Source: Lacinutrix sp. C3R15 (GTDB lineage: Bacteria > Bacteroidota > Bacteroidia > Flavobacteriales > Flavobacteriaceae). From it: a stretch of DNA of 64,000 nt. The notes under the pieces are model-generated. The model was not told the DNA's origin and did no database searches. It saw only the letters and a list, made by a program, of their open reading frames with translations. The translations under genes and the position numbers were made by a program. The DNA lies in the NCBI RefSeq assembly GCF_018860825.1, contig NZ_JAHKPZ010000030.1, positions 349,695-413,694 of the forward strand, given 5' to 3'. Below, one piece after another: positions 1 through 64,000 of this stretch; within the stretch, counting starts at the first letter, position 1; each line of letters begins with the position of its first letter.

Positions 1-37
1 GCTTAGCAATGGTTGATTGTTGAAGGTGTATATTCAT
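1..37 (-). CDS. aroA: Probable start of 3-phosphoshikimate 1-carboxyvinyltransferase (aroA), cut by window edge
   Basis: Only the first 12 codons lie in the window, reading MNIHLQQSTIAK from an ATG at 35-37 and running off the left edge. This resembles the start of flavobacterial EPSP synthases. The position directly after a MazG-like gene in an rsgA-dtd-mazG series is where aroA usually sits in this family. The call rests on twelve residues and synteny, so it is tentative; the sequence just left of the window would settle it. Confidence 0.42.
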   Translation of the reverse strand, partial: MNIHLQQSTIAK

Positions 38-47
38 AATAATAAAG

Positions 48-67
48 ATTCCTGTTTTTAAAGGAAT
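48..67. repeat. Short palindromic repeat, ATTCCT...AGGAAT type
   Basis: ATTCCT at 48-53 pairs with AGGAAT at 62-67. It is a degenerate member of the ATTCCTGC/GCAGGAAT palindrome family also found at 34003, 49962, 56973 and 57022. It fills the gap between the MazG-like gene and the probable aroA start. Confidence 0.5.
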
Positions 68-73
68 GACAGA

Positions 74-400
74 TTACTTTAATTTCTCGTTATTTTGATG
101 ACGATCGTGATCGCGTTTTGTTTTAATGTCTAGCTTTTTATCAAAAGCTTCTTGCAAATTAATTCCTGTTTGGTTTGCTAAACATAATACTACAAACATA
201 ACATCTGCTAATTCTTCGCCAAGGTCTTTATTTTTATCGCTTTCTTTTTCGCTTTGTTCGCCATAACGTCTTGCAATTATTCGTGCTACTTCGCCAACCT
301 CTTCTGTAAGTTGTGCCATATTAGTAAGTTCATTAAAATAACGAACGCCATGGTTTTTAATCCAGTTATCTACTTCTAATTGTGCATTTTTTATGTCCAT
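74..400 (-). CDS. MazG-like nucleotide pyrophosphohydrolase
   Basis: A protein of about 108 residues with the all-alpha NTP pyrophosphohydrolase signature: EEVGEV, then about 25 residues later EELADVM, which together provide the Mg2+-binding acidic residues (ExxE...ExxD). Members hydrolyse nucleoside triphosphates to monophosphates, often for house-cleaning of aberrant nucleotides; the substrate cannot be told here. I start it at the ATG at 398-400 (MDIKNAQLEVD), because 16 upstream in-frame residues look like non-coding spacer. It overlaps the end of the upstream YdjM-like gene by 10 nt, which suggests translational coupling. Confidence 0.85.
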   Translation of the reverse strand: MDIKNAQLEVDNWIKNHGVRYFNELTNMAQLTEEVGEVARIIARRYGEQSEKESDKNKDLGEELADVMFVVLCLANQTGINLQEAFDKKLDIKTKRDHDRHQNNEKLK

Positions 401-915
401 TCTTTTTTCTTTTTTGCAATAGACAAAGTTATTAAAATTATACTGCAAGGAATAGCAATATAGATTAATTCGCTAATAATTACTTGCATTCCCCATTCTG
501 AAAAAAATTGCTTAATACCAATTGGTGAAACTTTAATTACTTGCCAAGGAAAAAAATATCTTGAGTTTTGAAAAGGAATAAAAAAACCAACTCCTTTTCC
601 TCCTGTTGTCATGCCATCTAATACGCCATGAGAAATTGTAGATAAAAACAAAACGATAAAGAAGATTTGTTTTCTGTTTTTGCCAAAGATAAAAGCCAAT
701 AAGCCACTCCATAATATTGCAAATAGTATAGAATGCGTAAAGCCTCTGTGCCCTAAAGGATGCACATAAGGCACTCCTAATTTAAATGCCAAAACATCAA
801 TATCTGGTAGTATTGCACAGCCTATTGCTAAAAGCAAAAGTAATGTACTGGTTTTAGAGTCTATTACTTTTGCTGTTGTATATGCCACTAAACCATGACC
901 AAAAATTGATGCCAT
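391..915 (-). CDS. YdjM/DUF457-family membrane-bound metal-dependent hydrolase
   Basis: A 174-residue protein with about four hydrophobic segments (residues about 22-38, 60-77, 84-97 and 143-165). The family's metal-site motifs are present: an early HG, the DIDV acidic motif after the first membrane segment, and HRGFTHS around residues 56-62. Relatives are annotated as inner-membrane metal-dependent hydrolases (YdjM, LexA-regulated in E. coli), but no substrate is established. It starts immediately downstream of the truncated DUF3858 remnant and its end overlaps the MazG-like gene. Confidence 0.75.
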   Translation of the reverse strand: MASIFGHGLVAYTTAKVIDSKTSTLLLLLAIGCAILPDIDVLAFKLGVPYVHPLGHRGFTHSILFAILWSGLLAFIFGKNRKQIFFIVLFLSTISHGVLDGMTTGGKGVGFFIPFQNSRYFFPWQVIKVSPIGIKQFFSEWGMQVIISELIYIAIPCSIILITLSIAKKKKEWT

Positions 916-1713
916 TTACACTTTTTTAAGCACTATTTGTTCGGTTTGTTTTTTTATTACTAAATCGAAAAACTTCTTAAACTCCAAATAATCCTGAGGC
1001 ATAATAATTATTTTATTAATATCTAAATTGGTAGTTATCTGTAATAAATCACCTGTATGTTTTATTAAATAGGTAAAACTACCATCATTAACATTAAATT
1101 GAATTTTTTGATTTTCTGGTAAAGATTCTACCTGATAACCTTGAGGTATTTTAATATTTATTACATTTTTTTCGGAAACAGGGTAAGTAAAATCTATAGG
1201 ATATTCTCTAGTTTCTTGTTTAAACGGGTTTTCTTCTGGAGCTAAAAACAGTAATGAAGAAAAGTATAGTTTGTCTGCTATTTCTTCTATTCCGTTATCT
1301 AAACTATATTCGTAAGAAATAAGAATAGGTTTACTTGTTTCGTTTTTAGACTTTACATCTATATTGCTTACTTCTATATCTCCTTTTCCTTCTTCAATAG
1401 ATAATACATATTGTTCTTCACTAAAGGCATTAAAATCTTCTCTATGTGATAATGCAAAATGATTAGTTAATTGCTCTCTTACTTTACCTGTAACAGATAA
1501 GTCTTCATGAATAGTGGCATTTAAAAAGTTTATTTGTTTTGAGTTTTGGCTAGGCATTAAACTCACCCAAGTAGAACTTTTATCTTCTCTAATCATTCTT
1601 CCTTGCCAGTTCAATACATGGTTAGGCAAAATATTTGCGGTTGCGTATGTACTTGAAGCATCTAGTAAAACAATTCCTTCTGTAAGTTCTATAGCAGCAA
1701 TATTTGTTATACT
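916..1713 (-). pseudogene. C-terminal remnant of a DUF3857/transglutaminase/DUF3858 protein
   Basis: The open frame runs from codon 1711-1713 to 916 with no upstream start. It opens with ITNIAAIELTEGIVLLDASS and LPNHVLNWQGRMI, the stretch that in full-length proteins (usually over 600 aa) follows the transglutaminase core, then continues through a DUF3858-like beta-rich tail. The signal peptide, DUF3857 and transglutaminase core are missing. The frame overlaps the end of dtd by 7 nt, so a deletion probably joined this tail to the dtd end. A TTG at 1627-1629 or the internal ATG of MIRED could in principle start translation, but the product would lack a signal peptide. It is called a pseudogene on the missing N-terminus; expression was not tested. 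Confidence 0.7.
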
Positions 1714-2159
1714 TTATTCTTTGTATCTATTATAATAGTAACTGGTCCGTCATTTAAAAGTGCTACTTGCATATCTGCACCAAACTCCCCTGTTTGTATT
1801 GCTTTACCAAGATTTTTTTCTAACTGGCTAATAAAATCTTGATACAAAGGAATAGCAATATCTGGTTTTGCCGCTTTAATATAACTTGGTCTGTTTCCTT
1901 TTTTGGTATTTGCGTGTAAAGTAAATTGGCTTACTACAATAACATCTCCTTTACTTTGTAATAATGAAGTATTCATTACACCTTCTGCATCATTAAAAAT
2001 ACGAAGGTTTGTTATTTTATTAGTTAACCACTTGATGTCTTCTTGGGTATCTTTAGGAACAATACCTAACAAAATTAATAGTCCGTGGTTTATAGATGCA
2101 ACTTGTTTATCTTTAATAGTAACGCTTGCCTGAGTAACTCTTTGTATAACTGCTTTCAT
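1707..2159 (-). CDS. dtd: D-aminoacyl-tRNA deacylase
   Basis: A 150-residue, full-length DTD. It starts MKAVIQRVTQASVTI, has the catalytic SQFTL motif (residues about 78-82), GNRPSY in place of the usual GNRPSF, and the cross-subunit LLNDGPVT motif near the C-terminus. The enzyme removes D-amino acids (classically D-Tyr) and glycine mischarged on tRNA, recycling the tRNA. It is a homodimeric cytosolic protein. It lies downstream of rsgA, as is common in flavobacteria. Its stop codon overlaps the frame of the degraded DUF3858 remnant, but the dtd C-terminus itself looks intact. Confidence 0.95.
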   Translation of the reverse strand: MKAVIQRVTQASVTIKDKQVASINHGLLILLGIVPKDTQEDIKWLTNKITNLRIFNDAEGVMNTSLLQSKGDVIVVSQFTLHANTKKGNRPSYIKAAKPDIAIPLYQDFISQLEKNLGKAIQTGEFGADMQVALLNDGPVTIIIDTKNKV

Positions 2160-2314
2160 AATTAAAATTCTCTAACAATTAATGCAATTCATTTTTTGTT
2201 ATTTCATTGTTATAAATCTACTACCTTCTTATTAAACCTTTTTATTAGCCTTCTTACAAAAGCAGGAATTTGTTTTTATGTTATTAACCTAAGAGACAAC
2301 TGTCTTTGCAGAAA

Positions 2315-3259
2315 TTAATTATAATTATCTGTTCTGTAATGTTCTTCTTCTCCTTCAATAATGCTTACATAACTTCTGTAGCGTGAGTAGGCAATTTCAT
2401 CATTTTCTACTGCTTTTTTAATAGCACATTTTGGTTCTTCAATATGTAGACAGTTATTGAATTTACAATCTTGTTTTAGTGCAAAAAATTCTGGAAAATA
2501 ATCACTTACTTCCTCTTTTTCCATATCTACAATACCAAATCCTTTTATTCCTGGAGTATCTATTATTTTAGCATGAAAGCTAAGGTCAAACATTTCGGCA
2601 AAAGTAGTGGTGTGTTGTCCTTGACTATGTTGTGTAGAAATTTCTTTTGTTTTTAAGTCTAGGTTAGGTTCTATTGCATTTACAAGTGTAGATTTACCAA
2701 CACCAGAATGACCAGCAAACATACTTACTTTATCTTGCATCATGCTTTTAACCTTTTCTACATTTTTACCTGTAGTTGCAGAAATACCAATGCACTCATA
2801 ACCAATAGACCTGTATATATGTGCTAAATAACGTACTTCATCAAGCGTTTCTTTATCATACACATCTATTTTATTAAAAAGCAGAATGGTTTTAATAGAA
2901 TAAGCTTCTGCAGTTACTAAAAAACGATCTATAAAAGAAGTGAATGTTGGCGGATTATCTATAGTAACCAACAAAAACACCTGATCTATATTAGAAGCAA
3001 TAACATGGGTTTGTTTAGAAAGGTTTACCGATTTACGAACAATATAGTTTTTACGGTCGTGAATATAATTAATGACACCTGTTTCTGTATCGTTTTTAGT
3101 TTCTAACTCAAAATCTACATGATCACCAACAGCAATTGGGTTGGTACTTTTTATCCCTTTTAGTCTAAATTTTCCTTTAATACGGCATTCATAAGTCTTA
3201 CCGTTTTCTGTTTTTACGGTATACCAACTCCCTGTAGATTTGTAAACTAGTCCTTTCAT
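2315..3259 (-). CDS. rsgA: Ribosome small-subunit-dependent GTPase A
   Basis: A circularly permuted GTPase of 314 residues. There is an N-terminal OB fold (residues about 1-65), then NKID (G4) preceding the P-loop GHSGVGKS (G1) and DTPG (G3). It ends with a zinc-binding domain that shows Cys and His ligands in CKFNNCLHIEEPKC. RsgA binds the 30S subunit late in assembly and is released on GTP hydrolysis. I use the ATG at 3257-3259 (MKGLVYKSTGSWY) rather than one 12 codons upstream, which would overlap the promoter. A terminator separates it from the aromatic operon, so rsgA-dtd probably has its own promoter. Confidence 0.95.
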   Translation of the reverse strand: MKGLVYKSTGSWYTVKTENGKTYECRIKGKFRLKGIKSTNPIAVGDHVDFELETKNDTETGVINYIHDRKNYIVRKSVNLSKQTHVIASNIDQVFLLVTIDNPPTFTSFIDRFLVTAEAYSIKTILLFNKIDVYDKETLDEVRYLAHIYRSIGYECIGISATTGKNVEKVKSMMQDKVSMFAGHSGVGKSTLVNAIEPNLDLKTKEISTQHSQGQHTTTFAEMFDLSFHAKIIDTPGIKGFGIVDMEKEEVSDYFPEFFALKQDCKFNNCLHIEEPKCAIKKAVENDEIAYSRYRSYVSIIEGEEEHYRTDNYN

Positions 3260-3264
3260 TATTG

Positions 3265-3295
3265 CAAAGATGCATAATATGCATTTGTAATACAA
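3265..3295 (-). promoter_or_regulatory. Probable rsgA promoter
   Basis: On the minus strand a -33 TTG (3293-3295) is followed by a 20-nt spacer and CATCTTTG (3265-3272), one mismatch from the flavobacterial -7 consensus TAnnTTTG. The spacer contains ATGCAT-AAT-ATGCAT (3270-3284), an exact inverted repeat touching the -7 element. It could be an operator or simple chance in AT-rich DNA. Confidence 0.45.
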
Positions 3296-3326
3296 TAAAA
3301 AAGGCTCGCAAATGCGAGCCTTTTAA
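3296..3326 (-). terminator. Rho-independent terminator of the aromatic operon
   Basis: AAGGCTCGCA and TGCGAGCCTT (3301-3324) form a GC-rich stem with a tiny loop, followed on the minus strand by a run of seven T. It lies 4 nt after the DAHP synthase-chorismate mutase stop and would separate the aromatic genes from rsgA. Confidence 0.85.
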
Positions 3327-3329
3327 TTA

Positions 3330-4412
3330 TTAAGCTTTTAAAATCTTTTCTTGATGATTTATAGACTCTTGATGAATTGCTTTAAACATACGTAAAATAA
3401 ACTCTTCACTTAATCCTTTAGACTCTCCTTCAAGAACCATTTTACCAAGAATTTCGTTCCATCGTTTGCTTTGTAAAACAGAAACATTTTTTTGCTTTTT
3501 AAGTGCGCCAATGCCATCTGCTACTTTCATTCTTTTTCCTAATAAATCAATAATTTGATTATCTACCACATCAATCTGAGCTCTTAAATTATTAAGTTCT
3601 TGGTTGTATGCAGCCTCAGGATCTGTTTCTTTTCTAATGCGTAAATCTTGCATTATTTGCACTAAAGAATCTGGTGTTACTTGTTGTGCTGCATCACTCC
3701 AAGCGTTATCTGGATCAAAGTGTGTTTCAATCATTAAACCATCAAAATTAAGATCTAATGCTGTTTGTGATACATCAAATATCATATCTCTTTTTCCTGT
3801 AATATGTGAAGGATCATTAATTAAAGGAATGTCTGGAAATCTGTTTTGAAACTCAATAGCTAATTGCCATTCTGGAATATTTCTGTATTTAGATTTTTCG
3901 TACGTAGAAAAACCTCTATGAATTGCTCCTAGGTTTTTAACACCTGCAGTATATAACCTTTCAATACCACCTAACCATAAAGATAAATCAGGATTTACCG
4001 GATTTTTTACTAGAACAATTTTATCTGTTCCTTGTAAAGCATCTGCAATTTCTTGCATGATAAATGGACTAACAGTAGAACGTGCACCTATCCATAGTAA
4101 ATCTACATCATTTTCTAATGCTAATTTTACATGCGCTGCATTAGCAACTTCTGTACAGGTTTTCATTCCTGTTTCTTCTTTTACTTTTTTTAGCCAGTTT
4201 AAACCTAATGCTCCAACACCTTCAAAATTTCCTGGTCTTGTTCTTGGTTTCCAAATTCCTGCTCTAAAGTAATTTACGTCAGTGTCTTTTAACTGATGTG
4301 CAATTTTTAAAACTTGTTCTTCTGTTTCTGCACTACATGGTCCTGCTATTACTAGTGGATGATCTAATTTCATGTCATCTAACCATGTTCTTAATTCTTT
4401 TTTGTTTTCCAT
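3330..4412 (-). CDS. Bifunctional DAHP synthase / chorismate mutase
   Basis: A 360-residue fusion. Residues about 1-255 are a type I (KDO8P-like) DAHP synthase: PLVIAGPCSAE, the AGIWKPRTRPGNFEG loop, KNPVNPD, and INDPSHITGKRD, which carries metal and substrate ligands. It condenses phosphoenolpyruvate with erythrose 4-phosphate. Residues about 270-360 are an AroQ-type chorismate mutase (LRAQIDVVDNQIIDLLGKRM), converting chorismate to prephenate. The fusion puts the first shikimate step and the branch to Phe/Tyr in one chain, where prephenate-type feedback is known for related enzymes. It is the last gene of the pheA operon before the terminator. Confidence 0.95.
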   Translation of the reverse strand: MENKKELRTWLDDMKLDHPLVIAGPCSAETEEQVLKIAHQLKDTDVNYFRAGIWKPRTRPGNFEGVGALGLNWLKKVKEETGMKTCTEVANAAHVKLALENDVDLLWIGARSTVSPFIMQEIADALQGTDKIVLVKNPVNPDLSLWLGGIERLYTAGVKNLGAIHRGFSTYEKSKYRNIPEWQLAIEFQNRFPDIPLINDPSHITGKRDMIFDVSQTALDLNFDGLMIETHFDPDNAWSDAAQQVTPDSLVQIMQDLRIRKETDPEAAYNQELNNLRAQIDVVDNQIIDLLGKRMKVADGIGALKKQKNVSVLQSKRWNEILGKMVLEGESKGLSEEFILRMFKAIHQESINHQEKILKA

Positions 4413-4507
4413 AATTTTAAATATTCCAAAAATAAAATTCCAAATTCCAAAAGCGATACGCTATTTTCCTTTTTAATTGGTATTTAGTTTTTGCGTTTTG
4501 TAATGTG

Positions 4508-5365
4508 TTATTCTATTCCGTTTAATATGTCTTTTATTCTATTGGTGTTTTCCATTTCTTTAAAAACAGTTTCAAAATCTTCTTTCTGAATCTTTTCTTT
4601 AAAATGCGTAAGGTTGCTTATATATTCTTCTAAAGTTTCAATTACATTTTCTTTATTCTGCTTAAAAATTGGTGTCCACATAGCAGGACTACTTTTTGCC
4701 AAACGTACTGTTGAAGCAAAACCACTTCCTGCCATATCAAAAATATCGCGTTCATTATTTTCTTTATCTATTACTGTTTTTCCTAGCATAAAAGCACTAA
4801 TGTGTGATAAATGCGAAACGTAAGCAATATGTTTATCATGTGCTTCAGGATTCATATAACGAATACGCATGCCCATAATTTGAAAAATAGTTAAAGCTTT
4901 TTCTTGAAGCTTAAAGGCTGTTTTTTCTATTTCGCATATAATGTTTGTCTTGCTTTTAAAAAGACCTAACAATGCTGCTTTAGGGCCTGAAAATTCGGTT
5001 CCTGCTATAGGGTGTGTTGCCAGGAAATTTCTACGTTTTTCATGATTTTCTACTACTTTACAAATATCACTTTTAGTAGAGCCAACATCCATTACCAAAG
5101 CATCATCAGACACCAGGTCTAGTACTTCTGGTAATAATTTTACAGCTACATCTACAGGAACTGAAAGTATTACAAAATCTGCGTTTACTACATCTTTTAA
5201 TGTGGCTTTAAAATCTATAACTTTAAGTTCTAAAGCTTCTTTTAAATGTGTTGGATTAGAATCTACACCAAACAAACTAATGTTAGGATTTAAGTTTTTT
5301 ACATCTCTAGCAATGCTTCCTCCTATTAACCCTACGCCAATTACATATATATTTTTTACACTCAT
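4508..5365 (-). CDS. tyrA: Prephenate dehydrogenase
   Basis: A 285-residue TyrA. The N-terminal Rossmann fold has the dinucleotide motif GVGLIGG at residues 10-16, followed by the helical dimerisation domain with the conserved HPIAGTE and HLSH motifs. It oxidatively decarboxylates prephenate to 4-hydroxyphenylpyruvate in tyrosine synthesis. There is no fused chorismate mutase or ACT domain; the mutase is on the next gene. I use the ATG at 5363-5365 (MSVKNIYVIG), 2 nt after the aminotransferase stop; the longer upstream reading is an overlap artefact. Confidence 0.93.
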   Translation of the reverse strand: MSVKNIYVIGVGLIGGSIARDVKNLNPNISLFGVDSNPTHLKEALELKVIDFKATLKDVVNADFVILSVPVDVAVKLLPEVLDLVSDDALVMDVGSTKSDICKVVENHEKRRNFLATHPIAGTEFSGPKAALLGLFKSKTNIICEIEKTAFKLQEKALTIFQIMGMRIRYMNPEAHDKHIAYVSHLSHISAFMLGKTVIDKENNERDIFDMAGSGFASTVRLAKSSPAMWTPIFKQNKENVIETLEEYISNLTHFKEKIQKEDFETVFKEMENTNRIKDILNGIE

Positions 5366-5367
5366 AA

Positions 5368-6510
5368 TTATATTCTTGCTAGTGCTTCTTCTAATTCCTC
5401 TGTCGAAGCACACAATGAAAACCTAACGTATCCTTCTCCTTGTGTTCCAAAAATGGTTCCTGGCGCTATAAATATGTGGTTTTCTTTAAGTAACATATCT
5501 ATAAATTCTTCCGATTTAAAATGTGGTGGTAATTTTGCCCAAACAAATAATCCTGAGGCTTCTTTATTGTACGTACAATTTAAAGCATCTGCTAGTTTCC
5601 AGACTAATTCACGTCTTTTATTATACACGCTATTTAAACTATTATACCACATGGCAGAACATGTTAAAGCTTCTATTGCTCCTTTTTGTATGCCGTAAAA
5701 CATACCAGAATCCATATTACTTTTTACTTTTATTATTGCTTCTATATGTTTTGCGTTTCCTAAAACCATTCCTACTCGCCAACCAGCCATATTAAATGTT
5801 TTACTAAGGGAGTTAAGCTCTAAACAAACATCTTTGGCTTTACTAACGCTTAAAATACTTGTTGGTTTATTATTTAAAATAAAACTATATGGATTATCAT
5901 TTACTATTAAAATATCATGTTTTCTGGCAAAGGCTACAACATCTTCAAACAACTGCTGTGTAGCTTTTGTTCCTGTTGGCATATGCGGATAATTAAGCCA
6001 CATGATTTTTACTTTACTTAAATCTAATTTCTCTAATGCTTTTAAATCTGGAAGCCAACCTTTACTTTCTTCTAAATTATAATACACTGGTTTTGCTCCT
6101 AATAATTTAGTTACCGAAGCGTAAGTAGGATAACCAGGATTAGGAATAAGCACCGCATCACCTGCATTTAAAAAAGCCATAGAAATATGCATGATACCTT
6201 CTTTGCTTCCCATTAATGGTAACACTTCTGTTGTTGGGCTTACATGTACAGCAAATTGCTGGCTATAAAATTGAGTAATTGCTTCACGTAATTCTGGTAA
6301 CCCTTGATAACTTTGGTATTTATGCGCACTTGCATCTTGAAAACTGTTTGCTATTGCAGTAATCACTTTTGCTGGTGGCTGTAAATCTGGACTACCAATT
6401 CCTAAATTAATGATTGGTTTACCATTAGCTTTAAGCAAGTTTACTTCACGCAATTTTCTAGAAAAGTAGTATTCTTCTACGGTATGTAATCTATCTGCTA
6501 CTTGTATCAT
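5368..6510 (-). CDS. Class I/II aminotransferase, probably aromatic or aspartate
   Basis: A PLP fold-type I aminotransferase of 380 residues. The Schiff-base lysine is in SLSKTFNMAGWR (Lys237), and WLNYPHMPTG replaces the common NPxNPTG. Its position between pheA and tyrA, overlapping pheA by 4 nt, points to transamination of phenylpyruvate and hydroxyphenylpyruvate, the last step to Phe and Tyr. Sequence alone does not separate an aromatic aminotransferase from an aspartate or LL-diaminopimelate-type enzyme of this subgroup. Confidence 0.88.
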   Translation of the reverse strand: MIQVADRLHTVEEYYFSRKLREVNLLKANGKPIINLGIGSPDLQPPAKVITAIANSFQDASAHKYQSYQGLPELREAITQFYSQQFAVHVSPTTEVLPLMGSKEGIMHISMAFLNAGDAVLIPNPGYPTYASVTKLLGAKPVYYNLEESKGWLPDLKALEKLDLSKVKIMWLNYPHMPTGTKATQQLFEDVVAFARKHDILIVNDNPYSFILNNKPTSILSVSKAKDVCLELNSLSKTFNMAGWRVGMVLGNAKHIEAIIKVKSNMDSGMFYGIQKGAIEALTCSAMWYNSLNSVYNKRRELVWKLADALNCTYNKEASGLFVWAKLPPHFKSEEFIDMLLKENHIFIAPGTIFGTQGEGYVRFSLCASTEELEEALARI

Positions 6511-7337
6511 GATTGCTTTGCGTTTTTATATTCGCCTAATATTTTAAAATCTTGTGCCATAATTTGTAATATAGATTTTGCTTTTTTGTAATCTGCATAG
6601 GCATCAAAAGTAACATCCACAAAAAAAGCATAACTCCAAGGAGTTTCAATTTTTGGTAAGGATTGTATTTTTGTTAAACTTAACTTACAATCGCTCATTA
6701 CATTTAATATGGTTGCCAGACTTCCTCTTTTATGTTCTAACTCAAATTTTACCGAAGCTTTATTAATTTCACTTTCTGGAAATTCATGGTTTTCCCGTTT
6801 TACAATAACAAAGCGCGTTTCGTTTAGTTTTATAGTTTGAATGCTCTTTGCTAAAATGTTTAATTCAAAAATATCTGCTGCTAAAACACTTGCAATAGCT
6901 CCTACATTTTTTAATTTATTTTTATGAATTCGTTGTGCAACCTCAGCAGTATCCTTATCTTCTATTAGCTTTATGTGTGGATGCTTTTTAAAAAACTCTT
7001 TACATTGTAACAATGCCATAGGATGCGAATACACCTCTTTAATATCTGCTATACTTTGGTTTGGTAAAGCCATTAAATTGTGCTGTATATCTAAATATTT
7101 TTCGCCAACTATATGCAAATTATTATTATCAATTAAAGCATAATTTGGTATTATAGATCCTGCTATAGAGTTTTCTAAAGCCATGATTACAGCATCTACT
7201 TTTTTATCTAAAAGATTTTCAACAGTTGCATCAAAAGTCAAGCATTCTTTCACATTCATTTGATTTCCAAAATATTGCTCAGAAACAATATGATGAAAAG
7301 ACCCTTTTACTCCTTGAATTGCTACAGATTTTATCAT
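6507..7337 (-). CDS. pheA: Prephenate dehydratase with ACT domain
   Basis: A 276-residue PheA. The catalytic domain starts with GVKGSFHH (residues about 9-16) and has ALENSIAGSI and the conserved NETRFVIV motif. It is followed by a C-terminal ACT domain (residues about 195-270) with an EHKRGSLATIL motif for phenylalanine feedback. It converts prephenate to phenylpyruvate. It is the first enzyme of the operon, and its ATG follows directly on the U-run of an attenuator terminator (7338-7366). The start is fixed by that terminator and by IQGVKGSF at the expected place. Confidence 0.95.
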   Translation of the reverse strand: MIKSVAIQGVKGSFHHIVSEQYFGNQMNVKECLTFDATVENLLDKKVDAVIMALENSIAGSIIPNYALIDNNNLHIVGEKYLDIQHNLMALPNQSIADIKEVYSHPMALLQCKEFFKKHPHIKLIEDKDTAEVAQRIHKNKLKNVGAIASVLAADIFELNILAKSIQTIKLNETRFVIVKRENHEFPESEINKASVKFELEHKRGSLATILNVMSDCKLSLTKIQSLPKIETPWSYAFFVDVTFDAYADYKKAKSILQIMAQDFKILGEYKNAKQS

Positions 7338-7366
7338 AAAAAAAAAGCCTCGATATTTCGAGACTT
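7338..7366 (-). terminator. Attenuator terminator upstream of pheA
   Basis: On the minus strand AAGTCTCGA (7358-7366), loop AATA and TCGAGGCTT (7345-7353) form a 9-bp stem with one G-T pair, followed by an unbroken T run to the pheA ATG. The 5' arm GTCTCG (7359-7364) can instead pair with CGAGAC (7401-7406), which lies just after the stop codon of an aromatic-rich leader peptide. That is the arrangement of terminator and antiterminator in ribosome-dependent attenuation. Confidence 0.88.
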
Positions 7367-7410
7367 GTTGTTTAATTTATATTTAATATACATATATAAC
7401 GTCTCGCCTT

Positions 7411-7467
7411 TTATTTAAAAAAGAAATAGAACCAGCTATAAAATGTAAAATTTGTTTTCATACTCAT
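7411..7467 (-). CDS. Aromatic leader peptide of the pheA operon
   Basis: An ATG at 7465-7467 opens MSMKTNFTFYSWFYFFFK, which ends in TAA at 7411-7413. Of 18 residues, six are Phe, two Tyr and one Trp, packed into the last 12. A second ATG (7459-7461) may be the true start because the first lies only about 5 nt from the expected transcript start. It is followed by an antiterminator segment (7401-7406) and a terminator (7338-7366). Stalling at Phe or Tyr codons would free the antiterminator and allow transcription of pheA and the genes below. No peptide function beyond this is implied. Confidence 0.8.
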   Translation of the reverse strand: MSMKTNFTFYSWFYFFFK

Positions 7468-7477
7468 AATTATGTGG

Positions 7478-7507
7478 CTAATGTAATTAATTATATGAAA
7501 TAACAAA
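7478..7507 (-). promoter_or_regulatory. Probable promoter of the pheA leader
   Basis: Minus strand: TTTG (7504-7507) as -33, an 18-nt spacer after TTG, and TACATTAG (7478-7485), one mismatch from TAnnTTTG. The transcript would start near 7472, a few bases before the leader peptide. Confidence 0.5.
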
Positions 7508-7590
7508 ATTGTTGAAATAGTTTTTTTTGCTTTATGTTTAATTTTTAAAGATTTAGTAGTTATTAATCTATTAAATTATATAATTACTAT

Positions 7591-7598
7591 TATTTTTG
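7591..7598 (+). promoter_or_regulatory. Probable gldA -7 element
   Basis: TATTTTTG matches TAnnTTTG exactly, 16 nt before the gldA ATG. No clear -33 TTG stands at the usual distance, so the promoter is only partly supported. Confidence 0.4.
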
Positions 7599-7614
7599 AA
7601 GAAACTATTTACAC

Positions 7615-8508
7615 ATGTCTATTGAAGTTACAAACATCTCTAAAGTATACGGAACGCAAAAAGCGCTAAACCAAATATCTTTTAAAGTTAATAAACCTGA
7701 AATTGTTGGTTTTCTGGGTCCTAATGGTGCAGGAAAATCTACAATGATGAAAATATTAACTACCTATTTAGAAGCTACAGAAGGAGAAGCAAAGGTAAAT
7801 GGGCACGATGTAAATAATAACACCAAGCAAGTACAACAAAGTGTTGGTTATTTACCAGAACACAACCCTTTGTATTTAGACCAATATGTGAGAGAATACC
7901 TTGCTTTTAATGCGCAAGTATATGGTGTAAGTAAAAATAGAATTAATGAGGTTATAGCGCTTACTGGCTTAACTCCTGAAGCACATAAAAAAATAGAACA
8001 ATTATCTAAAGGTTACAGACAACGTGTTGGTTTGGCCAATGCGCTTTTACACAATCCGGATGTTTTAATTTTAGACGAACCTACCACTGGATTAGACCCA
8101 AACCAATTAGTAGATATTAGAAACTTGATAAAGAGTATTGGTAAAGAAAAAACCGTTTTCCTATCTACACATATTATGCAAGAAGTAGAAGCTATGTGTG
8201 ACCGAGTAATTATTATTAATAAAGGTGAAATTGTTGCCAATAAAACATTAAAAGAACTTCGTGACGACAAAGAACAAGTTGTTATTGTAGAGTTTGACTA
8301 CAGAGTAGAAGATGCCTTTTTACTAAAACTACCAAAGGTAAAAAGCGTAAAAAACACACACGATTTTATTTATGAAATCACTTTTGCTACTGCAGAAGAT
8401 ATGCGCTCTCACGTATTTGATTTTGCACATGATAACGAGTTAAAAATCTTACAACTAAATCAAAAAAACGCGAGTTTAGAGAGTTTGTTTAGAGAGTTAA
8501 CGAATTAG
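7615..8508 (+). CDS. gldA: Gliding-motility ABC transporter ATPase GldA
   Basis: An ABC ATPase of 297 residues: Walker A GPNGAGKS (35-42), signature LSKGYRQR (130-137), Walker B LILDEP (151-156) and the switch histidine in STHIMQE. The C-terminal extension of about 80 residues and the overall sequence match GldA, which works with the GldF/GldG membrane proteins in Bacteroidota gliding and type IX-linked motility. gldF and gldG are not nearby, so the ATPase gene stands alone, as reported in other flavobacteria. It is transcribed divergently from the pheA operon. Confidence 0.88.
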   Translation: MSIEVTNISKVYGTQKALNQISFKVNKPEIVGFLGPNGAGKSTMMKILTTYLEATEGEAKVNGHDVNNNTKQVQQSVGYLPEHNPLYLDQYVREYLAFNAQVYGVSKNRINEVIALTGLTPEAHKKIEQLSKGYRQRVGLANALLHNPDVLILDEPTTGLDPNQLVDIRNLIKSIGKEKTVFLSTHIMQEVEAMCDRVIIINKGEIVANKTLKELRDDKEQVVIVEFDYRVEDAFLLKLPKVKSVKNTHDFIYEITFATAEDMRSHVFDFAHDNELKILQLNQKNASLESLFRELTN

Positions 8509-8560
8509 GAATTAAAAAAACTAACCATATTGTTTTTGTTACTAAAAACGTATCCTAAAA

Positions 8561-9307
8561 TTACTCAAAAATCAAACGTCCATCATAAAACTCCTCTACT
8601 GTAACAATTGCTGGTTGGTTATAAGAAATAACATCTCCTGTACTTCTAATTTCTCCGCTAATGGAAACTTGCGGATTTACAAGAATATCATTAGTTCCTC
8701 TATGGTAAATTTGCACTTCTTGCGCTATTAAATCTTCGCCTTGAAAACGTCCTGTTCCTGAGAAAAAACCAACGTATAATTTTTGCGTGCTACCAGAAAT
8801 ATAAAAAGACGAAATATTATTGCCTACTACATTTACATTTTGCGAATTCACCTGTAGTTTAAAATCACCAACAGTAATACTTCCTGGTGCATTAAAATCT
8901 TCTGAAAACAATTTTAAATTAGCATAATTTAAAACTCCATCACTAGAAATATCATATTGTGTAGAGCTTCTAATTTCTGTAATATCTGGTGCAGTTACAT
9001 ATACTTTGGTTATGCCATAATCACGCACATAGTTACAAGAGTTATTATCTGTAAGTTGTAGCTCGTTATTTACTACAATAGCTTCTACATCATTTAATAA
9101 ATTTTCACCAGTTTCAATAACAACTTCAAAACCTACATCTTGTTTAAGAATAAGTTCTATATCTTTATTTACCAGAATTTTTTCAAAAGAAGGTAAAACT
9201 ACTTCTTCCTGAATAATTTCGCCTGTTTTTTGAAAACAATCATTTGCATCTTCACTATTACAGGAAAACAGCATTAATGTAATAAATATGTATATGTAGT
9301 TTTTCAT
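8561..9307 (-). CDS. DUF2807 (head GIN domain) lipoprotein
   Basis: A 248-residue protein starting MKNYIYIFITLMLFSCN, with a hydrophobic signal and a lipobox-type FSC, so probably an acylated envelope lipoprotein. The body is a repetitive beta-rich DUF2807 (putative auto-transporter adhesin, head GIN) domain with repeats such as VEAIVVNNELQL and PDITEIRSSTQY. Function is unknown in this family; a beta-helix structure is expected. I start at 9305-9307, because the 19 residues further upstream are translated repeat spacer. It follows the PagL-like gene by 70 nt. Confidence 0.78.
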   Translation of the reverse strand: MKNYIYIFITLMLFSCNSEDANDCFQKTGEIIQEEVVLPSFEKILVNKDIELILKQDVGFEVVIETGENLLNDVEAIVVNNELQLTDNNSCNYVRDYGITKVYVTAPDITEIRSSTQYDISSDGVLNYANLKLFSEDFNAPGSITVGDFKLQVNSQNVNVVGNNISSFYISGSTQKLYVGFFSGTGRFQGEDLIAQEVQIYHRGTNDILVNPQVSISGEIRSTGDVISYNQPAIVTVEEFYDGRLIFE

Positions 9308-9377
9308 AACCCTTCTATCCTTGAGACACCTTTCCCCAAAAAAAGGGAAGTTTTTTTTATTCAATTTACGCTTCTAA

Positions 9378-10472
9378 TTACAACCTAATTCCCACACCAA
9401 GCTCTACAGCTTCTGCTTTTGCACCATGTGATTTTAAGGTTAATGCTGCAAACCATTTTTTGCCAAAATAGCGTTTTGCTCCTATTCTTAAATAGGTTCT
9501 CCCTTCAAAATCATACGGATAGTACACATAATACCCAAACTGTGTTACTACAGACATTTTGTTTATAAACAGCTCATGACCAGCAAAAACACCAACACGT
9601 TTATAATCTGCACTACCATCTTCTCCTTCTTCAGGAAAAGCTGCTGCTCGATACTTTATATATTCTTTTAAAAAATTAGAAAAGAAAACATCTGCACCCA
9701 ATTGCAATGCACTTTTATGGTTTATACGTTTATCTGCATAAGCCGAAAGTATATAAAAAGGAAACTGACCACTACCTACAACATCACTTTCATTTACACC
9801 GCTTCTAAATACAAGGTTGTATTGTATAGGTTGCGTAAATTTTTCTTTAGTTAACGTGTTTATATATTCTGCATCTTCTTGATCTAAATTATAAGTAACA
9901 CCAACATTAAAAGCTATAGTATTTACACTTGTGTTAGGTGCTTTTACATTGGCGTTTGAGTAATGTAAAAGAGACAATCCTGCTTGTACTCCAAAACGAT
10001 TAAAAATACGCTCTTTTTTATAATTTATCATGGCATAAGTACTACTTAAAATAGTAGAACCAAAAGCAACATTTTTATGATTTTCAACCTTATCATAAGG
10101 GTTGCTTGCATAAGCTAAACCTTGCCCTATACGAAGCATTAAATTTCGCTTTAAAAAGTAAAAATTATAATGTGCATATACCGAAAAATTATTACCAAGC
10201 ACACTATTTTTAAAATCTTGATATCCTAATGACAATCCGTATTCCGGATAATTATAGCGTTGTTGCCAATCTTCTTCTCCAAAAGTTTTCTTATTCCAGC
10301 TTAAAATAAAACCTTCAGGATGTCCTTGAATTAAATGCGTAATATCATCATTATGTACAGCAATGTTTCCAGTAAAATAATTTACATCAAAATAAGAATT
10401 TGTAGTTTTCTTTTCTTGCGCAAAAACACAAGTACAAAACACACAAAGAAAGTAGGTTAATAAACGCTTCAT
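9378..10472 (-). CDS. PagL-like acyloxyacyl hydrolase family outer-membrane protein
   Basis: A 364-residue protein with a clear Sec signal peptide (MKRLLTYFLCVFCTCVFAQ, cut after Gln-region AQ). Alternating beta-barrel strands lead to a C-terminal ELGVGIRL end. The region around LLHYSN resembles the His-Ser active site of lipid A 3-O-deacylases (PagL), which trim lipid A in the outer membrane. It is much longer than classical PagL (about 150-185 aa), so deacylase activity is inferred, not shown. An unrelated outer-membrane barrel remains possible. Confidence 0.65.
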   Translation of the reverse strand: MKRLLTYFLCVFCTCVFAQEKKTTNSYFDVNYFTGNIAVHNDDITHLIQGHPEGFILSWNKKTFGEEDWQQRYNYPEYGLSLGYQDFKNSVLGNNFSVYAHYNFYFLKRNLMLRIGQGLAYASNPYDKVENHKNVAFGSTILSSTYAMINYKKERIFNRFGVQAGLSLLHYSNANVKAPNTSVNTIAFNVGVTYNLDQEDAEYINTLTKEKFTQPIQYNLVFRSGVNESDVVGSGQFPFYILSAYADKRINHKSALQLGADVFFSNFLKEYIKYRAAAFPEEGEDGSADYKRVGVFAGHELFINKMSVVTQFGYYVYYPYDFEGRTYLRIGAKRYFGKKWFAALTLKSHGAKAEAVELGVGIRL

Positions 10473-10503
10473 TTCATTTAGTTAGAGCGCAAAAGTATAA
10501 AAA

Positions 10504-11457
10504 TTAAAATAAAGCCGAAGCAATGGTTTTTATATTATCACTCTTTCCCATAGAATAAAAATGAAGCACAGGAACTCCAGCTTCTTGCAACTCTTTAGAT
10601 TGCTTAATTGCCCACTCTACACCTACTTGTCTTACCTGTTTATTATCTTTACAACTATCTACTGCTTGAATTAAATCTTCTGGTAAATCTATTTTAAAAA
10701 CCTGAGGTAGCAATTGCAAATGTCTTTGTACAGCTATTGGTTTAATTCCAGGAATAATGGGCACGTTAATACCTGCAACTTTTGCTGCCTCTACAAACTG
10801 AAAATATTTCTGATTATCAAAAAACATCTGCGTAACCACATAGTCAGCACCAGCATCAACCTTTTCTTTTAGTCGTTTTAAATCGGTTTGTAAAGAAGGA
10901 GCTTCAATATGTTTTTCAGGATAACCAGCAACACCAATACAAAAATCAGATTTATCATCAACCTCAATCACATCATGCAAATACTTACCCTTGTTTAAAT
11001 CTTGAATTTGAGACACCAAATCTTTTGCATACAAATGACCACCTTTTGCAGCCTCAAAATATTTTTGATGTTTCATAGCATCGCCACGTAAAGCCATCAC
11101 ATTATTTATCCCTAAATAATGGCAATCTACTAGTAAATATTCTGTTTCCTCTTTGGTAAAACCACCACACAAAACATGAGGCACAGTATCTACATCATAT
11201 TTATGTTTTATGGCAGCACAAATACCAAGAGTTCCAGGACGCATTCTGGTTATTTTTCTTTCAAACAAACCCGCTTTATCAATATAAATAAACTCTTCTC
11301 TTGAGGTAGTAACATCAATAAAAGGAGGTTTAAACTCCATTAAAGGATCTATATTATTATATAATTCCTGAATATTTTTCCCTTTTTTTGGCGGAATTAT
11401 TTCAAACGAAAACAATGTTTTCCCGTTTGCATTTTTTATGTGTTCTGTTACTTTCAT
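10504..11457 (-). CDS. metF: Methylenetetrahydrofolate reductase
   Basis: A 317-residue MetF TIM barrel. Visible motifs are FSFEIIPPKKG near the start, DVTTS, ALRGD, and DAGADYVVTQMFFD. It reduces 5,10-methylene-THF to 5-methyl-THF, the methyl donor for MetH, using FAD. I use the ATG at 11455-11457 (MKVTEHIKN), four codons inside the longest reading. It lies downstream of metH on the same strand, separated by a 205-nt spacer that carries a 75-bp repeat. Confidence 0.94.
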   Translation of the reverse strand: MKVTEHIKNANGKTLFSFEIIPPKKGKNIQELYNNIDPLMEFKPPFIDVTTSREEFIYIDKAGLFERKITRMRPGTLGICAAIKHKYDVDTVPHVLCGGFTKEETEYLLVDCHYLGINNVMALRGDAMKHQKYFEAAKGGHLYAKDLVSQIQDLNKGKYLHDVIEVDDKSDFCIGVAGYPEKHIEAPSLQTDLKRLKEKVDAGADYVVTQMFFDNQKYFQFVEAAKVAGINVPIIPGIKPIAVQRHLQLLPQVFKIDLPEDLIQAVDSCKDNKQVRQVGVEWAIKQSKELQEAGVPVLHFYSMGKSDNIKTIASALF

Positions 11458-11511
11458 AGTATTGCCCACAAAAGTGGGTATCTCTTTAATATTATCTTAT
11501 TTTTTATTTTG

Positions 11512-11586
11512 GCGTTACCACAAGGGTCGCGCTTTCACTACTCGCTCTCTTTGAGGAGCTCAAACAAACCGTTCTATCGCTAACGC
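11512..11586 (-). repeat. 75-bp intergenic repeat, copy A
   Basis: On the minus strand it runs from GCGTTAGCGAT to GGTAACGC, so the ends GCGTTA.. and ..TAACGC are inverted. It matches the element at 34621-34694 at roughly 70 of 75 positions, in the opposite orientation. It lies between metH and metF and has no coding potential. Its form suits a small non-autonomous repeat of the REP or MITE kind; no transposase is in the window. Confidence 0.85.
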
Positions 11587-11662
11587 ACTTACTTGCTTTG
11601 GTCTATTTTTAAATAAAAGCGCCTTTTTATTTGCTATTGCTGTGCTTTGTACATAAGAATTA

Positions 11663-14377
11663 TTAATCTGCTAAATTTGGATTTAACCATTTTGCAGCCT
11701 CTTCTATAGCAATATTTCTTCGCTTAGCATAAGCCTCTAACTGGTCTTGCTTTATTTTTCCTAGTCCAAAATACTTTGCTTCTGGATTTGCAAAATAATA
11801 ACCACTCACACTTGCTGCTGGCCACATAGCTAAACTTTCGGTAAGCTTCACTCCTATTTTATTTTCTACATCTAACAAGTCCCAAATAGTCTTTTTTTCT
11901 AAGTGATCTGGACAAGCAGGATAACCAGGAGCAGGACGAATACCTTTATAACTTTCTTTTATTAACTCTTGATTTGTTAGGTTTTCGTTTGCAGCATAAC
12001 TCCAATGCTTGGTTCGCACCTCTTTATGTAGGTATTCTGCAAAAGCTTCGGCTAGTCTATCTGCCAGCGCTTTTATCATAATAGAATTATAATCGTCATG
12101 CGCATCTTCAAATTGTTTTGCCAGTGCTGCAGTACCAAATCCTGTGCTCACACAAAATGCACCCATATAATCTTGTTTTCCTGTTTCTTTAGGCGCAATA
12201 AAATCGGCCAATGCAAGGTTAGGTTTTCCTGCTGCTTTTTTAGATTGTTGACGTAGGGTTAAAAATGCTAATTTATCTTCAGCGTTTATTGCTACTTCAA
12301 TATCATCATCATTAATAGTATTTGCTGGAAACAACCCAAAAACAGCTTTTGCTTTTAGTAGTTTTTCATTAAATATACGTTGCAATAGTTCTTGTGCATC
12401 TTTAAATAAATCGGTTGCCTGTTCACCAACCACTTCATCGGTTAAAATATCTGGATATTTACCATGTAAATCCCAACTTCTAAAAAATGGAGACCAATCA
12501 ATAAAGGCTTCTAATTTGGTAATATCAAAATCCTGAAGTTCTTGTATTCCTAATTGGTTTGGCTTTGTAATTTCAGAAGTATTCCAATCTATTTTAAACT
12601 TGTTCTTTCTAGCTTCTTCAATAGATAAGTATTCCTTTTTTCTGGTTCTACCTAAAAACTGTTCTCTAAATTTATCGTAGGCTTCTCGAATTTGCTCTTT
12701 ATATACCTTATTGTCTTTACTAAGTAAATCACCAACAACTGTTACCGCTCTAGATGCATCATTAATATGCACCACTGTATTACTATAATTAGGTGCAATC
12801 TTTACCGAAGTATGTGCGCGAGATGTTGTTGCTCCACCAATAATTATAGGAATAGTAACTTTCTTTTTTTCTAGCGATTTAGAAACATATACCATTTCAT
12901 CTAACGAAGGAGTTATCAATCCGCTTAAACCAATAATATCTACATTTTCTGCAATAGCAGTATCTACAATTTTTTCTGGCGGAACCATTACTCCTAAGTC
13001 AATAATTTCATAATTATTACAACCAAGAACCACGCTTACTATGTTTTTTCCAATATCATGCACATCTCCTTTTACGGTAGCCATTAATATTTTACCAGCA
13101 AACTCTTGTTTTCCGTCTTTTTCTGCTTCAATAAATGGTTGTAAATAAGCAACGGCTTTTTTCATAACTCTTGCCGATTTTACAACTTGTGGTAAGAACA
13201 TTTTACCGCTTCCAAACAAATCTCCTACTACATTCATACCAATCATTAAATGGCCTTCTATAACATCAATTGGCTTAGGTGATTCTTGTCTGGCTTCCTC
13301 TATATCTTCAATAATAAAAGCATCTAAACCTTTTACTAATGCATGTGTAATTCTTTCTTGCAACGGGTTACTTCGCCATTCTAAAACCTTAGTGACATCC
13401 TCTTTTTTATTTCCTTTAATTGTTTCGGCAAAGTCTAATAAACGTTCGGTAGCATCCTCTCTTCTATCAAATAAAACATCTTCTACATACGTTAATAAAT
13501 CTTTAGGAATTTCATCATACACCTCTAACATAGTTGGGTTCACAATACCTAAATTCATTCCATGTTGAATAGCATGATATAAAAATGCAGCATTAATAGC
13601 TTCACGCACCGTATTGTTTCCACGAAATGAAAAAGACACATTACTCACACCTCCCGAAACATTTGCATAAGGAAGATTTTCGCGAATCCATTTGGTTGCT
13701 TTAAAGAAATCTAAAGCGTTTAGTCTGTGCTCTTCCATACCTGTGGCTACAGGAAAAATATTAGGATCAAAAATGATGTCTTGTGGCGGAAAGCCAACCA
13801 CATCTACCAATATATTATATGAGCGTTCGCAGATTTCAATTCTACGTTGGTAAGTATCTGCCTGACCCTTTTCATCAAAAGCCATAACAATGACAGCAGC
13901 GCCATAACGTTTTACCAATTTTGCTTGACGTATAAATTCGGTTTCCCCTTCTTTTAAACTTATAGAATTTACTACACATTTACCTTGTGCTACTTGCAAA
14001 CCTGCCTCAATAATTTCCCATTTCGAGCTATCTATCATGATGGGCACTCTAGAGATATCTGGCTCAGAAGCAATCAGGTTTAAAAAAGTGGTCATGGCAT
14101 ACTTTCCGTCTAGCATACCTTCATCCATATTAACATCAATAATTTGTGCTCCTCCTTCTACCTGATCTCTTGCTACACTTAATGCTTCGTCGTATTTTTC
14201 TTCTTTAATTAAACGTAAAAACTTACGAGATCCTGTAACATTGGTACGTTCTCCAACATTAATAAAATTACTTTCAGGAGTAACCACTAAAGGCTCTAAA
14301 CCTGATAAGGTTAAATACTTTTTGGTTTCTAGTTTTTGGTTTCTAGTTTTTAGTTCTTTATTTTGATTATCAATCAT
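11663..14377 (-). CDS. metH: Methionine synthase, folate/B12/reactivation part (split MetH)
   Basis: A 904-residue chain holding three MetH modules. Pterin-binding is at about 35-300 ([13 protein letters not shown]), the cap and cobalamin-binding modules at about 340-570 ([10 protein letters not shown], with the cobalt-ligand His), and the SAM-binding reactivation domain at about 590-900 ([12 protein letters not shown]). The homocysteine-binding module is on the separate upstream gene, a split usual in flavobacteria. The protein transfers methyl from methyl-THF to homocysteine through cobalamin. Residues about 5-19 are encoded by a repeat that flanks a decayed IVP gene, so the true ancestral start is nearer KKYLTLSG. 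Confidence 0.95.
14319..14346. repeat. Tandem 14-bp repeat inside the metH start
   Basis: The 14-mer TTTTTGGTTTCTAG occurs twice in exact tandem (14319-14332 and 14333-14346), followed by a partial third unit. It encodes much of the odd metH N-terminus. A related, inverted version lies at 14724-14753 on the other side of the IVP remnant. Confidence 0.75.
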
Positions 14378-14696
14378 AATTTTTTATAATAATTAACGAA
14401 TCCGTTAAGTAATTTTCGGTATGAGATTAATTTTTTTAGAATTTCTTTCCATTCTAATTCAGTTATATATTCTAAATCGAATGAAAGATATAACTGTGTT
14501 TCTACTTCATTTATAGATCCTTTTGCAATAAAGAGAAATTGAATTGTTTCCTTGTTAGATTTTCTCCCAATTCCTTCTGCAATATTTGAAGGAACTGAAA
14601 CAGAACTTCTTCTTTAGGAAATGATTTTGTGAGCAAATAAAATGATTTCACTAATCCTCTTGAATGTTTCCAAACATCTAATTCTATATAATCCAT
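14374..14696 (-). pseudogene. Frameshifted four-helix-bundle (23S rRNA intervening-sequence, IVP) gene
   Basis: The intact N-terminus reads MDYIELDVWKHSRGLVKSFY to FPKEE (residues 1-30). Translation then enters the wrong frame and stops at 14511. The rest of the family is present in another frame: VSVPSNIAEGIGRKSN, ETIQFLFIAKGSINEVETQL, down to a TGA at 14374-14376 that overlaps the metH ATG. About ten residues between FPKEE and VSVPSN (normally a segment like KFGLTSQMRRS) are lost. AGAAGAA lies at the junction and fits a slipped or microhomology deletion. The intact protein family has no firmly known function. Confidence 0.85.
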
Positions 14697-14723
14697 CTAT
14701 TATTTTTATTCATTTTTATAATT

Positions 14724-14753
14724 AAAAACCAAAAAACTAGTAACTAGCAACTA
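14724..14753. repeat. Inverted partner of the IVP-flanking repeat
   Basis: AAAAACCAAAAAACTAG followed by TAACTAGCAACTA is the reverse-complement style of the CTAGTTTTTGG motif at 14319-14353. It overlaps the last codons of the upstream homocysteine methyltransferase gene and supplies its final residues, IVASY. Confidence 0.65.
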
Positions 14754-15738
14754 TTCGCCTAGGTTTATACTTTTTTGCAACCTCTGCAATAGCTTTAATA
14801 TGCTCTGGACTAGTACCACAGCAACCTCCAATAATATTTATTAAATTATCTTGTAAATATTCTTCAATAAATGCTTGCATCTCTTTTGGTGTTTGGTCAT
14901 ACTCACCAAACGCATTTGGCAATCCTGCATTTGGATGTGCAGAAGTAAAAAATTCTGTATTGTCTGATAAGCGTTGTAAATACGGTTTTAATTGTTCTGC
15001 TCCTAAAGCGCAATTAAAACCAACACTTAATAAAGGTATATGCGAAATAGAAGTTAAAAACGCCTCTACTGTTTGACCAGATAAGGTTCTACCTGAAGCA
15101 TCTGTAATGGTACCAGAAACCATGATTGGAATATCTATATTACGCTCTTCTTTTACTTCTTCAATAGCAAACAATGCTGCTTTAGCATTAAGAGTATCAA
15201 AAATAGTTTCTACTAAAAGTAAGTCTACTCCTCCATCTATTAAAGCTTCTACTTGTTGCTTGTAGGCAATACGTAACTCTTCAAAAGTAATAGCTCTGTA
15301 TTCTGGTCTGTTTACATCTGGAGATAAACTAGCTGTACGGTTTGTTGGACCAATACTTCCGGCTACAAAACGCGGCTTATCTGGATTTTGTTTTGTGAAC
15401 TCTTCTGCAACTTTCTTTGCTATTTTTGCAGACTCATAATTTAGCTCGTATACTAAATCTTCCATATTGTAATCTGCCATGGCTATTGTGGTTCCAGAAA
15501 AAGTATTGGTTTCTACAATATCTGCTCCTGCTTCAAAATATTTAGCGTGAATAGTAGCTATGGCTTCTGGTTGGGTTAGCGACAGTAAATCGTTATTTCC
15601 TTTTAAAGAAGTTGGGTAATCTTTAAAGCGTTCACCACGAAAATCTTCTTCGGTAAAATTATACTGCTGTAGCATGGTGCCCATGGCACCATCTAGCACT
15701 AATATATGTTGTTGTAATATTTGATTTATGTTTGACAT
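14737..15738 (-). CDS. Homocysteine S-methyltransferase module of split methionine synthase
   Basis: A 333-residue protein equal to the N-terminal homocysteine/zinc module of MetH. It has [12 protein letters not shown], the ETNTFSGT motif, the zinc ligand Cys in FNCALG, and the paired Cys in [11 protein letters not shown]. It acts with the downstream cobalamin chain to methylate homocysteine. It directly follows a SAM-I riboswitch. The last codons are built from a repeat, so the C-terminus probably differs from relatives. Confidence 0.93.
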
Positions 15739-15792
15739 ATTATATTAAATTATATAAATGTCATCAGGAAGGGAAGTAAGAGAATTACTTAG

Positions 15793-15904
15793 GTTATCTG
15801 TCTGATTACTGAAAACTCAGTAAAAAGTAGAATTTAGCACCTTCTTTTTAATAAAGGGTTGCCAAGGCTTCAATGGGTCTATTCCCTCTGCCTTTCGTGA
15901 TAAC
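15793..15904 (-). ncRNA. SAM-I riboswitch (S-box) upstream of split metH
   Basis: Minus strand: P1 is formed by GTTATC (15899-15904) and GATAAC (15793-15798). The core shows CGAAAGGCAGAGGG, a P2/P3 region ending GCCTTGGCAACC, the diagnostic AAGGTGCTAAATTC, and a P4 hairpin ACTGA/TCAGT. S-adenosylmethionine binding normally turns off the downstream gene. A hairpin AAGTAA/TTACTT (15774-15790) follows P1 directly, but without a U run, so the expression platform is unclear. The rest of the 258-nt gap (to 15996) shows no gene. Confidence 0.95.
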
Positions 15905-15996
15905 ATTCAATACGATTATGAACAAATACCTTTTATTTTTAATAAATAAAATGATATAAAGTGTAAAATAACAGAATAAAAATAGGATAACCAATT

Positions 15997-16887
15997 TTAT
16001 TCATATAAATCTGAAGAAATATAACGATCCCCAATATCACAGATAATAGCAACAATAATTCCTTTATCTATTTGTTTGGCTATTTGTAAAGCAGAAGCAA
16101 CAGAACCTCCACTACTCATTCCTGCAAAAACACCCTCTTCTTTTGCTAGTCTGTTGGCTACTGCTCTTGCATCTTCTTCGCTTACATCTACTACAACATC
16201 TACTTTAGAAGCATTAAATATTTTTGGCAAATAGGCTTCTGGCCATTTACGAATCCCTGGAATTTTAGCGCCATCTTTAGGCTGTGCACCAACAATTACT
16301 ACGTCTTTGTTTTGTTCTTTAAGATATGTAGAAACTCCCATAATGGTTCCTGTAGTTCCCATGGCAGACACAAAATGTGTGATTTCTCCGTTAGTATCGT
16401 TCCATATTTCTGGTCCTGTGGTTTTATAATGAGCTTTCCAGTTATCATCATTTGCAAACTGGTTTAGCATAAAATAGCCTTTTTCTTCACTTAGTTTTAT
16501 GGCTAAATCTCTTGCTCCTTCAATACCTACTTCTACAGAAGTTAAAATTAGTTCTGCTCCATAAGCACGCATGGTTTTTATACGCTCTTTGGTAGAGTTT
16601 TCAGGCATTACAAGCACCATATTTAAACCCGAAAGCTGTGCTATAAAAGCTAAAGCAATTCCGGTATTACCACTTGTAGCTTCTACAAGAGTGTCTCCTT
16701 TTTTAATATCTCCTCGCTTTAAAGCTTCTGAAATCATATTAAAAGCAGCACGATCTTTAACGCTTCCTCCTGGATTTTTTCCTTCTAATTTTAAAAACAA
16801 ACGCACACCTTCTTTTTGTAAAATATGTGTTGCTTCTACTAAAGGTGTGTTACCAATTAGGTCTGTTATTGATTTTCCTTCTATCAT
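15997..16887 (-). CDS. cysM: Cysteine synthase B (O-acetylserine sulfhydrylase)
   Basis: A fold-type II PLP enzyme of 296 residues. The Schiff-base Lys is in GGSVKDRAA, the phosphate/substrate loop is EATSGNTG, and GMSSGGS is the C-terminal PLP site. It makes cysteine from O-acetylserine and sulfide. Length and GKNPGGSVKDR favour CysM over CysK. Its ATG overlaps the epsC stop by 1 nt (TAATG), so serine activation and sulfide capture are translationally coupled. Confidence 0.93.
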   Translation of the reverse strand: MIEGKSITDLIGNTPLVEATHILQKEGVRLFLKLEGKNPGGSVKDRAAFNMISEALKRGDIKKGDTLVEATSGNTGIALAFIAQLSGLNMVLVMPENSTKERIKTMRAYGAELILTSVEVGIEGARDLAIKLSEEKGYFMLNQFANDDNWKAHYKTTGPEIWNDTNGEITHFVSAMGTTGTIMGVSTYLKEQNKDVVIVGAQPKDGAKIPGIRKWPEAYLPKIFNASKVDVVVDVSEEDARAVANRLAKEEGVFAGMSSGGSVASALQIAKQIDKGIIVAIICDIGDRYISSDLYE

Positions 16888-17615
16888 TATTTTCTGGTCT
16901 TAATTTTAATTTCCGATTGATAGGTTACTAGTGAATTTGCAGGAACAGATTGGGTAATCCAAACATTAGCTCCTATAATAGTATTTGCACCAATTACAAT
17001 ATCACCACCAAGAATGGTTGCGTTTGCATAAATGGTTACATTATCTTCAATGGTTGGATGTCTTTTTGTGGAAGCCAGACTTTTTTTTACCTGAATTCCA
17101 CCTAAAGTTACCCCTTGATAAATTTTTACTTGCCTTTTTATAATTGCAGTTTCACCAATAACAACACCAGTACCATGATCTATAAAAAAAGAATCTCCAA
17201 TAGTAGCTCCTGCATGAATATCTATTCCTGTTATGCCATGAATATACTCTGACATCATTCTAGAAAGAATATATAAATCTAATTTATAGAACTCATGACT
17301 TAAGCGATATATAGCAATAGCGTGAAAACCTGGATAGGCTAGATACACCTCTTCTAAACTTTTACAAGCAGGATCATTTGCTTTTGCTGCTTTGGCATCT
17401 AATTCAATTTTCTTTTTAATTAGATGTAATTTATCTGAAAAAGTTTTCCAGATAATTTCTCCCTGGAGAATATCCAATTCTTTTGAAAATTTTAAAAAAA
17501 CTGCTTTTAAGTATTCTAATTCTTCTTTTTGCTTTTCTTCTTTTTCAAATAAAGCATAAAACAAATCTTTAGTAAAAACGGCTACTTCTTCTTTTAGTCG
17601 AAGGTTAAAAATCAT
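16887..17615 (-). CDS. epsC: Serine O-acetyltransferase (EpsC/SrpH type)
   Basis: A 242-residue protein: a helical N-terminal half, then a left-handed beta-helix of hexapeptide repeats (DIHAGATIGDSFFIDHGTGVVIGE, then VTIYANATILGGDIVIGANTIIGANV). The catalytic His is in DHGTG. It acetylates serine with acetyl-CoA to give O-acetylserine for cysM. It sits between the ferredoxin-NADP reductase-like gene (6-nt gap) and cysM (1-nt overlap). Confidence 0.9.
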   Translation of the reverse strand: MIFNLRLKEEVAVFTKDLFYALFEKEEKQKEELEYLKAVFLKFSKELDILQGEIIWKTFSDKLHLIKKKIELDAKAAKANDPACKSLEEVYLAYPGFHAIAIYRLSHEFYKLDLYILSRMMSEYIHGITGIDIHAGATIGDSFFIDHGTGVVIGETAIIKRQVKIYQGVTLGGIQVKKSLASTKRHPTIEDNVTIYANATILGGDIVIGANTIIGANVWITQSVPANSLVTYQSEIKIKTRK

Positions 17616-17620
17616 TTAAA

Positions 17621-18670
17621 TTAATTGATAGATTGAACTACTGCTTTTGGCGCTTCTTTACGTGTACCATCAAAACCATCAATACCACTAACTGTTGTAT
17701 ATTTTAACACATACTTTTTACCAGGATTAATAATTTTATATGCTGACTGACACATTAAAGTTGCTTCATGAAAACCACACAAAATCAATTTTAATTTTCC
17801 TTCGTATGTATTTACATCTCCAATAGCAAAGATACCCGGAATATTTGTTTGATAGTCTAAAGTATCCACTTTTATCGCATTTTTAACAATTTCTAATCCC
17901 CAATCTCCAATAGGACCTAGTTTAGGCGACAAGCCAAATAACGGAATAAAGTGATCTGTTTCTAACAATGTTTTTTCACCTTCTTTAGTTACTGTAATTC
18001 CTTCTAGCTTCTTATTACCATGTAGAGCGGTTACTTCAGCTGGAGTTATTAGATTTATTTTACCTAGTTTTTTAAGTTCTTGTACTTTTTCTACAGAATC
18101 TAAAGCACCACGAAATTCATTTCTTCTATGAATTAGTGTAACTTCTGAAGCTACATCTGTTAAAAACACACTCCAATCTAAAGCAGAATCTCCACCACCA
18201 GAAATGACAACTTTTTTATCTCTGTAGACTTCTGGATCTTTAATAAAGTATTCTACTCCTTTATCTTCGTAATAGGCAATATTTTCAATCTTTGGTTTTC
18301 TAGGCTCAAAAGAACCTAAACCACCTGCAATAGCAACAACTGGTGCTTGGTGTTGTGTTCCTTTGTTGGTAGTTACTATAAAGCTTCCGTCTTCTTGCTT
18401 TTCAATAGTTTCTGCACGTTCCCCTAGGGTAAAACCAGGTTCAAACTGTTTTCCTTGCTCTAATAAATTAGTGGTTAAATCTCCTGCTAAAACCTCTGGA
18501 AATCCAGGAATATCATAAATAGGTTTTTTGGGGTAAATCTCAGAACATTGTCCGCCAGGTTGAGGCAATGCATCAATTAAATGGCACTTTAATTTTAGCA
18601 ATCCTGCCTCAAATACTGTAAATAAACCTGTTGGACCTGCTCCTATAATTAATATATCTGTTTTAATCAT
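17621..18670 (-). CDS. Thioredoxin reductase-like ferredoxin-NADP+ reductase
   Basis: A 349-residue FAD/NAD(P) two-domain oxidoreductase: FAD-binding GAGPTG near residue 10, NAD(P)-binding SGGGDSALDW at about 155, and a C-terminal FAIGDVN motif at about 290. It lacks the CxxC redox pair of thioredoxin reductases, which fits the YumC/TrxR-like ferredoxin-NADP reductase group. In this operon it most likely supplies electrons, through ferredoxin, to the sulfite reductase. It overlaps the siroheme dehydrogenase gene by 8 nt. Confidence 0.85.
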   Translation of the reverse strand: MIKTDILIIGAGPTGLFTVFEAGLLKLKCHLIDALPQPGGQCSEIYPKKPIYDIPGFPEVLAGDLTTNLLEQGKQFEPGFTLGERAETIEKQEDGSFIVTTNKGTQHQAPVVAIAGGLGSFEPRKPKIENIAYYEDKGVEYFIKDPEVYRDKKVVISGGGDSALDWSVFLTDVASEVTLIHRRNEFRGALDSVEKVQELKKLGKINLITPAEVTALHGNKKLEGITVTKEGEKTLLETDHFIPLFGLSPKLGPIGDWGLEIVKNAIKVDTLDYQTNIPGIFAIGDVNTYEGKLKLILCGFHEATLMCQSAYKIINPGKKYVLKYTTVSGIDGFDGTRKEAPKAVVQSIN

Positions 18671-19259
18671 GATGTACTTCTTTTTTACTAATTAATCCTT
18701 TTGTAAACTCGTTAAGCGTTTCTACTTTTTCTTCAAAATCACCTTTTATTGTTTTTCTAAAAATGTTTAGATTTTTAACCATATCGTCAATATTTTCAGG
18801 TATAACATCTTCAAAAAACTGACGTAAGCGTTTGGCTGTAGTTGGTGATTTTCCGTTGGTAGAAATGGCTATTTTCACGTTTCCTTTGGTAACAATTCCG
18901 CCCATATAAAAATCACAATATGGTGGATTATCGGCTACGTTTACTAGAATATTTCTTTGCTTGCAATCTTTATAAACTTCAATATTTACATTGACATTAT
19001 CAGTAGTTGCAATAACCATGTGTTTATTATTTAAAAGTGTATTGTTATAAATACCCTCCAGCATTTCTATTCCATATTTTGAAGCAAGCGCAATGGTTTC
19101 TTCTCTATAAAAAGGAGCAATCATTTGTACTTTGGCATTTGGACTAGATTTGAGCAAAAAGCTTAATTTTTCTAAAGCAACATTTCCGCCTCCAACAATG
19201 AGAACATTTAATTGTTCTACTTTTAAAAATATTGGATATAAGTTATTTCTTTCTTCCAT
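18663..19259 (-). CDS. Precorrin-2 dehydrogenase / sirohydrochlorin ferrochelatase
   Basis: A 198-residue protein like the N-terminal half of CysG or Met8p. The Rossmann motif is VLIVGGGNVALEK (about residues 14-26), and the conserved NVADNPPYCDFYMGGIV and ISTNGKSPTTAKRLR motifs follow. It oxidises precorrin-2 with NAD+ and probably inserts iron to give siroheme for the neighbouring sulfite reductase. It ends inside the reductase-like gene and starts 11 nt after cobA. Confidence 0.9.
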   Translation of the reverse strand: MEERNNLYPIFLKVEQLNVLIVGGGNVALEKLSFLLKSSPNAKVQMIAPFYREETIALASKYGIEMLEGIYNNTLLNNKHMVIATTDNVNVNIEVYKDCKQRNILVNVADNPPYCDFYMGGIVTKGNVKIAISTNGKSPTTAKRLRQFFEDVIPENIDDMVKNLNIFRKTIKGDFEEKVETLNEFTKGLISKKEVHHD

Positions 19260-19270
19260 ATTACTACATC

Positions 19271-20053
19271 TTATGCAGAAATCACTTCTGATTGCTTTTT
19301 AACGGAATTAAAAATTGAATTTAATTGCACACGTTTTTCAACCACTTCCCCAATAACAATTATTGCTGGATTGGCTAGTTGTTTTTCTTTAACCACATTG
19401 CAAATAGTTGCTATGGTTGCTACGCCAAATTTTTCGTCTTTTGTAGTTCCGTTTTGAATGATTGCAATAGGTGTTTTTGCTTTTCCTTCTGCCGAAAAAA
19501 TAGACACAATTTCTTCTAGCTTACTCATTCCCATTAAAATAACAACGGTTGCTGATGATTTTGCAGCAAGTGCAACATCTTTTGAAATGGCATGTGCCTT
19601 TGTAGTTCCTGTAATTACCCAAAAACTTTCTGAGCTTCCTCTTTTGGTTAACGGAATACCTTGATAAGCAGGAACCGCTAATGACGAGGAAATACCAGGA
19701 ACCATATAGGTTTCTAGCCCAAATGCTCTTACATAATCAATTTCTTCTGCGCCACGACCAAAGATAAAAGGGTCTCCTCCTTTTAAACGTACAACGTGCC
19801 CATGAGAATTTGCTCTAGCAACAATGAGTTCATTAATTTGTTCTTGTTGGTATGCATAACAACCTTTGCGTTTACCAACAAAAATAAGTTCTGCATTTGG
19901 TGATGCGTATTGTAATAATTCTTTATTTACAAGTGCATCATACAAAATAACATCTGCATTTTTAATGACTTTAATAGCTTTTAAAGTAATTAAATCTGGA
20001 TCTCCAGGTCCTGCGCCTACAACGGTTAATTTTGGTGTTATCATCGCTTTCAT
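19271..20053 (-). CDS. cobA: Uroporphyrinogen-III C-methyltransferase
   Basis: A 260-residue SUMT with the family motifs VGAGPGDPDLITLKA, KRKGCYAYQQEQIN, RLKGGDPFIFGRGAEE, PGISSSLAVPAYQGIPLTKRG and VILMGM. It uses two SAM to convert uroporphyrinogen III to precorrin-2, the first siroheme-specific step. It lies 12 nt after the sulfite reductase gene, matching the cofactor need of that enzyme. Confidence 0.94.
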   Translation of the reverse strand: MKAMITPKLTVVGAGPGDPDLITLKAIKVIKNADVILYDALVNKELLQYASPNAELIFVGKRKGCYAYQQEQINELIVARANSHGHVVRLKGGDPFIFGRGAEEIDYVRAFGLETYMVPGISSSLAVPAYQGIPLTKRGSSESFWVITGTTKAHAISKDVALAAKSSATVVILMGMSKLEEIVSIFSAEGKAKTPIAIIQNGTTKDEKFGVATIATICNVVKEKQLANPAIIVIGEVVEKRVQLNSIFNSVKKQSEVISA

Positions 20054-20065
20054 TTTACAAATAAT

Positions 20066-22159
20066 TTAGCTTACTAATTGTTTTTCATTTTCTCTAAACA
20101 CGCGAACCGCTTCTAAAAATTCTTCAGCATTTTTAATATAACTTTCTGCAAATGCTTTGGTTGGTGCATTGTTTTTTATCTGATAAATTAATTTGGAAAA
20201 AGAAACCCCTAAATTAATTTTATTGTTTTCTACAAACTCGGTTTGAAATGTATTTATAATTCCTGCTTGCGTATTGGTTGTAATATTTTCAGAAAGTAAA
20301 ATGGCTTTGGCCGAATTCACCATAGAACGATATGCAAAGTAGATAGCGTTAGAAAATACTTTGTTGCCAAGAGCTTCTTTTGCTGTTTCTATTTTTTCTT
20401 CACTTTCTAAAAATAAAGTTGCAATTAAATCGATAACAACACCTGCACACTCTCCAATCCCAATAGCTTTCACGTATGCTTCGTTGGTTCCCCAATCAAT
20501 AAAATCTTCTTGCGTTAAGTTGGTAGCATCAGAAAGGTCTTTAAGCAATTCATAAAAATACTTTTCACCTTGTTGCAAGTAATAGTCTACAAATAGTTTA
20601 TTATTTCCGTTAGCTTCAAAATCATTTAAAATTCTACGTAATGCTTCTGGTCCTCTTCTGCTTGGCATTTTTACTACTTTATCAGCAAAAACCCCTTGAC
20701 CATTTCCTCTGTTGCCACCTCCTAAAAGCACCTGTAAAGCAGGAGCTACTAGTTTATCTGGCGTACGAATAGACATACCTTGAAACCCAATATTTGCGGC
20801 ATTATGTTGTCCGCAAGCATTCATACAACCACTAATTTTTATGATTAAATCTTCGTTTTTTAAATACTGTGGATATTCTGTTTTTATAACTCGCTCTAAC
20901 TCATCAGCAATTCCTGTACTGCTTGCAATACCTAAATTACAAGTATCTGTTCCTGGACACGCTGTAATATCTACTGCTTTATTATAACCCGCTTCTGCAA
21001 AACCTAATTTGGCTAATTCTTGATAGAAAAAAGGTAACAAATCTGCTTTTACAAACGGAATTAATATGTTTTGACGTAAGCTTAAACGAATTTCTCCTGC
21101 TGCATAATTTTGTACTAAATCTGCTAATAATCGTGCTTTGTCTGTATAAAAATCTCCTAGAAGCACTTTAATTCCTATGGCAAAAAAGCCATCTTGTTTT
21201 TGCGGAATGACATTCGTTTTTTTCCATAACTGAAAAGCTTCGTTATCTGTAATTTCTACTTTAGGAGCTTTCACAGAAACTGGAATAGAAACCGGATAAT
21301 TTGCTACATCAATGGCTACAGATTTAAATTGGATAGCATCTTGTTCTTCTTCTACCAATTCTCTAAAGGCATCTAAACCAATATCTTTAATTAAGAATTT
21401 CATTCTTGCTTTGGCACGACTTTTACGTTCGCCATGACGATCAAAAACCCTTAAAACACCTTCCATTACAGGAATAATTTTATCGGTTTCTAAAAATTCA
21501 TAAAACACATCTGCATGTCTTGGTTGTGAGCCTAAACCACCACCAAGCATTACTTTAAAACCTCTTACACCATTTTTAATTTTAGCAATAAAACCTAAAT
21601 CGTGCATATAAGACAAGCCCGTATCTTCATCTGTACCAGAAAAAGAAACTTTAAATTTTCGTCCCATTTCCTGGCAAATAGGATTACGCAAAAAGAATTT
21701 AAAAATGGCATCTGCATATGGAGACACATCAAAAGGTTCTTTAACATCTATTCCAGCTGTTTCACTTGCTGTAACGTTTCGAACGGTATTACCACAAGCC
21801 TCACGAAGGGTTACATCATCACGCTCTAGTTCTGCCCAAAGTTCTGGTGTACGATCTAGATCTACATAATGAATTTGTATGTCTTGTCGTGTAGTAATAT
21901 GCAATCTACCACGAGAATATTCATCTGAAACAGCTGCAATTCTATGTAATTGATTGCTTAAAACTTTACCATAAGGCAGTTTTATTCTAATCATTTGCAC
22001 ACCTTGTTGACGCTGCCCATAAACTCCTCTTGCCAGACGAAGACTTCTAAATTTCTCTTCGTCTACTTTTCCTGCTTTAAAAAGTTCAATTTTAGTAGCT
22101 AAATCAATAATATCTTGCTGCACTACAGGGTTTTCTAATTCGGTTCTAAAACTTTGCAT
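20066..22159 (-). CDS. Siroheme [4Fe-4S] sulfite reductase with C-terminal extension
   Basis: A 697-residue nitrite/sulfite reductase family hemoprotein. Duplicated ferredoxin-like and core domains contain RGVYGQRQQGVQMIRIK, TTRQDIQIH and the cluster-siroheme ligands CPGTDTC and SGCMNACGQH (about residues 410-460). Operon context (cysH, siroheme genes, cysteine genes) makes sulfite, not nitrite, the likely substrate. Residues after about 560 form a helical extension not found in standard CysI, which flavobacterial homologues carry. It starts 12 nt after cysH. Confidence 0.9.
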   Translation of the reverse strand: MQSFRTELENPVVQQDIIDLATKIELFKAGKVDEEKFRSLRLARGVYGQRQQGVQMIRIKLPYGKVLSNQLHRIAAVSDEYSRGRLHITTRQDIQIHYVDLDRTPELWAELERDDVTLREACGNTVRNVTASETAGIDVKEPFDVSPYADAIFKFFLRNPICQEMGRKFKVSFSGTDEDTGLSYMHDLGFIAKIKNGVRGFKVMLGGGLGSQPRHADVFYEFLETDKIIPVMEGVLRVFDRHGERKSRAKARMKFLIKDIGLDAFRELVEEEQDAIQFKSVAIDVANYPVSIPVSVKAPKVEITDNEAFQLWKKTNVIPQKQDGFFAIGIKVLLGDFYTDKARLLADLVQNYAAGEIRLSLRQNILIPFVKADLLPFFYQELAKLGFAEAGYNKAVDITACPGTDTCNLGIASSTGIADELERVIKTEYPQYLKNEDLIIKISGCMNACGQHNAANIGFQGMSIRTPDKLVAPALQVLLGGGNRGNGQGVFADKVVKMPSRRGPEALRRILNDFEANGNNKLFVDYYLQQGEKYFYELLKDLSDATNLTQEDFIDWGTNEAYVKAIGIGECAGVVIDLIATLFLESEEKIETAKEALGNKVFSNAIYFAYRSMVNSAKAILLSENITTNTQAGIINTFQTEFVENNKINLGVSFSKLIYQIKNNAPTKAFAESYIKNAEEFLEAVRVFRENEKQLVS

Positions 22160-22171
22160 AATCTTTCTACT

Positions 22172-22792
22172 TTATTGCAAGTGTATACCACACTCTCTGT
22201 TTTCTAAGGCTTTTATTGGGTCGAAATACGTATGATTTTTAGGTAAATGATGTACTTCTAAATAATTATCTAAATCGTAATCTGACCAATAATAAAATGG
22301 GCTTATTTTTAAAATACCATCTTTACTATAGCTTAAAATGTCTTTTTTATCTCTTAATTCTGTTTGGCGTACTCTAATATTTGTAAACCATAAATCTGGT
22401 TGCTGTTCTTGTAATGCTCTTCTAAAAGGTTCTAATTTTACTACTTCAGAAAATACTGCATGATTATCATCCTCTATACTAGGCAAGCCAATAGTTTCTT
22501 CTATTTCTTCTCTAGTTTTTAAAGACTGGTATTTTTTTATATTTAAATGATACTCTTTAATAAGGTTTTCTGCATGCGCATAGGTTTCTGGCAGATTAAA
22601 CAAGGTATCACACCAAACAACCTTAATATCTTTATCATGTTTAGACATGGTACTTAATAGTATTGCAGAATATTTACCAAAACTGGTAGTTACTATTCTG
22701 TTACTGGATAAAGTTAAAGCCCACTCAATTATTTGATCTGGTGTTTTATTTCTTAACTCTTTATTTAAGGTATCAATGTCTAGTTTTATCAT
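22172..22792 (-). CDS. cysH: Phosphoadenosine phosphosulfate reductase family protein
   Basis: A 206-residue PP-loop-type reductase with TTSFGKYSAILL in the loop position, a Trp-rich WFTNIRVRQTELR, SPFYYWSD and the catalytic ECGIH at the C-terminus. It lacks the CC...CxxC cluster motif of plant/assimilatory APS reductases, so a PAPS-type, thioredoxin-dependent enzyme is favoured. It reduces (P)APS to sulfite for the next gene. The usual neighbours cysD and cysN (sulfate adenylyltransferase) are absent here. Confidence 0.85.
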   Translation of the reverse strand: MIKLDIDTLNKELRNKTPDQIIEWALTLSSNRIVTTSFGKYSAILLSTMSKHDKDIKVVWCDTLFNLPETYAHAENLIKEYHLNIKKYQSLKTREEIEETIGLPSIEDDNHAVFSEVVKLEPFRRALQEQQPDLWFTNIRVRQTELRDKKDILSYSKDGILKISPFYYWSDYDLDNYLEVHHLPKNHTYFDPIKALENRECGIHLQ

Positions 22793-22817
22793 CTTCTAAT
22801 TTCTTTATTTCTATAAT

Positions 22818-22836
22818 TCCTATCGGTTTACTAGGA
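22818..22836. promoter_or_regulatory. Inverted repeat, candidate Rrf2 operator before cysH
   Basis: TCCTA (22818-22822), nine bases, then TAGGA (22832-22836). It begins 8 nt downstream of a perfect -7 TACATTTG, so it covers the expected transcription start, a classic repressor position. The Rrf2 gene lies just upstream. Confidence 0.5.
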
Positions 22837-22844
22837 TTAAAAAA

Positions 22845-22871
22845 CAAATGTATACTTTTTATTTATTTCAA
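22845..22871 (-). promoter_or_regulatory. Probable cysH promoter
   Basis: Minus strand: TTG (22869-22871), a 16-nt spacer and TACATTTG (22845-22852), an exact TAnnTTTG -7. The spacer is 1 nt below the usual 17-23 range. It would start the cysH to cysM transcript. Confidence 0.55.
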
Positions 22872-22916
22872 GTACTAAAAAATTCATAAAAATATAAGGT
22901 TATTTGTTGTAAACTG

Positions 22917-23327
22917 TTAATGCGTTAAATCTGCAAGCGAGGTATTTCTGAATATTTCTAGTGTATTATCTCTTACTTTAATCATTAACAAGTGTACAGC
23001 ACAAGCAGCTTCATCTGGACAATCTGCACATTTCTCATAGAAGTTTAAACTTACACATGGCACCATAGCAATGGGTCCTTCTAGAATACGCATGACATCT
23101 ACCATTTTAATATCTTCAGGACTTTTAAGAAGGTAATAACCTCCAGATTTCCCTTTTTTAGATCCTAAAAAACCATTTTTTCGTAAGCTTAATAATATAC
23201 TTTCTAGAAATTTTCTTGAAATATTTTCACTTTTTGAAATGGTTTCAATTGGCACAGGAGCATTTCCTTCTTGTTTTGCTAAAAAGGTAAGTGCTTTGAT
23301 TCCGTATTTTGTTTTCTTTGAAAGCAT
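22917..23327 (-). CDS. Rrf2-family transcriptional regulator
   Basis: A 136-residue winged-helix Rrf2 protein. The N-terminal MLSKKTKYGIKAL and the SGGYYLLKSPEDI wing are family hallmarks. Four cysteines (C91, C100, C103 and C109, in CVSLNFYEKCADC...C) could bind an Fe-S cluster, as in IscR, or sense sulfur status, as the CymR branch does without cysteines. Location between the metZ-like gene and cysH suggests it controls sulfur assimilation; this is inferred. A candidate operator lies at 22818-22836. Confidence 0.87.
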   Translation of the reverse strand: MLSKKTKYGIKALTFLAKQEGNAPVPIETISKSENISRKFLESILLSLRKNGFLGSKKGKSGGYYLLKSPEDIKMVDVMRILEGPIAMVPCVSLNFYEKCADCPDEAACAVHLLMIKVRDNTLEIFRNTSLADLTH

Positions 23328-23353
23328 CTTACAAAGATACTTTATTTTAAAGA

Positions 23354-24517
23354 TTAATCTAAAGCTTGTTTTAAATCGTTAATAATATCTTCTACGTTTT
23401 CTAATCCTACCGAAACACGAACCAACCCATCTGTAATTCCTACTTCTAATCGATCGGTTTCACTCAATTTACTATGTGTTGTTGACGCTGGATGTGTTAC
23501 AATAGTTCTTGTATCACCTAAATTTGCAGAAAGCGATGCCATTTTAATTTTATTTAAAAAATTTCTTCCAGCTTCTATTCCTCCTTTTACTTCAAAAGCA
23601 ACAATGTTTCCACCTTTCTTCATTTGCTTTTTAGCAATTTCATATTGTGGATGTGATTTTAAAAATGGATATTTTACTACATTAACCTTATCATGTGTTT
23701 CTAAAAACAAAGCTACTTTTTCGGCATTTTCACAATGTCTATCTACACGAACAGCAAGTGTTTCTAAGCTTTTAGATAACACCCAAGCATTAAATGGTGA
23801 TAATGCTGGCCCTGTATTTCTAGAAAACAAATAAATTTCTTGCATTAAGTCTGCTCTACCAACAGTGATTCCTCCTAAAACACGACCTTGTCCATCTATT
23901 AATTTGGTTGCAGAATGAATAACTAAATCTGCACCAAACTGAATAGGGTTTTGCAAATAAGGTGTTGCAAAACAGTTGTCAATAACCAACCATAAATTGT
24001 GTTTTTTAGCAATATCTCCTAGTCGTTGTAAGTCTAAAATATCTACTGCTGGATTGGTTGGACTTTCGGCATACAATATTTTTGTATTAGGCTGAATTAC
24101 TTTTTCAATAGCATCTAAATCATTACTATTAAAATAGCTAGTTGTAATGTTCCATTTTGGCAAAAACTTAGTAAACAAACCATGAGAAGTACCAAAAATA
24201 CTTCTGGAAGAAACAATATGATCTCCTGCATTTAACAATGCTGCAAATGTGGAAAAAACGGCAGACATTCCTGTTGCAAAAGCAAAGCCAGCTTCTGCTC
24301 CTTCCATTTTACAAATTTTATCAATAAACTCTGAAGTATTTGGGTTAGAATAACGACTATATATATTTCGTTCTTTTTCTTCTGCAAAAGATGCACGCAT
24401 ATCTTCTGCATCTTCAAATACATAACTAGAAGTTAAATACAATGGCGTAGAATGCTCTAAAAACTGCGAACGTTCGGTTTGTATTCTAATTGCTTCGGTT
24501 TCAAAATGTTTATCCAT
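23354..24517 (-). CDS. Trans-sulfuration PLP enzyme, MetZ-like (O-succinyl/acetylhomoserine sulfhydrylase)
   Basis: A 387-residue Cys/Met metabolism PLP enzyme. Motifs are YSRYSNPNT, FATGMSAV, VIDNCFATPYLQNP and the PLP lysine in HSATKLIDGQGRV, plus GDTRTIVTHPASTTHS. Sequence style matches O-succinylhomoserine sulfhydrylase (MetZ), giving homocysteine directly from sulfide. As O-acetylhomoserine is made by the fused MetX domain 21 nt upstream, that is the likelier substrate here. A gamma-synthase role cannot be excluded. Confidence 0.83.
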   Translation of the reverse strand: MDKHFETEAIRIQTERSQFLEHSTPLYLTSSYVFEDAEDMRASFAEEKERNIYSRYSNPNTSEFIDKICKMEGAEAGFAFATGMSAVFSTFAALLNAGDHIVSSRSIFGTSHGLFTKFLPKWNITTSYFNSNDLDAIEKVIQPNTKILYAESPTNPAVDILDLQRLGDIAKKHNLWLVIDNCFATPYLQNPIQFGADLVIHSATKLIDGQGRVLGGITVGRADLMQEIYLFSRNTGPALSPFNAWVLSKSLETLAVRVDRHCENAEKVALFLETHDKVNVVKYPFLKSHPQYEIAKKQMKKGGNIVAFEVKGGIEAGRNFLNKIKMASLSANLGDTRTIVTHPASTTHSKLSETDRLEVGITDGLVRVSVGLENVEDIINDLKQALD

Positions 24518-24538
24518 TATAACTGCTATTATTTTTTT

Positions 24539-27500
24539 CTAATTATTATTTTCAACTAACCTTAAAATATCTCCAAAAACACCTCTTGCTGTTACTTGTG
24601 CTCCAGCTCCAGCTCCTTGAATTACTAGTGGTTGCTCACCATACGACTCGGTATAAATTTCAAAAATAGAATCGGATCCTTTTAAAGCTCCTAATGGAGA
24701 ACTTTGTGGAACAGATACTAATTTTACTTCTAACTTTGCTCCATTTTCATCTTCTAAATTACCAGATAAATCACCAATATATCGCAACACATGATGCTCT
24801 TTTTGGTTTTCTTTAAAAGCCTTATAGGTAACATTCATCTGTTCTAAGTTATTTAAAAACTCAGAAACTGCTACACTTTGAAGCGCTTCTGGAATTAGAT
24901 TTTGAACAACAACATCTTCAATTTCATTATTTAAATCTAACTCTCTTGCTAAAATAAGCAACTTTCTTGCCACGTCATTTCCGCAAAGGTCTTCTCTTGG
25001 GTCTGGTTCTGTAAACCCTTTTTCAATTGCTTCACGAAGTACATCTGAAAACAATCTATCTTCTGAAGAAAAGTGATTAAAAATATAACTCAATGTTCCA
25101 GAAAAAACACCGCGAATACGTGTAATATTTTCACCAGAAAGATGCAGTAATTTAATAGTATCTATTAATGGCAATCCTGCTCCAACATTAGTTTCGTACA
25201 AATATTTTTTTTGATACTTATTTAAATTACTTCGCAATTCAGTATAAAAATCTAAACCAATAGTATTTGCTATTTTATTAGAAGACACCAAATCAAAGCC
25301 ATGAGAAACCAAGGTGTTATAATTTTCAACAAAGGATTTACTCGCTGTATTATCTATTGCTATTAAGTTTTCTAGATGGTATTTATCGGCAAAGTCTAAA
25401 ATATTTTGAAGCGAATAATCTGCTCCGTTTTGCGCAATTTCTTCTTGCCAATTTTGAGAAACTCCATTTTTGCTTAACAGTACTTTTTTAGAATTAGAAA
25501 TAGCAAAAATATTAAGCTTTACACCTTTTCTTTTTTCTATGTCTTTTGCCGAAGAAATGATTTGATTTATTAATGCTCCTCCCACTAATCCATGTCCGAA
25601 AACAGCTAGATTCACCTTTTTAGAACTATAAAAAACCTCTCCATGAATTACATTTGCTGCCTTTAATAATTGGTCTTTTTTAACCACCAAACTCACATTT
25701 TTACCTGTAAAAGTATTATTGAAAAGCAATGGTGTAATTTGATTTTTTATCAACGCATTAAATGGTTTATGAAAAGCACTTAAAGCAATACCTATAATAG
25801 AAATTACTGCCACATCATCTAGCACTTCAATATTATTTACGTCTTGCGACTGAAAATCATTTTCAAACTCTTGCTCTAAGGCCGTAACCGCTTTAGTTGC
25901 CTTATCAGCATCTATTATTAAACCAATGCCTCTTTCTGAAGATCCTTGCGAAATAATACTAACACTAATATTATGCTTACTTAATGCATTAAAAATTCTG
26001 GCATCAACACCAACTGTACCTAACAAACCTCTACCTTCTAAATGTATTAAAGCTACATTATCTAAAACAGATAGTGAAGTAGCTTGATTGCTATCTTTTT
26101 TTGCAGTAATTAGAGTACCTTCATCCTCCAGATTAAAGGTATTTAAAATACGAAGGTTAATGTTTTTTTCTAATAAAGGAATAATGGTCTTTGCATGTAA
26201 AATGGTTGCTCCAAAATTGGCTAACTCATTTGCTTCTGTAAAAGAAAGTTCTTTAATTTTTTTTGCATCTGGAACCAAATCTGGATTTGCGGTATAAATA
26301 CCGTTAACATGTGTGTAATTCTGTAGTTCTTCTGCATCTAAATAATTTGCCAAAAGCGCAGCCGAATAGTTACTTCCATTTCTACCTAAAGTTGTGGTTT
26401 CGTTTTCCAGATTAGAAGCAATAAAACCAGTCATTACATTTACTGTAGTGCCATTGTATTGTTTAAAATGTGCTAAAATATTTTCTTTAGAAACGCTGTG
26501 AATAGGTTGCGAATTAGCATCTGTTTTAATTAATACACGAGCATCTGTTGCATTGGCATTTATTTTCTGAATTTTTAATAATTCGGTAATTAATTTAGCC
26601 GATAATATTTCACCATAAGCCAACACTTGATTTTCAATTTTTGTGCTATAATCTCCTAATAAATAAACACCCTCAAAAATAGCTTCTAGAGCTTTAAACT
26701 CTTCAGAAAAATCAATGGTTTTAAGAGGTGCTTTTTGGTATTCTTGAAAGGCTAAAAACGCTTCTTTATAGCTTTCTTTTTTAGATGCTTTTTTAAGAAT
26801 TTCTTCCAAAGCATTGGTAGCATTTCCTCTGGCCGAAACCACAACTGCAATGCGCTCTCGTTCTTTAATTTTATCTTTTATAATGGCAATAGCATTATTT
26901 AAACCTTTATTATTGGCTAAAGATTTCCCTCCAAATTTTAATATTTTTATTTTTTTATTCTTTAAATTAGGATGAAATATATCTGCAATTATTGTTTCTA
27001 ATTGATCAAATTCAATTAAAAAAGCATCGTGCCCATGATCAGAATTAATTTCGTTATACGTTACATTTGGATGCAATAATGCTAATTGTTTTTGTGTTTC
27101 TCTGTTTTCTTCAGCAGTAAAAAACAAATCAGAATCTACACCTACTATGCTAATATTTGCATTAATATTTTTTAAAACCGCATCATAATTACCTCTACCT
27201 TTTGTTACATCAATACTTCGCAACAATTGGTTCATTAGTTTATATGCAGATAATTGAAAACGTTCTTGTAACTTTTCGCCATGATGTAACAACCAGCTTT
27301 CTACATTAAAAATTTCTAATTCTGTGTTTCGGCTTCTTTTAAAACGTTCTTTAAAAGATTTTGGCGTTCTATAACACAACATTGCATGCATTCTTGCATC
27401 ATGAACAGGGTTTGTAGAATTTAATAAAAACTGCTCTTGTATTTGGCAATTTGCAATAAGCCAATCTGTAGATTTCCAATCGGTTGCAACAACAATTAAG

Positions 27501-27928
27501 TGTGTTGCAAGATTTGGTGCAAGTACTGCCATTTCCCAAGCAATTCCTCCTCCTAGAGAACCTCCTATAATTGCAAAAAGTGACGTTATTTTTAGTTTTT
27601 TTAAACCAACTAAAAATATTTCAGCTATATCTCGAGCAACAAAATCTTTATAATTTTCAATTACAAAACCATCATATCCGTTTCCTGGAATATTAAATGC
27701 TAAAACAGTATAAATATTGGTATCAATTACTTTTCCTGGCCCAATTACTTTGTTCCACCAACCATCTTCTCCTGCTACATTACTATTTCCTGTAAGCGCA
27801 TGATTAACCAATACAATTGGAGCCTCATGTAATGGTTTTCCGAAAGTTTGATAGGATAATTTTAAATCTTGAAATACACCTGAAGCGAGTTCAAAATTTG
27901 TTATTTCTATATATTTTAATGCAGCCAT
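24539..27928 (-). CDS. Trifunctional MetX - aspartokinase - homoserine dehydrogenase fusion
   Basis: A single 1129-residue chain. Residues 1-322 are a homoserine O-acetyltransferase-like alpha/beta hydrolase (GGSLGG with Ser124; candidate Asp267 and His300 in SDHGHDAF). Residues about 328-775 are an aspartokinase with ACT repeats (KFGGKS, TLGRNGSNYSA). Residues about 780-1129 are a homoserine dehydrogenase (VFGHGLVGGALINQI, ETNVGAGLPLI, GFTEPDPREDLCG, DVARKLLILAREL). It would take aspartate to aspartyl-phosphate, reduce the semialdehyde to homoserine, then acetylate it; asd is elsewhere. Unusual residues: KFGGKS for KFGGTS and THVNGIYTANP for the common TDVDGVYTADP. It lies between metY and the metZ-like gene. 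Confidence 0.93.
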   Translation of the reverse strand: MAALKYIEITNFELASGVFQDLKLSYQTFGKPLHEAPIVLVNHALTGNSNVAGEDGWWNKVIGPGKVIDTNIYTVLAFNIPGNGYDGFVIENYKDFVARDIAEIFLVGLKKLKITSLFAIIGGSLGGGIAWEMAVLAPNLATHLIVVATDWKSTDWLIANCQIQEQFLLNSTNPVHDARMHAMLCYRTPKSFKERFKRSRNTELEIFNVESWLLHHGEKLQERFQLSAYKLMNQLLRSIDVTKGRGNYDAVLKNINANISIVGVDSDLFFTAEENRETQKQLALLHPNVTYNEINSDHGHDAFLIEFDQLETIIADIFHPNLKNKKIKILKFGGKSLANNKGLNNAIAIIKDKIKERERIAVVVSARGNATNALEEILKKASKKESYKEAFLAFQEYQKAPLKTIDFSEEFKALEAIFEGVYLLGDYSTKIENQVLAYGEILSAKLITELLKIQKINANATDARVLIKTDANSQPIHSVSKENILAHFKQYNGTTVNVMTGFIASNLENETTTLGRNGSNYSAALLANYLDAEELQNYTHVNGIYTANPDLVPDAKKIKELSFTEANELANFGATILHAKTIIPLLEKNINLRILNTFNLEDEGTLITAKKDSNQATSLSVLDNVALIHLEGRGLLGTVGVDARIFNALSKHNISVSIISQGSSERGIGLIIDADKATKAVTALEQEFENDFQSQDVNNIEVLDDVAVISIIGIALSAFHKPFNALIKNQITPLLFNNTFTGKNVSLVVKKDQLLKAANVIHGEVFYSSKKVNLAVFGHGLVGGALINQIISSAKDIEKRKGVKLNIFAISNSKKVLLSKNGVSQNWQEEIAQNGADYSLQNILDFADKYHLENLIAIDNTASKSFVENYNTLVSHGFDLVSSNKIANTIGLDFYTELRSNLNKYQKKYLYETNVGAGLPLIDTIKLLHLSGENITRIRGVFSGTLSYIFNHFSSEDRLFSDVLREAIEKGFTEPDPREDLCGNDVARKLLILARELDLNNEIEDVVVQNLIPEALQSVAVSEFLNNLEQMNVTYKAFKENQKEHHVLRYIGDLSGNLEDENGAKLEVKLVSVPQSSPLGALKGSDSIFEIYTESYGEQPLVIQGAGAGAQVTARGVFGDILRLVENNN

Positions 27929-27946
27929 TTGTAGGTTTTTATATTC

Positions 27947-27982
27947 ATAAATGCTTCGTAAAAAAGATTACGAAGCATTTAT
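27947..27982. other. Long intercistronic stem-loop between metY and the metX fusion
   Basis: ATAAATGCTTCGTAA (27947-27961) and its exact complement (27968-27982) form a 15-bp stem with a 6-nt loop. No U run follows on the minus strand, so it may be a processing or partial-termination element, or a repeat, not a plain terminator. Confidence 0.6.
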
Positions 27983-27995
27983 AAACAAAGATATA

Positions 27996-29288
27996 TTATG
28001 CTAAAATGGTTTCTTTTACCACTTTAAAAGCTTCTTTTAAATCTGCTTTTAAATCCTCTATATTTTCAATTCCTACAGATAAACGAATTAAATCTTTAGT
28101 AACACCAGAAGCAGCTTGTGCAGTTTCATCTAATTGTTGGTGTGTTGTACTTGCTGGATGAATGATTAACGACTTGGTATCTCCAATATTTGCCAATAGA
28201 GAAAAAAGCTTGGTTGTATCTGCTATTTTTTTAGCCGATTCAAAACCACCTTGTACTCCAAAAGTTACTACACCACTTTGCCCTTCTGGCAAATATTTAT
28301 CTGCAAGAGTTTTATATTTACTAGATGCTAAACCTGGATAATTTACCCAGTTTACTTCTGGTTGTTCTTCTAACCAGCTTGCTAACGCTAAAGCATTTTC
28401 ACTATGCTTTTTAATACGAAGCTCTAAAGTTTCTAAACCTTGAATGATTTGAAATGCATTAAATGGACTTAACGCTCCACCATAATCTCTTAGTCCTTCT
28501 ATTCTAATTTTTGCTATAAATGCTGCTGCACCAATTGCTTCACTATACACCAAACCATGATAACCAGCAGAAGGCTCTGTAAACTCAGGGAATTTTCCGT
28601 TGGTCCAGTCAAAAGTTCCTGCATCTACAATAATTCCTCCAAGCGAGGTTCCGTTTCCTGTGATGTATTTAGTAAGCGAGTGAATTACAATATTTGCTCC
28701 ATGAGCAATTGGGTTTAACAAATACGGTGTTGCCACTGTATTATCTACAATTAATGGTACCTTACTAGCTTTTGCTTCTTTAGAAATTGCTTGTAAATCC
28801 AGCACATCTAATTTTGGGTTTCCTAAAGATTCCACAAAAAATGCTCTTGTATTTTCTTGGGTAGCTTTTTTAAAGTTTTCAACGTCAGAAGGGTCTACAA
28901 AAGTAGTGGTAATACCATGTCTTGGTAAGGTTACACTTAGCAAATTATAGGTTCCTCCATACAAACTACTAGATGCAACAATATGATCTCCTGCTTTTAA
29001 AAGCGTTAGTAGTGTTGTAGAAATTGCTGCTGTTCCAGAAGCTGTTGCCACTGCAGCAATACCTCCTTCTAAAGCAGCTAAACGTTGCTCTAAAATATCA
29101 TTTGTAGGGTTATTTAAACGTGTGTAAATAAAGCCTGGAACGGAAAGATTGAATCTTCCTGCTGCATCATCTGAATCATTAAAAACATACGATGATGTTT
29201 GGTAAATAGGAACTGCTCTGGTTCCTGAAGTTTGACTAACGTCGTGTCCTGCGTGCAACGCTTTAGTTGCGAATTTTTGTGTACTCAT
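27996..29288 (-). CDS. metY: O-acetylhomoserine sulfhydrylase
   Basis: A 430-residue enzyme from the ATG at 29286-29288 (MSTQKFATKALHAGHD). Motifs include FIYTRLNNPT, TASGTAAI, VDNTVATPYLLNP and the PLP lysine in HSLTKYITGNG. The length and the extra segment around IVDAGTFDW...FTEPSAGYHG are typical of the OAH sulfhydrylase (MetY) branch as opposed to MetB/MetZ. It converts O-acetylhomoserine and sulfide to homocysteine. It follows a SAM-I riboswitch directly and heads the methionine supercluster. An in-frame 15-residue upstream extension is not used. Confidence 0.93.
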   Translation of the reverse strand: MSTQKFATKALHAGHDVSQTSGTRAVPIYQTSSYVFNDSDDAAGRFNLSVPGFIYTRLNNPTNDILEQRLAALEGGIAAVATASGTAAISTTLLTLLKAGDHIVASSSLYGGTYNLLSVTLPRHGITTTFVDPSDVENFKKATQENTRAFFVESLGNPKLDVLDLQAISKEAKASKVPLIVDNTVATPYLLNPIAHGANIVIHSLTKYITGNGTSLGGIIVDAGTFDWTNGKFPEFTEPSAGYHGLVYSEAIGAAAFIAKIRIEGLRDYGGALSPFNAFQIIQGLETLELRIKKHSENALALASWLEEQPEVNWVNYPGLASSKYKTLADKYLPEGQSGVVTFGVQGGFESAKKIADTTKLFSLLANIGDTKSLIIHPASTTHQQLDETAQAASGVTKDLIRLSVGIENIEDLKADLKEAFKVVKETILA

Positions 29289-29383
29289 TTTTCTAAGTTT
29301 TTTTGAGTTAAAATAAATTAAACCAAAAGCCAAATAAGCCTCATGAGAAGCATACTTAATAGAAAAATGTTAAAAAGAAAATA

Positions 29384-29405
29384 CTAATTACAGATGAGTA
29401 ATTAG
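29384..29405 (-). terminator. Candidate expression-platform hairpin of the metY riboswitch
   Basis: Minus strand CTAATTAC (29398-29405), six-base loop, GTAATTAG (29384-29391): a perfect 8-bp stem directly after riboswitch P1, followed by a U-rich TATTTTCTTTTT stretch. It could act as the SAM-dependent terminator, though it is GC-poor. Confidence 0.5.
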
Positions 29406-29410
29406 ATTTG

Positions 29411-29531
29411 AGTTATCTATCCAATATATCGATTAATGAATCGAAAATTAAGTAGAATTTAGCACCTTCATAGTAAATCTAAGGGTTGCTAAGGCTTCGT
29501 CGAGTCTATCTCTCCACCTTTCTTGATAACA
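29411..29531 (-). ncRNA. SAM-I riboswitch (S-box) upstream of metY
   Basis: Minus strand P1 is GTTATC (29525-29530) with GATAAC (29412-29417). The core shows AAGAAAGGTGGAGAG, GACGAAGCCTTAGCAACC, the AAGGTGCTAAATTC block and a P4 stem TCGAT/ATCGA. It matches the SAM-I consensus closely. It would lower expression of metY and probably the metX fusion when SAM is high. The 351-nt gap 29289-29639 otherwise holds a promoter-like site (29561-29592) and no gene. Confidence 0.95.
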
Positions 29532-29560
29532 TTTCAGTAAGTGTTTGAACTTTGTGAGCA

Positions 29561-29592
29561 CAAATATTGCATCACAAAAGTTTAATATCCAA
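29561..29592 (-). promoter_or_regulatory. Possible promoter of the metY riboswitch
   Basis: Minus strand TTG (29590-29592), 21-nt spacer, AATATTTG (29561-29568), one mismatch from TAnnTTTG, about 30 nt upstream of riboswitch P1. Confidence 0.4.
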
Positions 29593-29639
29593 ATTTTTTA
29601 AAGCTTTTTTTAATTCTTTTTTTTGAAAAAGGCTAAAAT

Positions 29640-31187
29640 TTAAGCATGATCTGCTAAATATTTATCTTTAATAACCTGGCCTACAAGCTTATTTTCAATT
29701 TTACTTTCTAGCCAAGAAATAATATCTAAATATAAAAATGCACGACGCTCATAAGGATGATCTTCGTATTTTTTTAAAGTTTCATGTAGTTTTTTGAATT
29801 CTTTTTTAAGATCTTGTGGATAGATATCTTGTAACCCTCTAATAAATTTTATCATTTCTTTTTGCACTTCATGAAGCTCATTCATCTTAATTAAAAACTT
29901 ATAAGTACTACGTAATAAAGTTTCTAAATGATAATCTAAACCTGCCTCATAATGCGCAACAAGATTTAAAACTCTAGAAAAACAAAGTAAATCTTCACGC
30001 ATAGAAAGCGTTTTATTAGAAATAATTTTATCTAAATATTTAATGCATTCTTTATTATTTCCTGCACCAAAATGCATACTTGCAAATTTGTAATAAAAAA
30101 CCATTTTATGGTGTGCATCAATTTTATTACTAAAAGGAATTAACTCTTTTTCAATTTGCGGAATAAGATCTAAACCCTCACTAAAACTACCATCAATAAA
30201 ATATTGATTTATATTATGAAAATTGGTATATAAAAAAACCAAGCTGGCTACATTTTCATCTTTAGGAAAACCATCACTTGCAACTGTAGTTTTAAACTCG
30301 TTTAGTTTTTCAATAAATTTTGGCTTATTTCTAATAAAATAAATAGCCTCTAACAAATAGTTATTTCCTTTTAAGAAAAAAACTGGATTTAAATTAATCA
30401 TACCAGGATTTTGATAAAATAAATCTACCCATTTTGATGCATATTTATAACAATTTAAAAAATCTTGTAATAAAAAACTATACCACAAATGTGCTTTATA
30501 AAACCATAATTTTTCACGAAATCCTACTTTTGTTAAATCGAATTTAGGAATTCTTTTATTAAAATATTCTGTTACTAAACGACTCTCCTCTTCGTTTTTA
30601 ACATAACCCGTTTTTAAAATAATACTGTAAAGCTGCAGTGACAAATTAGATAATTTACTTGCAATTACATTTAAAGCACTAATTTCTTTTGCCTGCGTTG
30701 CTAACTCATCTGCACGTGTACTAATACTTCTTGTTATGTATTGCGACTCTATTACTTTTTCAAGTTCAATAATTTCAAAAGCAGCATTTTTTTCTTCATT
30801 TACAATAGCCAGCTCTTTTGCTTTATCTAAAATCTTTAAACTTTGTTTATACAATCCTTTATGATATAAAATAGAAGCAAAATCTAATTGTTCTCTAATT
30901 TGAGAACGTATATTTTGGTGTGAAGGGTTAAGTTTTAAGCTTACTAAAATTTGCTTATACAAATGCGCTTTTACATTGGCTATTTGTTGTTTTTTAACAA
31001 TACCACTTTTTATTATTGCAGTTTCATCATAAACATGAGCCTTGTCTAAAAGATTAAAAAGTTTTAAAAATTTAGAATCAGAATTTACTCCAAGTCTGCC
31101 TACATACAATTTAAATTGTCTTTTTTCAGATTTAGTTAAAGATTTAACTAATAGAAATAAATTATCTTTTTGTTCTTTAGTTATCAA
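29640..31187 (-). CDS. Conserved hypothetical helical (TPR-like) protein
   Basis: A 515-residue protein without a signal peptide or membrane segment, almost entirely predicted helical. Recurrent patterns suggest helical-repeat or TPR-like scaffolding: LYHKGLYKQSLKILDKAKELA, FLNCYKYASKWVDLF, FGAGNNKECIKYLDKI. I recognise it only as a protein widespread in Flavobacteriaceae; no function is known to me. It stands alone on the minus strand between the metY riboswitch and the divergent leuA. Confidence 0.7.
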   Translation of the reverse strand: MITKEQKDNLFLLVKSLTKSEKRQFKLYVGRLGVNSDSKFLKLFNLLDKAHVYDETAIIKSGIVKKQQIANVKAHLYKQILVSLKLNPSHQNIRSQIREQLDFASILYHKGLYKQSLKILDKAKELAIVNEEKNAAFEIIELEKVIESQYITRSISTRADELATQAKEISALNVIASKLSNLSLQLYSIILKTGYVKNEEESRLVTEYFNKRIPKFDLTKVGFREKLWFYKAHLWYSFLLQDFLNCYKYASKWVDLFYQNPGMINLNPVFFLKGNNYLLEAIYFIRNKPKFIEKLNEFKTTVASDGFPKDENVASLVFLYTNFHNINQYFIDGSFSEGLDLIPQIEKELIPFSNKIDAHHKMVFYYKFASMHFGAGNNKECIKYLDKIISNKTLSMREDLLCFSRVLNLVAHYEAGLDYHLETLLRSTYKFLIKMNELHEVQKEMIKFIRGLQDIYPQDLKKEFKKLHETLKKYEDHPYERRAFLYLDIISWLESKIENKLVGQVIKDKYLADHA

Positions 31188-31330
31188 TAGAATATTAGTT
31201 TAACTATTTGATTATTAGTGTATTAAATTATGTTTATGCTTTTGAACATCGTAAAAGTAATTCAAAAACAAATAATAATCCCTAATCAAAATATAAATTC
31301 GTAGATACAATACAAAATATTTTTTGATAC

Positions 31331-32506
31331 ATGTCAAGTAACAATATACAAATCTTTGATACAACGCTTCGAGATGGCGAGCAAGTTCCTGGTTGCAAAC
31401 TTAACACAGAGCAAAAAGTTATCATTGCAGAACAGCTAGATCAACTTGGAGTTGATGTTATAGAATCCGGATTTCCCGTCTCTAGTCCAGGCGATTTTAA
31501 ATCTGTAGAAGAAATTTCTAAAATTGTAAAAAACGCTACTGTTTGTGGTTTAACTAGAGCAGTAGAAAACGATATAAAAGTTGCTGCTGAAGCCTTAAAA
31601 AAAGCAAAAAAAGCTAGAATACACACAGGTATTGGTACGTCAGACTCTCATATTCTACACAAATTTAAATCGAATAAAGAAGCGATTATTGAACGTGCTT
31701 TTGCTGCTGTTAAGTATGCAAAATCATTTGTTGAAGACGTAGAGTTTTATGCCGAAGATGCAGGTAGAACAGACAACGAGTATTTAGCAAGAGTTTGTGA
31801 AGCAGCTATAAAGGCTGGAGCAACGGTTTTAAACATTCCAGACACTACAGGTTATTGCTTACCAAGTGAATATGGTGCAAAAATTAAATACTTAAAAGAA
31901 AATGTAAAAGGTATTGAAAAAGCCATTTTATCTTGCCATTGCCATAATGATTTAGGTTTAGCAACAGCCAACTCTATTGAAGGTGTAATAAATGGAGCAC
32001 GACAAATTGAATGTACTATTAACGGTATTGGCGAACGTGCAGGAAACACAGCACTAGAAGAAGTCGTCATGGTTTTAAAACAACATCCTTATCTAAATTT
32101 AGACACAAATATTAATACGCAAATGCTATACGGAATAAGCCAACTGGTATCTGATAGCATGGGAATTTATACACAACCAAACAAAGCTATTGTAGGCGCA
32201 AATGCTTTTGCTCATAGCTCAGGAATACACCAAGATGGTGTTATTAAAAACCGTGAAACATATGAAATTATAGATCCTAAAGATGTAGGCGTAACAGAAT
32301 CTGCTATTGTTTTAACTGCCAGAAGTGGTAGAGCTGCTCTTGCATACAGAGCAAAAAACGTAGGTTATGAGCTAACCAAACTTCAGTTAGATGAAATTTA
32401 CGCTAGTTTTTTAACTTTTGCCGATAAAAAGAAAGAGATTAATGATAATGATATTCATCAAATTATTGAAACAAGTAACATCTACCAACAAATAATATCC
32501 GCATAA
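31331..32506 (+). CDS. leuA: 2-isopropylmalate synthase, short form
   Basis: A 391-residue HMGL-like TIM-barrel enzyme: [13 protein letters not shown] at the start, and the metal-binding HCHNDLGLA and GIGERAGN motifs. A linker with SSGIHQDG follows. It condenses 2-oxoisovalerate with acetyl-CoA, the first leucine step. It stops after the catalytic and linker subdomains and lacks the C-terminal LeuA allosteric dimer domain of about 120 residues, so leucine feedback may be weak or different. The gap to the divergent helical-protein gene (31188-31330) shows no terminator or riboswitch. It abuts leuC with no spacer. Confidence 0.9.
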
Positions 32507-33904
32507 ATGAAAAAGACACTATTTGATAAAGTCTGGGATGCACATGTGGTAGACACTATAGAAGATGGTCCACAAGTACTTTATATAGACAAACATTTAA
32601 TACACGAGGTAACAAGTCCGCAAGCTTTTAATGAATTAGAAGATCGCGGAATTCCTATTTTTAGACCTCAACAAATTGTGGCAACAGCAGACCACAACAC
32701 ACCAACACAAAACCAAGATCAACCAATTAAAGATGAGCTCTCTAAAAAACAACTAGAGCAACTATCTGTTAATTGCAAAAAAAACAATATTACACTATAC
32801 CAACTAGGTCATAAATACAATGGCATTGTACATGTAATGGCTCCAGAATTAGGTATCACACAACCAGGAATGACCATGGTTTGTGGGGACAGCCACACCT
32901 CAACACATGGTGCTTTTGGTACTATTGCATTTGGTATTGGTACCAGTCAAGTAGCACAAGTATTTGCTAGCCAATGTTTACTACTTACAAAACCAAAAAG
33001 TTTACGAGTATCTGTTAATGGTAAACTAAAAAACGGCGTATTGCCAAAAGATGTTATTCTTTATATTATCTCTAAACTAGGCACCAATTCTGGAACAGGA
33101 TATTTTTGTGAGTATGCAGGAAATGTTTTTGAAGAAATGAGCATGGAAGGAAGAATGACTGTTTGTAACATGAGTATTGAAATGGGAGCTCGAGGAGGAA
33201 TGATTGCTCCAGACCAAACCACTTTTGACTATGTAAAAGGAAGAGAATTTGCTCCTAAAGGAGAAGAATTTAATAAAAAAATAGCCTACTGGAAAACCTT
33301 ACCTACAGATGAAGGCGCTACTTTTGATAAAGAATACTTTTTTGATGCCGAAGATATAGAACCAATGATTACCTATGGTACTAATCCAGGAATGGGAATT
33401 AAAATTACAGAAAACATTCCTGTAGAAGAAAATGCATCTTTCAAAAAGTCTTTAGAATACATGAATTTTGAAGCAGGAGAAAGCCTAATAAACAAACCTA
33501 TTAATTATGTATTTATTGGCAGCTGTACAAATTCAAGAATTGAAGATTTTAGAATTGCTGCAAACTTTATAAAAGGAAAACAAAAAGCAAGCAATGTTAC
33601 AGCTTGGCTGGTTCCTGGAAGTAAACAAGTAGAAACACAAATCATTGAAGAAGGTTTACAAGACATTTTTGAAGCTGCTGGTTTTACGTTAAGACAACCA
33701 GGTTGCTCTGCATGTTTAGCAATGAATGATGATAAAATTCCGCAAGGCGAATATTGCGTATCTACCTCTAATAGAAATTTTGAAGGACGACAAGGCCAAG
33801 GCTCTAGAACCATACTTGCAAGTCCGTTAGTTGCTGCAGCTACAGCTGTTGCAGGAAAAATTGTAGATGTTACCAAAGAAATTAAGGAGTTAGAATTAAT
33901 TTAA
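32507..33904 (+). CDS. leuC: 3-isopropylmalate dehydratase large subunit
   Basis: A 465-residue aconitase-family large subunit. [12 protein letters not shown], the [4Fe-4S] ligands in GSCTNSR and [10 protein letters not shown], and NRNFEGRQG are all visible. With LeuD it isomerises 2- to 3-isopropylmalate. Its ATG follows the leuA stop immediately, showing one transcript. A 123-nt spacer with hairpin repeats separates it from leuD. Confidence 0.96.
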
Positions 33905-33960
33905 AAGAACAAGTGCCACCTTGAGCGCAGTCGAAAGGTCACACAATAATAAACAATATA

Positions 33961-34021
33961 GTTAGGTATAGACTGCGCTGGACCTAACATTATAAAAAGA
34001 GATTCCTGCCTTTTGCAGGAA
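33961..34021. repeat. Two small hairpin repeats in the leuC-leuD gap
   Basis: GTTAGGT (33961-33967) pairs with ACCTAAC (33982-33988). TTCCTGC (34003-34009) pairs with GCAGGAA (34015-34021), a member of the ATTCCTGC palindrome family. GACTGCGCT (33971-33979) also complements AGCGCAGTC (33924-33932). They look like common intergenic repeats, not terminators, since no T run follows on the plus strand. Confidence 0.65.
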
Positions 34022-34027
34022 GTTGAG

Positions 34028-34615
34028 ATGGAAAAATTTACAACATTAAACTCAAGAGCAATTCCGTTACAAATAGAAAACGTAGATACAGATCAAATTA
34101 TTCCTGCTCGTTTTTTAAAAGCGACCGACAAAAAAGGATTTGGCGATAATGTTTTTAGAGATTGGAGATACCATAAAGACGGATCTGTAAATACAGAATT
34201 TGCACTCAATAACCCTAATTATTCTGGCACTATACTTGTTGCTGGAGATAATTTTGGTTGTGGCTCTAGTAGAGAACACGCCGCATGGGCTTTAACAGGT
34301 TACGGATTTAAGGTGGTTGTTTCTAGTTTTTTTGCAGATATATTTAAAGGTAACGCACTAAATAACGGCTTATTACCTGTACAAGTTTCGACAGATTTTT
34401 TAAAAGAACTATTAAATACTATTGAAAATTATCCAGAAACAAAAATAACTGTTAATTTAGAAGCGCAAACCATTTCTGTAGATAACACCAATCTATCTGA
34501 AACTTTTGAAATTGATGCTTACAAAAAAACGTGCATGATAAATGGTTATGATGATATTGACTATTTACTAAGCAAAAAAGCAACAATTGAAGCTTTTGAA
34601 AACGCAAATGGCTAG
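34028..34615 (+). CDS. leuD: 3-isopropylmalate dehydratase small subunit
   Basis: A 195-residue swivel domain starting [14 protein letters not shown], with [13 protein letters not shown] and the [13 protein letters not shown] loop. It partners LeuC. I use the ATG at 34028-34030; the five codons before it come from a palindromic repeat. Its 3' side runs into copy B of the 75-bp repeat. Confidence 0.94.
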
Positions 34616-34620
34616 TACAC

Positions 34621-34694
34621 GCGTTAGCGATTGAACGGTTTGTTTGAGCTCCTCAAAGAGAGCGAGTAGTGAAAGCGCGACCTTTAGGTAACGC
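34621..34694 (+). repeat. 75-bp intergenic repeat, copy B
   Basis: A 74-nt element from GCGTTAGCGAT to GGTAACGC with inverted ends, nearly identical to 11512-11586 but on the opposite strand. It starts 5 nt after the leuD stop and splits leuD from leuB inside the operon. Confidence 0.85.
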
Positions 34695-34753
34695 TAAAAA
34701 AATAAATAAAAATAAGATTTCCGTTTTCACGGAAACGAAAAAAACTTTTTTCG

Positions 34754-35869
34754 ATGAAATTAAATATAGCAGTTTTACCAGGAGATGGTATTGGCCCAGA
34801 AGTGACAAAGCAGGCAATAAAGGCTTTACAAGCAATTGCTTTAGAATTTGATCATTCGTTTTCTTTTACGCATGCTCCTGTTGGCGCCATTGCAATTGAT
34901 GAAACAGGAAACCCGTTACCTGAAAAAACATTAGACGTTTGCGAAGCTACAGACGCTATTTTGTTTGGCGCTATTGGCGACCCAAAATACGACAACAATC
35001 CAGATGCAAAGATACGTCCTGAACAAGGGTTATTACGTTTACGTAAATCTTTAGGTCTTTTTGCAAATATTAGACCTGTAAAGGCTTATGATACCTTAAT
35101 TGAAAAATCACCTTTAAAAAAGAATATTATTCAAGGTACAGATATTAGTATTTACAGAGAATTAACTGGAGGTATTTATTTTGGCGAAAAATTTTTAAGC
35201 GAAGATGGAGACACTGCTTCTGACTTATGTTTATACACAAAAAAAGAAATTGAACGTATTGCGCATTTAGCTTTTAAAGCTGCTCAAACCAGAAAAAACA
35301 AAGTAACACTAGTAGATAAAGCTAATGTTTTAGAAAGTTCCAGGCTTTGGCGTAAAGTAGTTACTGAAATTGCAAAAGACTATCCTGAAGTTGCATTAGA
35401 CTTTTTATTTGTAGATAATGCTGCCATGCAAATGATTTTAAACCCAAATCAATTTGATGTTATTTTAACAGAAAATATGTTTGGAGACATTATTAGTGAT
35501 GAAGCTAGTGTAATTGGTGGCTCTATTGGCTTATTAGCTTCGGCCTCTGTGGGAGACAAGTACGCTATGTTTGAACCAATTCATGGCTCATATCCGCAAG
35601 CTACAGGAAAAGGTATTGCTAACCCAATTGCTTCTATTTTATCTGCAGCCATGCTACTTGACCATTTTGACTTAACAGAAGAAGCTACTGTTATACGTAA
35701 AGCTGTAGAAAAATCTTTACTACTAAACATTACAACTCCAGACTTAAATACAGAACATACTGTTTCTACATCTAAGGTTGGTGATTTTATAGCAGATTAC
35801 ATTTCTAACCCTAATGACTCTAACCTTAATTTTTCTAACATACACTTAGGACAATCTACAATAATATAA
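34754..35869 (+). CDS. leuB: 3-isopropylmalate dehydrogenase
   Basis: A 371-residue beta-decarboxylating dehydrogenase with LPGDGIGPEV at the start, LLRLRKSLGLFANIRP, TENMFGDIISDEAS and EPIHGSYPQATGKGIANP. It oxidises 3-isopropylmalate with NAD+ in leucine synthesis. The start at MKLNIAVLPGDG is well placed relative to the family. ppc begins 4 nt after its stop. Confidence 0.95.
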   Translation: MKLNIAVLPGDGIGPEVTKQAIKALQAIALEFDHSFSFTHAPVGAIAIDETGNPLPEKTLDVCEATDAILFGAIGDPKYDNNPDAKIRPEQGLLRLRKSLGLFANIRPVKAYDTLIEKSPLKKNIIQGTDISIYRELTGGIYFGEKFLSEDGDTASDLCLYTKKEIERIAHLAFKAAQTRKNKVTLVDKANVLESSRLWRKVVTEIAKDYPEVALDFLFVDNAAMQMILNPNQFDVILTENMFGDIISDEASVIGGSIGLLASASVGDKYAMFEPIHGSYPQATGKGIANPIASILSAAMLLDHFDLTEEATVIRKAVEKSLLLNITTPDLNTEHTVSTSKVGDFIADYISNPNDSNLNFSNIHLGQSTII

Positions 35870-35873
35870 CTAT

Positions 35874-38453
35874 ATGGCAACACAACCAAAACTCACAAGA
35901 TTTAATCAAAACGTACTATCAAAATACCAGATATACAATAGTATATTCATGACTTTACCTTTTGATTCTATTACAAAAACAGGAGTTTTATTGCCTTTGT
36001 TTCATGAAACATGCAAAAATGGTTTTGCAAACGGTGACGACCCTACAACTATAGTAAATACTTTTTTTAAAAAGTACCAAGCCAGACGCTCTAAAGAAAG
36101 CCAGATCGATTTGCTGTTTCGTTTTATTCAATACATAGAAAGACAAGTGGTTTTGTTTGATGCTATTGAAGATGCAGCTTTTCCTGTAGTAAATAACATG
36201 GATGGTATTGGTACTTTAAGAAGTTTAAAAGAAACCGCTTCTGCCGAAGACAAAATAGAAACGCTTCAAAAATACCTTGAAGAGTTTAAGGTTAGAATTG
36301 TTTTAACAGCACACCCAACACAATTTTATCCTGGCTCTGTTTTAGGAATTATTACCGATTTAACAGAAGCCGTTAAAGAAAACGACCTACTTCGTATTAA
36401 TGATTTATTAGCACAATTAGGAAAAACTCCTTTCTTTAAACACAAAAAACCTACTCCTTATGATGAAGCTGTAAGTTTAATTTGGTATTTAGAAAACGTA
36501 TTTTACAAATCTTTTGGAAGTATTTACGACTATATTCAACAAAATATATTTGAAGGCAAACAAATAGATAACGATATAATAAATATTGGTTTTTGGCCTG
36601 GAGGAGACAGAGACGGAAACCCATTTGTAACACCAGAAATAACTCTTAATGTTGCCAAAAGACTACAAGACACTGTAATAAAAAACTATTATAGAGACAC
36701 TAGAAAACTAAGACGAAAACTAACTTTTCAAGGAGTAGAAGAAAAAATTGTTTTTTTAGAAACAGAGCTATATAAAATAATCACCAATAAAAGCTCTAGT
36801 TTAACTGTAGCTAGTTTTACTGCAGAATTAAAAGAAATAAAACAGCTTATTATAGATAAGCACCAATCTCTTTATGTTGATGAAGTAAACAGCTTGATCA
36901 ATAAAGTACACTTATTCGGATTTCATTTTGCTAATTTAGACATTAGACAAGACAGCAGAAAGCATGACCAATTTTTTAATGATATGGTGAATGCTTTAAT
37001 AGAAAACGGAAGCGATATTTTTCCGAAAAACTATCATGATCTATCTGAAAAAGAACAAATACAAATTTTATCTAAAGTAAAAGGAAACATCGATCTTTCT
37101 TTAATAAAAGACGAAGAAACCCTTAAAGCTTTAAATACCATGAAAGCCATTAAAACCATTCAAGAATCTAATGGAGAAAAGGCAGCAAACCGATATATAA
37201 TAAGTAACAACCAAACTACATTAAATGTCATGCAACTGTTTGCTATGTTAAAATTAGTTGCTTTTCAAGACAAACTAACCGTAGATATAGGTCCGCTTTT
37301 TGAAACCATTACCGATTTAGAAAATGCTCCTGCAGTTATGGAAGCCTTATATACAAACCCAGAATATGCTACGCATTTAAAAGCTAGAGGTAACAAACAA
37401 ACGATCATGCTAGGTTTTAGTGATGGAACAAAAGATGGTGGTTACTTAATGGCTAATTGGGCAATTTACAAGGCCAAAGAAAACCTAACAGCTATTTCAA
37501 GAAAATATGATGTTACTGCCATTTTCTTTGATGGTCGTGGTGGACCACCTGCACGTGGTGGAGGAAAAACACACAACTTCTATGCTTCTTTAGGACCAAC
37601 TATTGAAGACAAAGAAGTACAGCTTACCATACAAGGGCAAACTATTAGTTCTAATTTTGGAACCTTAGAGTCTTCGCAATACAACCTAGAACAACTTATC
37701 TCCTCTGGAATACAAAATAGTTTCACTGAAAAGGATTTAAGCATGATTCCTTCCAATAGAGAAGTAATGAATGATATTGCCAACCTAAGTTATGATGCTT
37801 ATGTAAAATTTAAGGCACACCCTAAATTTATTTCGTATTTAGAGCACATGAGTACCTTAAAATATTACGCAAAAACAAACATAGGTAGTCGTCCATCAAA
37901 AAGAGGAAAAGCAGAAGGATTAGTATTTGAAGATTTAAGAGCCATACCATTTGTAGGCTCATGGAGTCAATTAAAACAAAATGTTCCAGGATTTTTTGGT
38001 GTTGGTACTGCTTTAAAAAAATATGAAGATGCAGGTGAGTTTGACAAAGCGCAACATTTATTTAAAACATCAGATTTCTTTAAAACATTAATAGAAAACA
38101 GTATGATGTCTTTATCAAAATCCTTTTTTGATTTAACAAAATACATGTCTGAAGACCCTGAGTATGGAGCGTTCTGGAAAGTGATATACGACGAGTATGA
38201 AACCACAAAACGCCTTATACTTAAACTAACTGGATATAAAGAATTGATGCAAGAAGAACCAGCAGGTAAAGCATCTATTGCAGTTAGAGAATCAATTGTA
38301 CTACCATTACTTACCATACAACAGTTTGCTTTAAAGAAAATTCAAGAATTAGATAAAGCAGAGGTTAAAGATGAAGAGCAAATAAAAATCTTTGAAAAAA
38401 TAGTAACACGTTCTTTATTTGGTAACATAAACGCAAGCCGTAATTCTGCCTAG
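35874..38453 (+). CDS. ppc: Phosphoenolpyruvate carboxylase
   Basis: An 859-residue PEPC with the catalytic VLTAHPTQ histidine motif (around residue 142), WPGGDRDGNPFVT, GFSDGTKDGGYL and FDGRGGPPARGGG, the Bacteroidota variant of the glycine-rich loop. It carboxylates PEP to oxaloacetate. It lies 4 nt after leuB, so it is probably co-transcribed with the leucine genes, although it feeds the aspartate family and the TCA cycle. The strong terminator at 38483-38515 ends the unit. Confidence 0.95.
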   Translation: MATQPKLTRFNQNVLSKYQIYNSIFMTLPFDSITKTGVLLPLFHETCKNGFANGDDPTTIVNTFFKKYQARRSKESQIDLLFRFIQYIERQVVLFDAIEDAAFPVVNNMDGIGTLRSLKETASAEDKIETLQKYLEEFKVRIVLTAHPTQFYPGSVLGIITDLTEAVKENDLLRINDLLAQLGKTPFFKHKKPTPYDEAVSLIWYLENVFYKSFGSIYDYIQQNIFEGKQIDNDIINIGFWPGGDRDGNPFVTPEITLNVAKRLQDTVIKNYYRDTRKLRRKLTFQGVEEKIVFLETELYKIITNKSSSLTVASFTAELKEIKQLIIDKHQSLYVDEVNSLINKVHLFGFHFANLDIRQDSRKHDQFFNDMVNALIENGSDIFPKNYHDLSEKEQIQILSKVKGNIDLSLIKDEETLKALNTMKAIKTIQESNGEKAANRYIISNNQTTLNVMQLFAMLKLVAFQDKLTVDIGPLFETITDLENAPAVMEALYTNPEYATHLKARGNKQTIMLGFSDGTKDGGYLMANWAIYKAKENLTAISRKYDVTAIFFDGRGGPPARGGGKTHNFYASLGPTIEDKEVQLTIQGQTISSNFGTLESSQYNLEQLISSGIQNSFTEKDLSMIPSNREVMNDIANLSYDAYVKFKAHPKFISYLEHMSTLKYYAKTNIGSRPSKRGKAEGLVFEDLRAIPFVGSWSQLKQNVPGFFGVGTALKKYEDAGEFDKAQHLFKTSDFFKTLIENSMMSLSKSFFDLTKYMSEDPEYGAFWKVIYDEYETTKRLILKLTGYKELMQEEPAGKASIAVRESIVLPLLTIQQFALKKIQELDKAEVKDEEQIKIFEKIVTRSLFGNINASRNSA

Positions 38454-38482
38454 CCTAATATTTTATTGTTAGTCATTAATTA

Positions 38483-38515
38483 AAAAACCTCGAAACATTA
38501 CATTTCGAGGTTTTT
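38483..38515. terminator. Bidirectional terminator after ppc
   Basis: AAAAACCTCGAAA (38483-38495), a 7-nt loop and TTTCGAGGTTTTT (38503-38515) form a 13-bp stem with A and T flanks on both sides. It serves plus-strand ppc and could also serve minus-strand glnB-like. Confidence 0.88.
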
Positions 38516-38637
38516 ACAAACAAACAATTAAACTAACTAATTAATGTTCCTTTTAACTAATAACTGGACAGACACATCCAAAAATCAAGAACATTAAAAT
38601 TTTTTATTTCTTCTTAATCATAATTTTTTTATTTTTT

Positions 38638-38979
38638 TTATCTCAATATATTAGAACCTTTCTCACCAGTTCTAATTCTATAAACTTCATCAATTGACGA
38701 AACAATTAATATACCATCACCAATCTTTCCTGATGAAGCAGATTCTAAGATTGCCTTAATGGTAACTTCTTCAAAATCATCATTTACTATGATAGATAAA
38801 AAACATCTTTCAATATCACTTATAGTTACGGTTCCATTACTTAAAACATCATTATCAACTTTTTCAACACCTACTCCAGAAACATCCCAATAAGAAAAGA
38901 AATTAACCCCTACTTCATGTAGTGCTTTTTTAACCATTGAAAATTTAGATTTTCTTATAATTGTTTCTACTTTTTTCAT
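38638..38979 (-). CDS. PII-family nitrogen regulatory protein with divergent T-loop
   Basis: A 113-residue PII-like protein. The B-loop SGKIGDG (83-89) and C-loop RIRTGE (101-106) for ATP/ADP binding are kept. The T-loop (about 37-55) reads VEKVDNDVLSNGTVTISD, lacking the RGxEY segment with the uridylylated Tyr51. Co-location with amtB indicates a GlnK-like role in gating the transporter. Because the modified Tyr is absent, control would have to be by effector binding alone. It is the last gene of the porin-amtB-PII operon. Confidence 0.85.
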   Translation of the reverse strand: MKKVETIIRKSKFSMVKKALHEVGVNFFSYWDVSGVGVEKVDNDVLSNGTVTISDIERCFLSIIVNDDFEEVTIKAILESASSGKIGDGILIVSSIDEVYRIRTGEKGSNILR

Positions 38980-39058
38980 TGCATTTTTTTTAATTGAATA
39001 GAAAAGAATAATAGCCCTAAAATAGCTCTAGGACTATTATAACCCAACAAACAATATT

Positions 39059-40363
39059 TTAACCTCTTTGTCTTTTTCCTGGGTAAGCAATCTCACCGTG
39101 TTCAGATAAATCAAGACCAATCAACTCTTCTTCTTCCGTAACACGAAGCCCCATTGTAGTTTTCAATATTTTTAATATAATGTAAGACAATACAATTGAC
39201 CAAACAGCATAAGCTAGAACACCTATTGCTTGCGTACCTAATTGACTAAAGCCTCCACCATTAAATAAACCAATTCCTGTATCACCATCTATTCCCCAAA
39301 GGCCTATCACTAAAGTTCCCCAAGCACCAGCTACACCATGTACAGAAGCTGCACCAATAGCATCATCAATCTTAAGTTTTTTCTCAATAATTTCTATAGA
39401 AAACACCACAATAATACCTCCAATTAATCCTACAAAAACAGCTCCTATTGCAGACATGTTTCCGCAACCAGCAGTGATACTAACTAACCCTGCTAATGCA
39501 CCATTTAAAGTTTGTGGCAAATTTGGTTTACCATACCAGATCCAGGTAGTAACCAATGCTCCTAAACCACCAGCAGCTGCAGCTAAGTTTGTTATTAAAA
39601 CTACTGTTGAAGCAGCAATAGAATCTGCACCACCCCAAGCAAGTTGTGATCCTCCATTAAAACCAAACCATCCTAACCATAGAATAAAAACTCCTAAAGT
39701 TGCAAGAATTTGATTGTGTCCTGGAATTGCATTTACTTTACCATCTACAAATTTTCCTATTCTAGGTCCTACCATAAAAGCAGCTACAAGCGCAGCCCAA
39801 CCACCAACAGAATGCACGATAGAAGAACCTGCAAAATCAATAAATCCTAGATCGGTTAACCAACCAGAACCTTGCCATTGCCATCCACCAGCTATTGGGT
39901 AAATTAAGGCAGTCATTAATATAGAGAATATAGCATAAGTAGAATATTTAGTTCTTCCTGCAATAGCACCAGAAACTATAGTTGCAGCTGTAGCAGCAAA
40001 CATAGTTTGAAAGAATAAATCAGCTCCTTCTCCTTGCATTAAACCGCTCCAGAAAAACCATCCATTAGAAGTATCTCCATACATTAATGAGTAACCCACT
40101 AACCAATAGGTAAGAGAACCAACACAGATATCCAGTAAATTTTTCATTGCAATATTTGCAGCATTTTTAGAACGTGTCATTCCTGTTTCTACTAATGTAA
40201 AACCTGCTTGCATAAAGAATACTAAAATTCCTGAAATTAACATCCATAGCATTCCCATATCTGCATTAACAGCAGACACAGCTTCTTCAATATCTTTTGT
40301 AGTAGCTGCAGCAACTTCTTGTACAGCTATTAAATTTGGTAAAATCGTTAAAAAATTTTCCAT
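39059..40363 (-). CDS. amtB: Ammonium transporter
   Basis: A 434-residue Amt protein with about 11 membrane helices. The pore twin histidines are in SSIVHSVGGW and AASVHGVAGAWG; FMQAGFTLVETG, WLGWFGFNGGS and AGCGNMSAIG are signature segments. It conducts ammonium across the inner membrane. The short N-terminal hydrophobic stretch may be a first helix or cleaved signal. It lies between the porin (41-nt gap) and the PII gene (79-nt gap). Confidence 0.95.
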   Translation of the reverse strand: MENFLTILPNLIAVQEVAAATTKDIEEAVSAVNADMGMLWMLISGILVFFMQAGFTLVETGMTRSKNAANIAMKNLLDICVGSLTYWLVGYSLMYGDTSNGWFFWSGLMQGEGADLFFQTMFAATAATIVSGAIAGRTKYSTYAIFSILMTALIYPIAGGWQWQGSGWLTDLGFIDFAGSSIVHSVGGWAALVAAFMVGPRIGKFVDGKVNAIPGHNQILATLGVFILWLGWFGFNGGSQLAWGGADSIAASTVVLITNLAAAAGGLGALVTTWIWYGKPNLPQTLNGALAGLVSITAGCGNMSAIGAVFVGLIGGIIVVFSIEIIEKKLKIDDAIGAASVHGVAGAWGTLVIGLWGIDGDTGIGLFNGGGFSQLGTQAIGVLAYAVWSIVLSYIILKILKTTMGLRVTEEEELIGLDLSEHGEIAYPGKRQRG

Positions 40364-40404
40364 AATAATTATTTGTGATTATTTAATTGTTAGTTATTAT
40401 TTAC

Positions 40405-41424
40405 TTAAAACTGATAGATTGCAGCTATTGTAAAAGCCGCCAAGCTTTTAGTACTTTCTAAGTCACTGTCTAAATAAACTTCTTCTGAATTACTATCTAA
40501 ACGTAATTCTGGTTTTATGGTTAAGCTTTCATATGTGTAACTTCCTGTTAAAGTAACAGCCATAACATCTAAATCATCAACTGCAGTATCTGCATCACTT
40601 AACCAGTCAAAATACTCACCTCTTAAACCAATAGAAAAACTATCTGTAGCAGCAAACTGCGGATAAATAGCAGCTCCCATAAAACCTTCTCCATCATTAT
40701 CTGCATAGGCTGCGTTTAAACCTAAGAAAAAAGAATCTGAGATATCAAATCCACCTGTATAATCTATTTCAAATCCTAAAACCTCTTTATCATCATAGTA
40801 GAAATTTAAAAATTGTCCAGAATACCCTAATTGAGCACCTAAAGCATAACCACCTATATAATTATTATTTACATCTGTTGGGTTCATCACTGCTACCATT
40901 AAACTAAAATCATCAGACAAAGCAAAATCTGCTTTTAAACCAACATGAGAAAATGGTCCACTAGAAAACAAATACGAAGTACTGTAGTTAAAATTTCCTG
41001 TTGGAGAAATTACCTCATATCCTAAATAAGTATTAAAACGCCCCAAAGTTAACGTTGTACTTTCAGTAACATTCCAATAAGCGTATAATTGATTTATATT
41101 ATAACCACCAATAGCAGCATCTCCTCTAGGCCCAAAAACTAAATCAGCAACTACTCCTGTTTTTTCACCTTCATATTTTGCAATAATATTAGCCATACCT
41201 AAAGCAAAACCTGTTTCATCGGCAAACGAAGTTCCAAAAGATTGAAACGCATCTCCATCATCTCCAAAAATAGCCTTATCACTAGATGTTAAATTTGTTT
41301 GATAATACGCATCTACACTACCTTCAAAAGAAAACTTTTTCTCTTTTGTTTCTGTTTCTGTAACTTCTTGTGCAGAAATGAATGATGTGGTTAGCACCAT
41401 AGCAGACAATAAAAATCTTTTCAT
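40405..41424 (-). CDS. Outer-membrane beta-barrel (porin-like) protein of the amtB operon
   Basis: A 339-residue protein with a Sec signal (MKRFLLSAMVLTTSFISAQ). Alternating amphipathic strands throughout, including FNTYLGYEV and FSLMVAVMNPTD, end in IYQF, the terminal Phe typical of outer-membrane barrels. It resembles the flavobacterial outer-membrane beta-barrel porin family. Being first in an operon with amtB and a PII gene, it may admit ammonium or a nitrogen compound across the outer membrane; that role is inferred. Confidence 0.72.
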   Translation of the reverse strand: MKRFLLSAMVLTTSFISAQEVTETETKEKKFSFEGSVDAYYQTNLTSSDKAIFGDDGDAFQSFGTSFADETGFALGMANIIAKYEGEKTGVVADLVFGPRGDAAIGGYNINQLYAYWNVTESTTLTLGRFNTYLGYEVISPTGNFNYSTSYLFSSGPFSHVGLKADFALSDDFSLMVAVMNPTDVNNNYIGGYALGAQLGYSGQFLNFYYDDKEVLGFEIDYTGGFDISDSFFLGLNAAYADNDGEGFMGAAIYPQFAATDSFSIGLRGEYFDWLSDADTAVDDLDVMAVTLTGSYTYESLTIKPELRLDSNSEEVYLDSDLESTKSLAAFTIAAIYQF

Positions 41425-41455
41425 AAATTTATAAATTTAGTTGTTAATAGAAACC

Positions 41456-41463
41456 CAAATCTA
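41456..41463 (-). promoter_or_regulatory. Probable -7 element of the porin-amtB-PII operon
   Basis: TAGATTTG on the minus strand matches TAnnTTTG exactly, 31 nt before the porin ATG. The -33 position has no TTG and is occupied by an ACCCC-N10-GGGGT element, which suggests an activator-dependent promoter. Confidence 0.55.
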
Positions 41464-41479
41464 TACTAAAAAGATATTA

Positions 41480-41551
41480 ACCCCTAAATATTAGGGGGTG
41501 AAAACATTATTTTTATGATTATTTTATTTTAACCCCTGTTTTTTATGGGGT
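41480..41551. promoter_or_regulatory. Two ACCCC-N10-GGGGT inverted repeats
   Basis: Site 1: ACCCC 41480-41484, GGGGT 41495-41499. Site 2: ACCCC 41532-41536, GGGGT 41547-41551. Both have identical 10-nt spacing and start 52 nt apart, about five helical turns. Site 1 overlaps the -33 region of the porin-amtB promoter. They are likely operators for a dimeric nitrogen-responsive regulator that I cannot name. Confidence 0.6.
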
Positions 41552-41657
41552 ATAATAAATATTTTGTTGTTTTATTAAAATATTCACATTTAACAAATAT
41601 CCATATTAACATAAATAAACACCTTTCAATAAGAAAAATGCAACTATTTAGTATTTA

Positions 41658-41671
41658 CGAAAACGTTTTCG
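41658..41671. promoter_or_regulatory. Perfect 14-bp palindrome, LacI-family-like operator
   Basis: CGAAAACGTTTTCG is fully palindromic with a central CG, the form bound by many LacI-family repressors. It lies 196 nt upstream of gltB and 234 nt upstream of the porin. No LacI gene is in the window, so function is open. Confidence 0.45.
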
Positions 41672-41866
41672 CAATAATACCTTATTTTAATTAAATATTA
41701 TTCATTATCTATTTGTTAGTTTTTAATCGATTTTTTGCTTATTTTTCATTTAGTTCTAAGTATACTATCGATATGTGAAAAGTGTTTCTCCTTTTTTTTA
41801 ATTAATATTTTAGCATGTATCTTAGACAATATATTAAGGTTATTAAACCTATAAATTTCTCATATT

Positions 41867-44800
41867 ATGCTAAAGGAACAAGGACTTTATTTACCAGAAT
41901 TTGAACACGATAATTGTGGCGCTGGATTTATATGTAGTTTAACAGGAAAAAGATCAAATGACATCATACATAAAGCACTAGAAATACTAGTTAAACTAGA
42001 GCATCGTGGAGCCGTAAGCTCTGATGGTGTAACAGGTGATGGAGCAGGTATTTTAATAGATATACCTCATAAATTTTTTAAGATATTTTGTGAGTTTGAA
42101 TTACCTGAAGCTGGAGAATATGCTGTTAGTAACGTTTTTCTACCAAGAAAAGAAAATCAACGCCAATATTGTATTGCTGTTTTTGAAAAAGAAATACAAA
42201 ACCAAGGACTGCAGTTAATTGGTTGGAGAGACGTTCCTGTAAATAGTGACGTTTTAGGAAAAGTAGCCAAAACAACAGAGCCTTTTGTAAAACAAGTTTT
42301 TATAGGTAAAGCAGACAATAAATTAACAGATAGAGAATTTAATTTAAAATTATTTGCTGCCAGAAAAATTGCAGAACACACGATATATGACTCTAAATTA
42401 TCTGAAGCAAAATTCTTTTACCTACCAAGCCTTTCTACCAAAATAATCATTTTTAAAGGCCTATTAATGCCTGAACATATAAATGAGTATTATCTAGATT
42501 TATTTAACTCTGCTTTAGACACACGATTAGCCTTGGTGCACCAACGTTTTTCAACAAACACATTCCCAACATGGGATTTAGCACAACCATTTAGATACAT
42601 CTGTCATAATGGAGAAATAAACACCGTAAGAGGTAACATATCTCGCATGTTTTCACGTGAAGAAATCATGCAAAGCCCTTTATTTGGTGATGATATAAAA
42701 AAAATAATCCCTACTATTTTAAGAGGGAAATCAGATTCTGCAACATTAGATATGGTTGTTGAATTACTATTAATGACAGGTCGCTCGCTTCCTGAAGCTA
42801 TGATGATGCTAGTTCCAGAAGCTTGGGAAAAAAACCCAAATATGTCTGATGCTAAAAAAGCATTTTACGAATACAATTCATGCTTAATGGAACCTTGGGA
42901 TGGTCCTGCATCTATACCTTTTACCGATGGTAATTTTATTGGAGCTGTTTTAGACAGAAACGGCTTACGTCCTTCACGTTACACCGTTACCAAACTAGGT
43001 AATGTCATCATGTCTTCAGAAACTGGTGTTGTGGATATTAAACCTGAAAACGTGGAGTATCACGGAAGATTAGAACCAGGAAAAATGTTTTTAGTTAACA
43101 TGAGCGAAGGAAGAATTGTTAACGATGAAGAAATAAAAGAAGAAATTGCCTCAAAATACCCTTACAGAAAATGGCTAGACGAAAACTTAGTGCATTTAAG
43201 AGACATTTCAGCAAAAAAAGGACCTATAAAGTATGACGAAATTGACCTTAAAAAACGTGAAGTTGTTTTTGGTTATACGCAAGAAGATTTCAATACTATA
43301 ATTGGTCCAATGGCACAATTAGGAAAGGAACCTATTGGATCTATGGGAAGCGATACACCTATTGCTATTTTATCAGAAAGACCACAACTAATCTACAACT
43401 ACTTTAAACAACTATTTGCACAAGTTACCAATCCGCCTTTAGATGGAATTCGCGAAGAGCTAATCACAGATATTAGCCTAACCCTAGGTAGCGATGTAAA
43501 CCTATTTGATATTAATCCAGAGCATTGTAAAAAACTAAAAATTCAGAATCCTGTTATCTCAAAACACGATTTAGATAAAATAAGAAATTACGATACCAAT
43601 CCTGATTTTAAAGTAGAATCTATTTCAATGCTTTACGAAGTAAATCGCGGGTTAAACGAGCTTGAAGTCGCTCTTGAAAACCTAGTAACTAAAGCCTCTA
43701 AGGCAATAGATAATGGTGCAAATATTATCATTTTATCCGATAGATTTGTAGATGAGAATCACGCACCAATTCCTGCACTTTTGGCTTGTTCTTATGTTAA
43801 TCACGCGCTACACAAACTAGGAAAGCGATCTAAAATCAGCCTAATTATAGAATCTGCAGAACCGCGTGAAGTACATCACTTTGCATTATTATTTGGTTAC
43901 GGAGCAAGTGCTGTAAACCCTTATATTGTTAACGAGATTGTTCAAAAACAAATCAACAATAAAGATGTCACCGATTTAGAATATTTAACTGCTATAAAAA
44001 ACTACAACAAAGCAATAGGAAAAGGGATTCTAAAAGTGATGAACAAAATAGGAATCTCTACACTAAACTCCTATCGTGGTTCGCAATTATTTGAATGTAT
44101 AGGAATAAAAACAGCTACTGTAGAAAAATATTTCCCTAACACTCCAACACGTATTCAAGGTATTGGCCTAAGAGAAATTGAACAAGAAATTGTAAAAAGA
44201 CACAAGAAGGCATTTCATAAAAACATAGAACCTAATATTGAAATTGGTGGTGATTACAGATGGAGACGCGGCCAAGAAAAACACATGTTTAATCCGCTAA
44301 CCGTTGCCAAACTTCAAGAATCGGTAAGAACCAATAAAGCTTCTACTTTCAAGGAATATTCAGATTTAGTAAACAACCAATCTAAAAACCTAATGACTAT
44401 TAGAGGTTTGTTTGAATTTGACCAATTTGACCCAATTCCCTTAGAAGAAGTAGAACCTTGGACAGAAATTGTAAAGCGCTTTAAAACAGGAGCCATGTCT
44501 TACGGATCTATTAGTAAGGAAGCTCATGAAAACCTAGCAGTTGCCATGAACAGAATTGGAGGAAGATCTAATTCTGGCGAAGGAGGTGAAGACCAAGAGC
44601 GTTTTTACAAAAGCTCTCAAGGAGACTGGAAAAATTCGGCCATAAAACAAGTGGCTTCTGGTAGATTTGGTGTTACATCTAACTACTTAACAAGCGCAAA
44701 TGAAATACAAATAAAAATTGCACAAGGCGCAAAACCTGGTGAAGGCGGACAATTACCTGGCCCAAAAGTAAATCGTGAGATTGCTAAAACTAGAAACTCA

Positions 44801-46363
44801 ACACCTTATGTTGGATTAATTTCTCCACCACCACATCACGATATTTATTCTATCGAAGATTTATCGCAATTAATTTACGATGTAAAATCAGCAAACAGAG
44901 AAGCAAGAATTAATGTGAAATTAGTTTCAGAAGTTGGCGTTGGTACTGTAGCTGCTGGTGTAGCAAAAGCCAAAGCAGATGTAGTATTAGTCTCTGGTTT
45001 TGATGGAGGAACAGGAGCCTCACCACTAACATCCTTACGTCATGCAGGACTTCCATGGGAATTAGGTATTGCTGAAGCACAGCAAACCTTAGTAATGAAT
45101 GACCTTAGAAACCGAATCGTTCTAGAATGTGACGGACAATTAAAAACAGGTCGCGATGTTGCTATAGCTTGTTTATTAGGTGCAGAAGAGTTTGGTTTTG
45201 CAACAGCTCCTTTAGTCGCTTCAGGCTGCATTATGATGCGCGTTTGCCATCTAAACACATGTCCTGTAGGTATAGCAACCCAAAACCCAGAACTTCGAAA
45301 AAAGTTTAAAGGAAAACCAGAACACGTAGTAAACTACATGTATTTTGTAGCACAAGAATTACGCGAGATTATGGCAAAACTAGGCTTTAGAACCATAAAT
45401 GAAATGGTAGGACAATCACAAAAACTAAACAGAAACAAAGCTATTGATCATTATAAGTCTTCGGGAATCGACCTAACCCCTATTCTACATAAAGTAGAAG
45501 TTGCAGAAGATGTAAAACTATACAACACAGGAAAACAAGATCATAATTTAGAAACACATTTAGATTTCAAAATTATCAAACAAGCACACCAAGCTTTATT
45601 TAGAAGACAAAAAACAAATTTAGAATTACCAATCACAAATATTGATCGTGCAGTTGGTGCTATTGTAAGTAATGAAATTTCTAAAATTTATGGCGCAGAC
45701 GGTTTACCAGAAGACACCATAGACATTGATTTTCATGGTTCTGCAGGACAAAGCTTTGGCGCATTTGCAACCAAAGGTTTAAAATTTACCGTTCATGGTA
45801 ACACTAATGATTACTTAGGCAAAGGACTATCTGGAGCAAAACTAATTATTAAAGTACCTGAAAAATGCACCATCGTTCCTGAAGACAATATCATTACAGG
45901 AAACGTTACTTTATACGGAGCAACTTCTGGAGAAGTGTATATTAATGGAAAAGCAGGAGAACGTTTTTGCGTTAGAAATTCTGGTGCCAAAGCCGTTGTT
46001 GAAGGAATTGGAGATCATGGTTGTGAGTATATGACTGGTGGTATTGCTGTTATTCTTGGAGCTGTAGGTAGAAACTTTGGAGCTGGAATGAGTGGAGGAA
46101 TTGCTTATGTTTTAGATCAAGACAATACTTTTAAACAAAATAGCAATTCAGACGATTTAAATATAGACCCAATAGAAAGCGAAACAGATCAACTACAACT
46201 AAAAGAATTAATTAAAAATCATTTTGAAGCAACCGGAAGTACATTAGCAGAACGAATTCTCAAAGACTGGAACAAATATCTTCCAATGTTTAAAAAAGTA
46301 CTACCAGAAGAATACAGACAAGCTTTAATAAGATTAGAACAAGAACAATTAGAATTAGCGTAA
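41867..46363 (+). CDS. gltB: Glutamate synthase large subunit
   Basis: A 1498-residue GOGAT. The class II glutamine amidotransferase domain is exposed after removal of a short leader (Cys17 in HDNCGAGF). The central domain and the FMN domain follow ([41 protein letters not shown]). The 3Fe-4S cysteines lie in [18 protein letters not shown], and the C-terminal GXGXG beta-helix ends at about 1450. It transfers the glutamine amide to 2-oxoglutarate. gltD follows after 2 nt. Confidence 0.97.
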
Positions 46364-46365
46364 TT

Positions 46366-47832
46366 ATGGGAAAGATAACAGGATTTTTAGAATTTAAGCG
46401 TGAAAACGAAAGTTATATAGCGCCAGAAAAACGCATAGAGAATTATAAAGAATTTACGGTTCCCTTAAAAGAAGACCACCTAAAAAATCAAGGTGCACGT
46501 TGCATGGATTGTGGTATTCCATTCTGCCATAGTGGTTGTCCACTTGGTAATTTAATTCCAGATTTTAATGATAAAGTATACAAAGGCAAATGGAAAGAAG
46601 CTGCAGAAATACTACATAAAACCAATAACTTCCCTGAGTTTACAGGAAGACTATGCCCTGCTCCTTGCGAAGAAGCTTGTGTTTTAGGCATAAATGAAGA
46701 TCCTGTAACTATTGAAAATATTGAAAAAAACATTGTAGAAACTGCCTTTAAAGAAGGCTGGATAAAAGCAAATCCACCAAAAGTAAGAACCCAAAAAACC
46801 GTTGCTGTTATTGGCTCTGGACCTGCTGGTTTAGCAGCTGCCCAACAATTAAATCGTGCAGGACATACCGTTACCGTATTTGAACGCGATGCAAAAGTTG
46901 GAGGGTTATTACGATACGGAATTCCAGATTTTAAAATGGAAAAACACGTGATCGATAGACGTATTGCTGTTTTAAAAGAGGAAGGAATCACCTTTAAAAC
47001 CAATGCACATGTTGGAGTAAATATAGATGCCAATAAACTTAAAGACGACTTTGACGCTGTAGTTTTATGTGGTGGAGCAACCGTTAGAAGACACATACCT
47101 ATTCCGGGAGCAGATTTAAAAGGAGTTACGCAAGCAATGGATTTTTTAAAGCTAAACAACCAATACGTTGATGGTTTAATAGACTTTAATGAGGTAATTT
47201 CTGCAAAAGGAAAAGACGTTATTGTTATTGGTGGTGGTGACACAGGAAGCGACTGTATTGGTACTTCAAATCGTCATGGAGCAAGCTCTGTTACTAACTT
47301 TGAAATTTTAAGCAAACCTTCTGTAGGAAGACCTGCAAACCAACCTTGGCCTTACTGGCCAATGAAACTAAAAACAACCTCATCACACCAAGAAGGTGTA
47401 GAGCGCTTTTTTAGTATTTCTACCAAAGAGTTTTTAGGAGATAATAAAGGAAACTTAACCGGTTTAAAAACCGTAGAAGTAGAATGGATTTTCACTCCTG
47501 GCGAAAGACCTCAACTAAAAGAAATTGAAGGTACAGAAAAAGAATGGAAATGCAATTTAGCGCTACTAGCACTTGGTTTTACAGGAGCTGAAAAAACCTT
47601 AGCCGAGCAATTTGGTTTAAACATGGATTTTAGAACCAATATTGAAGCATCCACTAAAGATTACAAAACAAACATTCCAGGCGTATTTGCCGCTGGAGAT
47701 ATGCGTCGCGGTCAATCTTTAATTGTTTGGGCAATCTCTGAAGGTAGACAAGCCGCCTACCATGTAGACAAATATTTAATGGGAGAATCTTATTTACCCC
47801 TAAAGGACGATAGTGATTTACCAAGAGTGTAA
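46366..47832 (+). CDS. gltD: Glutamate synthase small subunit
   Basis: A 488-residue NADPH-dependent GltD. The N-terminal cysteine clusters are CMDCGIPFCHSGC and CPAPCEEAC, the FAD site is VIGSGPAGLAAAQQL (about 145-160), the NADPH site is VIGGGDTGSDC (about 286), and the C-terminal FAAGDMRRGQSLIVWAI. It feeds electrons from NADPH to GltB. The end is followed by a strong terminator. Confidence 0.97.
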   Translation: MGKITGFLEFKRENESYIAPEKRIENYKEFTVPLKEDHLKNQGARCMDCGIPFCHSGCPLGNLIPDFNDKVYKGKWKEAAEILHKTNNFPEFTGRLCPAPCEEACVLGINEDPVTIENIEKNIVETAFKEGWIKANPPKVRTQKTVAVIGSGPAGLAAAQQLNRAGHTVTVFERDAKVGGLLRYGIPDFKMEKHVIDRRIAVLKEEGITFKTNAHVGVNIDANKLKDDFDAVVLCGGATVRRHIPIPGADLKGVTQAMDFLKLNNQYVDGLIDFNEVISAKGKDVIVIGGGDTGSDCIGTSNRHGASSVTNFEILSKPSVGRPANQPWPYWPMKLKTTSSHQEGVERFFSISTKEFLGDNKGNLTGLKTVEVEWIFTPGERPQLKEIEGTEKEWKCNLALLALGFTGAEKTLAEQFGLNMDFRTNIEASTKDYKTNIPGVFAAGDMRRGQSLIVWAISEGRQAAYHVDKYLMGESYLPLKDDSDLPRV

Positions 47833-47861
47833 TAAACTTGAGAACAAAACAGGATTTTAAA

Positions 47862-47894
47862 AAAAAAGCACCTTATATAAAAAGGTGCTTTTTT
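47862..47894. terminator. Bidirectional terminator between gltD and hisIE
   Basis: AAAAAAGCACCTT (47862-47874), loop ATATAAA, AAGGTGCTTTTTT (47882-47894): a 13-bp stem with T runs on both strands, placed between convergent gltD and the his operon. Confidence 0.9.
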
Positions 47895-47917
47895 ATATCT
47901 AGTACTTTTTTTAACTA

Positions 47918-48502
47918 CTAATGTCTACTTTTCAATACACTCTCTATATCTTCTAAGGTAAACCCTTTGGCTTTTAAAAGCAGCAAATAGTGATACATTA
48001 AATCTGCAGCTTCGTTTTTAAATAAATCTGCATCATCATCTTTAGCTTCAATAACAAGCTCTACAGCTTCTTCTCCAACCTTTTGCGCTACCTTATTAAT
48101 ACCTCTTTTATACAGTTCATTTGTATAAGAATTAGGATCATCATTATCAATTCTATCACTTATTGTTTGTTGCAATTCATACAAAAAACCTTTTGCTGTT
48201 TCCTCATTAAAACAAGTAGTACTTCCTGTATGGCAAGTAGGACCTTTAGGGTCTGCCTTTATTAAAATTGTATCGTTATCGCAATCTACCTTAATATCTT
48301 TAACTAATAAAAAATTTCCCGATTCTTCCCCTTTAGTCCATAATCTATTTTTACTTCTACTAAAAAAAGTAACTTTATTTTCTTCTTTTGTTTTATTAAA
48401 AGCTTCTGCATTCATATACCCCAACATTAAAACCTGTAAGGTATTATTGTTTTGAATAATAACAGGAACTAGTCCATCTCCTTTTGAAAAATCTATGTCC
48501 AT
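47918..48502 (-). CDS. hisIE: Bifunctional phosphoribosyl-AMP cyclohydrolase / phosphoribosyl-ATP pyrophosphatase
   Basis: A 194-residue fusion. The HisI cyclohydrolase (about 1-105) has [25 protein letters not shown] and the zinc-site GPTCHTG..TCF. The HisE pyrophosphatase (about 110-194) is a small helical MazG-like domain with [13 protein letters not shown] and [10 protein letters not shown]. It does steps 2 and 3 of histidine synthesis. It is last in the his operon and overlaps hisF by 10 nt. Confidence 0.96.
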
Positions 48503-49251
48503 CGTATTGCTATGTTTTCTTTTATTAAATAGTTTTTTAATTCTGGAATTGGTATTTCACCATAGTGAAAAATACTTGCAGCCAACCCTGCACTTGCATG
48601 TGTAGTTTCAAACAAAGTTTTAAAATGTTCTTTCGTTCCTGCGCCACCAGAAGCGATTACAGGAATATTAATAGCCTTACTAACTTCTTCTGTGATATCT
48701 AAAGCAAAACCAGCTTTGGTTCCATCATTATTCATAGAAGTTAGTAATATTTCGCCAGCACCCAAAGCTTCTACTTGCTTTACCCAATCCATGGTTTTTA
48801 ATGGTGTAGCGGTTCTTCCTCCATGTACAAAAACCATCCATTCACCATCTACAAATTTGGTATCAATAGCAACCACACAGCATTGGCTACCAAATTGATT
48901 TGCAATTTGTGTAATGAGTTCTGGGTTTTTCACTGCCGAAGAATTTACACTTACCTTATCTGCACCAGCTTTTATTACACTAGACACATCTTCAATGGTA
49001 TTAATACCACCTCCAACCGTAAAGGGAATGTTGATTTCTTCGGCAATATGCGTAACTAACTCTACTAAGGTTTTTCGTTTTTCAACCGTTGCTGTAATAT
49101 CTAAAAACACCAACTCATCTGCACCATGTGCAACATATTGTTTAGCGAGTTCAATAGGATCTCCCGCGTCTCTAATACCAACAAAATTGATACCTTTTAC
49201 AGTCCTTCCGTCTTTTATATCTAGACAGGGAATAATTCTTTTTTTTAGCAT
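48493..49251 (-). CDS. hisF: Imidazole glycerol phosphate synthase, cyclase subunit
   Basis: A 252-residue TIM barrel with the catalytic Asp residues in [12 protein letters not shown] (Asp11) and [13 protein letters not shown] (about 130), and FTVGGGI and [13 protein letters not shown] for phosphate binding. With HisH it makes IGP and AICAR. It overlaps hisIE and hisA (7 nt), consistent with coupled translation. Confidence 0.97.
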
Positions 49252-49958
49252 AATTTTTGTAATTCTTTTAAGCTAATATTTCCTTCGTAAATTGCTTTTC
49301 CAAGTATAGCGCCTTCACAACCTAATGCTTTTACTAGCTCTAAATCTTTGATTGTTGCTACGCCTCCACTTGCTATTAGTTTTACCTTTGATTTTGAAAG
49401 AATTTCTTTATACAATTCATTGGAAGTCCCTTGAAGCATACCATCTTTTGCAATATCGGTACAAATTACATAATCAATCCCTTTAGATTCGTAATCTTTT
49501 ATAAAATCTACCACATCTAATTCTGAAGCTTCCAACCAACCATTTGTGGCTATTTTTCGATTATTACAATCTGCGCCCAATATAATTTTTTCTGCACCAT
49601 ATTTTTCTAGCCATTTTAAAAACACTTCCGGATTATTAGCAGCTATACTACCTCCTGTTATTTGTTGTGCGCCAGACTCAAAAGCAATTCTTAAATCGTC
49701 ATCTGATTTTAATCCGCCTCCAAAATCAACTTTTAAATTGGTTTTAGACGCAATGCTTTCTAATATTTTATGGTTGACAATATGCTTAGACTTTGCGCCA
49801 TCTAAATCTACTAAATGTAAATATTGAATGCCGTTTGCTTCAAATTCCTTTGCGACTTCTAGAGGATTCTCGTTATATATCTTTTTGGTATCATAATCGC
49901 CTTTTGTGAGTCTTACACATTTTCCGTCGATGATATCTATTGCTGGTATGATTCTCAT
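49245..49958 (-). CDS. hisA: ProFAR isomerase (HisA)
   Basis: A 237-residue TIM barrel starting [17 protein letters not shown], where the catalytic Asp8 is visible, with [22 protein letters not shown], a NGW motif and [11 protein letters not shown]. It isomerises ProFAR to PRFAR. The 155-nt gap to hisH (49959-50113) contains repeats but no gene. Confidence 0.96.
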
Positions 49959-49961
49959 TTT

Positions 49962-49981
49962 ATTCCTGCGAAAGTAGGATT
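49962..49981. repeat. ATTCCTGC-type palindrome after hisH
   Basis: ATTCCTGC (49962-49969), GAAA, GTAGGATT (49974-49981), with two mismatches in the right arm. A decayed copy of the family seen best at 57022-57041. Confidence 0.5.
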
Positions 49982-50018
49982 CTCATCCTTGCTTTCTTGT
50001 TTAATATTTATATTTTTT

Positions 50019-50050
50019 ACACCCCTCAAGTCCCCTCAAAGGGACAATCT
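50019..50050. repeat. Short repeat, copy 1 flanking hisH
   Basis: ACACCCCTCAAG followed by TCCCCTCAAAGGGACAATCT. A near copy in the same orientation lies at 50714-50744, so hisH is bracketed by direct repeats of about 31 nt. Confidence 0.7.
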
Positions 50051-50113
50051 AATTAAGAAGCATTAGCGCGTAATTCTGAAATACTTTTACATTTTTATTT
50101 CTTTTGATAGTAT

Positions 50114-50695
50114 CTATTCCAATTCCAAAAAATTCTTTAATAATTGCGCACCAACATCAGCAGATTTTTCTGGGTGAAATTGTGTGGCGTAAAAATTATC
50201 GTGTTGCATTGCTGTGGCAAAAGGTAAAATATAATTGCATGTAGCTATACTTTGCGCATTATCTTCGGCATAATAACTATGTACGTAATACATATCTTTA
50301 TCTGCATCAATATTATTAAATAAATCGCCTGTAACTTCTGCGAAATTATTCCAACCAATATGCGGCACCTTTTCTTTTGGCGGAAACTTTTTTACTTGTG
50401 TATTAAAAATTCCAAGACATTTGGTATCCCCTTCTTCAGAATAGTTACACATTAACTGTAAGCCTAAACAAATGCCAAGCATTGGTTTTTTAACCGATAA
50501 AAGGACCTCATCTAATCCTTTTTCTCTTAGGTATTGCATAGCAGAACTAGCTTCACCAACACCCGGAAAAATAACCTTACTTGCATTTAATATCTCGGTT
50601 TTATCATCTGTAATAATGCTATCGTAACCCAAACGATTTAGTGCATTTTGCACAGAACGAATATTACCTGCATTGTATTTAATAATTGCAATCAT
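50114..50695 (-). CDS. hisH: Imidazole glycerol phosphate synthase, glutaminase subunit
   Basis: A 193-residue class I glutamine amidotransferase. It starts MIAIIKYNAGNIRSVQNAL and has the nucleophile elbow MLGICLGLQLM and the QFHPEKS histidine-glutamate pair. It channels ammonia to HisF. It is flanked on both sides by small direct repeats and spacers (155 and 93 nt), unlike the tightly packed rest of the operon end. Confidence 0.96.
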   Translation of the reverse strand: MIAIIKYNAGNIRSVQNALNRLGYDSIITDDKTEILNASKVIFPGVGEASSAMQYLREKGLDEVLLSVKKPMLGICLGLQLMCNYSEEGDTKCLGIFNTQVKKFPPKEKVPHIGWNNFAEVTGDLFNNIDADKDMYYVHSYYAEDNAQSIATCNYILPFATAMQHDNFYATQFHPEKSADVGAQLLKNFLELE

Positions 50696-50713
50696 GTTTG
50701 TTGAATTTTTAAA

Positions 50714-50744
50714 ACACCTCTAAAGTCCCCTCAAGGGAACAATC
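50714..50744. repeat. Short repeat, copy 2 flanking hisH
   Basis: ACACCTCTAAAG followed by TCCCCTCAAGGGAACAATC. It aligns to 50019-50050 with a few mismatches and a one-base indel, in the same orientation. Confidence 0.7.
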
Positions 50745-50788
50745 CTAGTATTTCACTTTATTTTCTTTTTCAAATTCTAGTTCATTTT

Positions 50789-51880
50789 CTAAAGACTTCC
50801 TTTAGTACTTGGAATAGAAAAATTATTGGTTTTAGAAACGGCCATTTTAATCGCTTTTGCAAAAGCTTTAAAAATAGATTCTATTTTGTGGTGTTCATTT
50901 TCTCCTTCCGATTTAATATTTAAATTACATTTGGCTGCATCGCTAAACGATTTAAAGAAATGCATAAACATTTCGGTTGGCATTTCACCAATCATTTCAC
51001 GTTTAAATTCGGTTTCCCAAACCAACCAAGGTCTTCCTCCAAAATCAATTGCTACTTGTGTTAAGCAGTCGTCCATTGGTAATAAAAAACCATAACGCTC
51101 TATGGCCTTTTTACTTCCTAAGGCTTTGATAAAGGTTTCCCCTAAGGTAATGGCAACATCTTCAATGGTATGGTGTTCGTCAATTTCTAAATCGCCATCT
51201 ACCTGCACATTTAAATCGATGTTTCCGTGTTTAGAAATTTGCTCTAGCATGTGATCAAAGAACCCTAATCCTGTAGAAATACTGCTTTTACCAGAACCGT
51301 CTAAATTGATTTCAACCTCAATATTGGTTTCATTAGTTTTTCTAACAACGGTTGCTTTTCGCGGAATTGCCTTTAGGTAATTATAAATCTCTTCCCAGGA
51401 TTTCGTGGTTAACGTTGCATAATCATTTGCTTCATTAGAAATAAAAATGCCTTTACTTCCTAAGTTTTTAGCCAGCTCTATATCTGTAGCTCGGTCACCA
51501 AGTACATATGAATTTTCTAGGTCATAGTTACCATGAATGTATTTACCCAACAAACCGGTTCTAGGTTTTCTGGTTGGTGCATTATCTTCAGGAAAACTTT
51601 TATCAATTAAAATTTCAGAAAATACTACTCCTTCATTTTTAAAGGCTTCAACAATTTTGTTTTGGGCAGGCCAAAAGGTGTCTTCAGGAAAGGAATCGGT
51701 TCCTAAACCATCTTGATTGGTAACCATTACCAACTCATAATCTAGTTCTCGTGCAATTCTGGATAACCATTGAAAAACACCTGGATAAAATTCTAGTTTT
51801 TCTAAGCTGTCTAATTGGTAATCAATTGGTGGTTCAATCACCAAAGTGCCATCTCTGTCTATAAATAGTACTTTTTTCAT
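50789..51880 (-). CDS. hisB: Bifunctional histidinol-phosphatase / imidazoleglycerol-phosphate dehydratase
   Basis: A 363-residue fusion. The N-terminal HAD phosphatase (about 1-165) has FIDRDGTLV and [10 protein letters not shown]. The C-terminal IGP dehydratase (about 170-363) has the paired metal motifs [13 protein letters not shown] and [11 protein letters not shown]. It does the dehydratase and histidinol-phosphate phosphatase steps. The 250-nt space upstream (to hisC) holds a hairpin and a GIY-YIG remnant. Confidence 0.96.
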
Positions 51881-51896
51881 TTAACTTTAGTTAAAT

Positions 51897-51917
51897 GTCC
51901 TGAATTTATTTCAGGAC
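51897..51917. repeat. Hairpin GTCCTGAA/TTCAGGAC between hisC and hisB
   Basis: GTCCTGAA (51897-51904), loop TTTAT, TTCAGGAC (51910-51917), an 8-bp perfect stem 17 nt before hisB. No T run follows on the minus strand, so probably a repeat and not a terminator. Confidence 0.55.
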
Positions 51918-51933
51918 CTTATTAATTTATTTT

Positions 51934-52096
51934 TTATGTTTCTAAAAGTGGATTCGTTTTTTTAATATCATTCCACTTCCATGCTTTATGCCTATTTTTC
52001 AATTGGTTTCTCTTCAAAACCTTCCGTATAACCTATGTACAAAACGGCTTTATTCTTGTTCGTTAAAACACTACAGTAGTAAAATTTTGATTACAT
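51934..52096 (-). pseudogene. Decayed GIY-YIG nuclease-family gene
   Basis: From the ATG at 52094-52096 the frame has an immediate TAA, then reads SKFYYCSVLTNKNKAVLYIGYTEGFE, the N-terminal GIY-YIG strand pattern (YYC..LTNKN...LYIGYT). It stops after PIEK. A different frame continues KAWKWNDIKKTNPLLET to a TAA at 51934-51936, resembling the family C-terminus. About 45 internal residues are missing. Intact relatives (80-100 aa) are common in Bacteroidota intergenic spaces. It lies between hisC and hisB and is surely inactive. Confidence 0.78.
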
Positions 52097-52130
52097 AATT
52101 ACTATATATTCAAAAGTTCCTAAAACATGT

Positions 52131-53165
52131 TCAGGATTTCGATATTGCCAAAAGTGCTTTTATCAATATCTCATTCTCCGCTGGCGTCCCAACCGTAATT
52201 CGAATACTATTTTTTACTAAGCTATTTCTATTTCTAGTGATTACTTTTTGTGCTACTAACTCCTCATACAAACCATTGGCATCTTCTACTTCTATCAACC
52301 AAAAATTAGCATCTGATGGGTATATTTTTTTTACAATATCAAGACCTTTTAGTGCTGATTTCAATTTTGTTTTCTGCTCTAAAATAACTTTTTTATTAGC
52401 CTCAAAAGTCTTTGTGTCTTTTAATGCCTCAACTGCAGCCTTTTGATTGAGTTTACTCACATTATAAGGCATTTTAACATTATTTAATAATTGAATAATG
52501 TCTTGGCTAGCAAAAGCAATTCCTATTCTAGCAGCAGCTAAAGACCAAGCCTTACTTAGGGTCTGCATAACGATTAGGTTTGGATAGTTTTCTAGATATT
52601 TTGCAAAAGAATCCGTAGAACTAAAATCTATATATGCCTCATCAATAACTACAATACCATTGAAATTGTTTAAGATAAACGCTACATCTTCTTCTTGAAA
52701 ACAATTCCCTGTTGGGTTGTTTGGCGAACAAATAAAAATAAGTTTTACATTTTCAGCACTTAAATACGGTTTTAAAGCTTCTGTATTTATTTGAAAATCG
52801 TCATGCAAGGGAAGTTTTATCAATTCTACATCATTAATATCTGCAGCCACTTGATACATACCAAAGGTTGGGGTAAACGTTAGTGTTTTATCTTTTCCTG
52901 GATTACAAAAAACACGATATAATAAATCAATAATTTCATCGCTTCCGTTTCCTGTGAAAATATTTTCTACTGGAATATTATTATTGGTAGACAATACCGT
53001 TTTCAGTTCTTTATGATAGGAATCTGGATAGCGATTTAATGTACCAAAAGGGTTTTCATTAGCATCTAAAAAAACACCTTCACTGCCTTTAAATTCATCT
53101 CTAGCACTTGAATACGGTTTCAATGCTAGGATATTTGGTCTTACTAAGGTTTTTAAATTAAACAT
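52131..53165 (-). CDS. hisC: Histidinol-phosphate aminotransferase
   Basis: A 344-residue PLP fold-type I enzyme: LDANENPFG at the start, FTGNGSDEIID, CSPNNPTGN, and the PLP lysine in QTLSKAWSLAAARIG. It transaminates imidazole acetol phosphate. The 128-nt gap to hisD holds inverted repeats around AAGGTTT. The 5' side downstream, toward hisB, carries the GIY-YIG remnant. Confidence 0.96.
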   Translation of the reverse strand: MFNLKTLVRPNILALKPYSSARDEFKGSEGVFLDANENPFGTLNRYPDSYHKELKTVLSTNNNIPVENIFTGNGSDEIIDLLYRVFCNPGKDKTLTFTPTFGMYQVAADINDVELIKLPLHDDFQINTEALKPYLSAENVKLIFICSPNNPTGNCFQEEDVAFILNNFNGIVVIDEAYIDFSSTDSFAKYLENYPNLIVMQTLSKAWSLAAARIGIAFASQDIIQLLNNVKMPYNVSKLNQKAAVEALKDTKTFEANKKVILEQKTKLKSALKGLDIVKKIYPSDANFWLIEVEDANGLYEELVAQKVITRNRNSLVKNSIRITVGTPAENEILIKALLAISKS

Positions 53166-53183
53166 ATTTTTACTTTTTCCTAC

Positions 53184-53200
53184 AAGGTTTCAAAAACCTT
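53184..53200. repeat. AAGGTTT hairpin repeat before hisC
   Basis: AAGGTTT, loop CAA, AAACCTT. A related inverted stretch GATTTCTGAAACCTTGCAG follows at about 53234-53252, and ACTGAA/TTCAGT lies at about 53269-53285. These are small intergenic repeats; no gene is seen in 53166-53293. Confidence 0.55.
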
Positions 53201-53293
53201 AAAGGTATTAAACTGTGCTTTTACTGATGCCTGCTAGATTTCTGAAACCTTGCAGACTTATTTTAAGCACTGAAACTAGTTCAGTACTGGTAA

Positions 53294-54574
53294 CTATAAG
53301 TTTTTTAACCGTATAGTTACGGCGTTTTTGTGTGCGTCTAATCCTTCAGCTGCTGCCATTAATTCAATAGCAGGACCAATAGTTTGAATACCTTCTTGAC
53401 TTACATTTTGAAAGGTTATTTTCTTTACAAAACTATCTAAGGATACACCACTATAATTTCTAGCATACCCATTTGTTGGTAAGGTATGATTGGTTCCGCT
53501 AGCGTAATCACCAGCGCTTTCGCAACTATATTTCCCTAGAAACACAGAGCCTGCGTTTGTAATTTGTGTTATATAATTAGTAGCATTATCCGTTGCAAAA
53601 ATCAAATGCTCAGGTGCATACAAATTGCTAAAAGCAACACATTCTTCTATAGAATTTAAAAGAATAGAACGGCTAATTTGTAAAGCTTTTGTTGCAATTT
53701 CTTTTCGTGGTAATTTTTCTAACTGCCTGTTTACTGCTTCTGTAGTTTTGGCAATCATTGCTTCATTATCAGATAGTAAAATGACTTGGCTATCTGGACC
53801 ATGTTCTGCTTGCGACAGCAAATCTGCAGCTACAAATTCTGGATTACTAGTTTCATCTGCAATTACTAAAACTTCACTTGGGCCAGCAGGCATATCAATA
53901 GCAATACCTTGTTGCTGAATTAACTCTTTCGCTTTGGTTACGTATTGATTTCCTGGACCAAATATTTTATATACTTGCGGAACTGTTTGTGTTCCGTAAG
54001 CCATAGCTGCTACTGCTTGTGCGCCACCAACTTTAACTATTTTAGTAATACCTACCAAGTTTGCTGTGTATAATATTGCAGGATGCACTTTTCCTTCTTT
54101 ATTTGGTGGTGTACACAAAACAATCTCTTTACAACCAGCTAATTTTGCAGGAACACCAAGCATTAAAATGGTAGAAAATAAAGGCGCAGATCCTCCTGGA
54201 ATATACAAACCAACCTTATCTATAGCTACCGATTTTCGCCAACATTTTACCCCTTTGGTGGTTTCTATAATTTGCTCTTTTTCTTTTTGAGCTGCGTGAA
54301 ATGTTTCAATGTTTTGCTTTGCTAATTGAATGGCGCTTTTTAATTCTTCACTTATTAAACCGGTGGCTTCCTCAATTTCTGAAGCTTCTACTTGCAAGTT
54401 TTTTAAAGTCACCTTATCAAACTTTTTTGCATAAGCCAATAAGGCTTTATCTTTATTTGTTTTAACCTCTTGTAAAACATCTAAAACAAGAGCATCTAAA
54501 GATTGTTGGTCTAAAATTGGACGCTGTATTAAAGCATTCCAAGCTTCTTTATTTGGATAACGAAATGCTTTCAT
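53294..54574 (-). CDS. hisD: Histidinol dehydrogenase
   Basis: A 426-residue HisD with YIPGGSAPLFSTILM, IDMPAGPSEVLVIAD, ADLLSQAEHGPDSQ (catalytic and metal His) and the ASGTNHTLPTNGYAR segment. It oxidises histidinol to histidine in two NAD+-linked steps. Its ATG overlaps the hisG stop by 1 nt. Confidence 0.97.
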   Translation of the reverse strand: MKAFRYPNKEAWNALIQRPILDQQSLDALVLDVLQEVKTNKDKALLAYAKKFDKVTLKNLQVEASEIEEATGLISEELKSAIQLAKQNIETFHAAQKEKEQIIETTKGVKCWRKSVAIDKVGLYIPGGSAPLFSTILMLGVPAKLAGCKEIVLCTPPNKEGKVHPAILYTANLVGITKIVKVGGAQAVAAMAYGTQTVPQVYKIFGPGNQYVTKAKELIQQQGIAIDMPAGPSEVLVIADETSNPEFVAADLLSQAEHGPDSQVILLSDNEAMIAKTTEAVNRQLEKLPRKEIATKALQISRSILLNSIEECVAFSNLYAPEHLIFATDNATNYITQITNAGSVFLGKYSCESAGDYASGTNHTLPTNGYARNYSGVSLDSFVKKITFQNVSQEGIQTIGPAIELMAAAEGLDAHKNAVTIRLKNL

Positions 54575-55431
54575 TATAATACCATTTTATCAATTGGAAC
54601 GACTAAAATACCTTCTGCTCCAGCATTTTTTAAGGCATCAATATTATTCCAGAATTTATCTTCATCTATTACAGAGTGTAGGGAGCTCCAGCCTTCTTGG
54701 GCCAACGGAAGAATGGTTGGACTTTTTAACACTGGAAGAATTGCCGCTACCTCATCAATTTTATCATTTGGTACATTCATTAACACATATCGTGTATTTT
54801 TTGCACGTAGCACTGCTTGAATTCTAAATATTAATTTAGTTAAAATGGCTTCTTTTTCAGCATCTAGATTAATATTTTTTGCTAAAACAGCTTCCGATTT
54901 TAAAATAACTTGCGTTTCTCTTAATCCGTTTTTAAACAAGGTACTTCCTGAACTCACAATATCACAAACACCATCTGCCAACCCTATATTTGGAGCTATT
55001 TCAACAGAACCAGAAATAACATGAATATCTGCTTCTATATTATTTTCTTTTAAATAAGCATTAAGTGTGTTTGGGTAGGATGTTGCTATTTTTTTATCCT
55101 TAAAATAAGAAACTTCATTAGATTCAATTCTTTTAGGCACTGCTAAAGAAACTCTACATTTTGCGAAGCCTAATTTTTCTACTATTTCAGATTCTTTTTG
55201 TTTTTCGATTAAGATGTTTTCTCCAATAATAGCAATATCTACCACTCCATCTTCTATGTACTGCGGAATATCGGAATTACGCAAATACAAAACCTCTATA
55301 GGAAAGTTTCTGGCAGCAACTTTTAATTGGTCTTTACCATTATCAATTTTTATTCCACAATCTTTTAAAAGTTTTAAAGAATCTTCGTTTAATCTTCCGC
55401 TTTTTTGAATGGCAATTTTTAGTGTACTCAT
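54574..55431 (-). CDS. hisG: ATP phosphoribosyltransferase, long form
   Basis: A 285-residue HisG-L: IAIQKSGRLNEDSLKLL, the GLADGVCDIVSSGSTL PRPP loop, and a C-terminal ACT-like regulatory domain (about 210-285) that gives histidine feedback without HisZ. It does the first committed step. It is the first structural gene of the operon, 45 nt after the attenuator stem. Confidence 0.97.
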   Translation of the reverse strand: MSTLKIAIQKSGRLNEDSLKLLKDCGIKIDNGKDQLKVAARNFPIEVLYLRNSDIPQYIEDGVVDIAIIGENILIEKQKESEIVEKLGFAKCRVSLAVPKRIESNEVSYFKDKKIATSYPNTLNAYLKENNIEADIHVISGSVEIAPNIGLADGVCDIVSSGSTLFKNGLRETQVILKSEAVLAKNINLDAEKEAILTKLIFRIQAVLRAKNTRYVLMNVPNDKIDEVAAILPVLKSPTILPLAQEGWSSLHSVIDEDKFWNNIDALKNAGAEGILVVPIDKMVL

Positions 55432-55475
55432 TTTAATTTTTGTTGAAGTCTGAAAAAACCAAAAGAGTAGAAAAT

Positions 55476-55510
55476 AAAAAAACCCATCTGATTAATTCAG
55501 ACGGGTTTTT
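55476..55510 (-). terminator. Attenuator terminator of the his operon
   Basis: Minus strand AACCCGTCTGA (55497-55507), loop ATTAA and TCAGATGGGTT (55481-55491) form an 11-bp stem with one G-T pair, followed by a T run. The 5' arm CGTCTGA (55497-55503) can pair instead with TCAGGCG (55547-55553) in the leader-peptide coding region, giving an antiterminator of 7 bp with one wobble. Confidence 0.9.
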
Positions 55511-55534
55511 GAAATATTTTTGAAATTACATATA

Positions 55535-55597
55535 TCAATTCCTGTTCGCCTGAATGCAAATATGAAAATGATGATGATGTAATTGAATAAATGTCAT
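55535..55597 (-). CDS. His leader peptide
   Basis: The ATG at 55595-55597 opens MTFIQLHHHHFHICIQANRN, ending in TGA at 55535-55537. Five of 20 residues are His (7-10 and 12; codons within 55562-55579). The antiterminator segment starts 9 nt after the last His codon. Stalling for lack of His-tRNA would leave that segment free to disrupt the terminator, as in the enterobacterial his attenuator. Confidence 0.88.
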   Translation of the reverse strand: MTFIQLHHHHFHICIQANRN

Positions 55598-55616
55598 TTG
55601 TATCTTATTGATACGC

Positions 55617-55647
55617 CAAAGGTAACAATAATTTCTAATTGTGACAA
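55617..55647 (-). promoter_or_regulatory. Probable his operon promoter
   Basis: Minus strand TTG (55645-55647), 20-nt spacer, TACCTTTG (55617-55624), an exact TAnnTTTG -7. The transcript would start about 14 nt before the leader ATG. Confidence 0.7.
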
Positions 55648-55673
55648 TTTTTCAAAATCATTTTCAAATTATT

Positions 55674-56954
55674 TTATTTTTCTAAAGGAAACTTGCTTTT
55701 AATTTCCTCTAAACACAAATTACCAATACTACCAACATGTGTATGTTTTTTAGAAGTATCTGGTTTATAGGTTCCGTTTTCTACTTCACCACCAATTTTT
55801 TGATACGCTTCTCTAAACGGCATACCTTGTACCACTAAAGTATTTATATTATCTACAGTAAAAAGATACTGATATTTTGCATCATTTAGGTCGATTTCTT
55901 TTACAATTACTTGCTGTATTGCGTAATTAAAAATATCTAAAAGGTCTTTTACATCTTCTATAGCAGCGATTATATTTTCTTTTAACAACTGAAAATCTCT
56001 ATGATAACCACTTGGTAAGTTATTAGTAATTAACACCGTTTCGGTATGTAAGGCTTGAATTTTATTTGCTTTCCCTCTAATTAGCTCGAACACATCGGGA
56101 TTCTTTTTGTGTGGCATGATACTACTTCCTGTAGTCAACTCATCAGGAAAGGCGATAAAGCCAAAATTCTGACTATTATACACACAAATATCCATAGCAA
56201 AACGCGCTAAGGTATTACACAGACTTCCTAATGCTAAGGCAATGGTACGTTCGCTTTTTCCTCTACTCATTTGCGCAGCAACTACATTATATTTTAAGGT
56301 AGAAAAACCTAATTCTTGAGTTGTTAATTGTCTGTCAATAGGAAACGAACTTCCGTAACCTGCTGCAGAACCTAAAGGGTTTTGATCTACGGTTTTTAAG
56401 GCTGCATTTAATAAATACACATCATCGATTAAAACTTCTGCATAGGCAGAAAACCACAAACCAAAGGAAGAAGGCATAGCAACTTGCAAATGTGTGTAAC
56501 CAGGCAGCAAAGCATCTTTATGGGTTTCTGCTAAACCTAAAAGCGTATTAAAAAAGACCTTAGTCTTATCATTAATCAACCCAAGATTGTCTTTATAATA
56601 CAACTGAAGCGCAACTAAAACCTGATCGTTTCTAGAACGTGCGGTGTGAATTTTTTTTCCTACATCACCTAAGGTTTTTGTGAGTTCAAATTCAATTTTA
56701 GAATGCACATCTTCAAAAGAATCTTCAATAACAAAGGTGTCATTTTCAATAGTTTCTTCAATCGTCTGCAAACCACTTTTAAGTTGTTGCAATTCTTCCG
56801 AAGAAATAATACCTATAGACTCTAACATGATTGCATGTGCCAATGATGCTTGCACATCATATTTAGCAATATACAAGTCTATTTCTCTATCGTTTCCAAC
56901 AGTAAACTGTTCTATTTTTTTATCGATACTTGTTCCCTTATCCCAGAGTTTCAT
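55674..56954 (-). CDS. argH: Argininosuccinate lyase
   Basis: A 426-residue fumarase/aspartase-superfamily lyase with SRNDQV, TTGSSIMPHKKNPDVFE (signature loop with the catalytic Ser) and the N-terminal DVHSKIE. It splits argininosuccinate to arginine and fumarate. It is last in the arg operon; no clear terminator stands before the his promoter region downstream, so some read-through into his is possible. The 97-nt gap to argE contains two palindromic repeats. Confidence 0.96.
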   Translation of the reverse strand: MKLWDKGTSIDKKIEQFTVGNDREIDLYIAKYDVQASLAHAIMLESIGIISSEELQQLKSGLQTIEETIENDTFVIEDSFEDVHSKIEFELTKTLGDVGKKIHTARSRNDQVLVALQLYYKDNLGLINDKTKVFFNTLLGLAETHKDALLPGYTHLQVAMPSSFGLWFSAYAEVLIDDVYLLNAALKTVDQNPLGSAAGYGSSFPIDRQLTTQELGFSTLKYNVVAAQMSRGKSERTIALALGSLCNTLARFAMDICVYNSQNFGFIAFPDELTTGSSIMPHKKNPDVFELIRGKANKIQALHTETVLITNNLPSGYHRDFQLLKENIIAAIEDVKDLLDIFNYAIQQVIVKEIDLNDAKYQYLFTVDNINTLVVQGMPFREAYQKIGGEVENGTYKPDTSKKHTHVGSIGNLCLEEIKSKFPLEK

Positions 56955-56972
56955 AATTTTTAGTTTTTTGAT

Positions 56973-56992
56973 ATTCCTGCCAAAGCAAGAAT
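56973..56992. repeat. ATTCCTGC palindrome, argE-argH gap, copy 1
   Basis: ATTCCTGC, CAAA, GCAAGAAT: one mismatch in the right arm. A second copy of the same family lies 29 nt further at 57022. Confidence 0.6.
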
Positions 56993-57021
56993 CTATTTTT
57001 CAACATTATTCCCTTTAACGG

Positions 57022-57041
57022 ATTCCTGCTTTCGCAGGAAT
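57022..57041. repeat. ATTCCTGC palindrome, argE-argH gap, copy 2
   Basis: ATTCCTGC, TTTC, GCAGGAAT: a perfect 8-bp stem, the best preserved member of the family in the window, followed by TGACAGC. Confidence 0.7.
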
Positions 57042-57051
57042 GACAGCAGGA

Positions 57052-58113
57052 TTAAAGTACTTTTTCTAATAATTCTATATATATTTTAATGCCTTCTTTT
57101 ATTTCATTCACATAAATAAATTCATCTGCAGAATGCGATCGTGTACTATCTCCAGGTCCTAATTTTAAAGAAGGACAACTTAAGACTGCTTGATCTGATA
57201 ATGTTGGCGAACCATAGGTGCTTCTGCCTATTTCTACTCCTGCAATTACCAAAGGATGATCAATAGGAATAGACGATGAATTTAGTTTTATACTTCGTGG
57301 CATAATACTGTCACAAGGTGCTTCTTTTTGTAAAATATCTACAATCTCCTGGTTAGAATATTTATCATTCACACGAACATCTACTACCAATTTCACGTCT
57401 GCAGGCACTGCATTATGCTGCTTTCCTGCATTAATTTGTGTGATTGTCATTTTTACTTCACCTAAGGCTTCTGATCTTTTATTAAAAGTATAATTTTTAA
57501 ACCACTCTAAAACCGGAATGGTATTATAAATAGCATTGTTATTATTTGGATGTGCTGCGTGACTTGGTGTTCCTTTTACCACTGCATCTAAAACCACTAA
57601 ACCTTTTTCAGCAACTGCCAATTGCATTAAGGTTGGCTCACCAACTATGGCTACATCTACTTTTGGAATAACAGTTAACATGCTATTTAAGCCATCTGGA
57701 CCACTACTCTCTTCTTCTGCAGAAGCGACAATTACCAAATTAAAATTAAGATTTTCTCTGTTATAAAAATACGCAAAAGTTGCCAATAAACTTACTAGAC
57801 AACCTCCAGCGTCATTACTACCCAAACCATATAATTTTCCGTCTTCTACAATGGCTTTAAAAGGGTTTTTAGTATAACCATTATTAGGTTTAACGGTATC
57901 GTGATGCGAGTTTAACAACAACGTTGGTTTACTCTCATCAAAATGTTTATTGGTTGCCCAAACGTTATTTTTTGTTCTTTTAAATGGAATATCCTGCTTG
58001 TTAAACCATTGCTCAATATGTTTTGCTGTTTGGTCTTCATCAGAAGAAAACGACTCTGTTTCTATGAGCGTTTTTAACAGCTGTATAGCTCCTGTTGTTA
58101 GTTTTTCTATCAT
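57052..58113 (-). CDS. argE: N-acyl-ornithine/citrulline deacetylase (M20 family)
   Basis: A 353-residue M20 peptidase-like metalloenzyme: LLNSHHDTVKP and LYGLGSNDAGGCLV with the metal-binding His and Asp, ASAEEESSGPDG with the general-base Glu, and a C-terminal GDSTRSHSADEFI. With argF' two genes upstream, the likely substrate is N-acetyl- or N-succinyl-citrulline, giving citrulline. It overlaps argB by 4 nt. Confidence 0.88.
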   Translation of the reverse strand: MIEKLTTGAIQLLKTLIETESFSSDEDQTAKHIEQWFNKQDIPFKRTKNNVWATNKHFDESKPTLLLNSHHDTVKPNNGYTKNPFKAIVEDGKLYGLGSNDAGGCLVSLLATFAYFYNRENLNFNLVIVASAEEESSGPDGLNSMLTVIPKVDVAIVGEPTLMQLAVAEKGLVVLDAVVKGTPSHAAHPNNNNAIYNTIPVLEWFKNYTFNKRSEALGEVKMTITQINAGKQHNAVPADVKLVVDVRVNDKYSNQEIVDILQKEAPCDSIMPRSIKLNSSSIPIDHPLVIAGVEIGRSTYGSPTLSDQAVLSCPSLKLGPGDSTRSHSADEFIYVNEIKEGIKIYIELLEKVL

Positions 58114-58886
58114 TTTGTAATGGTTGTGTGTTTATTATTGGCATTAAAAAGCATATCTGATGTACCAATACAAACTTTTTGTACTTTATTATTTATAGCA
58201 TAAAAACAGTTGTTTAGTTTAGGCAACATACCTTCATAAATAATTCCGTTTTCAATTAATAGCGGATAGCTTTTTGAGTTTATATTTTCGATAACAGAAT
58301 CGTCATTATTTACATCTTTTAAAACCCCATTTTTTTCGAAACAATAATATAACTCGCTGTTATAAACAGAAGCAAAACTTATTGCTATTTCGGAAGCAAC
58401 AGTGTCTGCATTGGTATTTAACAACTGTCCCTTTTTATCATGTGTGATAGCACAAAAAACAGGTGTTATATTATTATTTAAAAGTATTTCTAGCGTTTCT
58501 GTATTCACCTTTTTTACATCTCCTACAAATCCATAGTTGATTGTTTTAACAGGTCTTTTATTAGATACAATTGTGTTACCATCTGCGCCAGAAAACCCAA
58601 TTGCATTGCAATTGTTAGCTTGTAATTGCGCTACTATATTTTTATTGATTTTTCCTGCATACACCATGGTAATAATAGCTAAAGTATCTGCATCTGTAAC
58701 CCTTCTGCCATCAACCATTTTAACTTCTACTTGCATTTTTTTCGCTAACTTTGTTGCTAACTTCCCTCCTCCATGTACTAAAATTTTAGGTCCCTGGATA
58801 GTTGCAAATGCTTGTAAAAATTGTTGTAATGCGACATCATCATCAATGATATTCCCACCAATTTTTATAACTTTTAGTGTTTTCAT
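58110..58886 (-). CDS. argB: Acetylglutamate kinase
   Basis: A 258-residue amino-acid kinase: KIGGNIID at the start, LVHGGGKLATKLAKK, GFSGADG and LNTNADTVASEIA. It phosphorylates N-acylglutamate. In Bacteroidota the acyl group may be succinyl instead of acetyl. It overlaps both argE and argF' by 4 nt (ATGA), so the three are tightly coupled. Confidence 0.94.
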   Translation of the reverse strand: MKTLKVIKIGGNIIDDDVALQQFLQAFATIQGPKILVHGGGKLATKLAKKMQVEVKMVDGRRVTDADTLAIITMVYAGKINKNIVAQLQANNCNAIGFSGADGNTIVSNKRPVKTINYGFVGDVKKVNTETLEILLNNNITPVFCAITHDKKGQLLNTNADTVASEIAISFASVYNSELYYCFEKNGVLKDVNNDDSVIENINSKSYPLLIENGIIYEGMLPKLNNCFYAINNKVQKVCIGTSDMLFNANNKHTTITK

Positions 58887-59824
58887 TTTAAATGATTTTC
58901 TAATATCTGTTGCAACACTATTTGCGCCGCAAATGTTCTATTATTTGCTTGTTTTATTACCACTGAATTCTCGCTATCTAAAACAGCATCTTCAACAACC
59001 ACGTTTCGTCTAACTGGTAAACAATGCATAAATTTTGCACTACCCAATTTAGCTTTGGTCATCATCCAGTTTTGATCTTGATTTAGCACTTTACCGTAAT
59101 CTTTATAACTACTCCAGTTTTTTACATATACAAAATCGGCATTCTTCAAGGCCTCTTCTTGGTTATGGTTTATGCTAGTATTTTTCGTGATTGCTTTACT
59201 TAACTCATAACCTTTAGGATGTGTTATAGTTAAATCAACATCCATATTTTGCATGATTTCTACAAATGAGTTTGCAACTGCCTGAGGCAATGCTTTTGGA
59301 TGAGGAGCCCAAGACAACACTACTTTTGGCTTTGGTTTTTCGGATAACTCTGTAATAGTAATTGCGTCTGTTAAAGCTTGTAAAGGATGTGCAGTTGCAC
59401 TTTCCATATTCACAATTGGCACTGTTGCATATTTAATAAAACTTTGCAAAACAAATTCACTTTCGTCTTTTTGCTTATCTGTTAAACTCGGAAATGCTCT
59501 TACAGCAATTACATCTGCATACTGCGAAATAACTTGTGCTGCTTCTTTAATGTGTTCTGAAGCATTTGCATTCATAATGGTTCCATCTTCAAATTCTAAA
59601 TTCCACGCGTCATTTACATTTAAAACCATAACATTCATTCCTAAGTTTTTTGCAGCTTTTTCCGTACTTAAACGAGTACGTAAACTAGCATTAAAAAACA
59701 GCATTACTAAGGTTTTATTTTTCCCTAAGTCTTGCAATGCAAAAGGGTCCATTTTTAGTAAAATAGCTTCTCTTATAGTTTCTTGAAGATTAGAAATATC
59801 TTTTATGTTGGTATATTTTTTCAT
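58883..59824 (-). CDS. argF': N-acetyl/N-succinylornithine carbamoyltransferase
   Basis: A 313-residue transcarbamylase with the carbamoyl-phosphate site FFNASLRTRLS (variant of the STRT motif), NMESATAHPLQAL (HPxQ) and a C-terminal HCLPVRR. The divergent STRT motif and Bacteroidota context place it in the acylornithine group (AOTC/SOTC), not classical OTCase. Whether the substrate is acetyl or succinyl ornithine cannot be decided from this sequence. The 65-nt gap to argD holds an imperfect stem. Confidence 0.9.
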   Translation of the reverse strand: MKKYTNIKDISNLQETIREAILLKMDPFALQDLGKNKTLVMLFFNASLRTRLSTEKAAKNLGMNVMVLNVNDAWNLEFEDGTIMNANASEHIKEAAQVISQYADVIAVRAFPSLTDKQKDESEFVLQSFIKYATVPIVNMESATAHPLQALTDAITITELSEKPKPKVVLSWAPHPKALPQAVANSFVEIMQNMDVDLTITHPKGYELSKAITKNTSINHNQEEALKNADFVYVKNWSSYKDYGKVLNQDQNWMMTKAKLGSAKFMHCLPVRRNVVVEDAVLDSENSVVIKQANNRTFAAQIVLQQILENHLK

Positions 59825-59837
59825 GTTAAAAAGGGTG

Positions 59838-59882
59838 CCACTAACTCAAAAAGACCATTTTATTCTTCTTGAGCCAAGTGGG
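59838..59882. repeat. Imperfect inverted repeat between argD and argF'
   Basis: CCACTAACTCAAAAAGA (59838-59854) faces TCTTCTTGAGCCAAGTGG (59864-59882) with several mismatches. The stem may weaken read-through, but only five T follow on the minus strand. Confidence 0.4.
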
Positions 59883-59889
59883 ATTTTTT

Positions 59890-61020
59890 TTATGTTTTCA
59901 ATTCTTTTTCTAAGGCATCAAAAAAGATATCTATGTGTTTTTTCTGAATGGTTAAAGGAGGAAGAATTCGCAATAAATTAGGATTTTTAGCGCTTCCTGT
60001 AAATATTTTATAATTAAAGATTAGCTTTTTACGAAGCTCTGCTATTGGAAAATCAAATTCTAACCCCAGCATCAAACCCCTTCCTTTTGTATTTTTTATT
60101 TCAGGAATAGCCTTTGCTTTATCTATAAAATAAGCAGAAATTTCTTTTGCATTTTGCATTAGGTTTTCCTCTTCAATAACTTCTAAAACTGTTGAAGAAG
60201 CTACACAGGCTAAATGATTTCCACCAAAAGTGGTTCCTAACAAACCAAAAGAAGCTTTGATATTAGGATGGATTAAAATACCACCAATTGGAAACCCATT
60301 TCCCATACCTTTTGCAATAGAAATAATATCTGGAGTTACATTGTATTTTTGAAACGCAAAGAAGTCACCTGTTCTACCAAAACCAGACTGCACCTCATCT
60401 GCGATAAAACAGGTATTGTACTTTTTACATAATGCATCTACACCTTCATAGAAAACCGCTGTACTTTCATCTAACCCTCCAACACCTTGAATGCACTCAA
60501 TAATTACAGCACAAACATTGTTTTTTGCTAATACTTTTTCTAAGGTTTTTAAATCTCCTAATTCTAAAATCTCTACTTCTTGCTGCGCATTCACTGGCGC
60601 AATAATTTTGGCATTATCTGTTGCCGCAACTGCAGCAGAGGTACGACCATGAAATCCGTTTTTAAAAGCTATAATTTTTTTCTTTCCGTTATGAAAAGAT
60701 GCTAATTTTAAAGCATTTTCATTAGCCTCTGCACCAGAATTACATAAAAACAATTGGTAATCTACACAACCTGATAACTGTTCTATTTTTTTAGCCAAGT
60801 GTACTTGTAACGGATTAATAATCGAGTTACTATAAAACCCTAACTTGGCAACTTGTTCACTAATATTTTTTACATACTTAGGATGCGAATGCCCAATAGA
60901 TATTACAGCATGTCCTCCATATAGATCTAAATATTTGGTATTGTTTTCATCAAAAACATAAACATCTTTAGCCTTTACAGGTGTGATATTAAATAATGGA
61001 TATACGTTAAATAAACTCAT
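59890..61020 (-). CDS. argD: Acetylornithine aminotransferase-type class III aminotransferase
   Basis: A 376-residue PLP enzyme: YLDLYGGHAVISIGHSHP, NSGAEANENALKLA, IADEVQSGFGRTG and the PLP lysine in SIAKGMGNGFPIG. It transaminates N-acylglutamate semialdehyde to N-acylornithine. It sits between proC and argF' in the arg operon; an ornithine-aminotransferase role linked with proC is also conceivable. Confidence 0.9.
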   Translation of the reverse strand: MSLFNVYPLFNITPVKAKDVYVFDENNTKYLDLYGGHAVISIGHSHPKYVKNISEQVAKLGFYSNSIINPLQVHLAKKIEQLSGCVDYQLFLCNSGAEANENALKLASFHNGKKKIIAFKNGFHGRTSAAVAATDNAKIIAPVNAQQEVEILELGDLKTLEKVLAKNNVCAVIIECIQGVGGLDESTAVFYEGVDALCKKYNTCFIADEVQSGFGRTGDFFAFQKYNVTPDIISIAKGMGNGFPIGGILIHPNIKASFGLLGTTFGGNHLACVASSTVLEVIEEENLMQNAKEISAYFIDKAKAIPEIKNTKGRGLMLGLEFDFPIAELRKKLIFNYKIFTGSAKNPNLLRILPPLTIQKKHIDIFFDALEKELKT

Positions 61021-61116
61021 TTTATTTCTTTTTTTTTTACCATTTATAGCGAAGCAAAGGATTTATTTTACGCCATGAGATTCTTCAATCCTTCTTCCTT
61101 TAAATAGCATATAGCC

Positions 61117-61917
61117 TTATATCTGCTCTTTTTTAATGTTACTAATTTTGTTAAATGAAGCAATCATACCCTGAATTAAAGAAGAACTCAATCCTTTATG
61201 TTCCATTTCATTTAAACCTTCAATTGTACAACCTTTTGGCGTGGTAACTCTGTCAATTTCTTCTTCTGGATGATTTCCATTATTAATTAATAAACTTGCT
61301 GCTCCTTCACTGGTGTACATGGCTAATTCTTGTGCTTCTTTAGCATCAAAACCTAACTGAATAGCAGCTTGTGTTGTTGCTCTAATTAAACGCATCCAAA
61401 AGGCAACACCACTTGCACAAACTACTGTTGCTGCTTGCATTTGACTTTCTGGAATACTTAAAGAATGTCCTAATCGGTTAAAAATAGCTTCAGCAATTTT
61501 AATGCGCTTTTCCCCTTGCGTATTACTACATAAGCAAGTCATAGATTTACCAACTGCAATTGCAGTATTTGGCATGGCACGAATAATAAATGTATCGGTT
61601 CCTACAATTTCTTCCATTTTAGGTATTAAAAAACCTGTAATGGTAGATATTAAGACGTGTTTTTCTGTTAAATATGGTTTTACATCGTTTAAAATTCCTT
61701 CAAAATGTGCTGGTTGTACTGCAAACAGGATGATATCGGATTGTTTTACCGCCTCTGTATTATCTGTGGTTATATACACATTTTTATATCCATCAAACTC
61801 TTGAATGCCTTCAATATTTCTTTTGGTTAAATACAAACTGGTAATAGCATTTGTAGTTATTAATCCTTTTGCTATAGATTTACCTAAGTTACCTGTACCT
61901 ATAATTGCTATTTTCAT
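61117..61917 (-). CDS. proC: Pyrroline-5-carboxylate reductase
   Basis: A 266-residue P5CR: IAIIGTGNLGKSIAKG Rossmann start, ILFAVQPAHFEGI, RAMPNTAIAVGKSMTCLC and a C-terminal EGAASLL..VTTPKGCTIEGLNEMEHKGL. It makes proline from P5C. Its place inside the arg operon, next to argD, is usual for flavobacteria and links proline to ornithine/glutamate semialdehyde metabolism. Confidence 0.93.
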   Translation of the reverse strand: MKIAIIGTGNLGKSIAKGLITTNAITSLYLTKRNIEGIQEFDGYKNVYITTDNTEAVKQSDIILFAVQPAHFEGILNDVKPYLTEKHVLISTITGFLIPKMEEIVGTDTFIIRAMPNTAIAVGKSMTCLCSNTQGEKRIKIAEAIFNRLGHSLSIPESQMQAATVVCASGVAFWMRLIRATTQAAIQLGFDAKEAQELAMYTSEGAASLLINNGNHPEEEIDRVTTPKGCTIEGLNEMEHKGLSSSLIQGMIASFNKISNIKKEQI

Positions 61918-61937
61918 ATGTTCGTTTTTATTGTTTT

Positions 61938-62003
61938 GTCATTACTAAGGAAAAATGACTGATGTAATCTCATTATATAGATTGCTTCGTTCCTTGCAAT
62001 GAC
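61938..62003. repeat. Palindromic intergenic repeat between argC and proC
   Basis: GTCATTACTAAGGAA (61938-61952) is inverted against TTCCTTGCAATGAC (61990-62003), with GATTGCTTCGT in the right half. It resembles the dispersed GTCATTGCGAGG/CAATGAC hairpins of many Bacteroidota. It fills the 92-nt gap. Confidence 0.65.
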
Positions 62004-62009
62004 TATGCT

Positions 62010-62987
62010 TTAAAAATAAGTTGCTTTTAATTGTAATCCTTCGGTTTCCCCAAAACCATACATTAAGTTCATGTTTTGAATGGCTTGTCCTGATGCTCCT
62101 TTTAGTAAATTATCAATAACACTAGTTACCAACAATTTGTTTTCATGTTTATGTAAATGAAGAATGCATTTATTGGTATTTACTACTTGCTTTAAGTGAA
62201 TCTCATCTTCTGAAACTACAGTAAACGCAGCATCTTTATAAAACGCTGTATATAATATTTTTGCATCTTCTAAACTGCCTTCAAATTTTGTGTAAAGAGT
62301 AGCAAAAATTCCTCTAGAAAAATCACCTCGATTTGGCATAAAATTAATTTCAGCACTAAAACTGTTTTGCAACAATTTCACCGATTGGTTAATCTCGCTT
62401 AAATGTTGATGTGTAAAAGCTTTGTAATGTGAAAAATTATTATCTCGCCATGTAAAATGTGTAGTTGCAGATAAGGATGTTCCTGCTCCTGTTGCACCAG
62501 TTACCGCATTAACGTGTACATCATTTTGTAACACTTCTGCTTTTGCTAAAGGCAATAATGCCAATTGAATTGCAGTTGCAAAACAACCTGGATTTGCAAT
62601 ATACTTTGCCTTTTTAATGGCTTCTTTATTTAATTCAGGCAAACCATAAACAAAATCCTTTCCTTCAAAATTTTTATCTGCAAGCAGTCTAAAATCATTA
62701 CTTAAATCTATGATTTTAGTGGTTTCTGAAAATATATTTTTCTCTAAAAAAGCAGTGGAGTTTCCATGACCTAAACATAGAAATAACACATCTACTTCTG
62801 TATTTATTTCATTGGTAAACGATAAATCTGAACTACCAATTAAATCTTGGTGCACTTTAAATATTTTATTACCAGCGTTTGAAGTACTGTAAATAAAATT
62901 AATATTTGCTTTTGGATGCTGTAACAGCAATCTAATTAACTCTCCTGCTGTGTAACCTGCTCCTCCAATAATTCCTATTTCTAACAT
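62010..62987 (-). CDS. argC: N-acetyl-gamma-glutamyl-phosphate reductase
   Basis: A 325-residue ArgC: IGIIGGAGYTAGELIRLL NADP site, LIDLSNDFR-like IDLSNDFRL, catalytic Cys in NPGCFATAIQLALLPL, and HLSEINQ with the His base. It reduces N-acylglutamyl phosphate to the semialdehyde. It starts 3 nt after argG. Confidence 0.95.
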   Translation of the reverse strand: MLEIGIIGGAGYTAGELIRLLLQHPKANINFIYSTSNAGNKIFKVHQDLIGSSDLSFTNEINTEVDVLFLCLGHGNSTAFLEKNIFSETTKIIDLSNDFRLLADKNFEGKDFVYGLPELNKEAIKKAKYIANPGCFATAIQLALLPLAKAEVLQNDVHVNAVTGATGAGTSLSATTHFTWRDNNFSHYKAFTHQHLSEINQSVKLLQNSFSAEINFMPNRGDFSRGIFATLYTKFEGSLEDAKILYTAFYKDAAFTVVSEDEIHLKQVVNTNKCILHLHKHENKLLVTSVIDNLLKGASGQAIQNMNLMYGFGETEGLQLKATYF

Positions 62988-62990
62988 AGT

Positions 62991-64000
62991 TTACGAATTT
63001 ACTTGCTGGTAGATTTTGTTTTGATTTCCTATAATTTTTATAAACCCTTTAGCATCATCAGCTGTCCAAGCTTTATTTTCTTCACCATAAGTACTAAATG
63101 CACTAGACATTAAATCATGATTAGACACAATACCATCTAAAGAGAAATGATATGGTTTTAAAGTAACCACAACGTTACCAGACACCATTTTTTGAGAGCT
63201 TTGTAAAAAAGCTTCTGTATCTCTCATTACAGGATCTAAATACTGACCTTCATGCAAATGCATTCCGTAAAAGCTTGACAAATATTCTTTATGCTGTAAT
63301 TGCCATTTGGTAAGCGTATGCTTTTCTAATAAATGATGTGCTTTTACAGTAATTAAAGCTGCAGCAGCTTCAAAACCAACACGACCTTTTGTACCAACAA
63401 TAGTATCTCCTACATGAATATCTCTACCAATTGCATAGGCCGAAGCAATATTATTTAAGTTTTCAATATTTACTTCTGGCGCATTTTCTTTTCCGTTTAA
63501 AGCAACAAACTCACCATTTTTAAAAGTTAATGTTACTTTTTCTTCTCCTTCTTTTTCTAATGGAGAAGGATATGCTTCACTTGGCAAAGGTTTTTCAGAC
63601 TTTAATGTTTCTACACCACCAACACTTGTTCCCCAAAGCCCTTTGTTAACAGAATATTTCGCTTTTTCCCAAGACATATCGATACCGTTTTCTTTAAGGT
63701 AATCAATTTCTTGTTGTCTGGTTAAACTACCATCTCTAATAGGTGTAATAATTTTTATATGTGGCGCTAGAGTTTGAAAAATCATATCAAAACGCACTTG
63801 GTCATTTCCTGCTCCTGTGCTACCATGCGCAATATATTCTGCATTTATACTTTTGGCGTATTCAACTATTTCTATGGCTTGAATAATACGCTCTGCACTT
63901 ACAGACAAAGGATAGGTATTATTTTTAAGCACATTACCAAAAATTAAATACTTCACTACTTTTTGGTAAAAAGTAGCAACTGCATCAATGTTTTTATAGG
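62991..64000 (-). CDS. argG: Argininosuccinate synthase, 5' part cut by window edge
   Basis: The frame is open through to position 64000, reading INKYLIF-type sequence upstream: DAVATFYQKVVKYLIFGNVLK is continuous, so the GTG at 63954-63956 is not the start. Present are HGSTGAGNDQVRFDM, SWEKAKYSVNKGLWGTSVGG, VGFEAAAALITVKAHHLLEKHTL and AFSTYGEENKAW; the N-terminal AYSGGLDTS ATP loop lies outside. It joins citrulline and aspartate. An insertion YPSPLEKEGEEK (around 63544-63577) stands where relatives have a different short linker. Confidence 0.95.
   Translation of the reverse strand, partial: YKNIDAVATFYQKVVKYLIFGNVLKNNTYPLSVSAERIIQAIEIVEYAKSINAEYIAHGSTGAGNDQVRFDMIFQTLAPHIKIITPIRDGSLTRQQEIDYLKENGIDMSWEKAKYSVNKGLWGTSVGGVETLKSEKPLPSEAYPSPLEKEGEEKVTLTFKNGEFVALNGKENAPEVNIENLNNIASAYAIGRDIHVGDTIVGTKGRVGFEAAAALITVKAHHLLEKHTLTKWQLQHKEYLSSFYGMHLHEGQYLDPVMRDTEAFLQSSQKMVSGNVVVTLKPYHFSLDGIVSNHDLMSSAFSTYGEENKAWTADDAKGFIKIIGNQNKIYQQVNS

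Follow-up and report, generated by a model that had tools for sequence, protein, structure and literature searches.

A putative leader-peptide attenuator reading phenylalanine and tyrosine codons ahead of the pheA operon in Lacinutrix and its relatives

Genes and leader elements at the pheA locus

We analyzed a 64,000-nt stretch of the genome of Lacinutrix sp. C3R15 (contig NZ_JAHKPZ010000030.1, Flavobacteriaceae; hereafter the window), whose minus strand carries pheA, three further genes and, directly upstream of pheA, a series of leader elements. These features are, in the direction of transcription:

7478..7507, minus strand: probable Bacteroidota -33/-7 promoter, with TTTG at 7507-7504, an 18-nt spacer and TACATTAG at 7485-7478
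7411..7467, minus strand: leader peptide ORF, MSMKTNFTFYSWFYFFFK*; another ATG lies in frame at 7461-7459
7417..7431, minus strand: control codons, final run F-Y-F-F-F, the expected stall site under Phe or Tyr shortage
7401..7406, minus strand: region 2, CGAGAC, 5' arm of the antiterminator and exact complement of 7364-7359
7359..7364, minus strand: region 3, GTCTCG, common to the antiterminator (with region 2) and the terminator (with region 4)
7345..7366, minus strand: intrinsic terminator hairpin AAGTCTCGA-AATA-TCGAGGCTT, whose 5' arm holds the GTCTCG of 7364-7359
7347..7352, minus strand: region 4, CGAGGC, 3' arm of the terminator
7338..7346, minus strand: nine-T tract abutting the pheA ATG (7337), its first two Ts also pairing in the hairpin
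6507..7337, minus strand: pheA, prephenate dehydratase (PF00800, E 1e-53)
5368..6510, minus strand: class I/II aminotransferase (PF00155, E 1.6e-63), overlapping the end of pheA
4508..5368, minus strand: tyrA, prephenate dehydrogenase (PF02153 and PF20463; NF006307 above cut-off)
3330..4412, minus strand: DAHP synthase/chorismate mutase fusion (PF00793 and PF01817 above cut-off)
3299..3324, minus strand: terminator-like hairpin at the operon end, 11 pairs, 6 of them G-C, with a T-rich tail

The four genes from pheA to the DAHP synthase/chorismate mutase fusion probably form one operon, and in the long relative sequences the same partners lie downstream of pheA on the same strand (aminotransferase in 66/66, tyrA in 66/66 and DAHP synthase in 65/66). 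Against the NCBIfam models, pheA scores below the prephenate dehydratase cut-offs (best 187.7 of 219 bits), and the fusion matches the DAHP synthase models below theirs. Because the genome's other PF00793 gene encodes a KDO8P synthase and a family search found no PF01474 there, the fusion is the only DAHP synthase recognised in this genome. The initial annotation had proposed that control of pheA might also set the flow into shikimate; the gene content fits this reach, with the DAHP synthase/chorismate mutase as fourth gene, and the anatomy suggests that a switch ahead of pheA would set entry into the whole aromatic pathway.

Upstream of pheA, promoter, leader, antiterminator and terminator follow one another on the minus strand in the order that the initial annotation had given, the promoter being a probable one assigned by its likeness to TTTG...TAnnTTTG, which we take to be the Bacteroidota -33/-7 consensus. 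Translation of 7467-7411 likewise returns the leader that had been read there, with six Phe, two Tyr and one Trp among its 18 residues, and its stop codon (7413-7411) is followed by AAGG and then by CGAGAC. The proposed pairing of this CGAGAC with the 5' arm of the terminator joins two exact complements, and the T run does lead straight into the pheA ATG.

The elements differ in how far they stand out within this single sequence. The terminator (35 nt) folds at -11.1 kcal/mol with a z-score of -5.99, equaled by 0 of 200 shuffles, whereas the antiterminator segment (7406-7359) reaches a minimum of -6.9 kcal/mol (centroid -5.9) with a z-score of -1.59, equaled by 14 of 200, and the entire 144-nt leader has a z-score of -0.98, equaled by 32 of 200. 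Since the terminator is the stronger of the two hairpins, readthrough would depend on folding order. The antiterminator pairing itself was attained by shuffled spacers in 2 of 200 cases. A simple terminator scan over 16 kb proves nothing by itself, because it finds 9 sites where shuffles give 7.3. On the window sequence alone the antiterminator is the weaker evidence, and it is the comparison of loci that decides.

Conservation of the leader and of its two pairings

For this comparison we assembled 110 pheA loci with 103 distinct upstream regions, 30 of the loci coming from related genomes (the best 30 matches, with 44 of 60 genomes matched) and 80 from contigs that are nearly all Flavobacteriaceae (the best 80 of 150 relatives). 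A part-finding script located all three parts, aromatic leader ORF, terminator and complementary region 2, in 106 of the 110, and from these 106 we drew 49 non-redundant loci (similarity ratio <0.85); every count given here, whether of leaders, pairings, swaps or codon pairs, includes related loci that are not independent of one another. L013 and L053 carry leader and terminator farther upstream of pheA, the contig of L033 ends 150 nt before pheA but still shows a CGAGAT segment and a terminator, and the 1494 nt upstream of pheA in L026 contain no aromatic leader. Leaders with at least seven aromatic residues in ten were found in 103 of the 110 real upstream regions; the controls gave 3 among 980 shuffles of such regions and 5 among 824 stretches taken from elsewhere in these loci. 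Of the 49 non-redundant loci, 45 have a TAnnTT[TA]G box in the 55 nt that precede the leader ATG, versus 283 of 2450 shuffles.

In four loci (L013, L049, L053 and L056, from Gelidibacter and one related genome), we also observed GC-rich palindromes of the AATCCCGCC-GAAA-GGCGGGAT type repeated between the attenuator and pheA.

The arm shared by both hairpins takes eight core sequences among the 49 loci, namely GTCTCG (31), GTCCCG (6), GCCTCG, GTCCTG and ATCCCG (3 each), and GTTCCG, TCCCCG and GTCTCA (1 each), and regions 2 and 4 vary in concert with it across lineages. The helix register for this comparison was picked by best pairing and is thus biased towards pairing; the shuffle and swap controls rerun the identical search on shuffled or swapped pieces. 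Each spacer was paired with its own arm and with that of another class; of 1374 such swaps, 1284 favored the own arm, 46 the foreign arm and 44 neither. Shuffled spacers attained the antiterminator helix seen in the real loci in 173 of 4900 trials over the 49 loci. Weak single-locus antiterminators do exist, with up to 56 of 100 shuffles as good. RNAalifold returned the terminator as the sole consensus structure, with 7 of its 9 pairs changed on both sides in at least one sequence. The initial annotation had looked to close relatives for the leader and the alternative pairing, and to both stems for covariation; the leader and pairing are conserved there by the script counts and the swap and shuffle controls, and the stems covary, one by the swaps and the other by its doubly changed pairs.

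Amino acids sensed and position of the ribosome

Phe and Tyr are present in all 49 non-redundant leaders (means of 5.3 and 3.6 per leader), including the conserved Phe codons that had been expected at the outset. When we consider the last five control codons of each leader, 237 of 245 encode F or Y, the 8 exceptions being 3 N and one each of H, S, V, I and W. Over the last ten codons of 273 related pairs, we counted 1131 codon differences, comprising among others 247 F-Y exchanges and 370 synonymous changes, together more than half of the total, and 226 changes between aromatic and non-aromatic residues. The short ORF is thereby rich in codons for amino acids that the operon makes, and the signal conserved in these leader sequences is Phe plus Tyr, which fits the genes of the operon (prephenate dehydratase, aminotransferase, prephenate dehydrogenase and DAHP synthase/chorismate mutase).

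The initial annotation had gone further and held that all three aromatic amino acids are sampled. A general aromatic sensor of this kind, in which Trp would be read along with Phe and Tyr ahead of an operon holding the only recognised DAHP synthase, could draw on the one Trp codon of the window leader, where a stalled ribosome would likewise expose region 2, and on the presence of Trp in 30 of the 49 leaders, 13 of which carry it at the sixth control codon from the end, though it is common at no other of the last six. However, 19 of the 49 leaders are without Trp, a single one has it twice, one leader of the 49 carries it among the five final control codons, and trpE has a separate leader with WWW. 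We therefore consider general aromatic sensing unlikely, and leader composition rules out Trp as an equal signal, so that Phe and Tyr stand from the original claim and Trp does not stand beside them.

We evaluated the placement of the control codons using an assumed ribosome footprint that, counted from the first base of the A site, reaches 18 nt upstream and 12 nt downstream. Across the 49 loci, the start of region 2 lies a median of 10 nt past the last aromatic codon (4 to 13 overall, 9 to 11 for the middle half), and in the window it begins 10 nt past the last Phe codon. With this footprint, a ribosome on the last aromatic codon would leave all of region 2 free in 29 of the 49 loci and half or more of it free in 47, and would already cover it in 1, while in all 49 no fewer than four of the six final aromatic codons would leave it wholly free. 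A ribosome of the same assumed size at the stop codon would cover half or more of region 2 in 48 of the 49 loci (42 fully), compared with 1584 of 2450 shuffled spacers. In the window, the footprint leaves region 2 free with the ribosome on any aromatic codon and covers it fully from the stop codon. The stop codon itself lies before, inside or after region 2 in 1, 6 and 42 of the 49 loci (11, 17 and 78 of the 106), the window having it before. Since the footprint results hold whatever the placement of the stop codon, ribosome position alone could choose between the two hairpins; the antiterminator is mutually exclusive with the terminator and, for a footprint of the assumed size, sits where ribosome position would decide.

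In the four-segment model of E. coli, a helix 1:2 between the leader and the antiterminator segment acts as protector and pause helix. Contiguous pairing reveals no conserved leader-to-region-2 helix among the 49 loci (2409 of 4900 shuffles are as good), and 5 of 49 loci come out at the 5% level or lower in a duplex test. On the other side, the stretch from leader to region 2 folds slightly more stably than its shuffles do (mean z -0.97), and such a helix may exist in a few loci (L077, L089, L027, L008 and L042). With no excess of leader-to-region-2 pairing over shuffles, the element falls outside the E. coli four-segment subtype, and we count against attenuation that there is no conserved helix to pause the polymerase and hold it in step with the ribosome.

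Weighing these observations together, we assign a probability of about 0.93 to the reading that the pheA element would be a ribosome-mediated transcription attenuator sensing charged tRNA-Phe and tRNA-Tyr. Its core, a ribosome-dependent attenuator of the pheA operon, was already the reading of the initial annotation, and conservation of the leader and of the pairings strongly supports it. RNA polymerase would start a few bases upstream of the leader ATG with a ribosome following. When Phe and Tyr are ample, the ribosome would traverse the aromatic codons to the stop codon and mask region 2, upon which regions 3 and 4 would pair, the terminator would form and transcription would stop at the T tract before pheA. 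When Phe or Tyr is scarce, the ribosome would stall within the aromatic run and leave region 2 exposed; region 2 would then capture region 3, no terminator would form, and pheA - aminotransferase - tyrA - DAHP synthase/chorismate mutase would be transcribed.

An intrinsic terminator lies between the leader and the first gene, and its position bears on a reading in which control would be translational, the hairpin hiding the pheA start codon until a ribosome on the leader opens it. The window would suit such an arrangement, its hairpin ending 7 nt before the ATG, but the distance from hairpin to pheA start ranges from 5 to 178 nt across 106 loci, and every hairpin has at least six Ts in the eight nucleotides after the stem (a tail that was itself a search condition), which makes translational control very improbable. 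We give slightly less weight still to a TnaC-like arrest, in which a free aromatic amino acid would cause the nascent peptide to stall the ribosome: the leader peptide is indeed short with a conserved aromatic run, yet the peptide varies outside that run, F-Y exchanges are common within its last ten codons (among non-independent pairs), and the stop codon changes sides of region 2 from lineage to lineage. An unregulated terminator next to an accidental ORF, conceivable in an AT-rich region where T-rich ORFs encode Phe and terminator-like sites are hardly rarer in shuffles, can be dismissed, as it is contradicted by conservation and by the shuffle, swap and footprint controls on leader and pairing.

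Distribution and comparison with known systems

A covariance model of the element matched 250 of 299 sampled genomes of the family, covering 175 of 203 genera, with one match per genome among the matches listed. In 26 genomes compared by eye, all 26 model matches lie directly upstream of pheA, at a distance of about 500 nt in one genome (G019) and of less than 180 nt in the other 25. The Lacinutrix genome itself has a single convincing match at 84.8 bits, the other 33 listed scoring at most 39 bits. No match was found in 49 of the 299 genomes, and some of these misses reflect low sensitivity of the model, because leader and terminator are present in two of these genomes, G010 and G018 (L111 and L120).

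Looking farther afield, we examined 60 further upstream regions that were hand-picked with a leaning to better-scoring matches, so that the rates among them are no unbiased census. Leaders with at least six aromatic residues in ten occur in 47 of these 60 hand-picked regions, compared with 15 of 600 shuffles, and are spread over further Flavobacteriaceae (13/13), other Flavobacteriales (5/7), other families of the class (26/31) and other classes (3/9). A terminator follows the aromatic leader in 44 of the 47 hand-picked loci. For 41 of the 44, no more than 5 of 50 shuffles match the region-2 pairing, the remaining three being L146 (21), L160 (12) and L164 (20). The three out-of-class leaders (L162, L163 and L164, from genomes G213, G072 and G124) belong to other classes of the phylum, in which six others examined are without a leader. 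In the genomes with these leaders, PheA scores like that of class Bacteroidia (E 1.4e-87, 3.1e-85 and 2.5e-81), which suggests that pheA may have been transferred to other classes together with its switch.

Leaders of the same general design were also found ahead of other amino acid operons in this genome. One lies in the window itself:

55597-55535, minus strand: His leader peptide MTFIQLHHHHFHICIQANRN, followed by a terminator ahead of hisG, which starts at 55431

Within this region (55597-55431, minus strand), an antiterminator segment ATTCAGGCG has a pairing that is attained in 2 of 200 shuffles, and by its sequence the hisG region is a second predicted leader-peptide attenuator in the window. 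Ahead of trpE (L173), a leader MNIFLNNTWWWNSRKTIFVN with WWW lies 215 to 152 nt before the start and is accompanied by a strong terminator; its candidate antiterminator extends into the terminator loop (GTGAA/TTCAC), with 25 of 200 shuffles as good, so that one sequence does not set it apart from chance. Likewise, ilvD (L175) has an Ile-rich leader MKKQIINIISIIRIVIIPRSQGML 338 to 263 nt before its start and a terminator ending about 211 nt before the gene, with an antiterminator pairing reached by 32 of 200 shuffles, again not set apart from chance by one sequence. The window additionally holds two SAM riboswitches (RF00162) on the minus strand, at 15791-15906 and 29410-29532, the former upstream of ORFs 14737-15738 and 11663-14377, which we take to be a split methionine synthase.

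Together, these results raise the tentative possibility, to which we give somewhat less than even odds, that a Phe-plus-Tyr attenuator lacking a protector or pause hairpin is an ancestral and near-universal control of entry into the whole aromatic pathway in class Bacteroidia, one of a phe/his/trp/ilv set and occasionally moved with pheA. If such a protector-less attenuator exists, ribosome and polymerase would need other means of staying in step. An attenuator ahead of pheA in most sampled Flavobacteriaceae and many Bacteroidia would be a core regulatory device, a reading that also leans on the fact that it apparently governs the one DAHP synthase recognised in this genome. It would imply tight coupling of leader translation and transcription in this group, and the model makes sharp predictions that are open to test in any culturable genus.

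Attenuation of pheA by a leader peptide is familiar from the pheA/pheL system of E. coli. The Rfam family RF01859 (Phe_leader, pheA/pheL of gammaproteobacteria) likewise combines a Phe-rich leader, an antiterminator and a terminator ahead of the prephenate dehydratase gene, and it gives a full-length, same-strand match at our pheA locus with 29.8 bits (E 0.0032 in a 321-nt search). This lies below the gathering score of 55, and the element is unlisted at the gathering threshold, so we do not assign it to RF01859; the bias of the match amounts to 13.4 bits, and the long stem of the model has broken pairs. Twelve relatives scanned whole gave one RF01859 match at E up to 1 (L061, 30 bits). In contrast to RF01859, the window element has Tyr as a second conserved signal and stands before a different operon. 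Among the Rfam matches at the pheA locus, none is to a riboswitch or T-box model.

With attenuators of the trp/his/ilv type the pheA element shares its working principle, and it differs from them in that no conserved leader-to-region-2 helix was found at pheA. Attenuators in Bacteroidetes may be among the predictions of Lopatovskaya and others from 2010 (Mol Biol 44:128). PMC2965389 (2010) presents its own Firmicutes case as the first to be shown beyond Proteobacteria and Actinobacteria. For Flavobacterium psychrophilum, the section of PMC9723704 (2021) on such elements describes a structured pheA 5' element, conserved in other genera of Flavobacteriaceae and without an Rfam match, and also finds strong clues that amino-acid operons are preceded by leader-peptide attenuators. 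That pheA element concerns the same gene in the same family as ours; the section does not explicitly count it among the leader-peptide cases and gives neither the leader sequence nor the two pairings and stays within the family, although the supplements may hold more. Because PMC9723704 printed in that section both the pheA 5' element and the leader-peptide clues, we regard the kind as already known and the pheA element as already noted in the family. New here are the anatomy, the coupled pairings, the Phe-plus-Tyr specificity, a protector helix apparently missing and a broader distribution, for which our literature search, with many subscription papers outside it, found no paper. The attenuation principle itself is textbook, little documented in this bacterial group and widespread there.
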